Source of the DNA: Lysobacterales bacterium 63-13
Lineage (GTDB): Bacteria; Pseudomonadota; Gammaproteobacteria; Xanthomonadales; Rhodanobacteraceae
Reading direction: 5' to 3'
NCBI GenBank assembly: GCA_001899855.1
Contig: MKWR01000004.1
Span: forward strand, 124,001-188,000
Length of the DNA stretch: 64,000 nucleotides
Position numbers and translations under genes: made by a program
Shown: positions 1-64,000 of the stretch, in pieces
Layout of the letters: each line of letters opens with the position of its first letter
How positions within the stretch are numbered: position 1 is the stretch's first letter
The notes under the pieces: model-generated
Told to the model about the DNA's origin: nothing
The model's input: the letters and a program-made list of their open reading frames with translations, nothing else
The model's database searches: none

Positions 1-191
1 GCCGCATCCGGCAACGGTGCCTCGACGCCAAGCACATCGAGCGCCCGCGCCAGAGTGCTTGCCGAGGCCAGCAAGGTCTGTTCCTGGCCTTGCCGCAACA
101 CCGCCTCGGTCTGCCGCACGAACTGCCAGCCCGCCCAGGGCAAGGTCAGCGTGGACAAGGCGACGATGAGGAGTTTCAGGCGCAGGGACAT
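1..191 (-). CDS. Sensor histidine kinase N-terminus (partial, runs off left edge); probable PdsS-type kinase of the dedicated sortase system
   Basis: Reverse-strand translation MSLRLKLLIVALSTLTLPWAGWQFVRQTEAVLRQGQEQTLLASASTLARALDVLGVEAPLPDAA: signal anchor plus periplasmic start; lies just downstream of a response regulator on the same strand, in a sortase locus. Confidence 0.65.
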   Translation of the reverse strand, partial: MSLRLKLLIVALSTLTLPWAGWQFVRQTEAVLRQGQEQTLLASASTLARALDVLGVEAPLPDA

Positions 192-195
192 GGGT

Positions 196-262
196 GGGGA
201 GCCGGGAATAGGGAGTCGGGAATCGGGAATGGGAAGAGCCGGCCCGCGCCAACCCATTCCCG
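196..262. repeat. Inverted GGGAATCGGGAAT repeat (large hairpin) between the sortase-system response regulator and histidine kinase genes
   Basis: gggaatagggagtcgggaatcgggaatggg ... cccattcccgattccctattcccgg. Confidence 0.75.
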
Positions 263-267
263 ATTCC

Positions 268-963
268 CTATTCCCGGCAAACCCACCTGTACCCCGCGCC
301 ATGCACGGTATCGATGGCGTCGAAGGCGGGGTCGATGGCGATGAACTTGCGGCGGATGCGCTTGATGTGCGAGGTGATGGTGGCGTCGTCGACGACGACC
401 TGGGCATCGCGCATCAGTTGCTCGCGGCTTTTCACGTGGCCGGGAAAGCGCACCAGGGTGTGCACCATCCAGAACTCGGTGACGGTCAGCGGCACTTCCT
501 CGCCGTTCCAGCTCACGCGCATGCGCTCGGATTCGATGCGCAAGCGGCCTTCCTCGTGGATGCTGTCGGCAGCCGTCGGCTTGCGCATGGCTTCCATGCG
601 CCGGAACAGGGCGCTGATGCGAGCGGCCAGTTGATGGAAGGAGACATCCTTGGCCAGGTAGTCATCGGCACCGAGGCGCAGGCCGGAAATCACATCGAAA
701 TCCGAATCGCGTGCAGTCAGGAAGATGATCGGCAGCGTTGCCGCCTTGGCGCGCAGGTTGCGGCACAGGTCAAAGCCGCCTTCGGGTTCGTCGCCGAGGC
801 CGACATCGATGATGACCAGTTCCGGCATGCGCTGGGCAAAGGCGCTCTCGGCTTCGACACGACCGGCATAGCCGCGCACTTCATATCCGGCGCGGGTCAG
901 TGCTTCGACATAGTTGGCCCGGATCAGCGGCTCGTCTTCGACGATGGCGATGCTGCGCGGCAT
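268..963 (-). CDS. Response regulator, OmpR/PhoB type (proteobacterial dedicated sortase system response regulator)
   Basis: MPRSIAIVEDEPLIRANYVEALTRAGYEVRGYAGRVEAE...: receiver domain plus winged helix; divergent from the VIT/VWA sortase target and sortase. Confidence 0.85.
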   Translation of the reverse strand: MPRSIAIVEDEPLIRANYVEALTRAGYEVRGYAGRVEAESAFAQRMPELVIIDVGLGDEPEGGFDLCRNLRAKAATLPIIFLTARDSDFDVISGLRLGADDYLAKDVSFHQLAARISALFRRMEAMRKPTAADSIHEEGRLRIESERMRVSWNGEEVPLTVTEFWMVHTLVRFPGHVKSREQLMRDAQVVVDDATITSHIKRIRRKFIAIDPAFDAIDTVHGAGYRWVCRE

Positions 964-1135
964 GGGAGGACTCCTTTTCGGTGCAGCGAGCTTACGCAGC
1001 GCCATGCCTGCGCCGCAATGCGTCAGACGCGATTGCCCGCAAAACGCCACAACTGATCGTGATGCGGCCAGCGCGCCGCCGCGCATCGGCCCGCGCCGCC
1101 CGCTGCAATGGCATCGACCCCGGCAGGAGCGTGCG

Positions 1136-3151
1136 ATGAAAGCGAAAAGAGATGAAACCAACACCGATCTGCAACGCGGCTTCGAGCCGCTGCGCACGAT
1201 CTTCGCCGTCCTCATCCTGCTCCTCGGCTTCGCCGCCGCGGCGCGTGCGGAAACCGGTTTCGGCACGATCAAGGCAACGGCCAGGGACGGCCAACCATTC
1301 GAGCTCGTTGCGCTGGCCAGCGATGTCCACTACACAATCGGCGGACTCGTCGCCGAAGCCAGCATCCGCCAACGCTTCAGCAATTCAAGCAGCGAATGGG
1401 TCGAGGCGCAGTACCTGCTGCCGCTGCCCGAAGGTGCCGCCGTGCACGACATGACCCTGCGCGTCGGCGAGCGCGTCATCGTCGGCGAGATCCGCGAAAA
1501 GGAACAGGCGCGCAGCGAGTACGTCGAAGCCGCGGCAAGCGGCAAGCGCGCCGCTCTGGTCGAGTCGGATCGGGCCAACCTGTTTCGCACCGCCGTGGCC
1601 AATATCGCCCCCGGCGAGACGATCGAGGTCGAGGTGCGCTGGTGGCAGCAGATCGCCTATCGCGATGACCGCTTCGTGCTGACCTTGCCGCTGACCTACA
1701 CCCCGCGCTATGTCGCCCGGGCCAGCGGAGATGGCGAGGAGACGATCGCCGCAGATCCCGCCAGGCCGGCGACCACCCGCGACGACCTGCACAGCGCCGT
1801 CGCCCCGCGCGTCGCCGTCAGCATCGATCTCGATCCCGGCTTGCCGCTGCGCCGCGTCGAGAGTCCCAGCCATGCCTTGAAAGTGACCCGCAGCGGCACG
1901 CGTTATGCCATTGCCCTGGCCGATGGCAACGTCGGTGCCGATCGCGATTTCGTCCTCGAATGGGCCCCCGTGCTGGGCGCATCACCGGCCTCGGCCGTGC
2001 TTGCCGAAACGGTCGATGGCGAGACCTATGCGATGGTCATGATGTTGCCGGACAGCCAGCTGGCAAATCCGCTGCCGCGCGAGCTGATCCTTGTCATCGA
2101 CACCTCGGGATCGATGGAGGGCGAGTCGATCAAGCAGGCGCGCGCGGCGCTCGATCTGGCCCTGTCGTCGCTGCGCCCAGGCGATCGCTTCAACGTCATC
2201 CAGTTCAACTCGGTGACCGAAGCGCTGTTCCCCGATGCCGTCGCGGCGACGCCTGCCGACGTGGCGCTGGCGCGTGAATGGGTAGCCGGCTTGCGTGCCA
2301 ACGGCGGCACCGAGATGCTCGATGCCCTGCGTACCGCGCTGCGCGGCACGCCACCTGCAGGCCATGTGCGCCAGGTCGTCTTTGCCACCGATGGCGCGGT
2401 CGATGACGCAGCCGGTCTCTATCGACTGATCGATCACGATCTCGGCCAGTCGCGCCTGTTCCCGATCGGCATTGGCAGCGCGCCGAATGCGCAGTTCATC
2501 GAACGCGCGGCAACCTCGGGGCGTGGCTCATCCGTGGTCATTCGTGGTGCGGGCGAAGTCGGCGAGCGCATGCGTGAACTGTTCGCCAAGCTGGATCGTC
2601 CGGCTCTGCGCGACCTTGCCCTGAGCTGGCCCGGCGTTGCCGACAGCTATCCGCAGCGCCTGCCCGATCTCTATGCCGGTGAGCCGCTGATGGTCGTCGC
2701 CAGGCTGTCGAACCTGCATGGCACGCTCGAAGCACGCGCCGCCAACAAGGCAACGACCTGGAGCAAATCGCTGCCACTGGATCGTGCCGCCAGCATGCCC
2801 GGCATTGCGCGCTTGTGGGCGCAACGCAGGATCGAGAGTCTCGAACAATCAATCGATCGCGGTGCGAAGCCTGCAGACGTGCGCGAGCAAGTGCTGCAAC
2901 TGGCCATCGACCATCACCTGATCAGCGCCTACACCAGCCTGATCGCGGTCGAACAAGCGCCGGCGCGTGACGGTGCCGATGACCTGGCTTCCCGACGCAT
3001 CGCCAATGGCCTGCCGGCCGGCTCTCTGGCCTACGCCGCGACCGCGACATCGGCACCGCTGCTGGAACTGGTCGGGCTGATCCTGTTGCTCATGGCCGCG
3101 CTGCTCGCCGGGGCCGCACGGTGCCGCGCCACGCCCACTTCGCCCGCCTGA
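1136..3151 (+). CDS. VIT + VWA domain protein, marine proteobacterial sortase target family
   Basis: N-terminal VIT domain, VWA MIDAS motif (LILVIDTSGSMEGES), C-terminal TM helix plus basic tail; upstream of a class GN-like sortase. Confidence 0.88.
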   Translation: MKAKRDETNTDLQRGFEPLRTIFAVLILLLGFAAAARAETGFGTIKATARDGQPFELVALASDVHYTIGGLVAEASIRQRFSNSSSEWVEAQYLLPLPEGAAVHDMTLRVGERVIVGEIREKEQARSEYVEAAASGKRAALVESDRANLFRTAVANIAPGETIEVEVRWWQQIAYRDDRFVLTLPLTYTPRYVARASGDGEETIAADPARPATTRDDLHSAVAPRVAVSIDLDPGLPLRRVESPSHALKVTRSGTRYAIALADGNVGADRDFVLEWAPVLGASPASAVLAETVDGETYAMVMMLPDSQLANPLPRELILVIDTSGSMEGESIKQARAALDLALSSLRPGDRFNVIQFNSVTEALFPDAVAATPADVALAREWVAGLRANGGTEMLDALRTALRGTPPAGHVRQVVFATDGAVDDAAGLYRLIDHDLGQSRLFPIGIGSAPNAQFIERAATSGRGSSVVIRGAGEVGERMRELFAKLDRPALRDLALSWPGVADSYPQRLPDLYAGEPLMVVARLSNLHGTLEARAANKATTWSKSLPLDRAASMPGIARLWAQRRIESLEQSIDRGAKPADVREQVLQLAIDHHLISAYTSLIAVEQAPARDGADDLASRRIANGLPAGSLAYAATATSAPLLELVGLILLLMAALLAGAARCRATPTSPA

Positions 3152-3166
3152 ACCTGGAGCATCGAC

Positions 3167-3352
3167 ATGGACTTTTCGCAGCTCACCTGGAATCCACTGC
3201 TGTCGCCTCATGCCGACAACGCCGACGACGATGCCGGCGACTGGCTTGGCGGTGAGGCCTGGGTCACCCCGCAACCCTTTGCCGCCGAATGCTTCGCCGC
3301 CATCGACGCGCCCCGCGCCGAGGATCCGGGCAATGACTGGATTCCGCTCTGA
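3167..3352 (+). CDS. Small acidic hypothetical protein (61 aa) between sortase target and sortase
   Basis: MDFSQLTWNPLLSPHADNADDDAGDWLGGEAWVTPQPFAAECFAAIDAPRAEDPGNDWIPL; purine-rich ctggag upstream of ATG, 15 bp after the previous stop, same strand. Confidence 0.5.
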   Translation: MDFSQLTWNPLLSPHADNADDDAGDWLGGEAWVTPQPFAAECFAAIDAPRAEDPGNDWIPL

Positions 3353-3401
3353 GCAAAACCGACCACTGCCGATTGCAGGTGAGACAACGAGGATGCGTGC
3401 C

Positions 3402-3977
3402 ATGAAATCCACGACACTGCGCCGCGTCGCCTTGCTGCTGGCCTTGTGCGCCTGCGCCCCGCTCGGGCACGCCGCCTACATCAACGCCAAGGCCGAACTC
3501 GCGCAGATCCTCTTGCAGCGTGCCTGGCAGCAGCGCGAGCAGAGCGGGGTTGCGGTGAAACCCTGGCCGTGGGCCGATACCGTGCCGGTCGCGCGCCTGC
3601 GGGTCGCCCGCCTGGGTGTCGACGAGATCATCCTCAGTGGTGATTCCGGGCGCACGCTGGCTTTCGGGCCGGGCTGGGCGGAATCAAGCGCCATGCCCGG
3701 AGGGCCCGGGTTCAGCGTGGTCAGTGCGCACCGCGACACGCATTTTGCCTTTCTGCGCGATATGCAGGTTGGTGATCGCATCGAAATAGATGGCGGGCAA
3801 GGCCCGCGCTCGCTGCGTATCGCCAGCCTGCGCATCGTCGATTCGCGGCACGAGCGCATCGAAACCGCGACGGATGTCGACGTGCTGCTGCTGGTCACCT
3901 GCTATCCGTTTGATGCGCTCGCTGCCGGTGGGCCACTGCGCTATGTGGTGGCCGCAGTGGCCGATCCGCATTCCTGA
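3402..3977 (+). CDS. Class GN-like sortase
   Basis: Conserved SAHRDTHFAFL (catalytic His), LLVTCYPF (catalytic Cys) and GGPLRYVV (Arg); signal peptide. Alternative ATG at 3393. Confidence 0.9.
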   Translation: MKSTTLRRVALLLALCACAPLGHAAYINAKAELAQILLQRAWQQREQSGVAVKPWPWADTVPVARLRVARLGVDEIILSGDSGRTLAFGPGWAESSAMPGGPGFSVVSAHRDTHFAFLRDMQVGDRIEIDGGQGPRSLRIASLRIVDSRHERIETATDVDVLLLVTCYPFDALAAGGPLRYVVAAVADPHS

Positions 3978-4020
3978 TCGCGAACGGGGCTGCTGCCCCG
4001 CTCGCTGCCCGGCAAGGGGC

Positions 4021-4446
4021 TTACTCGCCCGCAGGTGCCTGCATGTCCGTGCCGCTTTCGCCGTGCCCGCGCTTGTCCATGCGCTGGTGACGATGCTCGC
4101 GACGGTCACGGCGATGCTCGCCACGCTGCTCAAGGCGCCAGGTCATGTAATCCGCATAGGCCTTGTCACCCAGCGCGCTGCGCAGTTTCTGCCGCGACTC
4201 GTCACGCAGCTTCTCGCGCTCGGCGCGCGTCTTTTCCATCAGCGCGCGCTGGGCGGCGCGGCTCTCATCCTCGATGCGGACGATGGCATCACGCTGGGTC
4301 TGGGTCAGGCCCGGAATCGTCGCGAGCTTTTCCGCGCGGGCTTGCGGATCCGCATCGACGCGTGGCCCCGATCCGGCGTAGGCGGCGCTCGCCAGCAGGG
4401 TGACCAGCAGGGAGGCCGCTAGAGTCCTGGCTTTGAATGTGTTCAT
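4021..4446 (-). CDS. Small periplasmic Spy/CpxP-like protein (LTXXQ-like)
   Basis: Signal peptide MNTFKARTLAASLLVTLLASAAYA, then LTQTQRDAIVRIEDESRAAQRALMEKTRAEREKLRDESRQKLRSAL; divergent from a two-component system. Confidence 0.65.
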   Translation of the reverse strand: MNTFKARTLAASLLVTLLASAAYAGSGPRVDADPQARAEKLATIPGLTQTQRDAIVRIEDESRAAQRALMEKTRAEREKLRDESRQKLRSALGDKAYADYMTWRLEQRGEHRRDRREHRHQRMDKRGHGESGTDMQAPAGE

Positions 4447-4720
4447 GGACGTTTCCTTCAGTGGGTGGGGATACGCGCCGATGCCGGCAAGCCTGGGTGG
4501 GTGATGCAAGGACATGCTTGCGGGAAGGGTCAGGCAGCGGGGGTGCTGCCATTCGGGTCGGTGTCGTCGCCTGCCGCATCGTCGCGTGATCCAAGCTTGC
4601 CCCGCGATTGCGCAGGCAACGCAGAGAAATCGTGGATATTCTGCGCAGATTGCGCGGACACAGCCGGCTCGCGCTATCGTGCCGCATGACATCCCGGCTT
4701 GAAGGCCCGCAGCCATCCCC

Positions 4721-6214
4721 ATGAATCTGCGTCTGTGGCAACGCCTGTTCCTCACCTTTGCCGCCCTGGCCAGCATTGCCCTGGCCGGCTTCGTGATCTG
4801 GCAGCAGCAGGCGTTCCGCAGGGGCTTCCTTGCCTATCTAGACCAGGCTGCGCTGGAGCGCCTGCAACCGGTCAGTGACCGCCTTGCCGAGGCGTATGAC
4901 GAAAATGGCAATTGGGATTTTCTGCGCAACGACACGCGCCAGTTTGGCGAGTTGATCCTGCCCGAGCGCCACCGCGCGCAACGCCAGTCGAAGCAGGTCG
5001 AGCGCCTGCGCGAGGCGCTGCCGCCTGCGCAGGATGCACAGGCCGACGCCGCGCACCGGCATCCATCCCCGGCATGGCGCGAACACGAGCGTGAGCGCGA
5101 GGGACGCCGACGCGTGCTCGAGGGCAACCTGTTGTCGCGCTTGCTGCTGGTCGATGCGCAGGGAGCGCCGGTGGTTGGAGATCCGGCGATTGCCCGCGGT
5201 TCCGCCAGTGTGCCGATCATGCTCGATGGCGAGCGCGTCGGCAGCCTGTTGCTGGCGGCGCTGCCGAGGATACGCAGTGCTGCCGACCTGGCCTTTGCCC
5301 GCGAGCAGTTGCGCAATGCGCTGATCGCCGGTGTTGCCATCCTTGCCCTGGCCCTGCTGCTGGCCTTTGCCCTGGCGCGCTGGCTGCTGACGCCGGTGCG
5401 CGAACTGGCTGCCGGCACGCGCGCGCTGGCCGCGGGCGACTACAGCCGGCGCATGGGCGACCGTCGCCGCGATGAACTCGGTGCGCTGGCCGCAGACTTC
5501 AATCATCTGGCGCGCACCCTCGAGCAACACCGCGAAGCGCGCCGCCGCTGGGGTGCGGATATCGCGCATGAGTTGCGCACCCCGCTGAGCATTTTGCGCG
5601 GCGAGATCCAGGCCCTGCAGGATGGCGTGCGCACGGCGACGCCGGCGGCACTCAATTCCTTGCACGCCGAATGCGAGCGCATGGGCGGCCTGATCGAGGA
5701 TCTGTACCAGTTGTCGCTGGCCGATGCCGGTGCGCTTGAATACCGCTTTGAACCGCTGGACATGGGCGAAGTGCTTGCCGAGGCGCTGGAAACGCAGTTG
5801 CCCAGCCTGGAAGAATCCGGACTGGCCGTGGCAACGGCGATCGCCCCGGTTCCAACCATCCGTGGCGATGCGCGTCGCCTTGGCCAGCTCATCGACAACC
5901 TGCTGATGAACACGCGCCGCTACACCGATGCCCCGGGCCGCCTGCGCATCGAGCTCAGTGCCGTGGCCGGCGAAGTCATTCTTGTCCTCGAGGACAGCGC
6001 GCCCGGCGTGCCGCCAGATTCGCTGGAGCTGTTGTTCGATCGCCTGTACCGGGTCGATGCCTCGCGCAATCGCGCCGCCGGTGGCGCCGGCCTCGGCCTC
6101 GCCATCTGTCGCGCCATCGTGCTGGCCCACGGCGGCCACATCGCAGCCTCCGCGTCCGCACTCGGCGGCCTGCGCATCGAGGTGCGCCTGCCGGCCATCG
6201 GGGCCGGCGCATGA
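4721..6214 (+). CDS. Sensor histidine kinase (BaeS/CpxA-like; HAMP, HisKA, HATPase)
   Basis: Two TM segments, HAMP, H-box [16 protein letters not shown]-box [11 protein letters not shown]-box AGLGLAI; overlaps the following response regulator by 4 bp. Confidence 0.9.
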
Positions 6215-6909
6215 ATGCAGCTGCCCATGTGCTGATCATCGAGGACGAGCCGAAGTTGTCGGCCTTGATGAGCGACTATCTGCTCGCTGCCGGTTTCCGC
6301 ACCAGCATCCTCGACAACGGCAGTCTAGCGCTGGACTGGATCCACCAGCAGCGGCCCGACGCGATCCTTCTCGACATCAACCTGCCCGGCGTCGACGGCC
6401 TCACCCTGTGTCGGCAGATCCGCGCCTTTTCCGCGGTGCCCATCCTCATGCTCACCGCGCGGGTCGAGGAGATCGACCGCCTGCTTGGCCTCGAACTCGG
6501 TGCCGACGATTACATCTGCAAACCGTTCAGCCCGCGCGAGGTCGTCGCGCGGATTCGCGCCGTGCTGCGTCGCAGCCGCCCGCCGGATGCGCCGCTCGAG
6601 CCGGCGGTGGTGCTGGACGAGGAGCGCTTCGAGGCGCGCGTGCATGGCCATGCGCTGAGCCTGACCCCGGTCGAGTTTCGCCTGCTCGGCAAACTGAGCA
6701 GCCAGCCCGGTCGTGTTTTCTCCCGCGAACAACTGATTGGCGCGCTTTATGCAGATCATCGCGTGGTCAGCGATCGCACGGTGGACAGTCACGTCAAGAA
6801 CCTCCGGCGCAAGCTGATCGAAGCGGGGATCGACCCGATTTCGGCCGTTTACGGCGTCGGTTACCGGTTCGAGCTGCCGGTCGACGAGGACGAGCGCCCT
6901 CGGCGTTGA
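6211..6909 (+). CDS. OmpR-family response regulator (BaeR-like)
   Basis: [18 protein letters not shown]... receiver, [19 protein letters not shown]-terminal winged helix. Confidence 0.9.
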
Positions 6910-7006
6910 GCCTTCGTGCCGGTGTACAAATCGGCCACTGGCTGTCATAACACTTTCACAGATCGATCCATTACCTGGCATGGGTCGAGGAAACGAGGGA
7001 GATCAC

Positions 7007-7573
7007 ATGCTCGACAACACCATCCTGGTCAAGACGGCAGCCGGCCGACTCGAAATCGACGAACGCAAGCTGAAGATCGGGGCGCGCCAGCGCATGGTGC
7101 TGATCTCGATCAACGGCGAGCGCACGATTGAAAGCATCCGCACCCAGTTCATCGCCATCAACGACATCGGTGCCCTGCTGGACGAGCTGATGGGGCTCGG
7201 CCTGGTCGAGATTGCCGACGCCACGCTCGCCCTGGAGACCGGTGCCGCTGCCGCGTTGCCGGATTTCAGCCCGCCCGGCAGCCCGGTTGCCCAGGCGGTT
7301 GCCAAGCCTGTCGAAAAGCCCGCCGCCAAGCCGGTCGTGGCAGCGCATGCGGCCAGCAACGATGGTTATGTGCAGGCGCGTGAATACATGAGCCGCGTGC
7401 TCAGCGCCAAGGTCGGCCTGCGCGCCTTCCTGTTCACCCAGAAAGTCGACAAGAGCGATTCCGCCGAAGCCCTGCGCGAGCTGCTGCCGGAATTCCGCCG
7501 CCTGTTGCGGAAAAGCCTCGATGCCAGTCGCGTCGCGGAATTCAGCGCACATGCGGAAGAACTGCTCGGCTAG
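7007..7573 (+). CDS. Hypothetical protein, two predicted domains joined by an Ala/Pro/Lys linker
   Basis: MLDNTILVKTAAGRLEIDERKLKIGARQRMVLISINGERTIESI... linker AKPVEKPAAKPVVAA, then helical C-terminal part. Confidence 0.7.
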   Translation: MLDNTILVKTAAGRLEIDERKLKIGARQRMVLISINGERTIESIRTQFIAINDIGALLDELMGLGLVEIADATLALETGAAAALPDFSPPGSPVAQAVAKPVEKPAAKPVVAAHAASNDGYVQAREYMSRVLSAKVGLRAFLFTQKVDKSDSAEALRELLPEFRRLLRKSLDASRVAEFSAHAEELLG

Positions 7574-7731
7574 TTCGACGGTTCAGATATCGACTCGGCC
7601 TGCACAACCCGGATCACGGGAGAGCGCAGTCACAAGGCGGATTGCTTTATCGAGAGTTTTTCGAAGTTCATGAATTTCCGTTTCTGAGTACGTTTGCAAT
7701 AATCTCGTTACGGAGCAACGGGAGAGTTGGC

Positions 7732-8268
7732 ATGTTTTGGGTTCTGCTGGTTGTCGTTCTGGTGTTTGTGGTTTTGACTGTCGTCGCTGCTGGCAAGGCT
7801 GGAAATGCTCGCGGGGCATCTGTCGGGTTTCCGTATCAGCCGGGCAAAGCGCTGTTCTCCGCCGCGGAGCGATCGTTTCTCGGCGTGTTGGATCAAGCTG
7901 TGGGCCCGGAGCATCGAGTCTTTGGAAAGATTCGCATCGCGGATATCGCCGTGATCAAGCCGGGTCTGGGGAAGTCGGCGCGCCAAGGGGCTCTCAATCG
8001 CATTGCCTCCAAGCACTTTGACTTCGTCCTCTGCCGAGCCAGTGACCTGTCCGTGCTGTGTGCAATCGAGCTCAATGACAGCTCGCATGCGTCCCAGCGG
8101 GCGCAAGCCCGCGACAACTTTGTCGCCAATGTCTGCCTGGCGATCAATCTGCCGCTGCTGCAGATACCTGCCCAGCGTTCGTACTCGATAGCGGAAATAC
8201 GCGCCCGCTTGCAGCCATTCACCGGCACACCGGATACGGCGCTGGCTGCTGGCACAGCCCCTTCCTGA
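7732..8268 (+). CDS. DUF2726 domain-containing membrane-anchored protein
   Basis: N-terminal TM helix, then LFSAAERSFLGVLDQAVGPEHRVFGKIRIADIAVI...FDFVLCRASDLSVLCAIELNDSSH, typical of DUF2726. Confidence 0.75.
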   Translation: MFWVLLVVVLVFVVLTVVAAGKAGNARGASVGFPYQPGKALFSAAERSFLGVLDQAVGPEHRVFGKIRIADIAVIKPGLGKSARQGALNRIASKHFDFVLCRASDLSVLCAIELNDSSHASQRAQARDNFVANVCLAINLPLLQIPAQRSYSIAEIRARLQPFTGTPDTALAAGTAPS

Positions 8269-8368
8269 GAACACCCGCAGTCCTGTCCATGCGCCCAGCG
8301 CTGGACGAATGCGGCCGCGGCAGGCACGATTGCCTGTTCGATTTTGTTCTCCGGATCTTCGCAAGCGC

Positions 8369-11300
8369 ATGGACGAGTCGCTGTTTCGCCAGTTGCTGTC
8401 GCGCAGCACCCATGCGGTGCTCGATCAGCCCACGCTCGCCAAGGGTGCGGATTATCTGCGCCACAGCCGTGTGCGCGAGATCTGGTATGAGAGTGCGGGC
8501 GATTCCGGCACCCTGTTCGGAGCCGTGCAGGGCCGCGAGCACGAGCCCTACACCGCGGCGATCATGATTGGTCTCAACGGCGGCAAGCCGAAGTTCGATA
8601 CGCAGTGCACCTGCCCGCTTGAAGGCGAGTGCAAGCACGTCGCCGCGGTCGCCCTGAAAATGCTCGGCGCGCGCGCCTCGGCCTTCGAGCCGGGCAAGCC
8701 GATGGCCGTGGCAGGCACCGGTCCGGCGGCCTGGAAGCCCTGGTTCGATGCGCTCAACGCCGATCCCAGGCCACCGTTGCGCAAGCCGGTCGTGGATCCG
8801 GCGCTGGTCTTCGGCATCCTCCTGCGCATTGGCGACGGCACCTTGCCCGGCCTGCAGGCGCAGCCTGTCTGGCTCAAGCCGACCAAGCGCGGTGGCCTCG
8901 GTTCGCCGCAGCCGGTCGGGCAATTCCAGTTTGGCGCCGACCCCTGGCAGCGCCTGACCCCGCGCCAGTTCGAGCATGTCGCGCGCCTGCGCATGGCCAG
9001 TCCGCATTTCGCCTCAAGTGCCTGGTATCCGCTCAGTGGCGAGCGCGACGAGGCCTTGCTCGAGATCCTCATCCGCGAATATCCGTGTTTTGTGGAAAAG
9101 CCCTCGCGCGGGCAGGTCAGTCTCGGTGACAAGCGCACCCTCGACTGGGGCTGGCAGTTGTCCGAGGACGGCAACCAGAAGCTGGTTCCGCAACTGACGC
9201 AAACCGATGCCAACACGCGCCTGCTGCGCATCGCGCAGATCTGGTATTTCGATCCGGCCAAGCCGGCGATCGGACGTGTTGAAGGTGACGCGCAGGTCAT
9301 CGACGCGGCCTTGCGCGCGCCCGCCCTGCTCCCCGAACATGCCGATTTCGTCGTCGAGCGCTGGCACAAGACGCGTCAGCTTGAAGGCTTGCCGAAGCCG
9401 GCCAAGGCAGTTGCGCCGCAGACCCATCAAGTGCTGCCAACGCCGGTGCTGACCCTGCGCGCGTTTCCCGTGCTGACCTATGTCAATGGTGTGCCCAATC
9501 GCTACCAGGCCGGCTGCGTGCGCCTGAGTTTCGACTACGACGGCCCGCGCCTGCCGTTCGCGCCGATCAAGCCACGCGAGCGGCGCATGCACGAGGGCCG
9601 CCTGCTCGACATCGTGCGCGATCGCTCGGCCGAGATCGCCGCCTGCGAACAGCTTGAGGAGTTGGGCCTGATCGACATCGACCTGTTGCCGCGCATGCCG
9701 AACCTGCCGCGCGACGTGTTTGCCGACGGAGATTTCGTGCTCGAACCAAGGCGCGGCCTGCTGATTGCCGCCGAGCATCTGTTCGCCCTGGCACCGCGCC
9801 TGCGCGATCACGGGTTCCGCCTCGAGACCGATTCCGGATTTCCATTCGAGCTGCTTGAAGAACCGGATGACTGGTATGCCGAGGTCGAGGAATCCGGCAC
9901 GGCCTGGTTCGACCTCAGCCTCGGCATCGAGATTGCCGGCGAGCGCGTCGATCTGCTGCCGATCCTGCGTCGCCTGCTTGGTGATCCGAATTTCCCGCTG
10001 AGTCCGCGCAAGGGCGAGGATGCGGATGCCTTGTGGCTGGTGCCGATCGACGACCGCCGTCGCGTGCCGCTGCCGTTGTCGCGCCTGCGTGAGCTGATGG
10101 GGCCATTGCTCGAGTGGTTGCAGGACATGCCCGAGCGTGATGCCGAACAAGGCGCGCTGCGCTTGCGCCGCTCGCAGGCCAGCGTGCTCGACGAGCTGTC
10201 GGCGCGCAGCGCGATGCCCTGGCGCGGCGGCGAAAATCTGCGCCAGCAACTGGCGCGCTTGCGTGAAGCGCGCGAGCCGGCGCTGGAGCCGCCAGGTTTC
10301 AAGGCAACCTTGCGCGCCTACCAGCGCGATGGCCTGGCCTGGCTGGGCTTTCTCGCCGATGCCGGACTTGGCGGCGTGCTTGCCGACGACATGGGCCTCG
10401 GCAAGACCGTGCAAGTGCTCGCCCACCTGCTCGCCGAAAAGCAGCGTGGGCATCTCGATCGGCCGGTGCTGATCGTCGCCCCGACCAGCCTGGTCTCGAA
10501 CTGGCGCGACGAGGCGCAGCGCTTTGCCCCGGACCTGTCCGTGCTGGTCCTGCACGGGCCCGCGCGCGGCGGCCTGCATGAGGCCATTCCGCATCATGAT
10601 CTCGTCATCACCACTTACCCCTTGCTTGCACGCGATCGCGACGAGTTGCTTGCGCATGAATACGCCTTGCTCGTGCTCGACGAGTCACAGGTGGTGAAGA
10701 ACGCCAAGAGCCAGGCGGCCAGGATCGTGCGCGAGATTTCCGCGCGACGGCGCCTGGCCATGACCGGCACGCCACTGGAAAACCATCTTGGCGAATTGTG
10801 GGCGCAGTTCGATGCGGTCGAACCGGGCCTGCTTGGAACCGATCGCCACTTCACGCGCTTTTACCGCACGCCAATCGAGAAGCATGACGATGTCGACCGC
10901 CGCGAGCGCCTGAGCCGGCGCATCGCGCCCCTGCTGTTGCGCCGGCGCAAGGAGGACGTGCTCGCCGACCTGCCCGAGAAGACCTTCATCCCGCGCAACG
11001 TCGAACTCGATGGCGCGCAGCGCGAACTCTACGAAACCCTGCGCCTGGCCCAGCACGAGCGCGTGCTCGCCGAAGTGCAGAAGCGAGGTCTTGCACAAAG
11101 CGGCATCATCGTCCTCGATGCCCTGCTCAAGTTGCGCCAGGCCTGTTGCGACCCGCGCCTGGTCAAACTCGAAGGAGCCAGGCGGATCAAGGAATCAGCG
11201 AAGCTCGAACTCCTGCTTGAGCTGACCGACAGCCTCGTTGCCGAGGGTCGTCGCATCCTCGTCTTCAGCCAGTTCGCCGAGATGCTCGACCTGATCGCCA

Positions 11301-11710
11301 AGGCGCTGACCCTGCGCAAGCAGAAATTCCAGATGCTCACCGGACAGACGCCCAGCGCGCAACGCGCCGAACTGGTGGCGCGTTTCCAGGCCGAGCAGGT
11401 GCCGATCTTCCTGATCAGCCTCAAGGCCGGTGGCGTCGGCCTCAACCTGACCGCCGCCGACACCGTGATCCATTACGACCCGTGGTGGAATCCGGCGGTA
11501 GAGGCGCAAGCCACGGATCGCGCCCATCGCATCGGCCAGGACAAGCCGGTTTTTGTCTACAAGTTGATTTGCAGCGGCACCGTCGAGGAAAAGATCCAGG
11601 CCCTGCAGCTGCGCAAGGCCGAGCTCGCCGCCGCCGTGCTCGAAGGCGGCAGCACGCAGTCATTGCGTTTCGACGAGGATGATCTCGCCGAGTTGTTTGC
11701 GCCGTTGTAG
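8369..11710 (+). CDS. SNF2-family DEAD/DEAH helicase with N-terminal SWIM zinc finger
   Basis: SWIM motif [15 protein letters not shown]; Walker [15 protein letters not shown] motif; helicase C domain [24 protein letters not shown]. Confidence 0.95.
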
Positions 11711-11780
11711 CGGGCGGGGGCCGGACTCGGCAACAAGGCGCTTCCTGCCTGAGCGATTCGCGCGGGCCGCAGCGGGTTGC

Positions 11781-12538
11781 TCAGGCCCTGAGCTTCCAGC
11801 CGCTGCGGAAGATCCACCAGACGATGGCCAGGCAGATGAGGAGGAAGCCGAGGGTCATGCCCGCGCTGACGGCGATGTGCACGTCGGCGCGGCCGGTGAA
11901 GCTCCAGCGGAATCCGCTGATCAGGTAGACGACCGGATTGAACAAGGTCACCTTTTGCCAGAACGGTGGCAGCATGTTGATCGAGTAGAACGCGCCGCCG
12001 AGGAAGGTCAGCGGCGTGATCACCATCAGCGGGATCACCTGCAGCTTCTGGAAGTCATCCGCCCACAGGCCGATGATGAAACCAAACAGGCTGAAGGTGA
12101 CCGAGGTCAGCACGAGGAAGCCGAACATCCACAGCGGATGGAGAATCTCGTAGTCGACGAAGAATCGCGCGGTGATCAGGATGAGCAGGCCGAGCATCAC
12201 CGATTTGCTTGCCGCTGCGCCGACATAGCCGATGACCACCTCGATCCACGAAACCGGTGCCGACAGCAGCTCGTAGATCGTGCCTGCCCACTTCGGCATG
12301 TAGATGCCGAACGAGGCGTTGGAGATGCTCTCGCCAAGCAGGGACAGCATGATCAGGCCGGGAATGATGAAGGCGCCGTAGCTGGTGCCGTCGATGTCGC
12401 CCATGCGCGATCCGATCGCCGCACCGAAGACGATGAAATAGAGCGAGGTCGACAGCACCGGCGAAGCGATCGATTGCATCAGCGTGCGGAAGGTGCGTGC
12501 CATCTCGAAGCGGTAGATCGCGCGAATGCCATGGATGT

Positions 12539-12542
<4 letters not shown>
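11781..12542 (-). CDS. ABC-2 type transporter permease
   Basis: [44 protein letters not shown]...; six predicted TM helices; overlaps the upstream ATPase gene by 4 bp. Confidence 0.9.
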
Positions 12543-13519
<977 letters not shown>

Positions 13520-13654
13520 GCAAACTCCGTGGTCGTGTGTTTCAGGGTGGCACCAGGGCGACGATCGGGCCGTTGCCGGACCCCTGGCCAGTTCATGCAG
13601 GATCCGGCCGATCGTGGTCGAATGCAGATTCCCACAAACCGCGAGGAGAGCGCC

Positions 13655-14014
13655 ATGAACTATGTCGATGGAATGGTCATTCCGGTACCGAAAGACAAGC
13701 TGGCCGAGTACAAGAAGATCGCCCGCAGGGCCGGCAAGGTGTGGATGGAGCACGGTGCGCTTGCCTATACCGAATGCGTCGCCGACGACGTGCCGGTCGG
13801 CAAGCACACCTCGTTTCCGCAGAGCGTGAAATTGAAGGAAGGCGAGGTCGTGGTGTTCTCGTGGATCGTCTACGCATCGCGCCGCGAGCGCGATCGGATC
13901 AACAAACTGGTCATGGCCGATCCGAGGCTGCAGGACTTGATGACTCCGCAAGCCATGCCGTTCGACGGCAAGCGCATGTTTTTCGGCGGCTTCAAGGAAA
14001 TGGTGAAGTTCTGA
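13655..14014 (+). CDS. DUF1428 family protein
   Basis: [45 protein letters not shown]... [10 protein letters not shown]-type C-terminus. Confidence 0.88.
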
Positions 14015-14038
14015 ATGCCCGCGCTGCCTTGATCGCGC

Positions 14039-15037
14039 TCAGGGCGCGCGGGTTTGCATGCGCACGCGGGTCAGCGCCGTGAACAGTCGGCTCATGCCCT
14101 CGGCCGTGCTGAGTTTGGGCGCGTAGCCGAGATCCCGCTTGGCGGCGGTGAGATTGAACCAGCTGGCATGGCTGAACAGGTCGAGCAGGTAGGCCGTCAG
14201 CATCGGCGGCGTGCCATCGCTGGCCGGACGCGCGGCAGTGGCCAAGGCGCGTGCGGCGATCGAGTTCATGCGCCGCTGCTCGGGCGGGAAGCCGCCGGCG
14301 CGCAGCAAGGCGTTGAGGAATGCCTCGATCGTCATCGGCTCGCCCTGGCTGATGAAATAGGCCTTGCCGGCAATGGCCGCGCCGGGTTCGAGGCGGGCCA
14401 GTGCCAGCGCGTGGGCATGCGCGGCATTGTCGATATGGCAGGGGTCGATCTTGCGATCGGGTTCGCCAAACAGGCGCAGCTTGCCGCGTCGGGCGAGATC
14501 GAGGAGTCCCGGCAACAAGCGGGATTCGCCGGCACCCCAGAGCAGGTGCGGACGCAGGACGCAGGTGGCAAGGCTCGCGCTGTTGGCGGCAAGCACGCGT
14601 TGCTCGGCCAGCGCCTTGGTGTGCGGGTAGGCCGAGCTCCATTGCGCCGGATAGGGCTGGCGCTCGTCGGCATTCTCGAGATCGCCCTGGCCGATCACGA
14701 CATTCGCGCATGAGGTCAGCAGCAGTCGCGGCACGCCGACCAGTTCACAGGCACCGAGCATGCATTCGGTGGAGCGCACATTGGCATCATGCAATTGCTC
14801 GATGCTGGCCAGCGCATCGCTGCAACCGGCGGCGTGGACAATCGCCTCGCAACCCTCGGCCGCCGCGCAGACATCCTCGAAGGCGGTGACCTGGCCGTGG
14901 CGTTGTTCAATGCCCAGCGCGGCAAGCTGGCGGCTTTCGTGGCGAACGATCGCGCGAACCTCGTGCCCATGCTCCTTGAGCGCGGCGGCGATAGCCTGAC
15001 CGAGAAATCCAGTCGCGCCGGTCAGCAAGATCTGCAT
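14039..15037 (-). CDS. NAD-dependent epimerase/3-beta-HSD-type oxidoreductase
   Basis: MQILLTGATGFLGQAIAAAL Rossmann motif; extended-SDR Y-x3-K (YPHTKALAE). Confidence 0.85.
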   Translation of the reverse strand: MQILLTGATGFLGQAIAAALKEHGHEVRAIVRHESRQLAALGIEQRHGQVTAFEDVCAAAEGCEAIVHAAGCSDALASIEQLHDANVRSTECMLGACELVGVPRLLLTSCANVVIGQGDLENADERQPYPAQWSSAYPHTKALAEQRVLAANSASLATCVLRPHLLWGAGESRLLPGLLDLARRGKLRLFGEPDRKIDPCHIDNAAHAHALALARLEPGAAIAGKAYFISQGEPMTIEAFLNALLRAGGFPPEQRRMNSIAARALATAARPASDGTPPMLTAYLLDLFSHASWFNLTAAKRDLGYAPKLSTAEGMSRLFTALTRVRMQTRAP

Positions 15038-15191
15038 GTCTGCCTGTCACTCTCGATAGCGCCGCAACGCGGCATCCCCTGCATCCGAGTGTGCCGCAGC
15101 GGATCGCCAATATCGAGTGTTTCAGCGCATTGCCGGCGCTGGCAGTTGCCTGCGCGGTCGCGGTGGATTGCCGGGCGCGGCGTTCCTGCGC

Positions 15192-15581
15192 TCAGTGATC
15201 CTTGATCGGATAGGTTTCCACGCCCGATTCCGGAGCGCGTTGCGATCGAGACGGCGAGCGTGCGCCATTGCCACCGCAGACATAGGCGTTCCACTGCTGC
15301 TCGCCATTGCGCGGCGGGCCGACCGGCTTGATCGTGTCCGCAGGCATCGACCCGGCCTGGTTGCGCGCCATCACTTCCAGCTCGTCGCTGACCTTGAGCC
15401 CGCCGCGACGCACCGGCCCGACCTTGTCGAGCACCGAGACCGTGATCGATCCGACCGCCCGGCACTGGCTGACGTCATCGTTCCAGGCCACGCGTACATC
15501 GCGCCCGGCGGAATCAAGCTTGATGCCCCAACTGCAGGCGCCAAGCAAAAGCAGGGTTGCAACGGCAAGCACATGTTTCAT
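15192..15581 (-). CDS. DUF4156-like lipoprotein
   Basis: Lipobox LLLLGACSWG; C-terminal VCGGNGARSPSRSQRAPESGVETYPIKDH. Confidence 0.6.
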   Translation of the reverse strand: MKHVLAVATLLLLGACSWGIKLDSAGRDVRVAWNDDVSQCRAVGSITVSVLDKVGPVRRGGLKVSDELEVMARNQAGSMPADTIKPVGPPRNGEQQWNAYVCGGNGARSPSRSQRAPESGVETYPIKDH

Positions 15582-15687
15582 CGCGGACTCGATATCGGTG
15601 GCGGAGGCGGATGCGAGTCTAGGCGATCGAGGATGAACGGCGGGCGGGGGGTGCGCCGAGCACGCTCCCGCTGCAACGGTTCCATCG

Positions 15688-16113
15688 TCAATCCGCACTG
15701 TCGACAATTGGCTGTTTTTCTGCGCACTGTCCTGAATAGACGGGCCCAGTTGAAAGGGGAGCCCCAAGAAAGCGAAAGACCAGCACGCCAGAGTATTTCT
15801 GGAGGACAAGCGACGCTTCGAACGAATCAATCCCGGGCGTCGAGGGCGCAAACAGGATGGTGCCGTTCAGGTCAAACGCATTTTTGCGCTTGAGCTTGCC
15901 TTTCGCCTCGCCGTGGCCGAAGCCTTCAATATCAAGCCTGAAATCGTTGGCGGATATCTGCAGCAGTGCCGCGACCCCGGGCCGGGAGGGGATTTCGCCC
16001 TTCGCGGAAAGATATCCATCGCAATACAGCGAAACCGTTTCGCGGCCTGCCAAGGATGCCGTCGAACAAACAACAGCAAGCAACGCAGTAAAAACCAGAA
16101 AGACAATCTTCAT
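15688..16113 (-). CDS. Hypothetical secreted protein
   Basis: Signal peptide MKIVFLVFTALLAVVCSTASLAG; 141 aa. Confidence 0.6.
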   Translation of the reverse strand: MKIVFLVFTALLAVVCSTASLAGRETVSLYCDGYLSAKGEIPSRPGVAALLQISANDFRLDIEGFGHGEAKGKLKRKNAFDLNGTILFAPSTPGIDSFEASLVLQKYSGVLVFRFLGAPLSTGPVYSGQCAEKQPIVDSAD

Positions 16114-16245
16114 GACAAGGGACTCCGTGATCACAGTGCGAGTCAAACAAGATGGGGCAGCTTGCCGGATCGCGAGCAGGGGAATCATTCCTTATCGAAG
16201 GCGATCCGGTCAGCGTGCAGCAAAGGCTGGCGTTTGGAACCCGCC

Positions 16246-16623
16246 TCAGGAATTCAGGCCAAAGGTGTACAACATCTTGCATTTTCGCGCCTTGCCCGTT
16301 CCCTTGAAGGCGTTGTTGTCAACGGAATCCAGGGCGGCCTGGCCGAAGATGCCGTTTGGCTGTTCCGCTTCGATCCGGCGCGAGAGCAGCGCGCCCTCGG
16401 CGGACAACTCGATGTCCACGACAACCCAGCCCTCGATATTCGACCGATACGCTTCTTCCGGATAGCGCGGCATGCTCTGCGCGTCGATCCCATCTGGACA
16501 TTTGTCGGCATCCGCAATCACCGGCGCGCCCAGCCTTTCCGCCTGGTATTCGGATCTGTCGTTCACGCCCGCGCAACCGAAAAGAAAGGGCGTCAACAAC
16601 AATGACAAGAAAAGAACGCGCAT
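16246..16623 (-). CDS. TonB C-terminal-like lipoprotein (copy 1)
   Basis: Lipobox LLTPFLFGCAG; PRYPEEAYRSNIEGWVVVDIELSAEGALLSRRIEAEQPNGIFGQAALDSV resembles TonB C-terminal domain. Confidence 0.7.
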   Translation of the reverse strand: MRVLFLSLLLTPFLFGCAGVNDRSEYQAERLGAPVIADADKCPDGIDAQSMPRYPEEAYRSNIEGWVVVDIELSAEGALLSRRIEAEQPNGIFGQAALDSVDNNAFKGTGKARKCKMLYTFGLNS

Positions 16624-16763
16624 GCATTTCTCCAGAAAAGGGCTTTTGAAACACGCATCTGCCGTATGCAGTCAGGCAGTCTCATGAGGATGCGAATACC
16701 GTCGACATGTTGCTTGCCAACAAGCACTGCGACAACAAATCACACGCGCTCTGCAAATTAACG

Positions 16764-17141
16764 TCAATTGACGGTAAACATATACAGCGATCGGCAATTT
16801 TGTGTGTCGACCGCTTTGCTATAGATGATCCTGTCGACTGAATCCAGCGCGGATTGTCCGAATACGCCGGGCGGATTTTCCGACTCGATCCTGCGTGAGA
16901 GGATCTTGCCGTCGCTTGAAAGCTCGATATCCACGACAACCCAACCCTGGATCCGCAGTTCAAGTGCCTTTCGCGGATAGCGAGGGGCGTAGGTTGTTTC
17001 AACCCGACTAAGGCAGTCCTCCGCTTCCGGGATGGTTGGTGCGCGCAGGCTTTGCGCCTGATGGTCAATCCGGTCCGCGGATGCCGCGCAACCGCCCAGA
17101 AAGGGAATCAACACCAACAAGAAAAAGAAAAACGCGCGCAT
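16764..17141 (-). CDS. TonB C-terminal-like lipoprotein (copy 2, tandem paralogue of 16246-16623)
   Basis: MRAFFFFLLVLIPFLGGCAAS lipobox; PRYPRKALELRIQGWVVVDIELSSDGKILSRRIESENPPGVFGQSALDSVD. Confidence 0.7.
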   Translation of the reverse strand: MRAFFFFLLVLIPFLGGCAASADRIDHQAQSLRAPTIPEAEDCLSRVETTYAPRYPRKALELRIQGWVVVDIELSSDGKILSRRIESENPPGVFGQSALDSVDRIIYSKAVDTQNCRSLYMFTVN

Positions 17142-17613
17142 GCAATCCTCCATGAACCGATTTCCAAGGGGCTCGGCTGCAACACGCAACCGGGTGAATC
17201 GGGGGATGCAAATATGGACGAATCATTGCAGGACAGCAAGAGCGATAAATGGCAAAGCGCGCACATCAGGATATTTCAATCCAATTGGGTGGCCGACCCG
17301 CGCTCCGCTCGACAGAGCACAACAATGACGCCAACGACTCCGGCGTGTCACTCGTTCGACTGCCGACCGGCGAGACATTTGCCAGCGGCAAGCTCTCGCA
17401 GAGCCCGAAGGAGATGGATTGGAGTGATGCCGCAGGTTGAGGTGCGGAATATGGCCTTGCGAATACCGCTGGGAGGGCCGTTGCCGGAAACGCCGACGTT
17501 CTCGTCGGCTCTTGCAGCATTGCCGGCGGGACGCCGGCGCTCCCAGGGAATGCATGCTCTCGCCTGCGCGCCGGAGCAGGAGTTGAAAAGCCACTGCGGT
17601 TCAACGACCGAAA

Positions 17614-17641
17614 CGGAGTGGGCCGTTGTCAGCCCACTCCG
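17614..17641. terminator. Perfect 10-bp stem hairpin downstream of the M16 peptidase gene
   Basis: cggagtgggc-cgttgtca-gcccactccg; no T-tract. Confidence 0.4.
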
Positions 17642-17662
17642 GGAAAACGTGGATGGGCCGCC

Positions 17663-20575
17663 TCAGCGGATCAGCTTGCCATCGGCATCCACCACCTTGA
17701 CCTCGCCGAGCTTGAGCGCGCGTACTGGCGCTTCGATCTTCTTCAGGTCACCGACGATGACCCAGGTCAGGGCGTCGGGTTTGATCACTTCGCGGGCGGC
17801 GGCTTCGATGTCGGCCTTCTTCTGGCCCTGCATGCGCGCCTTGAGCGTCTGCACGTAGTCATCCGGTCGCCCGTACAAGGCGTTGCCGGAGAGGATGCCG
17901 AGCACCGAGCCGGTGGTTTCGAAGCTGCCGGGCAGGGCGCGGATGCGCTGTGCCTTGATCTTGGCGATCTCCTCGTCCGTGATCGGCCTGTCGGCGTTTA
18001 TCGCGCGCGCTTCCTTGAGCACTTCGGCAGCAGATTCGGCGGTCTTGTCGGTCTGTACCGAGGCATAGGTCATGAACGGGCGTTGCCCGATCGCATCCTG
18101 CAGGAAGCTCGATGCGCCATAGGCCCAGCGCTTGTCCTCGCGCAGGTTCATGTTCAGGCGCGAGGTGAAGGTGCCACCAAAGACGCTGTTCATGGTCTGG
18201 ATCTCGATGTTGTTGGCCGCCCGCGTCGATGGCGCGAGCGAGCCGCTGAGGATCAGCGACTGCGGCGAATCCGGACGATCGATCAGGTATACGCGCGCCT
18301 GCTTCGGCGCTTCGACGTTGGCGATGGTCTTCGTCGGCACCGGAGTTTCGGTGGCCTGCCAATCGCCGAACACCGCATCGAGCTGGCGCGTGATCTCGGC
18401 GAGGGTGGTGTCTCCGGCAATCAGGATCTTGACGTTGTCGGGACGGATGAATTCGCGATGGAAGCGGCGCAGGTCGGTGACCTTCAGCGACTTGATCGAG
18501 GCCTCGGTGCCGCTGCCGGTGAACGGGATTCCGTAGGCGTGCTTGTCGCCATAGAGCAGCGGCGGCAGGGTGCGCAGGGCAATGCCGGTCGGCTCGGTCT
18601 TTTCCTGGGCAATGTCGGCCAGCCACTGGCCACGGATGCGCTCGATGTCGGCTTCGCGGAAGGCGGGATTGCGCACGATGTCGGCGAACAGGGCCAGTGA
18701 CGGTGCCAACTGCGAGTTCAGCGCATTCAGGCTGACCGATGAACTGTCCAGCCCGGAGCCGGCACTGATGCGCGCGCCCAGCAGTTCGCTGCGCCGCGCG
18801 ATCTCCACTGAATCAAGCGTCAGCGTGCCTTCGTCGAGCAAGGCCATGGCGAACGACGAGGTGCCGAGCTTGCGACCCTGGTCGCTGGCATAGCCGGCGT
18901 CAAATTGCAGCTGCATCTGCACCACCGGAATGGTGTGGCGTTCGGCGAGTGCGATCTCGATGCCGTTCTTGAGCGTGCCACGCTGGATTTCCGGGAAGCT
19001 CAGGTCGGGAAAATCACTGACCTTCGGAATGCCCTTGCTGCGATCGAGATCGCTCTTGCTGGTGCTGTAGTCGGCCTTCGCCGGCACGACCGCGGCAGGC
19101 TTGCCATCGGCAACCGGCAAGCCCTTCGGCGAGCTCTCATCCAGCGCTTCGCCGGCAGCCGCCGGAAGCACGGTCAAGGTGTAGTCACCACGGGCGATCC
19201 AGCGATTGGCCGCTGCCTTGACCGATTCCGGCGTGGCCTGCTGGATGCGTGCGAGATCAAGCTTGTAGGCAGCCGGATCGCCGCGATAGACCTGCGATTC
19301 GGCAAGCACGGTGGCCTTGCCGCTGAAGCCGCCGACCTTTTCCAGGCCACGGATGAAACCGGCGCGGCTGGACATGCGTGAGCGCTCGAGTTCCTCATCG
19401 GTCGGACCGTGCTCGAGGAAGTTCGCCCATTCCTCGGCGATTGCCATTTCCACCGTCGCCGGATCGATGCCCTGCTTGACGTCGGCGGTGAGGACGAACT
19501 GGCTGGCCAGCGCGAACGGCTGCACTTCGACGGAGATGCTGTCGACCAGCTTGTCCTTGTAGACCAGGCGCTGGTAAAGGCGCGAGGTCTTGCCACCGCC
19601 AAGGGCATTGGCGGCGAGTTCGAGCAGGGGTTCATCGGCATGGCCGAACTGGGCCACGTTCCACTCGCGGATGATGCGGGTTTGCGCGACATGGTCTTTC
19701 TGCTCGCCGCGGGTCGAGGTCTCGCGGGCGGCAACCCACGGCTGCTGGCGCGGCACTGCGGGGCCGGCCGGAATATCACCAAAGTATTTCTGCAGTTTTT
19801 CGCGGGCGATTTCCGGAGTGATGTCGCCGGCCAGCACGATGGTGGTGTTGGCGGCGCCGTAGTAGTCGTTGAACCACTGCTTCACGTCGGCCAGCGAGGC
19901 GGCCTCGAGGTCGGCCATCGAGCCGATGGTGTCGTGCTGATACGGATGATTGGCCGGAAACGCATTGGCGAGGATGTTCTCGTCGGTGCGCCCGTAGGGA
20001 CGATTCTCGCCCTGGCGCTTCTCGTTCTGCACGACGCCGCGCTGCGTATCGAGCTCCTTCTGGCCGATCGCGCCGAGCAGGTGGCCCATGCGATCGGATT
20101 CCATCCACAAGGCCATGTCGAGCGCCGTGGTGGGCACGGTCTCGAAATAGTTGGTGCGATCAAACCAGGTCGTGCCGTTCATGTCGGTGGCACCGACCTG
20201 CTCGAAGGGTTCGAAGAAAGTGCCCTTGCGATTCTCCGAGCCGGAGAACATCAGATGCTCGAACAGGTGCGCGAAGCCGGTCTTGCCAGCGGGCTCATCG
20301 GCGGAGCCGACGTGATACCAGATGCTCACCGCGACCACCGGCGCCTTGTGGTCCTCGTGGACGACGGCGGTCAGTCCATTCGGCAAGGTGAAACGCGTGA
20401 ACGGAATATCGATGCCATCCTCGGCACGCTGCGTTTGACTCGCCGCGGCCGCGGCAGGTGCCGTCGCCTTTGCCGGTGCGTCCTCCACGCTGAAGGCGGT
20501 GGCGCCTTCGCTGGCCAGCGCGGACGCGGCGAACAATTGCATCGACAGCACGGTCGCCAGGTAGAGCTTGTGCAT
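17663..20575 (-). CDS. M16 family zinc metallopeptidase (pitrilysin/insulinase-like), fused two-half protein
   Basis: Signal peptide; inverted zinc motif HLFEH in GFAHLFEHLMFSGSEN; two M16 halves; 970 aa. Confidence 0.95.
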   Translation of the reverse strand: MHKLYLATVLSMQLFAASALASEGATAFSVEDAPAKATAPAAAAASQTQRAEDGIDIPFTRFTLPNGLTAVVHEDHKAPVVAVSIWYHVGSADEPAGKTGFAHLFEHLMFSGSENRKGTFFEPFEQVGATDMNGTTWFDRTNYFETVPTTALDMALWMESDRMGHLLGAIGQKELDTQRGVVQNEKRQGENRPYGRTDENILANAFPANHPYQHDTIGSMADLEAASLADVKQWFNDYYGAANTTIVLAGDITPEIAREKLQKYFGDIPAGPAVPRQQPWVAARETSTRGEQKDHVAQTRIIREWNVAQFGHADEPLLELAANALGGGKTSRLYQRLVYKDKLVDSISVEVQPFALASQFVLTADVKQGIDPATVEMAIAEEWANFLEHGPTDEELERSRMSSRAGFIRGLEKVGGFSGKATVLAESQVYRGDPAAYKLDLARIQQATPESVKAAANRWIARGDYTLTVLPAAAGEALDESSPKGLPVADGKPAAVVPAKADYSTSKSDLDRSKGIPKVSDFPDLSFPEIQRGTLKNGIEIALAERHTIPVVQMQLQFDAGYASDQGRKLGTSSFAMALLDEGTLTLDSVEIARRSELLGARISAGSGLDSSSVSLNALNSQLAPSLALFADIVRNPAFREADIERIRGQWLADIAQEKTEPTGIALRTLPPLLYGDKHAYGIPFTGSGTEASIKSLKVTDLRRFHREFIRPDNVKILIAGDTTLAEITRQLDAVFGDWQATETPVPTKTIANVEAPKQARVYLIDRPDSPQSLILSGSLAPSTRAANNIEIQTMNSVFGGTFTSRLNMNLREDKRWAYGASSFLQDAIGQRPFMTYASVQTDKTAESAAEVLKEARAINADRPITDEEIAKIKAQRIRALPGSFETTGSVLGILSGNALYGRPDDYVQTLKARMQGQKKADIEAAAREVIKPDALTWVIVGDLKKIEAPVRALKLGEVKVVDADGKLIR

Positions 20576-20720
20576 GGGGAGTCCTTCGAGTGGCTGGATG
20601 AGCCGGGCAGGCTAACGGTGCTGCGCACGCGACGCAACGATCGGGCCGGCCCCGATCCGCGCTGCCGGGTAGACTGCCGCCTGTGCAGGAAGTTCTGCAT
20701 GGCGAATCGAGGAGGATGAC

Positions 20721-21419
20721 ATGGCCCAGTTTCTGGTGACCGGCGCCAATCGTGGCCTGGGTATCGAGTTCGTGCGTCAGTTGCTTGCCCGCGGCGATCG
20801 CGTCATTGCCTGTTGCCGGCATGTGGCGCGTGCCTCCGAATTGAACCGCCTCAGCGGCGAGTATCCGGGACACCTCAAGGTGCTGCCGCTGGATGTCGCC
20901 GAACCGCGCTCGATCGGCGAGCTGGCGCGGGAAATCGACATGCTCGATGTGCGCATCGACACCTTGATCAACAACGCCGGCGTGTTGACGCCGGGCGAGG
21001 CATTCGGTGCCGTCGAAGCGAAATCCCTGGACCAGGCCTTCGCCACCAATGCCGCGGGCCCGTTCCTGCTGACCCAGGCGCTGGCACCGCGATTGGCGGA
21101 TGCGGCCAAGGTCATCGCCATCAGTTCCGGGCTCGGTTCGATCGCGCGCGCCGCGCGCTTCGGCACGCCGAGCTACAACATCAGCAAGGCTGCCCTCAAC
21201 ATGGTCGTGCGCATGCTTGGATTCGCCCTTGCCGAGCGCCGCATCGCCGTGCTTGCCTTGAGTCCCGGCTGGGTCAAGACCGAGATGGGCGGTGCCGGTG
21301 CGGACCTGGAGCCGGCGCAATCGGTGGCCAACATGCTCAAGGTCATCGACGCCTTGCACTTTGATGCAGACAACATCGGGCATTTCCTGGGCAACAGCGG
21401 CAATGCCGTGCCGTGGTGA
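20721..21419 (+). CDS. SDR family oxidoreductase
   Basis: FLVTGANRGLGIEFVRQLL; NNAGV; SYNISKAALN. Confidence 0.92.
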   Translation: MAQFLVTGANRGLGIEFVRQLLARGDRVIACCRHVARASELNRLSGEYPGHLKVLPLDVAEPRSIGELAREIDMLDVRIDTLINNAGVLTPGEAFGAVEAKSLDQAFATNAAGPFLLTQALAPRLADAAKVIAISSGLGSIARAARFGTPSYNISKAALNMVVRMLGFALAERRIAVLALSPGWVKTEMGGAGADLEPAQSVANMLKVIDALHFDADNIGHFLGNSGNAVPW

Positions 21420-21440
21420 GCCCTCAAGCGAGTGCTTGCA

Positions 21441-22199
21441 TCAATGCGCGTGGCGCGCGGCACGCTGCGGCACGAAATGGATGAGCAAGGCGATCACCGC
21501 CAGGATCACCAGCGATGCCGTGTAGCGGCTGAGCGCAAGGCCGCCTTCGGCCAGCGGTTTGTCGAGCAGGTCGCCGACCACCGCACCCAGCGGGCGGGTC
21601 AGGATGAAGGCCGACCAGAACAATGTCGTGCGTGAGATGCGCGTCCATCGCCAGGCGGCGGCGATGGCAATGAGCAGCGCGCTGAAGATCAGCGCACCCC
21701 CGCTGAAGCCGAGCCCCGCCGTCTTCGCCGTCCAGTCGCCCAGCGCGGTACCGAGTGTCTGCGAAAACATGATCGTCACCCAGTAGTGCATCTCGCTGCG
21801 CACCGAGCGCACCGAATCGATCGCGAGCGATCCGGTGTCGCGATACCAGATCCACAATGATCCAAGCAGCAAGGCCAGCAGGATCGCCGAACCACCGGCA
21901 TAGCCGATGCCGAGCGAGCGCGTGGCAAAGTCGGCCAGGGTCGTGCCGACCGTGGTCGTGGCGATGATCGTCAACCAGTACAGCCACGGCCGGAATTCGC
22001 GCGCGGCAATCTGTGCCAGCACGACCACCACGAAGATGGCGGCGAAAATCACGCTGCCAAGGAGATAGCCCAGTCCCAGCGACATGGAAACCGCATCGCC
22101 CGCCGTTTCGCCCAGCGTGGTGGCGAGGATCTTGATGATCCAGAACACGGCGGTCACTTCCGGGACCTTGCTGGCTGCTGCTGCCTGGATCTCGCGCAT
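21441..22199 (-). CDS. Polytopic inner-membrane protein (COG4705-like) with internal repeats
   Basis: Hydrophobic throughout, with repeated T(L/V)G(E/T)..(G/A)D motifs. Confidence 0.75.
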   Translation of the reverse strand: MREIQAAAASKVPEVTAVFWIIKILATTLGETAGDAVSMSLGLGYLLGSVIFAAIFVVVVLAQIAAREFRPWLYWLTIIATTTVGTTLADFATRSLGIGYAGGSAILLALLLGSLWIWYRDTGSLAIDSVRSVRSEMHYWVTIMFSQTLGTALGDWTAKTAGLGFSGGALIFSALLIAIAAAWRWTRISRTTLFWSAFILTRPLGAVVGDLLDKPLAEGGLALSRYTASLVILAVIALLIHFVPQRAARHAH

Positions 22200-22462
22200 G
22201 TCCCGCTCGTCACGCCATGGAGTGCGGCACAGTCTTGCGTGGTGTGCGTCGAACTTTCGTGATGCGTCCTTGCTGCGCCGATGCGTGCAGGTTCAATGGC
22301 GAAACGGTCGTACACTGGGCGCATGCGCATTCCGCTCGCAGCGATGCATGATCATGACAGCCGGCCTCGGCCCTGGTACACGACACAGTCTCCCGCATTG
22401 CACATTTCCCTGATGGGTAGCGGCATTGCCACCGCCTGCGCTGCGCACACGGCGCTGCGGCC

Positions 22463-23200
22463 ATGACCCGGATCACGGCGTTGGCGCGAAGCGTCTTGTT
22501 CTGGACATTCCTGCCCGTAGTCGCCGCGCAGGGTTTGCGTCTGCGCCGCACCGCGCCACGCCTTGCGGCGGCGGCGGGCGAGTCGTGCGGTCGCGTTGGC
22601 TCGGGTCGCGCCCTGCGCGTGCTTGCCATTGGTGATTCGATCGTTGCCGGAGTCGGTGCCGCGACCCTCGATCGGGCCTTGGTCGGCTGCACCGCCCGCG
22701 CACTTGCCGAGACCATGGACGCAGCCGTTGAATGGGAAGCGCGCGGCCGCAGTGGTGCGACTGCGGCCGAAGTGCTGAGCGAGCTGCTTCCACTGATCGA
22801 TCCGCGTCCGGCCGACGCCATCGTCGTCTCGGTCGGCGTCAACGATGTCACGGCGTTGTCGACAATCCGCGCCTGGCGGGCAAACCTGCTTGCCTTGGTC
22901 GCCGCGCTGCAAGAGCATTCGCCGGCGGCGGTCATCGTCGTCGCCGGCTTGCCGCCGTTGCGGTCGTTCCCGTTGATTCCCGAGCCCTTGCGCCGCCTCA
23001 TCGGCCTGCGCGGTGACAGCATCGATGCAGCCAGCCGAGATGCGCTGCGCGAGCGCGCCGGAGTCTTCCACGTCAGTGTCGTCTTCAACCTGCGCGAGGG
23101 CAGTTTTTGCGCGGATGGCTTTCATCCGTCGGAAGCGAGCTACGCCGAATTCGGCGAGGCCATGGCGGCGTTCATTGCGACGCATTTGGCGCGGCCTTGA
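22463..23200 (+). CDS. SGNH/GDSL hydrolase family protein
   Basis: VLAIGDSIVAGVGA (block I), VSVGVNDVT (block III), DGFHPSEASY (block V). Confidence 0.9.
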   Translation: MTRITALARSVLFWTFLPVVAAQGLRLRRTAPRLAAAAGESCGRVGSGRALRVLAIGDSIVAGVGAATLDRALVGCTARALAETMDAAVEWEARGRSGATAAEVLSELLPLIDPRPADAIVVSVGVNDVTALSTIRAWRANLLALVAALQEHSPAAVIVVAGLPPLRSFPLIPEPLRRLIGLRGDSIDAASRDALRERAGVFHVSVVFNLREGSFCADGFHPSEASYAEFGEAMAAFIATHLARP

Positions 23201-23216
23201 CCGCTGCCGCAAACCA

Positions 23217-23828
23217 CTAGGCGGCGCCGCGCTTCCAGACCACGCAGAAATTGTTCGCCGGCATCGAATGCAAGGCAACGCGCTGGAGGCCTGCGCCGGC
23301 GGCCAGGGCATCGACATCGGCGAGATCGCGAATGCCCATGTGCGCGGCTTGCTCATGCAGCCAGGCATCGAATGCGGCATTGCTTGCGCTGGTGAACTCG
23401 CCAGCCACCTTGAACGGGCCGTAGACGACGAAGATGCAATCCGCGTCCATGATCGCGGGCAATCGTGCAAACAATCGTTGCACTTCCGGCCAGGCCATGA
23501 TGTGCAGCGTGTTGGCGGTGAAGATGGCGTCAAACCTTGTGCTCGGCCAGTCTTCCTGGCCGACGTCGAGGACGATCGCCGGCGGCGTGTTGGCCAGGGC
23601 CGCTTCGTCCAGCCAGCTTTGCACGCCGTTCACCGATTCGCTGCGCTCGGAAGCCTGCCACTGCAGATGCGGCAGCGCCGCAGCGAAATACACCGCGTGC
23701 TGGCCGCTGCCGCTGCCGATTTCGAGCACGTTGCGGCGATCCGCAAAGGCCTCGCGAAGAATGCCGAGAATGGGATCGCGGTTGCGCTCGCAGGAAGGCG
23801 CGAACGGTTTCCCTGACGAGGGGTTCAT
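23217..23828 (-). CDS. DUF938 family SAM-dependent methyltransferase
   Basis: MNPSSGKPFAPSCERNRDPILGILREAF..NVLEIGSGSGQHAVYFA; YGPFKVAGEFTSASNAAFD. Confidence 0.88.
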   Translation of the reverse strand: MNPSSGKPFAPSCERNRDPILGILREAFADRRNVLEIGSGSGQHAVYFAAALPHLQWQASERSESVNGVQSWLDEAALANTPPAIVLDVGQEDWPSTRFDAIFTANTLHIMAWPEVQRLFARLPAIMDADCIFVVYGPFKVAGEFTSASNAAFDAWLHEQAAHMGIRDLADVDALAAGAGLQRVALHSMPANNFCVVWKRGAA

Positions 23829-25129
23829 CCCTTCATCTCGGCATCCGCCAGGGCAGGCGCTTCGCTGTCGACGGGCCTCGGCAATTCCGCCGTGAGCGGC
23901 TGCAGCCCGATCGTCGCGCGCCAGCCAAGGACAAAGCCGAGCAGGATGAGCGAGGCGGAAAGCAGGAAGGCGGCACCGGGCAGGTGCACCGGTGCCGAGG
24001 CATCGATGAACCAGGCGAAGGTCTGGCTGAACACGACCGGCCCGAAAATCGTCGCCAGGCTCGACAGGCTGGTTATCGCTCCTTGCAGGCGTCCCTGTTC
24101 GGTCGGATCGACCTGGCGGGTGATGATCGATTGCGTGGTCGGCCCACCGAGGCCGGCCAGCGCCAGCAGCGGGATGCCGAGCAGGAAGATCGTGCTGCTG
24201 CTGGCCAGGCCAAGGGTGATGAAACCACTGAGGCCAAACAACAGGCCGGCGAGCATGACCGGGCGCTCGCCAAAGCGGGGCACCAGGCGGCGCACCAGCC
24301 CGGCCTGCACGATGCCGCTGCAAACGCCGACCAGGGCCAGCGCATAGCCGACTTCGCGTGGTCCCCATTGAAAGCGGAAATCGGTGTAAAGGACGAAGGT
24401 CGAGTTGAGCGAGTACTGGGCAAAGGCGACGAGGAAGAACACCACCGCCAATGCAAACACCTGTGGATGCCGGCGCAGCATGCGCAAGGCACCGAGCGGA
24501 TTGGCATTCTTCAGGTCAAAGCGGGCACTGCGTCGTTCCTTCGGCAGCGACTCCGGCAGTACCAGCAGGCCGTAGAGGAAATTGGCCAGGGCCAGCGCTG
24601 CCGCAACCCAGAACGGCGCACGCACCGAGATGCCGCCAAGGAAACCGCCGAGGGCCGGGCCGACGATGAAGCCGATGCCGAACGCGGCACCCAGCAGGCC
24701 ATAAGCACCCGCGCGTTTTTCCTTGGGCGTGACATCGGCAATATAGGCATTCGCCGTGGAAATACTGGCGCTGGCCATGCCCGAGATGACCCGGCCGATG
24801 AACAGGATCGGCAGCGTCTGCGCCATCGCCATGAGGATGAAATCGAGACCGAGGGCAAGGTTCGATGCAAGGACCACCGGGCGTCGCCCGAAGCGATCCG
24901 ACAGTGCGCCCTGCACCGGTGAAAAGACGAACTGCATGAAGCCGAACAACGCGCCCATGATGCCGGTCCAGCGCACCGCCGTGGCGATGTCGCCGCCAGT
25001 CATGTGCTGCACGAGGTGCGGAAACACCGGGATGATGATGCCGAAGGCCAGCATGTCGATCATCACCGTGACAAAGATGAAGATGACGGCGGCCTTGCGC
25101 ACCGGTGTATGGCTGTGTTCGAACGTCAT
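23825..25129 (-). CDS. MFS transporter, TetA-like
   Basis: DMLAFGIIIPVFPHLV, SDRFGRRPVVL loop motif; 12 TM; overlaps DUF938 gene by 4 bp. Confidence 0.9.
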   Translation of the reverse strand: MTFEHSHTPVRKAAVIFIFVTVMIDMLAFGIIIPVFPHLVQHMTGGDIATAVRWTGIMGALFGFMQFVFSPVQGALSDRFGRRPVVLASNLALGLDFILMAMAQTLPILFIGRVISGMASASISTANAYIADVTPKEKRAGAYGLLGAAFGIGFIVGPALGGFLGGISVRAPFWVAAALALANFLYGLLVLPESLPKERRSARFDLKNANPLGALRMLRRHPQVFALAVVFFLVAFAQYSLNSTFVLYTDFRFQWGPREVGYALALVGVCSGIVQAGLVRRLVPRFGERPVMLAGLLFGLSGFITLGLASSSTIFLLGIPLLALAGLGGPTTQSIITRQVDPTEQGRLQGAITSLSSLATIFGPVVFSQTFAWFIDASAPVHLPGAAFLLSASLILLGFVLGWRATIGLQPLTAELPRPVDSEAPALADAEMKG

Positions 25130-25244
25130 CTCGGCAGCGTGTCTGCGAATCGACAAGTCATGGCAGGCACCGGTGCCGCCTGGGCCGGCAGCGCTTGCCA
25201 GCGCATCGGGCCCACTCCGATCAGGCGTGACCCGGCAAAGTTCC

Positions 25245-25859
25245 TCACTTTGAATGGATGTTGATGAAGCGCAGGAATTCGGCGCGGGTGCGCGCATCCT
25301 CGCGGAAACCACCAAGCATCTGGCTGGTGATCATCGACACGCCGCGCTTGTGCACGCCGCGCGTGGTCATGCATTGGTGCACGGCATCGATGACCACGCC
25401 GACACCGCGCGGCTTGAGTACATCCTCGATGCAGTGGGCGATCTGCGCCGTCAGTTTCTCCTGCACCTGGAAGCGTCGCGAGAAGGCGTCGACCACGCGG
25501 GCGAGCTTGCTGATGCCGACCACCTTGTCGGTCGGCAGATAACCGATGTGCGCGCGCCCGATGATCGGTGCCATGTGGTGTTCGCAGTAAGACTCGAACT
25601 CGATGTCGCGCAGGACGATCATCTCGTCGTAGCCGGCGACCTCCTCGAAAGTGCGGCGCAGGTAATCAGCCGGGTCGATCGCATAACCGGAAAACCAGTC
25701 GCCATAGGCATTGACCACGCGCTTGGGCGTATCCAGCAATCCTTCGCGGGCCGGGTCGTCGCCCGCCCATCGCAGCAAGGTACGCACGGCCTCCTCGGCC
25801 TGCTCGCGCGTGACGGCGGGTTTCCGGGGTTTGCCGGGTTTCTTGCGGGGACTGGCCAT
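25245..25859 (-). CDS. folE: GTP cyclohydrolase I
   Basis: [55 protein letters not shown]. Confidence 0.95.
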
Positions 25860-25943
25860 GCGGGATCCGTAACGCTGAATGATCAACGCGAGATTCTATC
25901 AGCCAACGATCAGGGTCAGGATTGCCGGCTGCGCAACGACGCC

Positions 25944-26558
25944 TCATGGTCGCCGTGTCCTTGCTGCCTTGGCGGGCTTCGCCGCCGCGTGGGAAACGCG
26001 CCTCTGCAATGGCGTCAGTACCCAGGAAAGCGCAACAAGCCTGCCCTTGCCGGGTGAACGTGGCTGTTGCAGCAAATCCATGAGGCGTGACAAGAGCTCA
26101 TTGATTTCGGCGAGTTCCCCCGGGCCGACCCAGCCCTTGCCGCGTGCGGCCCAGAGTTCGCGCTGCGGCCCCGAGACCTTGCTGGCAGGATCGGCGATGG
26201 CGCGATGGAAATCGCGCTCGGCAACGCGCAGCACGCTCGAAGCGACCCGTTTGACCGCCTCGGCATTGGCCGTTTCGCCAGGCTGGTAGCGAAGGCGCAA
26301 ACGGTCCCCGCCGCGGCTGCGCGTGCGATAGCGGCGACCATCCGCCGCCACTTCCTCGACGATCAGGCCGCCTTCGGCGAGCTGGCGCAAATGGTAGTAA
26401 AGGCCATCAGCCGGCCGCCCCATTTGCGCGGCCAGTTCGGCGACGCTGACGAATTCGCCAAGTGACTCCAGCGTGTCGACGATCTCGATGCGCGTTGGCG
26501 ACGCCAGCAACTTGATCTCGGCGGCATTCTCGATTGCGCCGCGCTTCCTCTGTGCCAT
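25944..26558 (-). CDS. ArsR-like winged-helix transcriptional regulator
   Basis: IKLLASPTRIEIVDTLESLGEFVSVAELAAQMGRPADGLYYHLRQLAEGGLIVE. Confidence 0.85.
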   Translation of the reverse strand: MAQRKRGAIENAAEIKLLASPTRIEIVDTLESLGEFVSVAELAAQMGRPADGLYYHLRQLAEGGLIVEEVAADGRRYRTRSRGGDRLRLRYQPGETANAEAVKRVASSVLRVAERDFHRAIADPASKVSGPQRELWAARGKGWVGPGELAEINELLSRLMDLLQQPRSPGKGRLVALSWVLTPLQRRVSHAAAKPAKAARTRRP

Positions 26559-26647
26559 TGGTTGGCTTGCCTGGTTTGAAATTAAGGCGGATTATTCAAT
26601 CTAAGGCAGCTTCCCGCAAGTGCCAATCAACGGAAATGGAGACAGTC

Positions 26648-28528
26648 ATGCTGCATAGATTCGGATTGTTCGCGCTGGTCCTGATGTTCTGCGCGACGCA
26701 TGCCGCCGCCACGGAGGCGGACGCGGTATTTGCCCGCTACAAGGAGGCCAGCGGTGCTGCCCACTGGGATGCAATCAACAGCCAGAAGTCCACCGGGACA
26801 TTGGCGGTTGGCGGACTGGCTGGTGATTTCGAGGCAATCACGGATACCCGCAGCGGCCGCTCATCGAGTCACTACAAGCTTGGTTCGGTCGAAGGCGCGC
26901 AGGGTTTCGATGGCAGCGTCGGCTGGTCACGCGATCCCGGGGGTGAGGTGACGCAGCTGGATGCGCCCGAGGCCAAGCGCAGCGCGGCAACCCAGGCCTG
27001 GCTTGATGCGCGCGGTTACTGGTATCCGGCGCGCTTGCCGGCGCAAATCGGCAAGCCGGAATCCCGCGAGCGTGACGGGCGCAGCTACGAAGTCATCGTC
27101 GCCACACCGCGCGGTGGCGATCCGCTGACCCTCTGGTTCGATGCGCAATCCCACCTGCTCACGCTGGTCGAGCAGAAACAAGGCCAGGATCTGGCCACGA
27201 CGCGCTTCGATGACTGGCGCGAAGTGGATGGCCTGCGCCTGCCATTTCATTTCACCATCGATCTCTCCGACAGCAGTGGACATGTCGATCCACGCAATCG
27301 CACCGAAGCTCGAATCACCCGGTACGTTGCCAACGCCGTGATCAGCGACGCCGATTTCGCCAAGCCAGCAATGGCTGCCACCGCGCGCATCGACAATGCC
27401 GCGGGCATCACCCGCGTTCCGTTCAAGCTCGTCAACAACCATATCTATGCCGATGGATCGATCAATGGCATGCCCGCGCGCTTCCTCGTCGACACCGGCG
27501 GTGCCAACGTGCTGACGCCGGCGTCAGCGAAGAAATTCGCCCTGCAGGGCGAGGGCAAGATGGCCGGTCGTGGCGTTGGCGACGAGATCGTCGATGTCGC
27601 GTTGGCGCACGCCAGGGAAGTTCGTCTGGGCGACGCAATGCTGGCGAATCCGGTGTTCTACATCATGGACCTGGGCGATATTCCGAAGGTTGAAGGATTC
27701 GCCTCGGACGGGCTCGTGGGTTACGAGATGTTTCGCCGCTTCGGCATCACCATCGACTACGCAAACAGCGAGCTGATACTGGCCGAGCCGGCGAAATTCA
27801 CCGTGCCAGCCGGGTCGAAATCGATTCCGTTCGAACTGGCGAGCCGCATTCCGATCATCGCCGGCGAGTTGGATGGCGTGCCCGTGCGCATCAGTGTCGA
27901 CACCGGATCGCGTGTATCCCTGACCCTGCACTCGCCATTCGTGCGCGAGCAGGTGCTTGTCGAGAAGTACCATGCAGCGCCGGATGCCGTGACGGGTTGG
28001 GGCGTGGGTGGTCCCGCGCGTGGACGACCGGTGCGTCTTGGCACGCTCAAGCTCGGCGACATCGAGATCCATGACATCGCAGGCGATCTCTTCACTGGTG
28101 AAAAGGGCGCATTCGCCGATCCGGATGTTTCGGGCAACCTGGGTGGCGGCGTGCTCAAGCGCTTCACCGTGGCCTTTGATTACTCGGCCAAGCGCATGTA
28201 CCTCGCGCCAAACGCGGCATTCGCGAGGGCAGACGCGCATGATCGCAGCGGCCTCTGGCTGATGGGCGATGACGAGGCACTCAGGGTCGCCGATGTCGCC
28301 AGGGAAAGTGCCGCGGCGGCCGCGGGTCTGCACGTCGACGACCGCATCGTCACGATCAACAAGCAGCCGGTTGCCGCACGAACACTCGATGCATGGCGCA
28401 AGCTCCTCCGCGAAACGCCCGCCGCAACAAGGCTGCAGATTGGCTATCGGCGTGGAAGCATGGAGAAGTCAGCGACGCTCGTTCTCGCCGATCGCATCCC
28501 GTCCACCTTCATCAGCAGCAAACCATGA
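26648..28528 (+). CDS. Secreted retropepsin-like aspartyl protease with C-terminal PDZ domain
   Basis: Signal peptide; two Asp-protease motifs ARFLVDTGGANVL and VRISVDTGSRVSLTL; PDZ-like AAAAAGLHVDDRIVTINKQPV. Confidence 0.85.
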   Translation: MLHRFGLFALVLMFCATHAAATEADAVFARYKEASGAAHWDAINSQKSTGTLAVGGLAGDFEAITDTRSGRSSSHYKLGSVEGAQGFDGSVGWSRDPGGEVTQLDAPEAKRSAATQAWLDARGYWYPARLPAQIGKPESRERDGRSYEVIVATPRGGDPLTLWFDAQSHLLTLVEQKQGQDLATTRFDDWREVDGLRLPFHFTIDLSDSSGHVDPRNRTEARITRYVANAVISDADFAKPAMAATARIDNAAGITRVPFKLVNNHIYADGSINGMPARFLVDTGGANVLTPASAKKFALQGEGKMAGRGVGDEIVDVALAHAREVRLGDAMLANPVFYIMDLGDIPKVEGFASDGLVGYEMFRRFGITIDYANSELILAEPAKFTVPAGSKSIPFELASRIPIIAGELDGVPVRISVDTGSRVSLTLHSPFVREQVLVEKYHAAPDAVTGWGVGGPARGRPVRLGTLKLGDIEIHDIAGDLFTGEKGAFADPDVSGNLGGGVLKRFTVAFDYSAKRMYLAPNAAFARADAHDRSGLWLMGDDEALRVADVARESAAAAAGLHVDDRIVTINKQPVAARTLDAWRKLLRETPAATRLQIGYRRGSMEKSATLVLADRIPSTFISSKP

Positions 28529-28585
28529 TGCGAAACGAAATCGCCGTGGCGGACTTGGCGGTCAAGGTTTCGTCGTGAAGAACGC

Positions 28586-28612
28586 CGATCCCCTGGCCCG
28601 ACCAGGGGATCG
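28586..28612. terminator. Perfect 11-bp stem hairpin between convergent genes (possible bidirectional terminator, no clear T-tract)
   Basis: cgatcccctgg-cccga-ccaggggatcg. Confidence 0.4.
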
Positions 28613-28627
28613 CGCCGCCGCATCCAC

Positions 28628-29812
28628 TCAATCCACGCGGCAGAACACGGCCTTCAGGTAACGGCTTTCCGGCACGTGGGCGAGCCAGGGATGATCGGCA
28701 CCGGCACCGGTCACCTTGAGGATCTGCGCGCTGCGCCCGGCGTAGAACGCTGCGCGGCGCAGCATGTCGAGGAACTGGTCTTCGCTGACCAGGCCGGTGC
28801 AGGAACAGGTCAGCAGGATGCCGCCGGGCTTGAGCGCGCCCATGGCCAGCTTGTTCATGTCGAGGTATTTCTTCAGCGCCGGGATCACCTGTTCGCGATC
28901 GCGCGTCATCTTTGCCGGATCGAGGATGACAACGTCGAACTTCTCGGCGCGGTTGTTCGGGAAATCGCGCAGCCAGTGGAAGATGTCGGCCTGCACGAAG
29001 CGGACCTTTGCCTTGTTCAGATAGGCATTTTTCTCGGCGATCTCGAGGATGCCTTCGTCGAGATCGACGCCGACCACTTCGCTGGCGCCACCAATCGTCT
29101 TCGCGGTGATGCCGAAGCCGCCCGAATTGCAGCACAGGTCGAGGACGCGCTTGCCGGCGCAAAACTCGGCGAGGGTCTTGCGATTGTCGCGCTGGTCGAC
29201 GAAGAAACCGGTCTTGTGCTTGCTGCCCGGTGCGGCGTGGAACTGCACGCCGTGTTCGTGGATGACGGTCGGTGCCGGCATTGGCGGCACCGCGCAGTCG
29301 AAACTTTCCTGTTTCTGCACATGCGATTCGGCGTAGGCGTAGATTGCCGCATCAGGGAAGTGTTCGAGCAGGCAACGGCGGATCACCTCGCGCTGCTTGT
29401 ACATGCCGGCGGCAAAGAACTCGATGACCAGGGTATTGGCAAAGCGGTCGACCACCAGCCCGGACAGGCCGTCGCCTTCGGAATGGATCAGGCGATAGGC
29501 GTCGGTGACCGCGTCCAGTTTCAGCAGATCACGACGCAGGCTGACGGCAGCGGCGATCTTGCGCTCGAAAAACGCCTCGTCGACTTGTTCCTCGACGTCG
29601 GCGGTCAGCACGCGCAAGGTGATCCGCGAGTGGCCGTTGTAGAAGCCGCGTCCGGCATAGTCGCCATTGCGGTCGACGATCTCGACGATGCTGCCGGGTT
29701 TCGGTTTTGGCTCGGGGCGTTCCACCATCTTCTGGTAGATCCAGGGATGGTTCGAGCGGCGTTCGATCTTCAGCTGGACGACGGGCAGCGGCCCCGGTGG
29801 ATGGTTGTTCAT
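28628..29812 (-). CDS. Class I SAM-dependent rRNA methyltransferase with PUA domain (RlmI-like)
   Basis: N-terminal PUA RRSNHPWIYQKMVER; VLDLCCNSGGFGITA; DVVILDPAKMT; LLTCSCTGLV. Confidence 0.9.
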   Translation of the reverse strand: MNNHPPGPLPVVQLKIERRSNHPWIYQKMVERPEPKPKPGSIVEIVDRNGDYAGRGFYNGHSRITLRVLTADVEEQVDEAFFERKIAAAVSLRRDLLKLDAVTDAYRLIHSEGDGLSGLVVDRFANTLVIEFFAAGMYKQREVIRRCLLEHFPDAAIYAYAESHVQKQESFDCAVPPMPAPTVIHEHGVQFHAAPGSKHKTGFFVDQRDNRKTLAEFCAGKRVLDLCCNSGGFGITAKTIGGASEVVGVDLDEGILEIAEKNAYLNKAKVRFVQADIFHWLRDFPNNRAEKFDVVILDPAKMTRDREQVIPALKKYLDMNKLAMGALKPGGILLTCSCTGLVSEDQFLDMLRRAAFYAGRSAQILKVTGAGADHPWLAHVPESRYLKAVFCRVD

Positions 29813-29904
29813 GCGGGAATGATAAGCGATGGCGATGAAAGCGACGATTCCAGGACGCCTGCGGGTTCAATGCGCTTCCCCGCCGGCTGGCCTGGAGAAA
29901 GAGC

Positions 29905-29927
29905 GTCAGCGCGCAGCGCTGACCCAC
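29905..29927 (-). repeat. Isolated REP-like palindrome (GTGG head), same family as the RAYT-flanking arrays
   Basis: gtcagcgc-gca-gcgctgac-ccac; minus strand reads GTGG-GTCAGCGC-TGC-GCGCTGAC. Confidence 0.8.
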
Positions 29928-29933
29928 AAGCTC

Positions 29934-29960
29934 GCCCATTCCCCATTCCCCATTCCCGGC
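29934..29960. repeat. GGGAATGGGGAATGGG repeat (minus orientation), next to an isolated REP
   Basis: cccattccccattccccattcccgg. Confidence 0.65.
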
Positions 29961-30035
29961 CGCAACCCCCGACACCATCTGTTACCCCGTCAACCATGAC
30001 TTTCAGCAGGCATTCCGCTAGAGTCGCCGGTGTAA

Positions 30036-30166
30036 ACGAAGGGGAGTAGCTCTCCCGTTGCCGCGATCGTCAGCACGGACCGCCCCGCCGGTCCCGGTCC
30101 GGCAGGCAAATTCCGCGAAACTGCGCTGTTTGCGAGCAAGACCTTCGCCGAACAACGGCGAAGCTG
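30036..30166 (+). promoter_or_regulatory. yybP-ykoY (manganese) riboswitch
   Basis: Conserved blocks aaggggagtagc (30039-30050) and gcaagaccttcgcc...ggcgaagc (30136 onward), directly upstream of a TerC-family gene. Confidence 0.85.
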
Positions 30167-30234
30167 TGCCCGGAATCCACCGTGGCCCGATTCGCGCAAC
30201 CCGGCGCGGGGCACTCGTTTGCGGAGTTCAGGCA

Positions 30235-31182
30235 ATGCACACCATCGCAACACCGGCGCTCTGGTTCGTTTTCGGACTGATTGTCGTCATCGCCCTGGTC
30301 ATCGATTTCGTCGTCCTGCGTGCCGGCGGCACGCACAAGGTCGCCTTCAAGGAAGCGGCCTTGTGGAGCGTGGCCTGGATTGCCCTGGCCATGCTGTTCA
30401 ACCTCGGCTTGTGGTACTGGCTGGGTGGACACGTCAGTGCCGAGGTCGCCAACGAGACCGCGCTGCAGTTTCTTGCCGGCTATCTCGTCGAAAAGGCGCT
30501 GGCGGTCGACAACATCTTCGTCTTCCTGCTCATCTTCTCGCGTTTCGGCGTCAGCGCGGAGTTGCAGAAGCACGCGCTGATGATCGGCATCCTCGGCGCG
30601 ATCGTGCTGCGCGCAATCCTCATCTTCGTGGGCGCGGCATTGATCCAGCGCTACCACTGGATTCTTTATTTCTTCGGCGCATTCCTCATCTACACCGGCA
30701 TCCAGATGGTGCGCGCGCCCAATGACGAAGGCGATTTCGAGTCCAATCCGCTGATGCGCTGGATGCGCGGCCACCTGCGCCTGACCAAGGAATACAGCGG
30801 GGCGAAGCTGAGCGTGGTCAAGGATAGAGTGCGCTGGTACACGCCGATGTTCATGGTCATCGTCCTGCTTGCGGTGACCGATGTGATCTTCGCCGTCGAC
30901 TCGATCCCGGCGATCTTCGCCATCACCGAGGACCCGTTCGTCGTGCTGACCTCGAACGTGTTTGCCGTGCTTGGCCTGCGCGCCTTGTTCTTCCTCATCG
31001 CCGGCATGGCCGATCGCTTCCACCTGCTCAATTACGGACTCGCCGGCGTGCTTGTCTTCATCGGCGTGAAGATGCTGATCGCCGATGTCTGGAAGGTGCC
31101 GATCGGCTTGTCACTGGGCATGGTGGCCTTGTTGATCGGTGCCTCGCTGGTGGCCAGCCGTCTCCTGCCGCGGACCGATTGA
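30235..31182 (+). CDS. TerC/Alx family integral membrane protein
   Basis: ALAVDNIFVFLLIFSRFGV, VTDVIFAVDSIPAIFAITEDPFVVLTSNVFAVLGLRALFFLIAG. Confidence 0.95.
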   Translation: MHTIATPALWFVFGLIVVIALVIDFVVLRAGGTHKVAFKEAALWSVAWIALAMLFNLGLWYWLGGHVSAEVANETALQFLAGYLVEKALAVDNIFVFLLIFSRFGVSAELQKHALMIGILGAIVLRAILIFVGAALIQRYHWILYFFGAFLIYTGIQMVRAPNDEGDFESNPLMRWMRGHLRLTKEYSGAKLSVVKDRVRWYTPMFMVIVLLAVTDVIFAVDSIPAIFAITEDPFVVLTSNVFAVLGLRALFFLIAGMADRFHLLNYGLAGVLVFIGVKMLIADVWKVPIGLSLGMVALLIGASLVASRLLPRTD

Positions 31183-31184
31183 CG

Positions 31185-32390
31185 TCATTGCGGTGATTCG
31201 CGGGTGCCGAAGTCGAGTGCCGATTGCGAATGCATCGCCGAAACCGGGACGACGCGATTGCGGCCGTTGCGCTTGGCCTCGTACATGGCGTGGTCGGTCA
31301 TGCGCAGCAGGGTTTCAAGGTCGCTGATGGCCGGGCCCAGCATGCCGACGCCGATCGAGACGCGCAGCGGCACCTGCCAGCCGCTGACGGAAAAGTCGGA
31401 GTCAGCAAGCCGCTGGCGGATGCGCTCGGCAATCTCGATGGCGGCGCGTTCGTCGGAGTCGGGCAGGATGACGACGAACTCCTCGCCGCCAAGGCGGGCA
31501 AAGACGTCACTTTCGCGCAGCACCTCGCCAACCAGTTCGACAAAGCGACACAGGGCCAGGTCGCCCGCTTCGTGGCCAAACTGGTCGTTGATGCGCTTGA
31601 AATGGTCGATATCGATGATCAGCAGGGACAAGGCGCCGCCATGGCGCTTGCTCGCCGCGACCGCCTTGCTGGCCAGCTCGGTCATCGTGCGCCGGTTGTA
31701 CACCCCGGTCAGCGGATCCAGCGTGGCCAGTTGCGTCAGATGCTTGTTCAGGCGTTCGCCGCACATGAGCAGGAAACCCGACGTCGCGATCACCGGCAGC
31801 AGCGAGGCGTAGGTGAAGACGATACCCTGCATTGCCGTGGAGGCAGTCAGGCTGAGCATGCCGACGTCCGGAACCCTGAGGATCCGCGCCAGCATGATGA
31901 GGCCGCCGACCAGCAGCATGATGGCGACCAGGTGTTCCGGTCGCGTGATCACCTCGACCCGCTGGTAGATCGCCTTGATGCCCAGCCCGCACATCAGCGC
32001 CAGCAGCAGCGACATCAGGCAGATGCGCCCGTACAGGCTCGGCCAGACATAGGTGAGCAAGGTTTCGCCGATGAAGGTCATGGCGACGATCGCGATCATC
32101 AACGGCAATTTCGCCGGCTTGCGGTTGTACACGTACAGGGCGAGGACCAGGTGCACGAAGGAGATGCTCAGCAAGGTGTTGGCGACGATGATCGAGAGCC
32201 AGTCGGGAATTTGCCCGCGCAGCGAGAAGAGCGCGTAGGAAAACGGCTGGATGAGCAAACCGCGCACCCACAGGCGCATGGGATATTGCAGGAATCGCGG
32301 ATATCCGGTGATGGTGAAGGCGAGCGCAAGACCAATGATCATGGTCATGGTTGCGGTCAACTGCATCGCGGTGGGAATGTGGAAATCCAT
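31185..32390 (-). CDS. Membrane-bound GGDEF diguanylate cyclase
   Basis: Six or more TM helices, then LDPLTGVYNRR and RLGGEEFVVILP. Confidence 0.93.
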   Translation of the reverse strand: MDFHIPTAMQLTATMTMIIGLALAFTITGYPRFLQYPMRLWVRGLLIQPFSYALFSLRGQIPDWLSIIVANTLLSISFVHLVLALYVYNRKPAKLPLMIAIVAMTFIGETLLTYVWPSLYGRICLMSLLLALMCGLGIKAIYQRVEVITRPEHLVAIMLLVGGLIMLARILRVPDVGMLSLTASTAMQGIVFTYASLLPVIATSGFLLMCGERLNKHLTQLATLDPLTGVYNRRTMTELASKAVAASKRHGGALSLLIIDIDHFKRINDQFGHEAGDLALCRFVELVGEVLRESDVFARLGGEEFVVILPDSDERAAIEIAERIRQRLADSDFSVSGWQVPLRVSIGVGMLGPAISDLETLLRMTDHAMYEAKRNGRNRVVPVSAMHSQSALDFGTRESPQ

Positions 32391-32743
32391 GGCGTTCAAC
32401 TGGTTGGATAAGCAACCCAAGCAACATCCGAGCCAAGCTTGCGGGAAACCTTCGGCCGGGCCGGCAGCAATCGGCTGCGAGGGCTTGGGGTGCGCAATCA
32501 AATGCAGGCTGCGAGGACGTGAAGCGCCCATCCAGCGCAGGCTGCGAGAGCCTGGAATGCCCATCGAAGCGCTGCACGCGAAACAATCCGCCGTTGCGCG
32601 ACACCCCCGATGGCCGGAGCCCCGCGCGCAAGTCGCCGGCATTGCCGAATGTCGGATCGCCATTCGGCAATGCCATCAATCGGCCCGATCCCATCCGCCG
32701 CCAGCGCCCTTGCACCCACGCGCCGCGACCCAACCTCGTGACG

Positions 32744-33538
32744 ATGGATATCGCACCCCCGACGCCGGATCCCGGCAGCGCCGCCGTCCAGTTCGACCGC
32801 GAGCGCATCAATTACGCCGTCTTCAGCGCCGCCGTCCTGCTCGTCGGCATCTGGCTGGTCTGGCTTGGCAGTTGGCTGCTGGGCTGGTCGATGGGCGACC
32901 TCGGCATCGAGCCCCGGCAATTGCGCGGACTCGTCGGCATCCTCAGTGCGCCGTTCGCACACGCCTCGTTCGAGCACCTGATGTCGAACACCTTGCCGCT
33001 GGCCCTGCTGGCGACCCTGACCCTGTATGCATATCCGCGCGCGGCGCAATGGGCGTTGCCGATGATCTGGCTGCTCTCGGGCCTGGGCGTCTGGTTGTTC
33101 GCGCGCGATTCCGTGCATGTGGGCATGAGCGGCGTCAACCACGGCTTGATGTTCTTCCTCTTCCTCACCGGCCTGTTCCGGCGTGATCGCCTGGGCGTGG
33201 CGATCGCCCTGGTCGTCTTCTTTTTCTACGGCGGCATGCTCCTGACCGTGCTGCCGCGCGAGGAAAACATCTCCTTCGAGTATCACCTGGCCGGTGCCGC
33301 CGCCGGCGCGCTGGCCGCCATTCTCCTGTTCCGTCTTGATCCCAAGCCGCCGCGCAAGCGCTACAGCTGGGAGGACGAGGACGACGCGCACGCAGCCGCC
33401 GATGACGAGCTGGACCTGCCGCGACCGGATGACGTGCCGGTGCTGTGGAAGCGCGATCCGGAGTCGGCGCAAGGCGCGCGCATCCTGCAATTTCCAACCC
33501 GCGTGGATGACAAGGGCGAGCGCCACACCCTGCACTGA
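32744..33538 (+). CDS. Rhomboid family intramembrane serine protease
   Basis: FAHASFEHLMSNTLPL, catalytic GMSGVNHGLMFF, EYHLAGAAAGALAA; acidic cytosolic tail. Confidence 0.88.
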   Translation: MDIAPPTPDPGSAAVQFDRERINYAVFSAAVLLVGIWLVWLGSWLLGWSMGDLGIEPRQLRGLVGILSAPFAHASFEHLMSNTLPLALLATLTLYAYPRAAQWALPMIWLLSGLGVWLFARDSVHVGMSGVNHGLMFFLFLTGLFRRDRLGVAIALVVFFFYGGMLLTVLPREENISFEYHLAGAAAGALAAILLFRLDPKPPRKRYSWEDEDDAHAAADDELDLPRPDDVPVLWKRDPESAQGARILQFPTRVDDKGERHTLH

Positions 33539-33544
33539 ACCGCC

Positions 33545-34018
33545 TCAGGCCAGCTTGATCGGCAATTCGCGCGTGTGCTTGACCGTGCGCAGGACAAAAC
33601 TCGAATTGACATCGCCGACGCCGCTTTCATTGAGCAGCTTGTCGAGCAGGAAGCGGGAAAAGTCATCGAGATCGCTGACCACGACCTGCAGCAGGTAATC
33701 CATCTCGCCGGTCAGCGCATGACAGGCGACCACTTCGTTCCAGCTCTGCACGCTGTGCACGAAATGCTGCACGGCGGCACTGCCGTGCTTTTCCAGTTGC
33801 ACGCGGACGAATGCCTGCAGGCCGAGGCCGAGGGCTTGCGGATCAACCAGGGCGGCATAGCCGGCAATGACGCCGTCTGCTTCCAGTTTCTGCACGCGGC
33901 GCAGGCAGGCCGAGGCGGAAAGATTGACTGCTTCGGCAATCTCGGCATTGGTCGCGCGCCCGTTTGCCTGCAGCAGGGCGAGGATGCGCAAGTCGGTGCG
34001 ATCGAGGCTGGAATTCAC
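33545..34018 (-). CDS. Lrp/AsnC family transcriptional regulator
   Basis: LDRTDLRILALLQANGRATNAEIAEAVNLSASACLRRVQKLEADGVI; divergent from phhA. Confidence 0.93.
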   Translation of the reverse strand: MNSSLDRTDLRILALLQANGRATNAEIAEAVNLSASACLRRVQKLEADGVIAGYAALVDPQALGLGLQAFVRVQLEKHGSAAVQHFVHSVQSWNEVVACHALTGEMDYLLQVVVSDLDDFSRFLLDKLLNESGVGDVNSSFVLRTVKHTRELPIKLA

Positions 34019-34155
34019 GGATTCGCTCGTTTCATGTGCAGGAAGGTGGTTTGACGCAACAAATATGCGTCAATCAGCAAGGATCAGGCAAGTTTGCAAG
34101 CCTGTTGCGCACCGAACCCGCTAGCATCAAGGGTCGCATCCACCGGGTTGAACGC

Positions 34156-35046
34156 ATGTCTGCCGAGCCGCGCCGCGTCGAAAACCAGCTGACCGACAAG
34201 GGCTATGTGCCGGTCTACACCACCGCCATTGTCGAGCAGCCGTGGGACAGCTACACCGAACAGGATCACGCCACCTGGTCGACGTTGTTCACGCGCCAGC
34301 GTGAAATCCTCAAGGGCCGCGCCTGCGCCGAGTTCATCGACAACCAGGAGCGCTTCGGCATGTCCGCCGGGCAGATCCCGCGTTTCGAGGAAATCAACGC
34401 GCTGCTGGCGAAGACCACCGGCTGGCGATTGATCGGCGTCGAAGGCCTGCTGCCGGAACTCGATTTCTTCGAGCACCTGGCCAATCGGCGCTTCCCGGTG
34501 ACCTGGTGGATCCGTCGCCCGGAGCAGATCGACTACATCGCCGAACCGGACATGTTCCATGACCTGTTCGGGCACGTGCCACTGCTGCTCAATCCGGTGT
34601 TTGCCGACTACATGGCCGCCTACGGTCGTGGCGGCGTCAAGGCACACGGGGTCAGCGCCGAAGCCCTGGTCAACCTGACCCGGCTCTACTGGTACACGGT
34701 GGAGTTTGGCTTGATCCGGCAAAAGGGTGAACTGCGCATCTATGGCTCGGGCATCGTCTCCTCGAAGGGCGAATCCATCCATTGCCTCGAATCGGCTGCG
34801 CCAAACCGCATCGGCTTCGACATCAAGCGCATCATGCGCACGCGCTATCGCATCGATACCTTCCAGAAAACCTATTTCGTCATCGACAGCTTCGAGCAGT
34901 TGATGGAGGCGACGCGCCCGGATTTCGTGCCGATCTATGCCGAACTCGCCGCGCAACCGGCGTATCCGGCCGGTGCCGTGCTCGATACGGACACGCTGAT
35001 CCATCGCGGCAGCGGCGAAGGCTGGGCCACCGACGCCGACGCCTGA
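34156..35046 (+). CDS. phhA: Phenylalanine 4-monooxygenase
   Basis: EPDMFHDLFGHVPLL iron-site motif, RLYWYTVEFGLI, YGSGIVSSKGES. Confidence 0.95.
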   Translation: MSAEPRRVENQLTDKGYVPVYTTAIVEQPWDSYTEQDHATWSTLFTRQREILKGRACAEFIDNQERFGMSAGQIPRFEEINALLAKTTGWRLIGVEGLLPELDFFEHLANRRFPVTWWIRRPEQIDYIAEPDMFHDLFGHVPLLLNPVFADYMAAYGRGGVKAHGVSAEALVNLTRLYWYTVEFGLIRQKGELRIYGSGIVSSKGESIHCLESAAPNRIGFDIKRIMRTRYRIDTFQKTYFVIDSFEQLMEATRPDFVPIYAELAAQPAYPAGAVLDTDTLIHRGSGEGWATDADA

Positions 35047-35118
35047 GCGCTTGACGGAACTGCTGCGGGCTGCCACAAGGGCGCATCGCCGCGTGCCGCG
35101 CGGGCAAGGATCCGTTTG

Positions 35119-35811
35119 ATGAAAGCCATGCTCCTGCTTTGTGCCCTTGGCGGCCTCATGGCGTGCAGCGCGCGTGCCGAGGTCAGCGAGGCAGCCGCCG
35201 ACCATTTCCTGATTGGATTCTCGGCGCGGGTCGAGGCACCGCCGGCCAAGGTCTATGTCGCCCTGGGCGAGGTTGCGCGCTGGTGGAGCGCCGAGCACAC
35301 CTGGTCGGGCACGGCGGCCAATCTCAGCCTCAAGGCCGAGGCGGGCGGCTGCTTTTGCGAGCGCTGGGCCGGTGGCAGTGCCGAACACGGTCGCGTCGTC
35401 ATGGCCCTGAAGAATGAACTGCTGCGCCTGGATGCCGCGCTCGGGCCGCTGCAGGAACGCGCCGTCACCGGCGTGCTGAGCTTCAGCCTGCAGCCGATGG
35501 ATGACGAAGCCACCCGCCTCGATGTCGATTACCGCGTCAATGCAGCGAGTGGCAGCGGCCTCGAGCAGATTGCGCCGGCGGTCGACAATGTGCTGGCCAT
35601 GCAGATCGATCGCTTGCTGCGTTACATCGACACTGGCAGCGCCGACGAAGCACCCGCAGCAGAGGCAGCAGGATCCGTGGAACCGCCCAGTCGCCGCGCC
35701 GCGCGCGCCGAACTGATCGAGGAATGGTCGCGCCAGGCCGCCGCCACGCGCGCAGCCAAGGGCAATGAAGAGACGCGTTCGGACAAGCCGGCGAAACCAC
35801 CGAAGCCTTGA
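35119..35811 (+). CDS. Secreted SRPBCC-domain protein
   Basis: Signal peptide, FSARVEAPPAKVYVALGEVARWWSAEHTW...; low-complexity charged tail. Confidence 0.72.
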   Translation: MKAMLLLCALGGLMACSARAEVSEAAADHFLIGFSARVEAPPAKVYVALGEVARWWSAEHTWSGTAANLSLKAEAGGCFCERWAGGSAEHGRVVMALKNELLRLDAALGPLQERAVTGVLSFSLQPMDDEATRLDVDYRVNAASGSGLEQIAPAVDNVLAMQIDRLLRYIDTGSADEAPAAEAAGSVEPPSRRAARAELIEEWSRQAAATRAAKGNEETRSDKPAKPPKP

Positions 35812-35862
35812 ACCCGGCGGCGCACGCCCGCCGGCGACACCCAGGCAGTGACGAGGAGTGCA

Positions 35863-36183
35863 ATGGACTGGTTCATCCTGATTGTGGCGGGACTGTTTGA
35901 AATCGGCTGGGCCATCGGCTTGAAATACACCGAGGGCTTCACCCGCCTGTGGCCATCCGTCGGCACCGTGTTGGCGATGGCGATCAGTCTTGGCCTGCTG
36001 GGCATTGCCATGAAGTCGCTGCCACTGGGCACCGCCTATGCGGTGTGGGTCGGCGTCGGTGCCGTGGGCACGGCGCTGCTCGGCATCGTCCTCTTCGGCG
36101 AAGCGGCCAACCTCGGCCGCCTGCTCAGCCTGGCCTTGATCCTGGGCGGCATCATCGGCTTGAAATTGTCTTCGCAGGCTTGA
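35863..36183 (+). CDS. SMR family transporter, SugE/Gdx-like
   Basis: [31 protein letters not shown]...[23 protein letters not shown]. Confidence 0.9.
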
Positions 36184-36259
36184 GCCTTGCGCGTCGGCAC
36201 GGCCGGCGCTGCGCCACGGCAGGTTGTACGATGCGCACGAGTCCACTGGAGGTCCACGC

Positions 36260-36736
36260 ATGAGCACGAAAGCCGTGAAACACATTCCCGACGGCTATCA
36301 CACCGTCACTGCCTACCTGACCGTTGACGATGCCGCCAGGGCCATCGATTTCTATGCGCAGGCCTTTGCCGCCACCGAGCTTTACCGTTTGCCGATGGGC
36401 GACATGATCGGCCATGCCGAGATCATGATCGGCGATACCCACATCATGCTGTCCGACGAATTCGCCAGCATGAACGTCAAGGGGCCGAATGCGCGCGGCG
36501 GGCCGACGGCAGCCTTCATGATCTATGTCGAGGACGCCGACGCCGCCTTCGCCAGGGCGATCAAGGCGGGCGCCCGTGCGGATCGCGCGGTGGAAAACCA
36601 GTTCTGGGGCGACCGCATGGGCTCGGTGATCGATCCGTTCGGCCACAAGTGGTCGCTGGCGACGCATGTCGAGGATGTCCCGCCAGAAGAAATGGAGAAA
36701 CGCATGGCCGCCTGGAGCGCGGCGCAGGGCAGTTGA
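36260..36736 (+). CDS. VOC family protein (glyoxalase/bleomycin-resistance-like fold)
   Basis: HTVTAYLTVDDAARAIDFYAQAFAATEL...FWGDRMGSVIDPFGHKWSLATH. Confidence 0.92.
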   Translation: MSTKAVKHIPDGYHTVTAYLTVDDAARAIDFYAQAFAATELYRLPMGDMIGHAEIMIGDTHIMLSDEFASMNVKGPNARGGPTAAFMIYVEDADAAFARAIKAGARADRAVENQFWGDRMGSVIDPFGHKWSLATHVEDVPPEEMEKRMAAWSAAQGS

Positions 36737-36821
36737 ACGTATCCGCGCGCGGCTCGATCTTGCGCGGACGGCTCCAGAGGCTGCTTTGCACGGCACGGGA
36801 TCAATGCGAGCATCGCCGGCA

Positions 36822-37604
36822 ATGAATATCCGTACGGTCGCTGCAACCCGCTATGTCACGCCCCTGCGTGAAGGCGGTTCGCTGCCGGCGATCATCGAAG
36901 CCGATGATGCCGGCATGTATGTGCTCAAGTTCCGTGGTGCCGGCCAGGGCGCGAAAGCCCTGATCGCCGAACTGATTGCCGGCGAGATTGCGCGGGCGCT
37001 GGATCTGCCGATGCCCGAGCTGGTTTTCGTCGAGGTCGACGACGAACTTGCGCGCACCGAGCCCGATCCGGAAATCCAGGACCTGATCCGCGCCAGCGCG
37101 GGCCTCAACCTTGCCCTTGACTACCTGCCTGGCGCGGTCACCTACGATCCGCTGGCGATCTCGGCGGACGAAGACCTGGCCTCGCGCATCGTCTGGCTGG
37201 ATGCCTATGTCAGCAATGTCGATCGCACCCCGCGCAATGCCAACATGATGACCTGGCACCGGCGGCTGTGGCTGATCGATCATGGTGCGGCCCTGTACTT
37301 CCACCATGGCTGGGACGGCATGGCCGGGCGCAGTCGCACGCCTTTCGTGCAGATCAAGGATCATGTGTTGCTGCCGCTGGCCAGCCGGATCGCCGAAGTC
37401 GATGCCTTGCTTGCGCAGAAGATCACGCCCGCGTTGATCAGCGACATCGTCGCCCAGGTGCCGCCCTCCTGGCTGCTTGGCGAGGCGGCGTTTGCCGATG
37501 TCGCCCAGCATCGCCAGGCATATGTCGACTACCTGCTCGAACGCATCAAGGCGCCGCGTGCGTTTGTCGAGGAAGCCATCCGTGCCCGCGCCAATCTGGT
37601 ATGA
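36822..37604 (+). CDS. HipA-like kinase-domain protein
   Basis: YVLKFRGAGQGAKALIAELIAGEIARAL, AYVSNVDRTPRNANMMTWHRRLWLIDHGAALYFHH; alternative ATG at 36804. Confidence 0.8.
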   Translation: MNIRTVAATRYVTPLREGGSLPAIIEADDAGMYVLKFRGAGQGAKALIAELIAGEIARALDLPMPELVFVEVDDELARTEPDPEIQDLIRASAGLNLALDYLPGAVTYDPLAISADEDLASRIVWLDAYVSNVDRTPRNANMMTWHRRLWLIDHGAALYFHHGWDGMAGRSRTPFVQIKDHVLLPLASRIAEVDALLAQKITPALISDIVAQVPPSWLLGEAAFADVAQHRQAYVDYLLERIKAPRAFVEEAIRARANLV

Positions 37605-37989
37605 CTACGCGATCGTGCGCGTCGTGCCTCGCCCGGAGCGCGAGGAGTTCATCAATGTCGGCGTCATTCTTTCCAGCGTGATGGCGCGCATTCTCGAAGC
37701 GCGCATCGGGTTCGACGAAGCGCGCCTGCTCGCGCTCGATCCAGGCGCCGACCTCGTGCAGATTCGCGCGCACCTGCAGACGATCCCGTTGATCTGCGCC
37801 GGTGGCGCGGCGGCCGGTGCCTTGGGCCGACTGAGCCAGCGCGAGCGCTTCCACTGGTTGACTGCGCCACGCAGTGCGGTGATCCAGACCTCCGCCGTCC
37901 ACGCCGGACGTTGCGAAGATCCCATGCAGGCGCTCGATCACCTGGTGCGGACCATGCTGCACGTCGCCGACAGTCCGGGCGCAACGTGA
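37582..37989 (+). CDS. DUF3037 family protein
   Basis: GTG start, VPAPIWYDYAIVRVVPRPEREEFINVGVILSS...; overlaps the HipA-like gene by 23 bp. Confidence 0.82.
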   Translation: MPAPIWYDYAIVRVVPRPEREEFINVGVILSSVMARILEARIGFDEARLLALDPGADLVQIRAHLQTIPLICAGGAAAGALGRLSQRERFHWLTAPRSAVIQTSAVHAGRCEDPMQALDHLVRTMLHVADSPGAT

Positions 37990-38065
37990 ACGAGGCCTTG
38001 CCCGGTCTCACACCCTGAGATTGCAGGCGGTGTAGGCTGGGTATCCATTCGCGCCACGAATTGCG

Positions 38066-41000
38066 ATGTCCGCCAGCAACGTCCTCGATTCCTTCCATCC
38101 AGCCATTGCCGCCTGGTTTGCGCGCACGTTTGCCGCGCCGACGCCGGCGCAGGTGGAGGCGTGGCCGGCAATCCGCGCCGGGCGTCACACGCTGATCGCG
38201 GCACCGACCGGATCGGGCAAGACCCTTGCTGCGTTTCTTGCCGCAATCGATGGCCTGGTTCGCGAAGGCATGGGTTTCGGCCTGCCTGAACAGACCACGG
38301 TGGTCTATGTGTCGCCCTTGAAGGCGCTGTCCAACGACATCGCCATCAATCTCGAAGCGCCGCTGGCCGGCATCCGCGCCGAGCTTGAACGTCGTGGCCA
38401 CATCAACATCGATATCCGCACCGGCGTGCGTACCGGCGACACGCCGGCGGCCGATCGCCAGCGCATGCTGAAATCTCCGCCGCATATTCTCGTCACCACG
38501 CCGGAATCGCTGTACGTGCTGCTGGGTTCGGAATCGGGCCGGCTGATGCTGGCCGGCACGCGCACGGTCATCGTCGATGAAATCCACGCGATTGCCGATG
38601 ACAAGCGCGGCAGTCATCTGGCCTTGACCCTCGAACGCCTCGAAGCGCTGTGCCAGCGGCGCCTGGTGCGCATCGGCCTGTCGGCGACGCAAAAGCCGAT
38701 CGAGGAGGTCGCGCGCTTCCTCGTCGGCGCCAGTCATGTCGATGCCGAGGGCAGGCCGGATTGCGCCATCATCGATTCCGGTCATGTGCGCGCGCGCGAC
38801 CTGGCCATCGAGATGCCACCCGTGCCGCTCGAAGCGGTGATGTCGAACGAGGCCTGGGAAAGCGTCTACAACCGGCTTGCCGAACTCGTCCAGGCGCATC
38901 GCACGACCCTGGTGTTCGTCAACACGCGGCGCATGGCCGAGCGTGCGGCGCGTCATCTTGGCGAGCGCCTTGGCAAGGAGCAGGTCGCCGCGCATCACGG
39001 CAGCCTCGCCAAGGAGTTGCGCCTGGATGCCGAGCAGCGCCTCAAGCGCGGTGAGCTCATGGTGCTGGTGGCGACCGCCTCGCTGGAGCTCGGCATCGAT
39101 ATCGGCGATGTCGACCTGGTCTGCCAGCTTGGTTCGCCGCACGCGATTGCCGCCTTCCTGCAGCGCGTCGGCCGCTCCGGACACGCCGTTGGCGCGACGC
39201 CGAAAGGCAGGCTGTTTCCGCAATCGCGCGATGACCTGGTCGAATGCGTGGCCCTGCTCGATTGCATCCGCCGCGGCGAACTGGATGCGCTGAAGATTCC
39301 CGTTGCGCCGATCGATGTGCTGGCGCAGCAGATTGTCGCCGAAGTCGCCTGTGGCGAATGGGACGAGGCGGCGCTGTACGACTGGCTGCGCCGCGCCTGG
39401 CCGTATCGCCATCTCGCGCGCAAGGATTTCGATGCCGTCGTGCGCATGCTCGCCGATGGCTTCACGACACGGCGTGGCGCGCGCTCCGGCTACCTGCATC
39501 GTGATGCCGTGCATGGCAAGGTCAAGGCTCGGCGCAATGCGCGGCTGACCGCGCTGACCTCCGGTGGCACGATTCCCGATACCGCCGACTATGCGGTCGT
39601 GGTCGAGCCGGAGGCAGTCACGGTCGGCAAGGTGCACGAGGATTTCGCCGTCGAAAGCATGGCTGGCGACATTTTCCAATTGGGCAACACCAGCTATCGC
39701 ATCCTGCGCGTCGAGCGCAGCACGGTACGGGTCGAGAATGCGCACAGCCTGCCGCCGAGCATTCCGTTCTGGATTGCCGAGGCCCCCGGACGCAGCGACG
39801 AGCTGTCGATGGGCGTATCGCGCCTGCGTGCGGAAATCGAGGCGCGGTTGACCGGGAATGGGGAATCGGGAATCGGGAATAGTTGGAGCGCAAGCAAAGA
39901 CGAGGTTCCTGCTCCCGCGGACGCTGCTTCAGGGGTGCAGCGTGGGAATGCGCGAAAGAACGACACCACCCCTGGGCTGGCTCCTGCGAATGCAGGGGAA
40001 GGCATGCGTGCCGCGTGTGCCTGGTTGATCGATACGGTGGGCATCGATGCAGTCGCCGCGCAGCAGCTGGTCGACTATCTGGCGCGTGCACGCAATGCGC
40101 TCGGTGTGCTGCCGACGCGTCGGCAGATCGTCATGGAGCGTTTCTTCGACGAATCCGGCGGTACCCAGTTGATCGTGCATTCGCCATTTGGCAGTCGCAT
40201 CAACAAGGCTTGGGGCCTGGCCCTGCGCAAACGCTTTTGTCGTTCGTTCAATTTCGAACTGCAGGCGGCGGCGACCGAGGATGCCATCATCCTTTCGCTG
40301 TCGACCAGCCACAGCTTTCCGCTGATCGAGGTGTCGCGTTACCTGCATTCGACGACGGCGCAGGACATCCTCGTCCAGGCCCTGCTCGATGCGCCGCTGT
40401 TTGGCGTGCGCTGGCGCTGGGCGGCGACCACGGCTCTGGCCCTGCCGCGCTTTGCCGGCGGGCAGAAGATCGCACCGCAACTGCAGCGCATGAAATCCGA
40501 GGACCTGCTTGCCACGGTGTTTCCGGATCAGGTCGCCTGTCTCGAAAACATCGTCGGCGAACGGCAGATTCCCGATCACCCCCTGGTCGCGCAGACGCTC
40601 CACGATTGCCTGCACGAGGCAATGGACGTGGAAGGCTGGCTCGATGTACTGCGCGGTCTTGAGAGCGGCAGCATCGGCATCGTCGCGCGCGACCTGCCCG
40701 AACCTTCGCCGCTCGCCGCGGAAATCCTCGGCGCGCGGCCGTATGCCTTCCTCGATGATGCGCCGCTGGAGGAACGCCGCACCCAGGCCGTGCAAATGCG
40801 CCGCTGGAGCGATCCCGAATCGAACGAGGATCTGGGTGCGCTCGATCTGGCTGCGATCGAAGCCGTGCGCGAGGAAGCCTGGCCCGATCCGCGCGATGCC
40901 GACGAGATGCACGAAACCCTCATGGGCATCGGCTTTGTCAGCGCCGATGAAGCCGAGAGCCAGCCGCAATGGGCGGACTGGTTGATCCGGCTCGCGGCAC

Positions 41001-42700
41001 AGCAGCGCGCCACGCGGATCTCCGTGGCCGGGAGTCGGGAATGGGGAATCGGGAATGGAGAAGGCGTCACGATTGCAGGAGGTCCCATTTTCGAGGCGAC
41101 TGCAGTCGCTCCTGCTACAGCCCAACCGCTTCCTGCAGAGAGTGTCGGGAGTCTCTGGATTGCTGCCGAAAAACTGCCGCAACTCCAGGCGCTTCATCCG
41201 ACAGCGGTCATGCAACCCGCCATCCAAGCACCCGCCGAATTCGCCGCCATCCAGTGGACGCACGAGGAGGCGCTGATCGATCTGCTGCGTGCGCGCATGA
41301 CCGCACTTGGACCGGTCACGGCCACTCGGCTTGCCGGGATGATGGCAGTCATGGCGACTGAAATCGCGGCAGCGCTGGTCGCGCTGGAAACCCAGGGCTT
41401 CGTCATGCGCGGCCAGTTCACACCGGCGGCGACCGGCGAGGAATGGTGCGAACGCCATCTGCTCGCGCGCATCCATCGCTACACGCTGAAGCGCCTGCGT
41501 CGTGAAATCGAACCGGTGGCGGCGCGCGACTACATGCGCTTTCTGTTCGACTGGCATCGCCTCGCACCGGGCACGCAGGCGCGTGGGCCGGATGCGCTGG
41601 CCAGCGTGCTCGGACAACTCGAAGGTTTCGAATCGGCAGCCGGTGCCTGGGAAACCGAACTCCTGCCCGCACGCATCGCCGATTATTCGATCCACTGGCT
41701 CGATGAACATTGTCGCAGTGGCCGCATTGTCTGGACGCGCTTTGCCAGCGCCGCATCGGCGAATCGCGAGCGCGCGACCGGCCCGCTGCGCAGCACGCCG
41801 ATCCTCATCCTGCCGCGACGCAGCCTGCGCATCTGGGCGCAGTTGGCATCGGCCTCCACGCAAGGGAGCGTTACCACCTCCTCGCGTGCCGCAGCCGTGC
41901 TTGAGCACCTGCGCACGCAAGGCGCTTCGTTTTTCGACGAGATTGCCCACGGCACGCGCTTGCTGAAGGTCGAACTCGAAGAGGCACTCGGCGAACTGGT
42001 CAGTCGCGGCCTGGTCAACGCCGACAGCTTTGCCGGCCTGCGCGCCTTGCTGGTACCAGCGGGCAAACGCTCGCGGCACGCGCGGCGCACGCATCGGGCC
42101 AACCTGATGGGCATCGAAGATGCGGGGCGCTGGGCGCTGACGCGCGTGCCGGCGGCCGAGGTTGTGGATCCAGGGCAGGATTCCGGCAAGGATTCGCTCG
42201 AGCATGTCGCGCGCACCTTGCTGCGGCGCTACGGCGTGATCTGCTGGCGTCTGCTGGCGCGTGAATCCGCCTGGTTGCCGCCGTGGCGCGAACTGCTGCG
42301 CGTCTATCGGCAGCTTGAGGCGCGCGGCGAGATCCGTGGCGGGCGTTTCATTGCCGGATTGTCCGGCGAGCAGTTCGCCCTCGCCGAAGCGATCCCGCTG
42401 CTGCGCAAGGCGCGTACGCGGCCGCGTGATGGCAGCAAGGTCGTCATCGCCGCCACCGATCCGCTCAACCTGGTCGGCATACTGGACGCCGGCGTGCGCG
42501 TGCCGGCGCTGCTCGGCTCGCGCATCCTGCATGTCGATGGCGTGGCGGTCGCCGGCCTCGTTGGCGGCAAGGCCGTGCGTCTCGATGGCAGCAGCGAGGC
42601 GCTTCCTGCAGACTGGCAACAGGCGCTGCTCCTGCGTGGCCGACGCGACTTTGCGGCAGGCAGCGGCTCAGCAACGCAGGAACGAAGCCACATTCAGTGA
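38066..42700 (+). CDS. lhr: Lhr-type large ATP-dependent helicase, full length with C-terminal domain (1544 aa)
   Basis: Walker [32 protein letters not shown], Lhr core WH domain and long C-terminal region. Confidence 0.93.
39853..39880. repeat. GGGAAT(N)GGGAAT dispersed repeat inside the lhr reading frame
   Basis: gggaatggggaatcgggaatcgggaata; translated as GNGESGIGN. Confidence 0.7.
41034..41120. repeat. Second repeat block inside lhr: GGGAAT repeat plus GCGACTGCAGTCGC palindrome
   Basis: gtcgggaatggggaatcgggaatgg, then tcgaggcgactgcagtcgctcctgctacag; translated [10 protein letters not shown]...EATAVAPAT. Confidence 0.65.
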
Positions 42701-42707
42701 ACTCCTG

Positions 42708-43229
42708 CTTGCTGACTGCTCCTGTCCTTGGTGGGTTCGATCTGTGATCGAACATTTCTGCCCAGGTTGGGGAAGGAGCGTCAGCGCACAGCGCCGACCC
42801 ACAAAAGCAGGTTCTTGCTGACTGTTCCTGCCCTTGGTGGGTTCGATCTGTGATCGAACATTTCTGCCCAGGTTGGGAGAGGAGCGTCAGCGCACAGCGC
42901 CGACCCACAAAAGCAGGTTCTTGCTGACTGCTCCTGCCCTGGGTGGGTTCGATCTGTGATTCAACATTTCTGCCCAGGTTGGGGAAGGAGCGTCAGCGCA
43001 CAGCGCCGACCCACAAAAGCAGGTTCTTGCTGACTGCTCCTGCCCTTGGTGGGTTCGATCTGTGATCGAACATTTCTGCCCAGGTTGGGGGTGGAGCGTC
43101 AGCGCACAGCGCCGACCCACAAAAGCAGGTTCTTGCTGACTGCTCCTGTCCTTGGTGGGTTCGATCTGTGATCGAACATTTCTGCCCAGGTTGGGGAAGG
43201 AGCGTCAGCGCACAGCGCCGACCCACAAG
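42708..43229. repeat. Tandem array of five 106-bp units, each a 72-bp two-REP mosaic (BIME-like) plus 34-bp spacer
   Basis: gtgggttcgat starts at 42731, 42837, 42943, 43049 and 43155, exactly 106 bp apart; each unit carries GTGG-GTTCGATC-TGT-GATCGAAC and inverted GTCAGCGC-ACA-GCGCCGAC-CCAC. Confidence 0.95.
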
Positions 43230-43266
43230 GTGGCGCTGATTAACAAAATATGCACATCTTCACCAA

Positions 43267-43773
43267 TTACCTCTCAATCAGGCTCTCTGCCGCGATAGAG
43301 CCGGCCATCGGTCCATGGGGTGGGGAAGCCCATATCGCCCACCAGTAAGGGTAGTCGACCACGCGCGAAACCAGCCCAGCTCGCAGCGGGTTTGCGATCA
43401 AGTAGCGGGCCTGTTGGCGCAGATCTTCATCGGCGCGGATCTGGTGTTCGTAGTAGCCGGGCTGCCAGATTGGCAAGCGTAATCCTGCATTCGCCTGCAG
43501 TCCCCGGCTCGCATTGCCCTTGGTGGCGGCCATCAGTGACGAGAGTTTGCTTCCATCAGCAAGCGTCAATAGCCAATGCACGTGATTGGGCATGACAACC
43601 CAAGCCAGCGAGTGACAGTATCCAAGTCGCGTGCTTCGATGCATCGCATGGATGATCTGCGTGGCTGCATTCGCTTCGATGAAGATCGGCCTGCGATCGT
43701 GTGCACAGAAGGTCAGCACATAGCTGTGATTGGTCGCCGATCGGCGATTCCTGGTGAGTGCAGCGTAGGACAT
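43267..43773 (-). mobile_element. REP-associated tyrosine transposase (RAYT), IS200-like Y1/HUH family, 168 aa
   Basis: HUH motif VVMPNHVHWLLTLADG, WQPGYYEHQIRADEDLRQQARYLIANPLRAGLV with probable catalytic Tyr; flanked by REP arrays. Confidence 0.92.
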
Positions 43774-43866
43774 CGGGAAAGGTTGCGATAAACCTCTGCC
43801 GCTATCGATGTCGGGATACGGATTTTTCTGTAGGAAATCGCTGACCCTTGATGGGCTTGGAGAAGC

Positions 43867-44230
43867 GTCAGCGCACAGCGCTGACCCACAAGGCAGAGCT
43901 GATCCGCAGGGCCGTGCTGATCCACAAAGACCGATGCTTGCTGGGTGCCCCTGCTCCGAGTGGGTTCGATCGGTGATCGAACTTTTCTGGGCAGGTTGGA
44001 GGGGGAGCGTCAGCGCACAGCGCTGACCCACAAGGCAGAGCTGATCCACAAGGCCGTGCTGATCCACAAAGACCGATGCTTGCTGGGTGCTCCTGCCCTG
44101 AGTGGGTTCGATCTGTGATCAAACATTTCTGGGCAGGTTGGAGGGGGAGCGTCAGCGCACAGCGCCGACCCACAAGGCAGAGCTGATCCACAAGGCCGTG
44201 CTGATCCACAAGGCAGGGCGGATCCACAAA
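43867..44230. repeat. Second REP/BIME array (142-bp period): one single REP and two 72-bp BIMEs, with 18-bp tandem repeats in the spacers
   Basis: gtcagcgc arms at 43867, 44009 and 44151 (142-bp steps); BIMEs 43960-44031 and 44102-44173; spacers contain repeated acaaggc..gctgatcc units. Confidence 0.92.
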
Positions 44231-44267
44231 ACCCGATGCTTGCTGGCTGCTGCTGCGCTTGCCAGGC

Positions 44268-44915
44268 TCAGTCGGCCTCGCCGGTCAGCACGATGTCGGC
44301 GCGCCGCGCGGCAAACAGGCCGACGGTGACCACGCCGACAATCTGGTTGATCGCGCTTTCCAGCGCGGGCGGATCGGTGATGCGCAGATTGTGCACATCG
44401 AGGATCCAGTTGCCGTTGTCAGTGGTGACGCCATCGCGCCAGACCGGCTGGCCGCCAAGCAGGACCAGCTGGCGCGCGACATGACTGCGTGCCATCGGAA
44501 TCACCTCGACCGGCAACGGAAAGCGACCCAGCACGTCGACGCGCTTGCTCGGATCGATGATGCAGACGAATTGCCGCGATGCCGCGGCAATGATCTTCTC
44601 GCGCGTCAGCGCCGCGCCGCCGCCCTTGATCAGGCAACGCTGCGGATCGCACTCGTCGGCACCATCGACATACAGGGCGAGTTCGCCGGTGGCGTTGAGG
44701 TCGACGACTTCGATGCCGCGCTGCTTGAGCAGGCGGGTTGATTGCTCCGAGCTGGAGACGGCGGCTTCGATATCGCCGCGCCGCTCGCCCAGTGCATCGA
44801 TGAAGTGTGCAACCGTCGAGCCAGTGCCGACGCCGATGATCATGCCGGGTTCCACGTAACGCATGGCTGCGCGCGCCGCGCGTCGCTTGCCTTCTTCGTT
44901 TGCCATTGTCGCCAC
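44268..44915 (-). CDS. rpiA: Ribose-5-phosphate isomerase A
   Basis: [45 protein letters not shown]. Confidence 0.96.
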
Positions 44916-44919
44916 TCCG

Positions 44920-45378
44920 CTATTCGAGACCGAGGATGAAATCCCACTGTGCGCGCGTCACTGGCAGTACCGACAGGCGATTGCCGCGACGGACCAGCGC
45001 GAACTCTGCAAGCTCGGCGCGGCCCTTGAGTTCGTTGAGGGTGATCGTGCGCCTGAGCTTGCGCTTGAAACGCACATCGACGAGCATCCAGCGCGGCTCC
45101 TCGGGTTTGCTGGCCGGGTCGAAATAATCGCTGCGCTTGTCGAACTGGGTGGGGTCGGCATGCGCCGCGCTGGCCACTTCGGCGATGCCGACCACGCCCG
45201 GCTCGGCGCAGTTGGAGTGATAGAAGAGGATGCCGTCGCCAACCTGCATGTCGTCGCGGATGAAATTGCGCGCCTGATAGTTTCGTACGCCGCTCCAAGG
45301 CTCGATGCCGACCCTGGCCAGGGCATCGATGGAGAACTCCTCGGGTTCCGATTTGACGAGCCAGTAGCGCCTGGTCAT
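44920..45378 (-). CDS. EVE domain-containing protein
   Basis: [45 protein letters not shown]. Confidence 0.93.
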
Positions 45379-45427
45379 GAAAGCCCCGCTCGATTTGGTT
45401 CCGACTTCAGCAGCCAGTAGCGCCGGC

Positions 45428-46033
45428 TCATGCGCGTTCCGCCCAGCAGTCGATCAATTCCTTCTCCGTGGCAACGTAATCCATATGCACGTCCCACGCC
45501 GCCGGGGCAATCGCATCCACCTGCTGCGCGGCATAGCCGACGCCGATCAGCAATGGCTGGCCTGCTTCGCTGCGTCCGCGCAGGAAGGCGAAACTGGCGT
45601 CATAGTAGCCGCCGCCATAACCGATGCGATGGCCCTGGCGATCGAAACCGAGCAGTGGCAGGAGGACGATATCGACCGCGTCCGGGGCGAGCAGGTCGCC
45701 TGCGCTGCAGACGGCCTCCGGAATGCCGTAGCGATTGGCTTCAAGGTCGACACCCGGGCGCCATTCGACGAAGGCAAGCTGCCGTGGCCCGGTGATGCGC
45801 GGCAGGCAATAGTGCTGGCCGCGCCGGGTGAGGTTGGCCACCACGCTGTGCAGGGGCAGTTCGCCGTCGATCGCCCAGTAGCCGGCGATGCGTGGATCGA
45901 CGAGGAAATCGGCAAGCTGGTCGAGTGTGGCGGCGACGCCATTGGCCGCGGCGATGCGCTCGCTGGCAACGAGCGCCTTGCGCCGCGCGCGCAATTCGGC
46001 GCGCAGGGTCTTGCGCGGGTCTTCAAGCGTCAT
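45428..46033 (-). CDS. 5-formyltetrahydrofolate cyclo-ligase
   Basis: LRAELRARRKAL; LPLLGFDRQGHRIGYGGGYYDASFAFL. Confidence 0.94.
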   Translation of the reverse strand: MTLEDPRKTLRAELRARRKALVASERIAAANGVAATLDQLADFLVDPRIAGYWAIDGELPLHSVVANLTRRGQHYCLPRITGPRQLAFVEWRPGVDLEANRYGIPEAVCSAGDLLAPDAVDIVLLPLLGFDRQGHRIGYGGGYYDASFAFLRGRSEAGQPLLIGVGYAAQQVDAIAPAAWDVHMDYVATEKELIDCWAERA

Positions 46034-46035
46034 GA

Positions 46036-46210
46036 TTGCCGCAGAGAGAGAAGAGAGAGGCGTCCTCCGCTGTGCCGATGCACATCGAACGACCTTGAAC
46101 CAAATGGTTCAGGTGGGAGAGCTTTGCGTCGTCATCAGGCTTTCCGCTCGGGGCGGACTTGCGCACAGACGTTCGCGTGGCTGTCCCGGGGTCGATACAG
46201 GAACAAGGCA
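46036..46210 (-). ncRNA. ssrS: 6S RNA (ends approximate)
   Basis: Between zapA and the 5-FCL gene (conserved location); minus strand contains gtccgccccgagcggaaagcctgatgacgacgc and cacctgaaccatttggttcaagg, matching E. coli 6S signatures. Confidence 0.85.
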
Positions 46211-46253
46211 AAATGTTGAATGCGCTGTCGAACACTGCCGAGGACACCGGCGT

Positions 46254-46550
46254 CTATTGTAGGGACGATGGCAAACCGGCTTCAAGCTTTGATTTGAGTG
46301 CTTGCAGATGCTGTGCCAACTGCTCGCCACGGCTGGATTGCTGCTGCTTGAGGCTCAGCAGCTCGTGGGCGACGTTGAGCCCGGCGAGGACCGCGATGCG
46401 CTCGAGGCCGCCACTGCGGTTGTGCTCGCGCAGTTCGCGCAATTTTCCGTCGAGGTAGGCGGCCGCGCTGATCAAGCCGTCACGTTCCTCGGGTTTGCAG
46501 CCGACCAGGTAATCCCGATCCAGGATGCGTACGGTCACCGCTTCGCTCAT
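46254..46550 (-). CDS. zapA: Cell division protein ZapA
   Basis: VTVRILDRDYLVGCKPEERDGLISAAAYLDGKLRELRE...VLAGLNVAHELL. Confidence 0.93.
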   Translation of the reverse strand: MSEAVTVRILDRDYLVGCKPEERDGLISAAAYLDGKLRELREHNRSGGLERIAVLAGLNVAHELLSLKQQQSSRGEQLAQHLQALKSKLEAGLPSSLQ

Positions 46551-46774
46551 GCCTGGTTCTGCTCCAGTGACTTGAGGCGGCTGATCATCGCCTCGACTCG
46601 CATGCGCGCCTGTTCATTGCGCGCGATCAAGCCGGCACGCTCGCTGGCGAGCTGCTCCTGGCTCTGGCGCAGGCTTCGATTCTCCTCGCTGAGTCGGCGG
46701 CAGGTGTCGACCAGTCGATCAACCTGGGCACTGATCTCGGCAAGGGTCGTCACGGTCGGTTCTTTCTCGGACAT
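46547..46774 (-). CDS. TIGR02449-like coiled-coil protein (ZapB-like) upstream of zapA
   Basis: LAEISAQVDRLVDTCRRLSEENRSLRQSQEQLASERAGLIARNEQARMRVEAMISRLKSLEQ. Confidence 0.82.
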   Translation of the reverse strand: MSEKEPTVTTLAEISAQVDRLVDTCRRLSEENRSLRQSQEQLASERAGLIARNEQARMRVEAMISRLKSLEQNQA

Positions 46775-46826
46775 GATCGGGACTATACACCGGAAAGCGA
46801 GGCCGGCTCAGCATCGGCGCCGGCCA

Positions 46827-49800
46827 TCAGTGGCTGCTCAGGCTGGCGCGGCGACGCCGGCTGCGTTCGCGCAGGAACAGGAAACATTCCGCCGGCGGGA
46901 TCGGTTTCGACAGCCAGTGGCCCTGGATCTCGTCGCAGCCCTGTTCGCGCAGGTATTCGGCCTGCTCGGCGGTCTCGACGCCTTCGGCAATCACGTTGAG
47001 TCCCAGTGAATGGGCCATGTTGATGACGGTTGCGGTGATCGCCTCGTCGTCCGGATCAGTGGTGATGTCGCCCACGAATTCCTTGTCGATCTTCAGCGTG
47101 TCGATGGGCAGCCGGCGCAGGTAGCTGAGCGAGGAGTAGCCGGTGCCGAAGTCGTCGATCGACAGGGTCACGCCGACTGCCTTGAGCTGGCGCAGGGTGC
47201 TGATCGATTGCTCGGCATTGGCCATGACCACGCTTTCCGTCAACTCCAGCTCCAGCTGGCTCGGGGCGAGATCATTCTCGGCGAGGATGTCGCAAAGGCG
47301 CTGGATCAGGTCACCGCGCTGCAGTTGCAGGACGGACAGGTTCACCGACATGGAGATGTCGCGCAGGCCATCGCGCTGCCAGTGGGCGAGCTGCTCGCAG
47401 GCGTGCGTGAGCACCCAATCGCCGATCTCGACGATCAGCCCGGAATCCTCGGCGACCGGGATGAAGGTGGTCGGCGGGATGTCGCCGAGTTCCTGGCTGT
47501 GCCAGCGCAACAAGGCCTCGACGCCGGTGATGTGTTCATCAAGCAGGGACAGCTTGGGCTGGTAGACCAGGCTGAGTTCCTTGCGCTCGATGGCCTTGCG
47601 CAGGGCACCGACCAGGGTCGCGCGCATGCGTGCCGCGGCATCCATCTTCTCGGTGTAGACCATGTAGGTCTTGCGCCCGCGATCCTTGGCCTGGTACATC
47701 GCGGTGTCGGCGAACTTGAGCAGGTCGGTTGGCGTTTGCGCGTGGTCCGGATAGAGGCTGATGCCGATGGACGGCGAGATCACCACATCCTGGCCGTCGT
47801 TGAGCTCCAGTGCCTTCTCGAAGGCGCTGATCAGCTTTTGCGCGACGCGCTCGGCCTCGATGCTGTCGGTCAGCTCCTCGAGGATGACGGTGAACTCGTC
47901 GCCGCCGATGCGGGCGACCGTGTCGCCATCGCGGATGTTGTCGCGCAGGCGGCTGCCGGCGGCCTTCAGCATGCGGTCGCCAGCAGCATGACCCATTGAA
48001 TCGTTGACGTGCTTGAAGCGGTCGAGGTCGAGAAACAGCACTGCCACCTTGTGCCCGCCACGGCGTGCGCGGATCACGGCGTGGCCAAGCCGCTCGGACA
48101 GCAGGGTACGATTGGGCAGTCCGGTGAGGGTGTCGTAATTGGCCAGGTAGCGCAGTTCCTGCTCGTTGCGCTTGCGCTCGGTGATGTCGGTGAGGACGGC
48201 GATGAAGTGCGTGCGCTGGCCCTGTGCATCGCGCACTTCGGAACTCTGCAGCCAGGAAAGGAACTCCTCGCCATCCTTGCGCCGCTGCCAGAGTTCGCCG
48301 CGCCACAGGCCTTCGCGAACGATCGAGGCACGCATGTTCTGGTAGTGCTCGGCAGAATGCTGGGCGCAATTGAGCAGGGACACATTGCGCCCGACCACTT
48401 CGTGCTCCTGCCAGCCGGTGATGCGCGTGAAGGCCGGGTTCACGGCGACGAAATTGAAGTCGAGATCGCACACGGTGACGCCTTCGCGCATGCTGCTGAT
48501 CACTTCCTGGACGATGCGCCGCTCGCGCTCGGCCTCGCGCGTGGCGGTGATGTTGCGCGCGGTGCCACAGATCCGCCGCGGACGACCCTCCTCGCAGCGC
48601 TCGACGATCTTGCCGCGCACGAGCACCCAGATCCAGCGGTCACGGCCGACGCGAACGCGCTGCTCGGATTCGAACAGCGGTGCGCGGTTGTGGATGTGGT
48701 CGTCGAGCTTCTGCGCGATGACGCGCTGGTCATCGGGATGGATGTTGTCCCTGACCCAATCGTAGACCGAGTCGATCTCCTCGCGCTGGTTGCCCTGCGC
48801 GCGACTTGCGCTGAGGCGGACCAGCACGCCGCTGTCCATGTCCAGGTCCCAGAATTCGTCGCTGGAGCCCCACAGTGCCAGGCGCAGTCGATCCTCACGG
48901 TCCTGAAGTTCGACGGCATGCAGGCGTTGTTCGCGGTTCTTGCGCCGCAAGCCCTGCCACAAGGCCACGACCGCGAGCAGGCCAAAGGCGGCAATGATGG
49001 CTTTCATCCATGCGCTGTTCCACCACGCCGGCACCACCGTCAGCGGCACCGCTGCCGCGGTTTCATTCCAGAAACCATCGTGATTGCTGGCCAGCACGCG
49101 GAACTCGTACTGGCCCGGATCGAGATTGCTGTAGGTTGCCTCGTGGCGGGTGCCGGCATCGACCCAGTCTTCCTCGAAACCGTGCAGCCGGTAGCGGAAC
49201 TGGTTGCGCTCGGGGGCGCTGAAATCGAGCGCGGCAAAGGTGAACTGGATGACCCGGTCGGCCTGCGCCATGCGCACCGGATTGCCGGATTGGTAATTCT
49301 GCAACATGCCATTGCCGACGCGCACGTCGCTGATGACGACCGGTGCGGCATAGCGGCTGGCCGAGACCGAGCCCGGGGCGACCAGGTTGAGTCCGTTGAT
49401 GCCGCCAAAGGCGAAGTGCCCGTCGCGCAAGCGATGGAATGCACCGCCGTTGAATTCCTGGCCCTGCAGGCCATCCTTGACCGAAAAACCATGGATCGCC
49501 CGGCTGCCTGGATCAAGCATGGCGATGCCGCGATTGGAACTGATCCACAAGCGCCGCAGGGAATCCTCGAGGATGGCGTAGACGGTCGCATCCGGCAGTC
49601 CGTCCTGCTTGAGGATGCGCTCGAAGCGTGCCGGCCCGGGGCCGAGCTCGAGCAGATGGTTGAGCCCGCCGTGGGTTCCAATCCAGATGCTGCCATCGGC
49701 GCTTTCGTGGATGACGCGAACGACGTCGCTCGACAGCGAATGCGGATTGTCGCGTTCGTGACGGAACGTGCGCACGCTGTCGCTGGCCGGGTCGATCAGG

Positions 49801-51392
49801 CTGAGGCCGTCGGCGGTGCCGGCCCAGACCCGTCCGGAGCGGTCTTCGCAGAGAAAGAAGACCAGATCGTGGGTGAGGCTGGAGGGATCGTCATCGCGAT
49901 GTCGCCAGGCGCGGCGCTCGCCACTGCGCGGATCGAAACGAACCACGCCAACGCTGCGGCCCGCCGACCAGATCGCGCCGTCGCGGCTGATGATGAGGGC
50001 ACGCCGACCCGCATCGCCACCTTCGCCCTGCACGGCTGGCTGCGCGGTGACCTTGCCGGTTTTCGGCTCGATCGTGGCGATGCCAAGGTTGCTGGCAAAC
50101 CAGATATTTCCCGCATCATCCTCGACGATGGCTTCGACCTGGATGGGACCGGGGAAGGGCGCGGCGAATGCCTGGGCAATGGCGCGGTCGTGGTAGCTGA
50201 AGCGACCCGAGGCCCGGTCATAGACCTTCAGGCCGTCGCCATCGGTACCCAGCCAGAGGCGACCCGCGCGATCCTCGAGGATGGAGCGGATGTTGTTGGT
50301 CGTGTCCTGGTTGCGCTGCAGGTCGGCATCCGTGATGAAGCGGAAGATCGCTCCGGCGGGATCCGCCTTGCTCAAGCCTGCCGTATTGCTGCCGACCCAG
50401 AGCAATCCGGAACGATCGACCAGCAGGCGCGTGATGGCCGCCTGCGGAAGGCCGCCCTTGAGGTCGCCCTGCGTGCGGATCCAGCGCGATTGGCCACTGG
50501 CAGCGGAAAAGGTGGCCAGCCCCTGGCCGCGCACCGCCAGCCAGAGCGTGCCGGCATGATCCTCGGCGATGGCATCGATGCGTGCGCCGGGTTCGCCTGG
50601 CCACGCCAGGGATATTTCGCTGCCGCCGCCATCGGCGCGGAACAACCCGTTTGCCGTGCCGATATATATGTTGTGCGCCTGATCCTCGAAGATGCTCGAA
50701 ACATCATCGAGTACCGTGGCGGCGACATGCTGCAGCTTGCGGCTGTCGCGGTTGACGCGCCAGAGCCCCGAGCTGCTGGCAACCCAGAGGTCGCCGCGGC
50801 TGTCCAGCAGCAGGTCGCGGACGACGCCGACGGTCACATCCTGCGCTGCCGCGGCAATGGGCTCGCGTCCGTTGCTTTCCGCGCTGAGCAGATCCAGGCC
50901 GCCGCGGCTGCCGATCCAGAGGCCGCGTGAAGGATCCAGGCGCAACGCGGTAATCGACTGCCGGGAACTGCGATTGAGTGCGTCAGGTGCCAGTGCGCGC
51001 GACTCGAAACGACCCGTCGCCGGCGTGAAACGAGCGATGCCATTGGCGCTCGTGCCAACCCACAAGTGACCGTCCTCGGTCTCGGCCAGGGCGGTGATGG
51101 CACTGTCCGGCAGACTGGCGGGATTGGCGACATCGTGCTCGAAAATGCGGAAGCGATAGCCGTCGAACTGGTGCAGCGCAGCCTGCGTGCCGACCCAGAT
51201 CATGCCGTCGCGGCCTTGCAGCAGCGAGAGCACGGAATTCTGCAGGAGGCCGCTGTTGTCGTCGATGCGGTCGAAATAGAACTCGCGTTCGATGGCCGCG
51301 CCGGGAAGGCAGCAGGTCAGCAGGGCAATCGCAAGCAGCCAACCTGCAGCAAGGCCGGCAGGATGTCGCCGCTTTGATGAAAGCGCCCCCAT
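46827..51392 (-). CDS. Membrane sensor: periplasmic two-component-regulator-type propeller + Y_Y_Y + PAS + GGDEF + EAL (1521 aa)
   Basis: Signal peptide; repeated GLWIGT/GTANGL blades; TM near AIIAAFGLLAVVALWQGL; PAS domains; RIGGDEFTVIL; GVEALLRWH. Confidence 0.93.
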   Translation of the reverse strand: MGALSSKRRHPAGLAAGWLLAIALLTCCLPGAAIEREFYFDRIDDNSGLLQNSVLSLLQGRDGMIWVGTQAALHQFDGYRFRIFEHDVANPASLPDSAITALAETEDGHLWVGTSANGIARFTPATGRFESRALAPDALNRSSRQSITALRLDPSRGLWIGSRGGLDLLSAESNGREPIAAAAQDVTVGVVRDLLLDSRGDLWVASSSGLWRVNRDSRKLQHVAATVLDDVSSIFEDQAHNIYIGTANGLFRADGGGSEISLAWPGEPGARIDAIAEDHAGTLWLAVRGQGLATFSAASGQSRWIRTQGDLKGGLPQAAITRLLVDRSGLLWVGSNTAGLSKADPAGAIFRFITDADLQRNQDTTNNIRSILEDRAGRLWLGTDGDGLKVYDRASGRFSYHDRAIAQAFAAPFPGPIQVEAIVEDDAGNIWFASNLGIATIEPKTGKVTAQPAVQGEGGDAGRRALIISRDGAIWSAGRSVGVVRFDPRSGERRAWRHRDDDPSSLTHDLVFFLCEDRSGRVWAGTADGLSLIDPASDSVRTFRHERDNPHSLSSDVVRVIHESADGSIWIGTHGGLNHLLELGPGPARFERILKQDGLPDATVYAILEDSLRRLWISSNRGIAMLDPGSRAIHGFSVKDGLQGQEFNGGAFHRLRDGHFAFGGINGLNLVAPGSVSASRYAAPVVISDVRVGNGMLQNYQSGNPVRMAQADRVIQFTFAALDFSAPERNQFRYRLHGFEEDWVDAGTRHEATYSNLDPGQYEFRVLASNHDGFWNETAAAVPLTVVPAWWNSAWMKAIIAAFGLLAVVALWQGLRRKNREQRLHAVELQDREDRLRLALWGSSDEFWDLDMDSGVLVRLSASRAQGNQREEIDSVYDWVRDNIHPDDQRVIAQKLDDHIHNRAPLFESEQRVRVGRDRWIWVLVRGKIVERCEEGRPRRICGTARNITATREAERERRIVQEVISSMREGVTVCDLDFNFVAVNPAFTRITGWQEHEVVGRNVSLLNCAQHSAEHYQNMRASIVREGLWRGELWQRRKDGEEFLSWLQSSEVRDAQGQRTHFIAVLTDITERKRNEQELRYLANYDTLTGLPNRTLLSERLGHAVIRARRGGHKVAVLFLDLDRFKHVNDSMGHAAGDRMLKAAGSRLRDNIRDGDTVARIGGDEFTVILEELTDSIEAERVAQKLISAFEKALELNDGQDVVISPSIGISLYPDHAQTPTDLLKFADTAMYQAKDRGRKTYMVYTEKMDAAARMRATLVGALRKAIERKELSLVYQPKLSLLDEHITGVEALLRWHSQELGDIPPTTFIPVAEDSGLIVEIGDWVLTHACEQLAHWQRDGLRDISMSVNLSVLQLQRGDLIQRLCDILAENDLAPSQLELELTESVVMANAEQSISTLRQLKAVGVTLSIDDFGTGYSSLSYLRRLPIDTLKIDKEFVGDITTDPDDEAITATVINMAHSLGLNVIAEGVETAEQAEYLREQGCDEIQGHWLSKPIPPAECFLFLRERSRRRRASLSSH

Positions 51393-51565
51393 GATGCTGC
51401 GCAGATCTCCCCTTTGGCGCAGTCGCGCCGCTCATCGAGTGTAGGCAATCACGCTCGACCTTGCCATGTGCATGATGGCGGCCCTGCGTGCCGGCGACCC
51501 GCGGTGGAACCGGTCCGGGCTGGATGCGCGTTACAATCGCCCGAACAAGACGACCCTGGCATCGA

Positions 51566-52135
51566 ATGTCCGCAGCCCCGATCAGCTATCGCGAGCTTTC
51601 CGCAACCCTTGGCCGACTGCAGGTCGGCATCAATGCCAGCGACCTGCACGGCTCGCTCACAGGTTATCTCTGCGCCGGCGGCACGACCACCGCCGAGGAG
51701 TGGATCGATGCCCTCGGCTTCGATCTGGACGCCGCCCGCGATGATGAGGTGTTCGCGCAGCTTTACCGCCTGTGTCGTGGACAGCTCGATGATGCCGAAC
51801 TCGGTTTCGAGCCATTGCTGCCGGGCGACGAGGTTGCCCTGGCGACACGTGCCGAGGCACTGGTCGACTGGTGCCGGGGCTTTCTCGGCGGGGTCGGCCT
51901 CGCCGGCAGCGGCCGCCTTGGCGACGGCATGTCCGCGGATGCCCGCGAGATCGTGCAGGATTTCGGCAACATCGCGGCTTCCAGCTTCAGCTATGGTGGC
52001 GGCGAGGAGGACGAGGCGGCGCTGGCCGAGGTACTCGAATTCGTGCGGGTAGGCGTCTTGCTGCTGCATGCCGAACTCGATCCCGGGCCGACCGCGCGCC
52101 TGCCTGCAGCCGCGACCAGCCGGCGCCTGCACTGA
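51566..52135 (+). CDS. ygfB: UPF0149 family protein (YgfB)
   Basis: LHGSLTGYLCAGG, LVDWCRGFLGGVGL, VRVGVLLLHAEL. Confidence 0.9.
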   Translation: MSAAPISYRELSATLGRLQVGINASDLHGSLTGYLCAGGTTTAEEWIDALGFDLDAARDDEVFAQLYRLCRGQLDDAELGFEPLLPGDEVALATRAEALVDWCRGFLGGVGLAGSGRLGDGMSADAREIVQDFGNIAASSFSYGGGEEDEAALAEVLEFVRVGVLLLHAELDPGPTARLPAAATSRRLH

Positions 52136-53445
52136 TGATCGGCCGCAACGAGCATGTCCGCCGGCGCAAGCAGTTGATGCGCATGGCCGGCCGCGATGCG
52201 ATCGTCATCGTGCCCTCGGCCGCCGAACGCCTGCGCAACAACGATGCCCACTACGCCTTTCGCCAGGACAGCGATTTCCACTACCTGACCGGTTTCGGTG
52301 AACCCGAAGCGGTGCTGGCGCTGGTGCCCGGGCGCGCGCAGGGCGAGGTCATCCTGTTCTGCCGCGAGCGTGATCCCGCGCGCGAGCAGTGGGACGGCCA
52401 TCGTGCCGGACAGGAAGGCGCGGTCGCCGACTACGCCATGGATGATGCGTTTCCGATCGAGGACATCGACGACATCCTGCCGGGCCTGATCGAAGGGCGC
52501 AGCCGCGTCTACTACCACTTTGGCCGCGACACCGATTTCGACCTGATGCTGATGGGCTGGGTCAATCGCGTGCGCTCGAATATCCGCCAGGGTGCCAAGC
52601 CGCCGCACGAATTCGTCGCCCTGTCACACCTGCTGCACGACCTGCGCCTGTACAAGTCGCGCGGCGAATTGCGCCTGATGCGCAAATCCGCGCAGATTGC
52701 CGCCGAGGCGCACCGCCGCGCCATGCGCGCAACGCGGCCGGGCATGAACGAGCACGAGGTCGAAGCCGAACTCCTGCACACCTTCCGCAAGCACGGTGCA
52801 GTGCCCAGTTACGAGCCGATCGTCGGCGGTGGCGCGAATGGCTGCGTCCTCCATTATCGCGCCAACAACTCGGTGTTGCGCGACGGCGACCTGCTGTTGA
52901 TCGATGCGGGTGCCGAATACGCCTGTTACGCCTCGGACATCACGCGCACGTTTCCGGTCAATGGCCGCTTTTCACCCGAGCAGCGGGCCCTTTACGACAT
53001 CGTCCTTGCCGCCCAGCTTGCAGCCATCGACAAGGTGCGCGCGGGGCAGTCGTTCGAGGCCTACCACGAGGCCGCCGTGCGCAGCTTGACGGCGGGCCTG
53101 ATCAAGCTCGGCCTGCTCAAGGGCAGCCTCAAGGCCAATCTCGAAAGCCACGCCTACCGCCGCTTCTACATGCACAAGACCGGACACTGGCTTGGCCTGG
53201 ATGTGCATGATGTCGGCGACTATCGCATCGACGGTGAATTCCGCGAGCTCGAGCCGGGCATGGTGGTGACGGTTGAACCCGGCATCTACATCAGCCCGGA
53301 GATGAAGGGCGTGCCGGCGCGCTATCGCGGCATCGGCATCCGCATCGAGGACGATGTCGTGGTCACCCGCGGCGATCCGGAGGTCATCTCGGCCGGCGTG
53401 CCGAAGGATGCCGACGAAATCGAGGCGCTGATGGCAAGCCGCTGA
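52135..53445 (+). CDS. pepP: Xaa-Pro aminopeptidase
   Basis: DAHYAFRQDSDFHYLTGFGEPEAVL, LLIDAGAEYACYASDITRTFPVNG, HKTGHWLGLDVHDVG; overlaps ygfB stop (TGATG). Confidence 0.95.
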   Translation: MIGRNEHVRRRKQLMRMAGRDAIVIVPSAAERLRNNDAHYAFRQDSDFHYLTGFGEPEAVLALVPGRAQGEVILFCRERDPAREQWDGHRAGQEGAVADYAMDDAFPIEDIDDILPGLIEGRSRVYYHFGRDTDFDLMLMGWVNRVRSNIRQGAKPPHEFVALSHLLHDLRLYKSRGELRLMRKSAQIAAEAHRRAMRATRPGMNEHEVEAELLHTFRKHGAVPSYEPIVGGGANGCVLHYRANNSVLRDGDLLLIDAGAEYACYASDITRTFPVNGRFSPEQRALYDIVLAAQLAAIDKVRAGQSFEAYHEAAVRSLTAGLIKLGLLKGSLKANLESHAYRRFYMHKTGHWLGLDVHDVGDYRIDGEFRELEPGMVVTVEPGIYISPEMKGVPARYRGIGIRIEDDVVVTRGDPEVISAGVPKDADEIEALMASR

Positions 53446-53510
53446 GGCCTGCCGCGGAACTTCCACCGTCGTTGTCGTGGTCAATAGCCCGTTCCACGAG
53501 GACCGGGCGC

Positions 53511-54905
53511 ATGCGCAGCAACCAACGATGGACCCTGCCGGGACTGGCGCTGTTGCTCCTCTGCGCCTTGCCGTGCGCGCACGCCGCCGAAGACTCTCTG
53601 CATTACGGCCTGTTCGGCATGGTGCATGTGCAGCGACCGCCGGCCGCTGTTGCCGACACGATCCTCCTGCTTTCCGATGCCGCAGGCTGGTCGGCGCGCG
53701 AAGATGCCCTGGCGCGCGCGCTGGCCGCGCACGGCGCACGCGTGGTCGGCATCGATCTGCCGACCTACCTGCAGCGCCTGCAAGCGATCGGTGAGCCGTG
53801 TTCGTATCCCGCCGGGCATTTCGAGGAGCTGGCGCACTGGATCGAACGCCACGAGGGTGACGCCGACTACCGCACGCCGCTGGTCATTGGCCGCGGCAGC
53901 GGCGCGACATTTGCCTATGCGATGGTCGCCCAGGCACCCGCCGGGACGTTCCCGGCGCTGCTCACCCTCGGCTGGGACTGGAATTTCAGCCTGCCGAGGG
54001 CAATCTGCCCGGGCGATGCCGGGGCGATCACGCGGATTGGCGCGGATGCCCGCCATCACGTTGTCGCCACCGGCGATTTTCCCGGCGAGTGGCTGCCCTT
54101 GCCGGGTGCGCACCTGGCGGATCCGGCCCGCGCGTTCGACAACCTGCGCCAGCAACTTGACCTGCCACCGCCGCGATTGCTGGAGGAGCAGGCCGTCGAG
54201 GATGTCGGCGTCACCTACGCACACTGGCGCGAGCAGCAGGATGCCGATCCAGTTGCCTTGCCCGACGATATCGCCGACCTGCCGTTGACCGAGATCGCGC
54301 CAAGCGCGGAAGGCGACGGACGCATCGCCATCATGCTCACCGGCGATGGCGGCTGGGCCGGCCTCGACAAGGGTGTTGCCGCAAGCCTGGCGGGCGCCGG
54401 CATGCGCGTGGTCGGCTTTTCCACGCTCAAGTTCTTCTGGCAGAAACGCAGTCCCGAGGTTGCCGGAAAGGCCCTGGCGCGGATCCTCGCGCACTACGCC
54501 AAGGCCTGGCCGGATGCGCAGTTTGTCGTCATCGGCTACTCGTTTGGCGCCAGTCTGGTGCCGGTGCTGGTCAATCGCCTGCCTGCCACCCTGCAGCAGC
54601 GCATCGATCGCGGCATCATGATTTCACCCGATGCCGACGCCGTGTTCGAGATCCGCATTGGCGACTGGTTTGGCGGTGCCCATCACGAGGGCAGTGTGCC
54701 GGTGCTTCCCTTAATTGCCTTGTCGCCCATCCCGCTCACCTGCATCCACGGCAACGATGAAACCGACAGCTTCTGCAAACCCGGCCAGGATGCGCGGCTC
54801 GGCGTGCTCGGCCTGCCGGGCGGGCATCACTTCAATGGCGACTACGCGGCACTTGGTGACGCCATCATCGAGGTGCTGCAGGCGCGGGCAAGCGCTCAGC
54901 CCTGA
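53511..54905 (+). CDS. AcvB/VirJ-like protein (VirJ-domain alpha/beta hydrolase)
   Basis: Signal peptide; IMLTGDGGWAGLDKGVAASLA, VIGYSFGASLVPVLVNRLP, CIHGNDETDSFCK, GGHHFNGDY. Confidence 0.87.
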   Translation: MRSNQRWTLPGLALLLLCALPCAHAAEDSLHYGLFGMVHVQRPPAAVADTILLLSDAAGWSAREDALARALAAHGARVVGIDLPTYLQRLQAIGEPCSYPAGHFEELAHWIERHEGDADYRTPLVIGRGSGATFAYAMVAQAPAGTFPALLTLGWDWNFSLPRAICPGDAGAITRIGADARHHVVATGDFPGEWLPLPGAHLADPARAFDNLRQQLDLPPPRLLEEQAVEDVGVTYAHWREQQDADPVALPDDIADLPLTEIAPSAEGDGRIAIMLTGDGGWAGLDKGVAASLAGAGMRVVGFSTLKFFWQKRSPEVAGKALARILAHYAKAWPDAQFVVIGYSFGASLVPVLVNRLPATLQQRIDRGIMISPDADAVFEIRIGDWFGGAHHEGSVPVLPLIALSPIPLTCIHGNDETDSFCKPGQDARLGVLGLPGGHHFNGDYAALGDAIIEVLQARASAQP

Positions 54906-55513
54906 TCGCGCACGTCCACGCCGGCATGCGCGGCGAGCACGTCGGGGCGCTTGGCACCGGCAAAGCGGTGCGACCAGTAGGGTTCGGCGAGGCGACTGAC
55001 ACTGACGCGCTTGCCGCTCGAGGGCGCATGGATGAACTCGCCATTGCCGACGTAGATGCCTACATGCGAAATGCGCTTGCCGGCGGTGCGGAAGAAAACC
55101 AGATCGCCGCTGCGCAGGTCGCTGCGGGCAATCCTGTGACCGGCCCTGAACTGGGCGGCCGAGGTGTTCGGCAGCTCCGCGCCGATGCCCTGGCGAAAGA
55201 CATAGCGCACGAAACCGCTGCAATCGAAACCGGTCGAGGGTTCGCGACCACCGCGCTTGTAGCGGATGTCGCGGAGGTGGTTGGCCAGATCGAGAACGAG
55301 CTGGATTGGCGAGAATGCATCGCGTTGCGCGGCTTGCGCGGATGCCGGTGGCGGCACCGGATGCGGGTAGGCGAATGCGGGCGTGAAGACCAGGTTGCCG
55401 AGGCCGGTGTCGCGCACCCAGCTCGGCTCCTCGGCATGGGCCGAGCCGACCAGCATGACCAGTGCCAGCACGCTGGCATGCAGGCAAACAAGGGAAACGT
55501 GGCGGAGGGACAT
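54896..55513 (-). CDS. NlpC/P60 family cysteine peptidase (cell-wall endopeptidase)
   Basis: TGFDCSGFVRYVFRQ, LRSGDLVFFRTAGKRISHVGIYVGNGEFIHAPSSGKRV. Confidence 0.93.
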   Translation of the reverse strand: MSLRHVSLVCLHASVLALVMLVGSAHAEEPSWVRDTGLGNLVFTPAFAYPHPVPPPASAQAAQRDAFSPIQLVLDLANHLRDIRYKRGGREPSTGFDCSGFVRYVFRQGIGAELPNTSAAQFRAGHRIARSDLRSGDLVFFRTAGKRISHVGIYVGNGEFIHAPSSGKRVSVSRLAEPYWSHRFAGAKRPDVLAAHAGVDVRDQG

Positions 55514-55629
55514 GGGCGGAATTCCCCTGTTGCGGACCGGTGCCCGCAACGGGATTCCGCGAGGCCGGCGGAAAATATCAGTCCACCCGCGGCAAGGTGT
55601 TCAATCGGCGTTAAACGCGACCATTGGCC

Positions 55630-58212
55630 TCAGCAATCGTGCTTTCCGCCAAGCAGAAAGCGCCGGTAGCCGCCAGCAACGAGAGCGGCGATATCGAGGA
55701 GCAGCCCCGGCACCCACAGGCCGCGTGGATAGGCCAGGTAGGCGCCGACCCACTGCGGGGCGAACTTGTCCTTGTAGCGGCGCAGGCCCTGGTAGTTGTA
55801 GATGCGCCCGCCGTACTCGAAGGCCAACGCGGCGAGGCGCTCGTTGATCCGCGCATATGGATTGTCGCCAACCCGCGACAGCGGTGCCATGCCGAGGCTG
55901 AAATGGCTGTGGCCACGTTCCTTGCCCCACTGCATGATCCGCGCGAAGAGGAAATCCATGGTGCCGCGCGGCGCATCGGCGACATGGCGCATGAGGTCGA
56001 CACTGAGCACGCCGCCCGGGCCGTATGCCGGCAGCACGTTGGCAAAGGCGATGATTTCACCAGCCCGGCGAACGATGGCGACCTGCCCCCATTCCAGGTA
56101 ATCGCGATCGAAGCGGCCAAGCGAAAATCCTTTTTCGCGCGCCGACTTGTCGGCCAGCCACTGCTCGGACACCTGTTCGAGTTCGCTCATCAGCACGGTG
56201 TCGAAGGGTGGCTCGATCAGCTCGAAGTCGAGCTGTTCCCGCGCCGAGCGGTTGAGCGCCTGGCGCAAATCCTCCCAGCGCTTGCCGGCAAGGTTGAATT
56301 CGGCCAAGGGGATGATCGCCAGCTCACCGAGCTTGAACAGATCGAAGCCGAGATCGTGATACAGCGACAAGTCGCGTTCAAACACCTCATAGAACACCGG
56401 CACGCGATCCTGGGCATCGGCAAAGCGCCGGAAATCGAGGATCGCGCGGCGTCGTGCCGCCTCCGATCCGCACGGCGAGCCGAGCGCGACGAGGCGATCG
56501 CGCACGGCACCGCAGGCCATCACGGCGTGGCCATCGGCCGACCAGAACAGGTACTTGTCGCGCATGAAGCAGAGGTGGGCAAACTCGCCACCGCCAAACT
56601 CCTCGAACAAGCGCCGCGCGCGCAGCAGTTCCTCGCGATCGGGAAACTTCAGCGGGGCCCGGCGCACGGCGAAGAATTGCCAGATCAGGTAGGTGATCAG
56701 GCCGATCAAGGCGGCAACGAGGCCGCGGGCAAGGCGCGAGCTGTGCCCGTCGACACCGAAATACAGCAGGTCGAAGCTGTCGTCGCCGAAAACAGAACCA
56801 ATGCCGATGGCAAAGAAGACCGCGACCACCGCCAGCAATCCGGCGAACCAGCCGAACGTCGCCGCCGAACTGAGGCTCATCGCAGCCTGGCTGAACTCGC
56901 GCTTGCGCAGGCGCAGCAAGCCGGCGACACCGAGCAGGAACAACGCCTCGGCATAGTGCAGGCCCTTGGTCAGGGCCAGCCCGGCGCTGAGCAGGAGCAA
57001 GGGCATGGCCAGGCGATAGGCCAGGCGCAGGCGTCCGTCGATGCCGCGGCCCAGGCCGAGCAGCAAGACACCGCTGAGGATGGACAGCCAGTACGCGCTC
57101 TCGATGGCTGCCAACGGCAGCAGGTCGCGCACCACTTCGATGTGCTCGCGCACGGCCGGAATCGCCGCCGAGGCCAGCAGCAGTGCGCCGGCGGCAAACG
57201 TCAGCACGGCCAGCAGGCGGATGCCGAGATTGGCCAGCAGGCTGGCCGGCAGGTCGAGCACGCGGAACAGGGGATGGCGGCGCAAGCGCTCGCTGGCACG
57301 GCCGAGCAGGGGCAGGCGCCGCGCCAGCATTCCCGAACCAATGCTCAGGCCGACGAACAGCGGCAACACGTAGTAGCAGATGCGAAACAGGAACAACCCG
57401 GCCAGCGACGCCGCCTGCCCGTAGCCAAGCGCGGCGAGGGCGAGCACGAGGATGCTGTCGAAGACGCCAATGCCGCCCGGCACCAGGCTGAGCAGGCCGA
57501 GCACCGAAGCCACGGCGAAACATGCGAGCAGGTCGAGCGGGCGGATCGGCACGCCGGCCAGTTCGAGGCAGGCATGCAGCACGGCAGCGGCAAGCAGCCA
57601 GTCGATCAGGGAAAGCAGGCTGAGCTGGAGTTTCAGCGGCCAGGTCGGCAGCGCATGTTGCGCGGGCAGCCAGCGCATCAAGCCGCGACGCGCAGTGAGG
57701 ACGAAGAACAGCGGCAGGTAGAGGACGGCGGCGGCAAGCACGGCAACGACCAGCCACTGGGCCACGCTGGCGGTGATTGCCGGGATCCGGCCCAGCAGCA
57801 GGGTCGAGGCGACCAGCAGGGACAATCCAAGCGGCAGGGACAGGACCTGCATGCCGATCAGGGCCCCGGCGCGGCTGCTTTCGACGCCCATCGAGACAAA
57901 GCCCAGCAGGCGCACCGCTGAACCCATTGCGCCGGAAAGATTGAGCGTGTTCGACAGGCTGTTGGCGATGAAGGCCAGCCTGAAAACCTCGCGCCCGCGC
58001 ACGGCAAGCCTCAGCCATCGCGCGAGGATCACGTCGATGAAGCCGGTGAAGGCGACGGCAGCAAGCGCCAGGGCGGCAATCCCCAGCGTCGGCAGCAGCG
58101 GCATCCGCAGCAGGGAGCGCTGCATCGCCAGCAGATCCAGGCTGTCGATTTCGCGGACAACCAGCCAGGCGACGAGGGCGAGGAAGGCCAAGGGGATGCA
58201 CCAGCGCAGCAT
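55630..58212 (-). CDS. mprF: MprF-like bifunctional phosphatidylglycerol lysyltransferase/flippase
   Basis: N-terminal polytopic flippase-like region (SLVPGGIGVFDSILV), C-terminal DUF2156 synthase domain (LSVDLMRHVADAPRGTMDFLFARIMQWGKERGHSHFSLGMAPLS). Confidence 0.93.
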   Translation of the reverse strand: MLRWCIPLAFLALVAWLVVREIDSLDLLAMQRSLLRMPLLPTLGIAALALAAVAFTGFIDVILARWLRLAVRGREVFRLAFIANSLSNTLNLSGAMGSAVRLLGFVSMGVESSRAGALIGMQVLSLPLGLSLLVASTLLLGRIPAITASVAQWLVVAVLAAAVLYLPLFFVLTARRGLMRWLPAQHALPTWPLKLQLSLLSLIDWLLAAAVLHACLELAGVPIRPLDLLACFAVASVLGLLSLVPGGIGVFDSILVLALAALGYGQAASLAGLFLFRICYYVLPLFVGLSIGSGMLARRLPLLGRASERLRRHPLFRVLDLPASLLANLGIRLLAVLTFAAGALLLASAAIPAVREHIEVVRDLLPLAAIESAYWLSILSGVLLLGLGRGIDGRLRLAYRLAMPLLLLSAGLALTKGLHYAEALFLLGVAGLLRLRKREFSQAAMSLSSAATFGWFAGLLAVVAVFFAIGIGSVFGDDSFDLLYFGVDGHSSRLARGLVAALIGLITYLIWQFFAVRRAPLKFPDREELLRARRLFEEFGGGEFAHLCFMRDKYLFWSADGHAVMACGAVRDRLVALGSPCGSEAARRRAILDFRRFADAQDRVPVFYEVFERDLSLYHDLGFDLFKLGELAIIPLAEFNLAGKRWEDLRQALNRSAREQLDFELIEPPFDTVLMSELEQVSEQWLADKSAREKGFSLGRFDRDYLEWGQVAIVRRAGEIIAFANVLPAYGPGGVLSVDLMRHVADAPRGTMDFLFARIMQWGKERGHSHFSLGMAPLSRVGDNPYARINERLAALAFEYGGRIYNYQGLRRYKDKFAPQWVGAYLAYPRGLWVPGLLLDIAALVAGGYRRFLLGGKHDC

Positions 58213-58586
58213 GCCGCGCCAGTGCTGAGGCCTTGCTTGATCGGAATGGGGTTCCACGCGATTTCCTCGATCAGCCGGGAGCCGGCACGCTGGCTGATGC
58301 GCCGCGTATCGATCGGGCGACAAGGAACAAAGTTCAATCCAGCGGTGTTTGCCGGGAGGACGCCCGGAACGGACAAAGCCGCGGCAACAATGCGATATCA
58401 CCTTCGCCAACCCGGGCAAGCCGCAGTCGAAGGGTTCCCGCACGCGCTCGCTTCGACTCCGCGGGCCGCGACCGGCGCGCTCGGCGCGAACGGTTCGAGG
58501 GGAGAGCGCCCGCTTGCGCAGGTGTCGCGTTCAAGGGGGGGGGGCAGCGTCCTGCGCGGGCAGCCTGGCCACCGTTGCCGCGCGCA

Positions 58587-58616
58587 CAAAAAACCCCGCA
58601 CGAGGCGGGGTTTCCT
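58587..58616 (-). terminator. Rho-independent terminator after rplM-rpsI-tRNA-Gln
   Basis: Minus strand: aaaccccgcc-tcgt-gcggggtttttt. Confidence 0.85.
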
Positions 58617-58662
58617 GATGATCTGCCTGGGCCGCTTTGCGGTCCTTTCCCAGACCTGGTAT

Positions 58663-58737
58663 TGGCAGCCCCGGATGGATTCGAACCACCGAATGCCTGA
58701 GTCAGAGTCAGGTGCCTTACCGCTTGGCGACGGGGCT
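58663..58737 (-). tRNA. tRNA-Gln (anticodon CUG), CCA encoded
   Basis: Minus strand AGCCCCG..GCCAAGCGGTAAGGC..CCTGA-CTCTGAC-TCAGG..GGTGG-TTCGAAT-CCATC-CGGGGCT-G-CCA folds as a cloverleaf. Confidence 0.9.
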
Positions 58738-58748
58738 GTGGCTGTTGA

Positions 58749-59144
58749 TCAGCGCTTCGAGTACTGGGTCGCGCGACGTGCCTTGTGCAGACCGATCTTC
58801 TTGCGCTCGACCTCGCGCGCATCGCGGGTCATGAAACCGGCCTTGCGCAACGGCGACTTGAGGTTCTCGTCGTACTCGACCAGGGCGCGGGCGATGCCGA
58901 GGCGGATGGCGCCGGCCTGGCCGGTCGTGCCACCGCCGCTGACGCTGACCAGGATGTCGAATTTCTCGGTGGCTTCAACGAGCTGCAGCGGCTGGCGCAC
59001 GATCATGCGCGCTGTCTCGCGGCCGAAGAATTCATCGAGGGCCTTGCCGTTTACCGTGATCGCGCCGCTGCCCTTGCGCAGGTAGACGCGCGCTGCGGAA
59101 GACTTGCGACGGCCGGTGCCGTAGTTCTGTTGGATCGCTGCCAT
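58749..59144 (-). CDS. rpsI: 30S ribosomal protein S9
   Basis: [20 protein letters not shown]...[17 protein letters not shown]. Confidence 0.99.
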
Positions 59145-59164
59145 GACTGTCGATACCTGAAGAA

Positions 59165-59593
59165 TTAAATGTCCAGCACTTGCGGCTGCTGGGCGGTGTG
59201 CGGGTGATTCGGGCCGGCGTAGACCTTGAGCTTGCGATACATCGCACGACCCAGCGGGTTCTTCGGCAGCATGCCCTTGACGGCGATTTCAATGACGCGC
59301 TCCGGATGCGATGCGAGCATGTCCTTGAGCGAGGTCGTCTTCAGGTTGCCGATATGACCGGTGAAGCGGTGGTAGTTCTTGTCATTCAGCTTGTTGCCGG
59401 TGACCGCGATCTTTTCCGCGTTGACGACGACGAGGAAATCGCCGGTGTCGACGTGGGTGGTGTAGATCGGCTTGTGCTTGCCCTTCAAGCGGCGGGCGAG
59501 TTCGGTCGACAGGCGGCCAAGCGTCTTGTTGCTGGCGTCGACAATGTACCAGTCGCGCTTGACGCTTTCTGGCTTGGCGCTGATCGTCTTCAT
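59165..59593 (-). CDS. rplM: 50S ribosomal protein L13
   Basis: [49 protein letters not shown]-type sequence. Confidence 0.99.
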
Positions 59594-59645
59594 ATCAAAA
59601 CCTTGAATGCCCTGCATGGGCTGGATGCGGCGAAAGGCGCGGGAG

Positions 59646-59672
59646 AATATAGGATCGCCCGGCGCCACGCAA
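59646..59672 (-). promoter_or_regulatory. Putative sigma-70-like promoter for rplM operon
   Basis: Minus strand ttgcgt - 15 nt - tatatt upstream of rplM; spacing shorter than optimal. Confidence 0.35.
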
Positions 59673-59728
59673 GTCTGCGCCCCGGAAACAGGCGACGCGC
59701 AGCGAGCCGCGAATGATAGCATCAAGTC

Positions 59729-60955
59729 ATGGCCGATACGACCCATGGGCAGCCTGGCAAGTCACTTGCCGCCCTCACCGATCAATGCGTGATGTGTGGC
59801 CTGTGCCTGCCGCACTGCCCGACCTATGGCCTTGACCAGCATGAGGCCGAATCGCCACGCGGGCGCATCGCCGTGGCGCGACGCCTGGCCAGTGGCCAGT
59901 TGCCGGTCTCCGCGGAGACCGTTGGCCATCTCGATCGCTGCCTGGCTTGCCTGGCCTGCGAGGCGGTTTGCCCGTCGCAGGTCGAGTACGAGGAAATCCT
60001 CATCCAGACCCGCGCCCTGCTCAGGCCGTCACGGCCGCGACGCGGCAGGCTGAGCCGCTGGCTTGCCGATCCGGCCATCCTCGTCCGCCTGGCGCGGCTG
60101 GGTTCGGCGGTGCGTGCCGGCTATTGGCTGCCGCCTCTGGCGCGCTGGTTGCCTGGCTCATCCCGCTTGCGCCGCCTTGCCGCCGAGATGCCGAGGACGC
60201 CGGCGCACGTGCCGGTGCCGCCTCGCCCAGCTCCCGTCGCCGCTGATCGTGGTCGGGTCATCCTTTTCCCGGGCTGCGTCGCCAGCGTTTTCGATCGCGA
60301 CACGCTGGACGCCGCGCGCCTCCTGCTTGGCGCGCTCGGTCACGAAGTCGCCATGCCGACTGCGCCGGTGTGTTGCGGCGCGCTCGCCCTGCATGCCGGT
60401 GAAGTCGAGGCGGCGGCGCGCAGCGCGCAGGCGACGCATTCGGCCCTGCAGGCCTGCGACGCGGAAACCGCCCTTGTTTGTGCCTCCGGATGCCTCGGCA
60501 GCCTGCGTGATCACGGCATGCCTGGCTCCGCCTTGCGCATTGATGATGTGCTGGCCTTCCTTGCCGCCGACGCGCGCTGGCCGCAGTTGCGCTTCAAGGC
60601 CCTGGCGCAGCGCGTCGCCGTGCACCTGCCGTGCACGCAGATGCATGTCGGCAGCGGCAAGCAGCCCTTGTTGCAACTGCTGGCAAGCATTCCCGGTCTG
60701 CAACTGCTGGTGCTGCCAGATCAGCCGGGTTGTTGCGGTGCGGCCGGCAACTATTTCATCGAGCAAGCCGATCACGCCGATCGCCTGCGCGCGGAGAAAC
60801 TCGATCAGTTTGGCCGACAGTCCGCCGACCTGCTGTTGACGACCAACATCGGTTGCCGGATCTTTCTCGGCAACGGCCTGCGCCAGCGCGGTGCAAGGAT
60901 TGCCGTGCTGCACCCGCTGGCCTTGCTTGCCCGCCAATTGGAAACCCAAGCATGA
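59729..60955 (+). CDS. Glycolate oxidase iron-sulfur subunit-like (Fe-S)-binding protein
   Basis: [15 protein letters not shown] and [15 protein letters not shown] 4Fe-4S motifs; CCG motifs VCCGAL and GCCGAAGNY. Confidence 0.88.
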
Positions 60956-61596
60956 AATCCCGACCGCTTTCCCGTCTCGATCGTGTCCTCGTCGAAATCG
61001 AGCACGCCCTCGGCACCGCTTTCGATCCGCAACCCGCATGCACGCGGCCGTCGCCGGCGCTGGGCATCGACGAGGCCCCGCTGGAGGATGACCAGCGCCG
61101 CCATGCCGGTGGCCTGATGCGCATCAACCATGTCGGCGAGGTCTGTGCCCAGGCCTTGTACTCGGGGCAGGCCGCCGTTGCCCGTGATCCGCAGGTGCGT
61201 CGGCAACTGCTCGAAGCGGCCGCCGAGGAAACCGATCATCTGGCCTGGTGCGGCGAGCGCCTGCACGAACTTGGCGACCGCCCGAGCCTGCTCAACCCGC
61301 TCTGGTACGGCGGCGCCTATGCGATTGGCGCGGTTGCCGGTCTGCTCAGTGACCGCCTGAGCCTGGGCTTCGTTGTCGAAACCGAGCGCCAGGTCGAAGC
61401 CCATCTGCAGGGGCATCTGGGCAAACTGCCCGAAGCCGACCTGCGCAGCCGCGCCATCGTCAGGCAGATGAAGGAAGACGAAGCCCGCCACGCTGACCAG
61501 GCTCAGGCTGCCGGCGGCCTCGACCTGCCGGCTCCGGCAAAGGGCCTGATGCGCCTGGCCGCCAACGTCATGCGCGCGGTGGCGTATAAGATCTAG
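60952..61596 (+). CDS. coq7: Coq7-family demethoxyubiquinone hydroxylase
   Basis: [27 protein letters not shown]-type di-iron motif [21 protein letters not shown]. Confidence 0.95.
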
Positions 61597-61668
61597 GGAT
61601 TCGGGATTCGAAATTCGTAAAAGCTGGACGCGCGAGATTCCGCTCTAACGAATCCCGAATCCCGGCGT
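61594..61668. repeat. Inverted GGGATTCGGGATTCG repeat between convergent coq7 and speD
   Basis: gggattcgggattcgaaattcg ... cgaatcccgaatcccgg. Confidence 0.65.
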
Positions 61669-62454
61669 TCAGGCCAGATTGCGGCCGTGGAACAACTCCT
61701 CGATTTCGCGGCGAACCAGCGCTTCGATGCGCTGGCGTTCCTTGAACGAGAGATCGTCAGCGTGTGCCTCGAAGAGGTAGGTGTCGAGGTCGAAATCCTT
61801 GATGTGCATCTTCGTGTGGAACATGTTTTCCTGGTACACGTTGACGTCGAACATCTCGTATTTCTGGCGGATATGCTTGGCCAGGTATTCCTGCACCGAA
61901 TTGATGCGGTGGTCCATGTAGTGCTTGCGGCCTTTCACGTCACGCGTGAAGCCGCGCACGCGATAGTCGGCGATGACAATGTCCGACTCGAAGCTGTCGA
62001 TGAGGAAATTCAGCGCCTTCAGCGGCGAGATCACGCCACAGGTGGCCACGTCGATATCCGCGCGGAAGGTCGCGATGCCATTGTGCGGATGCGTTTCCGG
62101 GTAGGTGTGGACGGTGATGTGGCTCTTGTCCATGTGCGCGACGACCGCGCCTGAAATTGTGTCGCGGCCGAGTTTGTCGACGACCGGCTCCTCGGAAATC
62201 AGGATCGTCACGCTGGCGCCCTGCGGATCGTAATCCTGGCGCGCGACGTTGAGGATGTTGGCGCCGATGATGTCGGCCACGTCGGTGAGGATCGCGGTCA
62301 GGCGCTCGGCGTTGTAGGCTTCATCGATGTACTCGATGTAGCGCTGGCGCTGATCTTCCGACACTGCATAGCAGATGTCGTAGATGTTGAAGCTCAACGC
62401 CTTGGTCAGGTTGTTGAAACCTTGCAGGCGCAAACGGGGAATGGGTTTGACCAT
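61669..62454 (-). CDS. speD: S-adenosylmethionine decarboxylase proenzyme
   Basis: [44 protein letters not shown]. Confidence 0.97.
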
Positions 62455-62767
62455 GATGTACCTCTTCAGCCCGGACCCCGGGGAAACGGCGCGCAGTATG
62501 GGCCAATCACGCAGTTGACGAAACCACCCGCCCGGCAATCGTGCTTAACAGCCATCGACGCATCGGCATGGCATTACAGGGAAAGGACGCCAATCCGGGC
62601 GGCAGGCACGGCCCTGGCCCAGGGGTTTCCCCGCTGCGCCGGCCGACATGCGATGCTTGAATTGCAATAAGATTGGTAAATGACTGCATATAAGCGGTGC
62701 GGTCGCTGGAACTTCTGCCGCGTTTGTGAATTGCAGGCGCGACGAATTGGGAGATGCTCGCGTGAAA

Positions 62768-63475
62768 ATGGCTGATTTCCGATACACCCTGCAGCGCAAT
62801 GTTTCCAAGGTGCAGGCTCCACCGTCGCTGATCCCGGATCGCGACGCCATGGAGAAATTCCTCGGCATGTGCCATCGCCGTCGCTACCCGAACAAGACCG
62901 CGATCATCCGCCCCGGCGATTCCGCCAACATTCTTTATTATGTGATCGATGGTTCGCTGACCGTGTCCTCCGAGGACGAGGAAGGCCGTGAGCTGATCCT
63001 CGCCTACCTCAACCGCGGCGAATTCATTGGCGAAATGGGCTTGTTCGTGGAAACCCCGCGGCGCGAAGTCATGGTGCGCACGCGCACGCCCTGCGAGTTG
63101 GCCGAAATCGGCTATGAGCGCATGTTCAACCTGTTCGAGGGGCCGTTGCGCGACGAGTGCCCGAAGATCCTCTTCGCCATCGGCTCGCAATTGACCAACC
63201 GCCTGCTGCATACCAGCCGCAAGGTCAGCCGCCTCGCATTCATGGATGTCACCGGTCGCGTCGGCAAGACCCTGATTGACCTCACCGACGAGCCCGATGC
63301 GATGTCGCACCCGCTGGGCACGCAGATCCGCATCTCGCGCCAGGAAATCAGCCGCATTGTCGGCTGCTCGCGTGAAATGGTCGGGCGCGTGCTCAAGCAG
63401 TTGGAGGAGCAAGGCATGATCAGCGTCTCCGGCAAGACCATCGTCGTCCTCGGTCGCCGCGCCGAACCGCTCTGA
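62768..63475 (+). CDS. clp: CRP/FNR family regulator, Clp-like
   Basis: cNMP-binding fold, YVIDGSLTVSSEDEEGRELILAYLNRGEFIGEMGLF; HTH ISRQEISRIVGCSREMVGRVLKQLEEQGMI; next to speD as in Xanthomonas. Confidence 0.9.
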   Translation: MADFRYTLQRNVSKVQAPPSLIPDRDAMEKFLGMCHRRRYPNKTAIIRPGDSANILYYVIDGSLTVSSEDEEGRELILAYLNRGEFIGEMGLFVETPRREVMVRTRTPCELAEIGYERMFNLFEGPLRDECPKILFAIGSQLTNRLLHTSRKVSRLAFMDVTGRVGKTLIDLTDEPDAMSHPLGTQIRISRQEISRIVGCSREMVGRVLKQLEEQGMISVSGKTIVVLGRRAEPL

Positions 63476-63487
63476 ATCCGGCGTCGA

Positions 63488-64000
63488 TCAGGACCAGCTG
63501 ACCATGCGCGGCTCGCGTCCGAGCGCATGGCGCACGCGCAGGCTGGTGCGCGTGTCGGCATTGACCAGGACCGCATCGGTCGCGCGAATGAGCATCGGAA
63601 TATCGTGCGCGGAGTCGCTGTAGGCCAGGTCCCAGGGTTCGCTGATGCCGTGCAAGGCGATCTGTGCGGGTTTCGCCTTGCCGAAGTTGTGCACCAGTTT
63701 GCGCATGCCGAGGCGACCGCCGCGCAGGCGCGAGGCAACGATCTCAAGATCGGGCAGGCCGATTGAATCGAAGATCGCGCGCACCAGGTTTTCCTCGCAT
63801 CCGGTGACAATGATCACCCGATCACCGGCAAGGATGTGCCGGCGCATCGCACTGATGCCTTCGCGGATGAAGATGCGTGGCTTGCCGACCAGCTCGCTGG
63901 CGAAATCAAGCGTCAGCGCCTCGAAGCGTGCCTGGCTGGTGCCGAGCAGGCTGATGCGTACGAAGACGCCGATGATCGGCATGCGCAAGGAACGTATCGC
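63488..64000 (-). CDS. HAD-family hydrolase (partial at right edge)
   Basis: GDRVIIVTGCEENLVRAIFDSIGLPDLEIVASRLRGG..., YSDSAHDIPMLIRATDAVLVNAD. Confidence 0.8.
   Translation of the reverse strand, partial: AIRSLRMPIIGVFVRISLLGTSQARFEALTLDFASELVGKPRIFIREGISAMRRHILAGDRVIIVTGCEENLVRAIFDSIGLPDLEIVASRLRGGRLGMRKLVHNFGKAKPAQIALHGISEPWDLAYSDSAHDIPMLIRATDAVLVNADTRTSLRVRHALGREPRMVSWS

Follow-up and report, generated by a model that had tools for sequence, protein, structure and literature searches.

Between an lhr-like helicase gene and rpiA, the 64,000-nucleotide stretch of DNA analyzed here (the window) carries what is very probably a REPtron, i.e., a single-copy, domesticated HUH/Y1 transposase (RAYT, or TnpAREP) accompanied by its cognate REP repeats. 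The repeats come in two types, alpha and beta, and lie on both sides of the transposase gene. The features of the locus, and one REP found elsewhere in the window, are as follows (window positions, with the strand in parentheses).

29905..29927 (-): lone beta REP, away from the RAYT locus
38066..42700 (+): left neighbor, open reading frame, lhr-like helicase gene (named from sequence)
42708..43237 (no strand): BIME array to the left of the gene, made up of five 106-bp units, each an alpha REP (+) followed by a beta REP (-)
42731..42753 (+): alpha REP 1, GTGG-GTTCGATC-TGT-GATCGAAC; other left-array alpha REPs at 42837, 42943, 43049 and 43155
42780..42802 (-): beta REP 1, GTGG-GTCGGCGC-TGT-GCGCTGAC; other left-array beta REPs at 42886, 42992, 43098 and 43204
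43267..43773 (-): RAYT (TnpAREP) gene, 168 aa; HUH histidines H64/H66, catalytic Tyr124; NF047646, Y1_Tnp, 4er8 fold
43867..43889 (-): single beta REP, upstream of the RAYT start
43960..44031 (no strand): right pair 1, alpha at 43960-43982 (+) and beta at 44009-44031 (-)
44102..44173 (no strand): right pair 2, alpha at 44102-44124 (+) and beta at 44151-44173 (-)
44268..44915 (-): right neighbor, open reading frame, rpiA (named from sequence; genus orthologues 79-91% identical)

The units of the left array start at positions 42708, 42814, 42920, 43026 and 43132 and are 93-97% alike, and the two pairs on the right are spaced 142 bp apart. These coordinates confirm what an earlier, sequence-only reading of the window had reported, namely, five REP pairs on one side of the gene and two pairs plus a single REP on the other. 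The same reading had drawn the locus from 42708 to 44230; arrays are indeed present on both sides, but the last full REP ends at 44173, and the remainder consists of partial REP-like copies (GCTGATCCAC...). Alpha REPs (consensus GTGG-GTTCGATC-tGt-GATCGAAC) and beta REPs (consensus GTGG-GTCrGCGC-TGy-GCGCTGAC) are both 23 nt long; their 8-bp stem abuts the head, and their 3-nt loop has a G in the middle. Folded as single-stranded DNA, alpha REP 1 reaches -6.8 kcal/mol (z -7.6) and beta REP 1 -7.5 kcal/mol (z -3.9). Chance is excluded as the origin of these hairpins, since a pattern consisting of GTRG, an 8-bp stem and a 3-nt loop, with at least 7 of 8 positions paired, was found 15 times in the window, versus a mean of 0.75 in shuffled windows; 14 of the 15 are located at the RAYT locus. 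A degenerate beta pattern matched nine times in the window, versus 0.00 in 100 shuffles.

The window protein scores 139.9 bits against the NCBIfam equivalog for REP-associated tyrosine transposases (NF047646; cut-off, 80) and, at 43267-43773, 36.9 bits against the Y1_Tnp profile, in agreement with its first identification. The sole solved protein matched by sequence, over 104 residues, is E. coli TnpAREP bound to a REP hairpin (4er8), and a fold search with the AlphaFold model (pLDDT 88) returned the same structure on top (E 6.5e-11), followed by the ISDra2 and IS608 transposases. H64, H66 and Tyr124 are invariant among 43 aligned homologues. The locus looks as intact as had been proposed. Position 63, directly before the first HUH histidine, is an asparagine in the window RAYT and an aspartate in all 42 other aligned homologues, a substitution (D63N) that might, judging from the alignment, confer unusual or reduced activity. 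The protein carries the motifs NHVH, WQ and YLIANP, whereas DH[LF]H, WQ and YI[VI]ANP have been published for group 3 (subclass 2.5) RAYTs (PMC6006769 Table 1); the WQ motif is the same, the tyrosine motif nearly so, and the HUH motif is different. The short, perfect palindromic REP of that group is also present in the window (8-bp stem, 3-nt loop), and the window RAYT probably belongs to Bertels group 3. In a tree, a 100/100 branch separates it from E. coli RayT and remote Y1 proteins; its place among the REP-flanked RAYTs is not fixed by this tree.

Pattern searches of the whole genome yielded 25 alpha and 29 beta REPs (54 in total, in 14 clusters), numbers that, being derived from pattern and DNA searches of a 36-contig draft, are minima. 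The genome-wide excess expected of a REP family is there, with 39 of the 54 REPs located outside the RAYT locus and 13 clusters devoid of a RAYT gene; the clusters are mostly extragenic, i.e., outside likely coding frames according to a rough codon-position test. At 36 of 39 neighboring steps, an alpha REP is joined to a beta REP in the opposite orientation. No other Y1_Tnp gene is present in the 3.75-Mb assembly, and the window RAYT is a domesticated, single-copy gene that does not transpose as a unit. Equivalog, fold, single copy and cognate REP population together bear out the original RAYT/REPtron identification. The repeats had been regarded as the probable cognate REPs of the transposase, and they still look so; as a refinement, they fall into two types rather than a single one.

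The alpha and beta stems differ at four of eight base pairs, with both sides changed each time. Across REP variants, 96.3% of stem cells are paired, versus 76.2% in shuffles, although the paired changes mostly reflect the single alpha/beta divide, and the counts thus do not stand for many independent events. There is hardly any change across the variants in the head, the closing pair or the loop G. On the 3' side, a CT is found within 6 nt of 44 of the 54 REPs, and a CA or CC is found there for nine more. In an array of eight REPs elsewhere (G000:C29:229592-230004), GCGG replaces GTGG in three alpha REPs, a head variant that is common within that array.

Neither the alpha nor the beta pattern had a single match in 60 related genomes (61 were examined in all), and a reversed control pattern had none in the window's own genome. 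The closest RAYTs in the genus, those of G004, G005 and G009 (39-45% identity to the window RAYT), likewise stand among multi-copy, two-sided REP arrays, but their REP is a different one (GTAG-AGCGGAG-CTTG-CTCCGCT), present in 315, 176 and 248 copies, respectively, with no copy in the eight remaining genomes searched. One of these RAYTs, that of G005 (L027:1477-1932), has a phenylalanine in place of the catalytic tyrosine (ARFMVPNP) and, from its sequence, has probably lost its activity; the genome still holds its 176 cognate REPs. In four congeners, lhr lies directly beside rpiA with no RAYT in between, and from this gene order we infer that the window RAYT was probably gained at the lhr-rpiA junction in its own lineage; loss in those four congeners is possible. 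Given the absence of the alpha and beta REPs from 60 relatives, the other REP of the congeners and the RAYT-free lhr-rpiA junction, the RAYT gene and its two REP types look like a species-specific cognate pair. In two congeners (L166 and L167), the lhr-rpiA intergenic region contains GTAGGAGC-type inverted palindromes of yet another REP kind.

The locus is a real, well-formed REPtron that is ordinary in kind. Two of its properties had been thought unusual, and neither is. The GTGG head falls within the published definition of a REP head, GT(A/G)G; REPs that begin with GTGG are numerous in Pseudomonas and also occur in Stenotrophomonas (PMC2817692, PMC3686654), and at least six of the RAYT loci that we fetched have mostly GTGG heads. 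As to long arrays on both sides, BIME-2 lies to either side of rayT in E. coli, and one-third of examined RAYTs adjoin BIMEs (PMC2817692); two-sided arrays longer than the one in the window were found in Zoogloea (7+10), at L121 (5+9) and in two congeners (6+6 and 10+4). RAYT homologues in the genus and in the named genomes bear flanking REPs of their own, none being detected, with a strict detector, at about half of the loci.

Among the characterized systems, REPtron Sm of S. maltophilia (group 3, subclass 2.5, with the Smal4/SM8 REP; PMC8266576) resembles the window in having a 23-nt REP with an 8-bp stem abutting the head and a 3-nt loop, as well as a RAYT of similar size. It differs in its GTAG head, its GCT loop and its single REP type, and its RAYT has DH[LF]H in place of NHVH. 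The C-terminal tail of the window protein, modeled with low confidence, is also the longer of the two. A REP of the Smal4/SM8 kind, GTAG-TGCCGGCC-GCT-GGCCGGCA, flanks L109, the RAYT of which is 44% identical to that of the window. The E. coli rayT (yafM)/BIME-2 system shares with the window a single-copy RAYT, two-sided arrays and two inverted REP types (PMC2817692), but this group 2 system has long, bulged stems and a GTAG head, and its protein is only remotely alike. Two REP types per RAYT have been described for E. coli and for Marinomonas.

Whereas the protein's family, its fold and catalytic residues, the architecture of the REPs, their paired stem changes, their dispersal in inverted pairs and restriction to one genome, and the absence of the gene from the junction in congeners are direct observations, what the window RAYT does to its REPs (binding, cleavage, strand transfer and mobilization) is modeled on the biochemistry of E. 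coli, S. maltophilia and Marinomonas. By that analogy, the RAYT would most likely bind one folded REP strand via the GTGG head and the G at the center of the small loop. Tyr124 would then cut beside the hairpin, probably at the nearby CT and perhaps at CA or CC, and the cut strand would be rejoined, such that REP pairs could be copied or moved to extragenic sites and the arrays beside the gene lengthened or shortened, while the enzyme would not mobilize its own gene. The cut site is CT in both E. coli and S. maltophilia, and in Marinomonas, GTGG heads shifted cutting to CC/CA (PMC8266576). In S. maltophilia, loop and head count for more than the sequence of the stem, a result that fits the kept head and loop and the changed stems seen here. 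Two REP types that retain head and loop are what this biochemistry would predict, and the locus is a clean case of this, a single RAYT apparently serving two REP types with half of their stem pairs different. The RAYT did not necessarily place each copy: in six clusters, REPs are nested in a second repeat, described below.

An alternative that we consider unlikely, albeit not negligibly so, is that the RAYT is a relic, its gene intact but its product inactive, with REP copy numbers changing only by slippage, recombination or joint spread with other repeats. An active REP family would be expected to have more than 54 copies, and the D63N substitution, the nesting of some REPs in a second repeat family and the precedent for decay in G005 all point in the same direction. 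Against this, the reading frame is open and every catalytic residue is conserved; the high similarity of the array units suggests recent turnover, although slippage alone could suffice for that. Much less plausible is that the gene and the hairpins at its ends make up an ordinary IS200/IS605 insertion sequence, a possibility that the sequence-only reading had named: the HUH/Y1 fold is the same, with ISDra2 and IS608 as the next structural matches, and there is a weak match to the IS200 model NF033573, but since that score (31.6 bits) is below the cut-off of 55 and the genome holds one copy of the gene, we ruled out an IS200 element. In addition, 13 further clusters have the hairpins but not the gene, and the GTRG head and the inverted pairs are REP features. 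Equally improbable is that the palindromes have nothing to do with the adjoining transposase and serve as transcription terminators or RNA structures, since, despite lying between convergent genes and at the ends of genes, they have no T-tract, match no RNA family in an Rfam scan of the RAYT/REP locus, keep a GTGG head outside the stem, alternate as inverted pairs and are missing from relatives that retain the same genes. Elsewhere in the window, 6S RNA (RF00013) was found at 46060-46246 (-), with 74.9 bits.

Of wider interest than the REPtron itself may be the second repeat family found beside it, which was reached via one of the REP clusters (L014); examples of it are L014:1380-1675 and G000:C14:133265-133418. 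This repeat consists of tandem units of ~48 bp (CATCGCCTGCAACTGCTCCTGCGTTGCAGGCATACAGGCCATCCATGG) that form a strong single-stranded DNA hairpin (z about -5), and its first nucleotide directly follows the T-tract that ends an intrinsic terminator (TTTTTTT-ATGGCCATGGATGGCC...). A search pattern containing TTTT matched 25 sites in the window's own genome (G000; L183-L202 and L203-L232). Its occurrence in the congeners is patchy, with 11 sites in G005, 8 in G004 and 1 in G006, and a single genome from another genus has 3; the window contains no copy. A terminator hairpin, which was not part of the search pattern, precedes the T-tract at 29 of 29 sites tested, a few of which are orthologous in two congeners and hence not all independent. 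Of the remaining T-tracts in these loci, 18 of 187 have such a hairpin, as do 6% of positions picked at random. At the L014 site (L014:1669-1696), the congeners G003 (L175) and G008 (L178) keep the same terminator without the repeat; on sequence comparison, this orthologous terminator is an empty site, the edge of which is the terminator T-tract. No gene mobilizing the repeat was found; a group II intron maturase was considered and rejected, as there is one in G000 and none in the repeat-bearing G004, G005 and G006. A narrow literature search, which is no proof of novelty, returned no fitting description, and the family is apparently undescribed.

Six REP clusters (C6 120k and 152k; C17 102k; C27 22k, 195k and 301k) carry a REP cassette within this terminator-abutting repeat, and such nested cassettes are seen in L014, L009, L010, L013, L016 and L017. 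In most of the six, the junctions are similar (GCAACTGCT / cassette / CATCCATGG), and the cassette either was inserted repeatedly into the repeat or spread along with it. We tentatively raise the possibility, which we consider less probable than its converse, that part of the alpha and beta REPs spread not by the action of the RAYT but as passengers in a second mobile repeat that inserts precisely at the ends of intrinsic terminators; if so, the spread of REPs in this genome would be divided between two unrelated systems.
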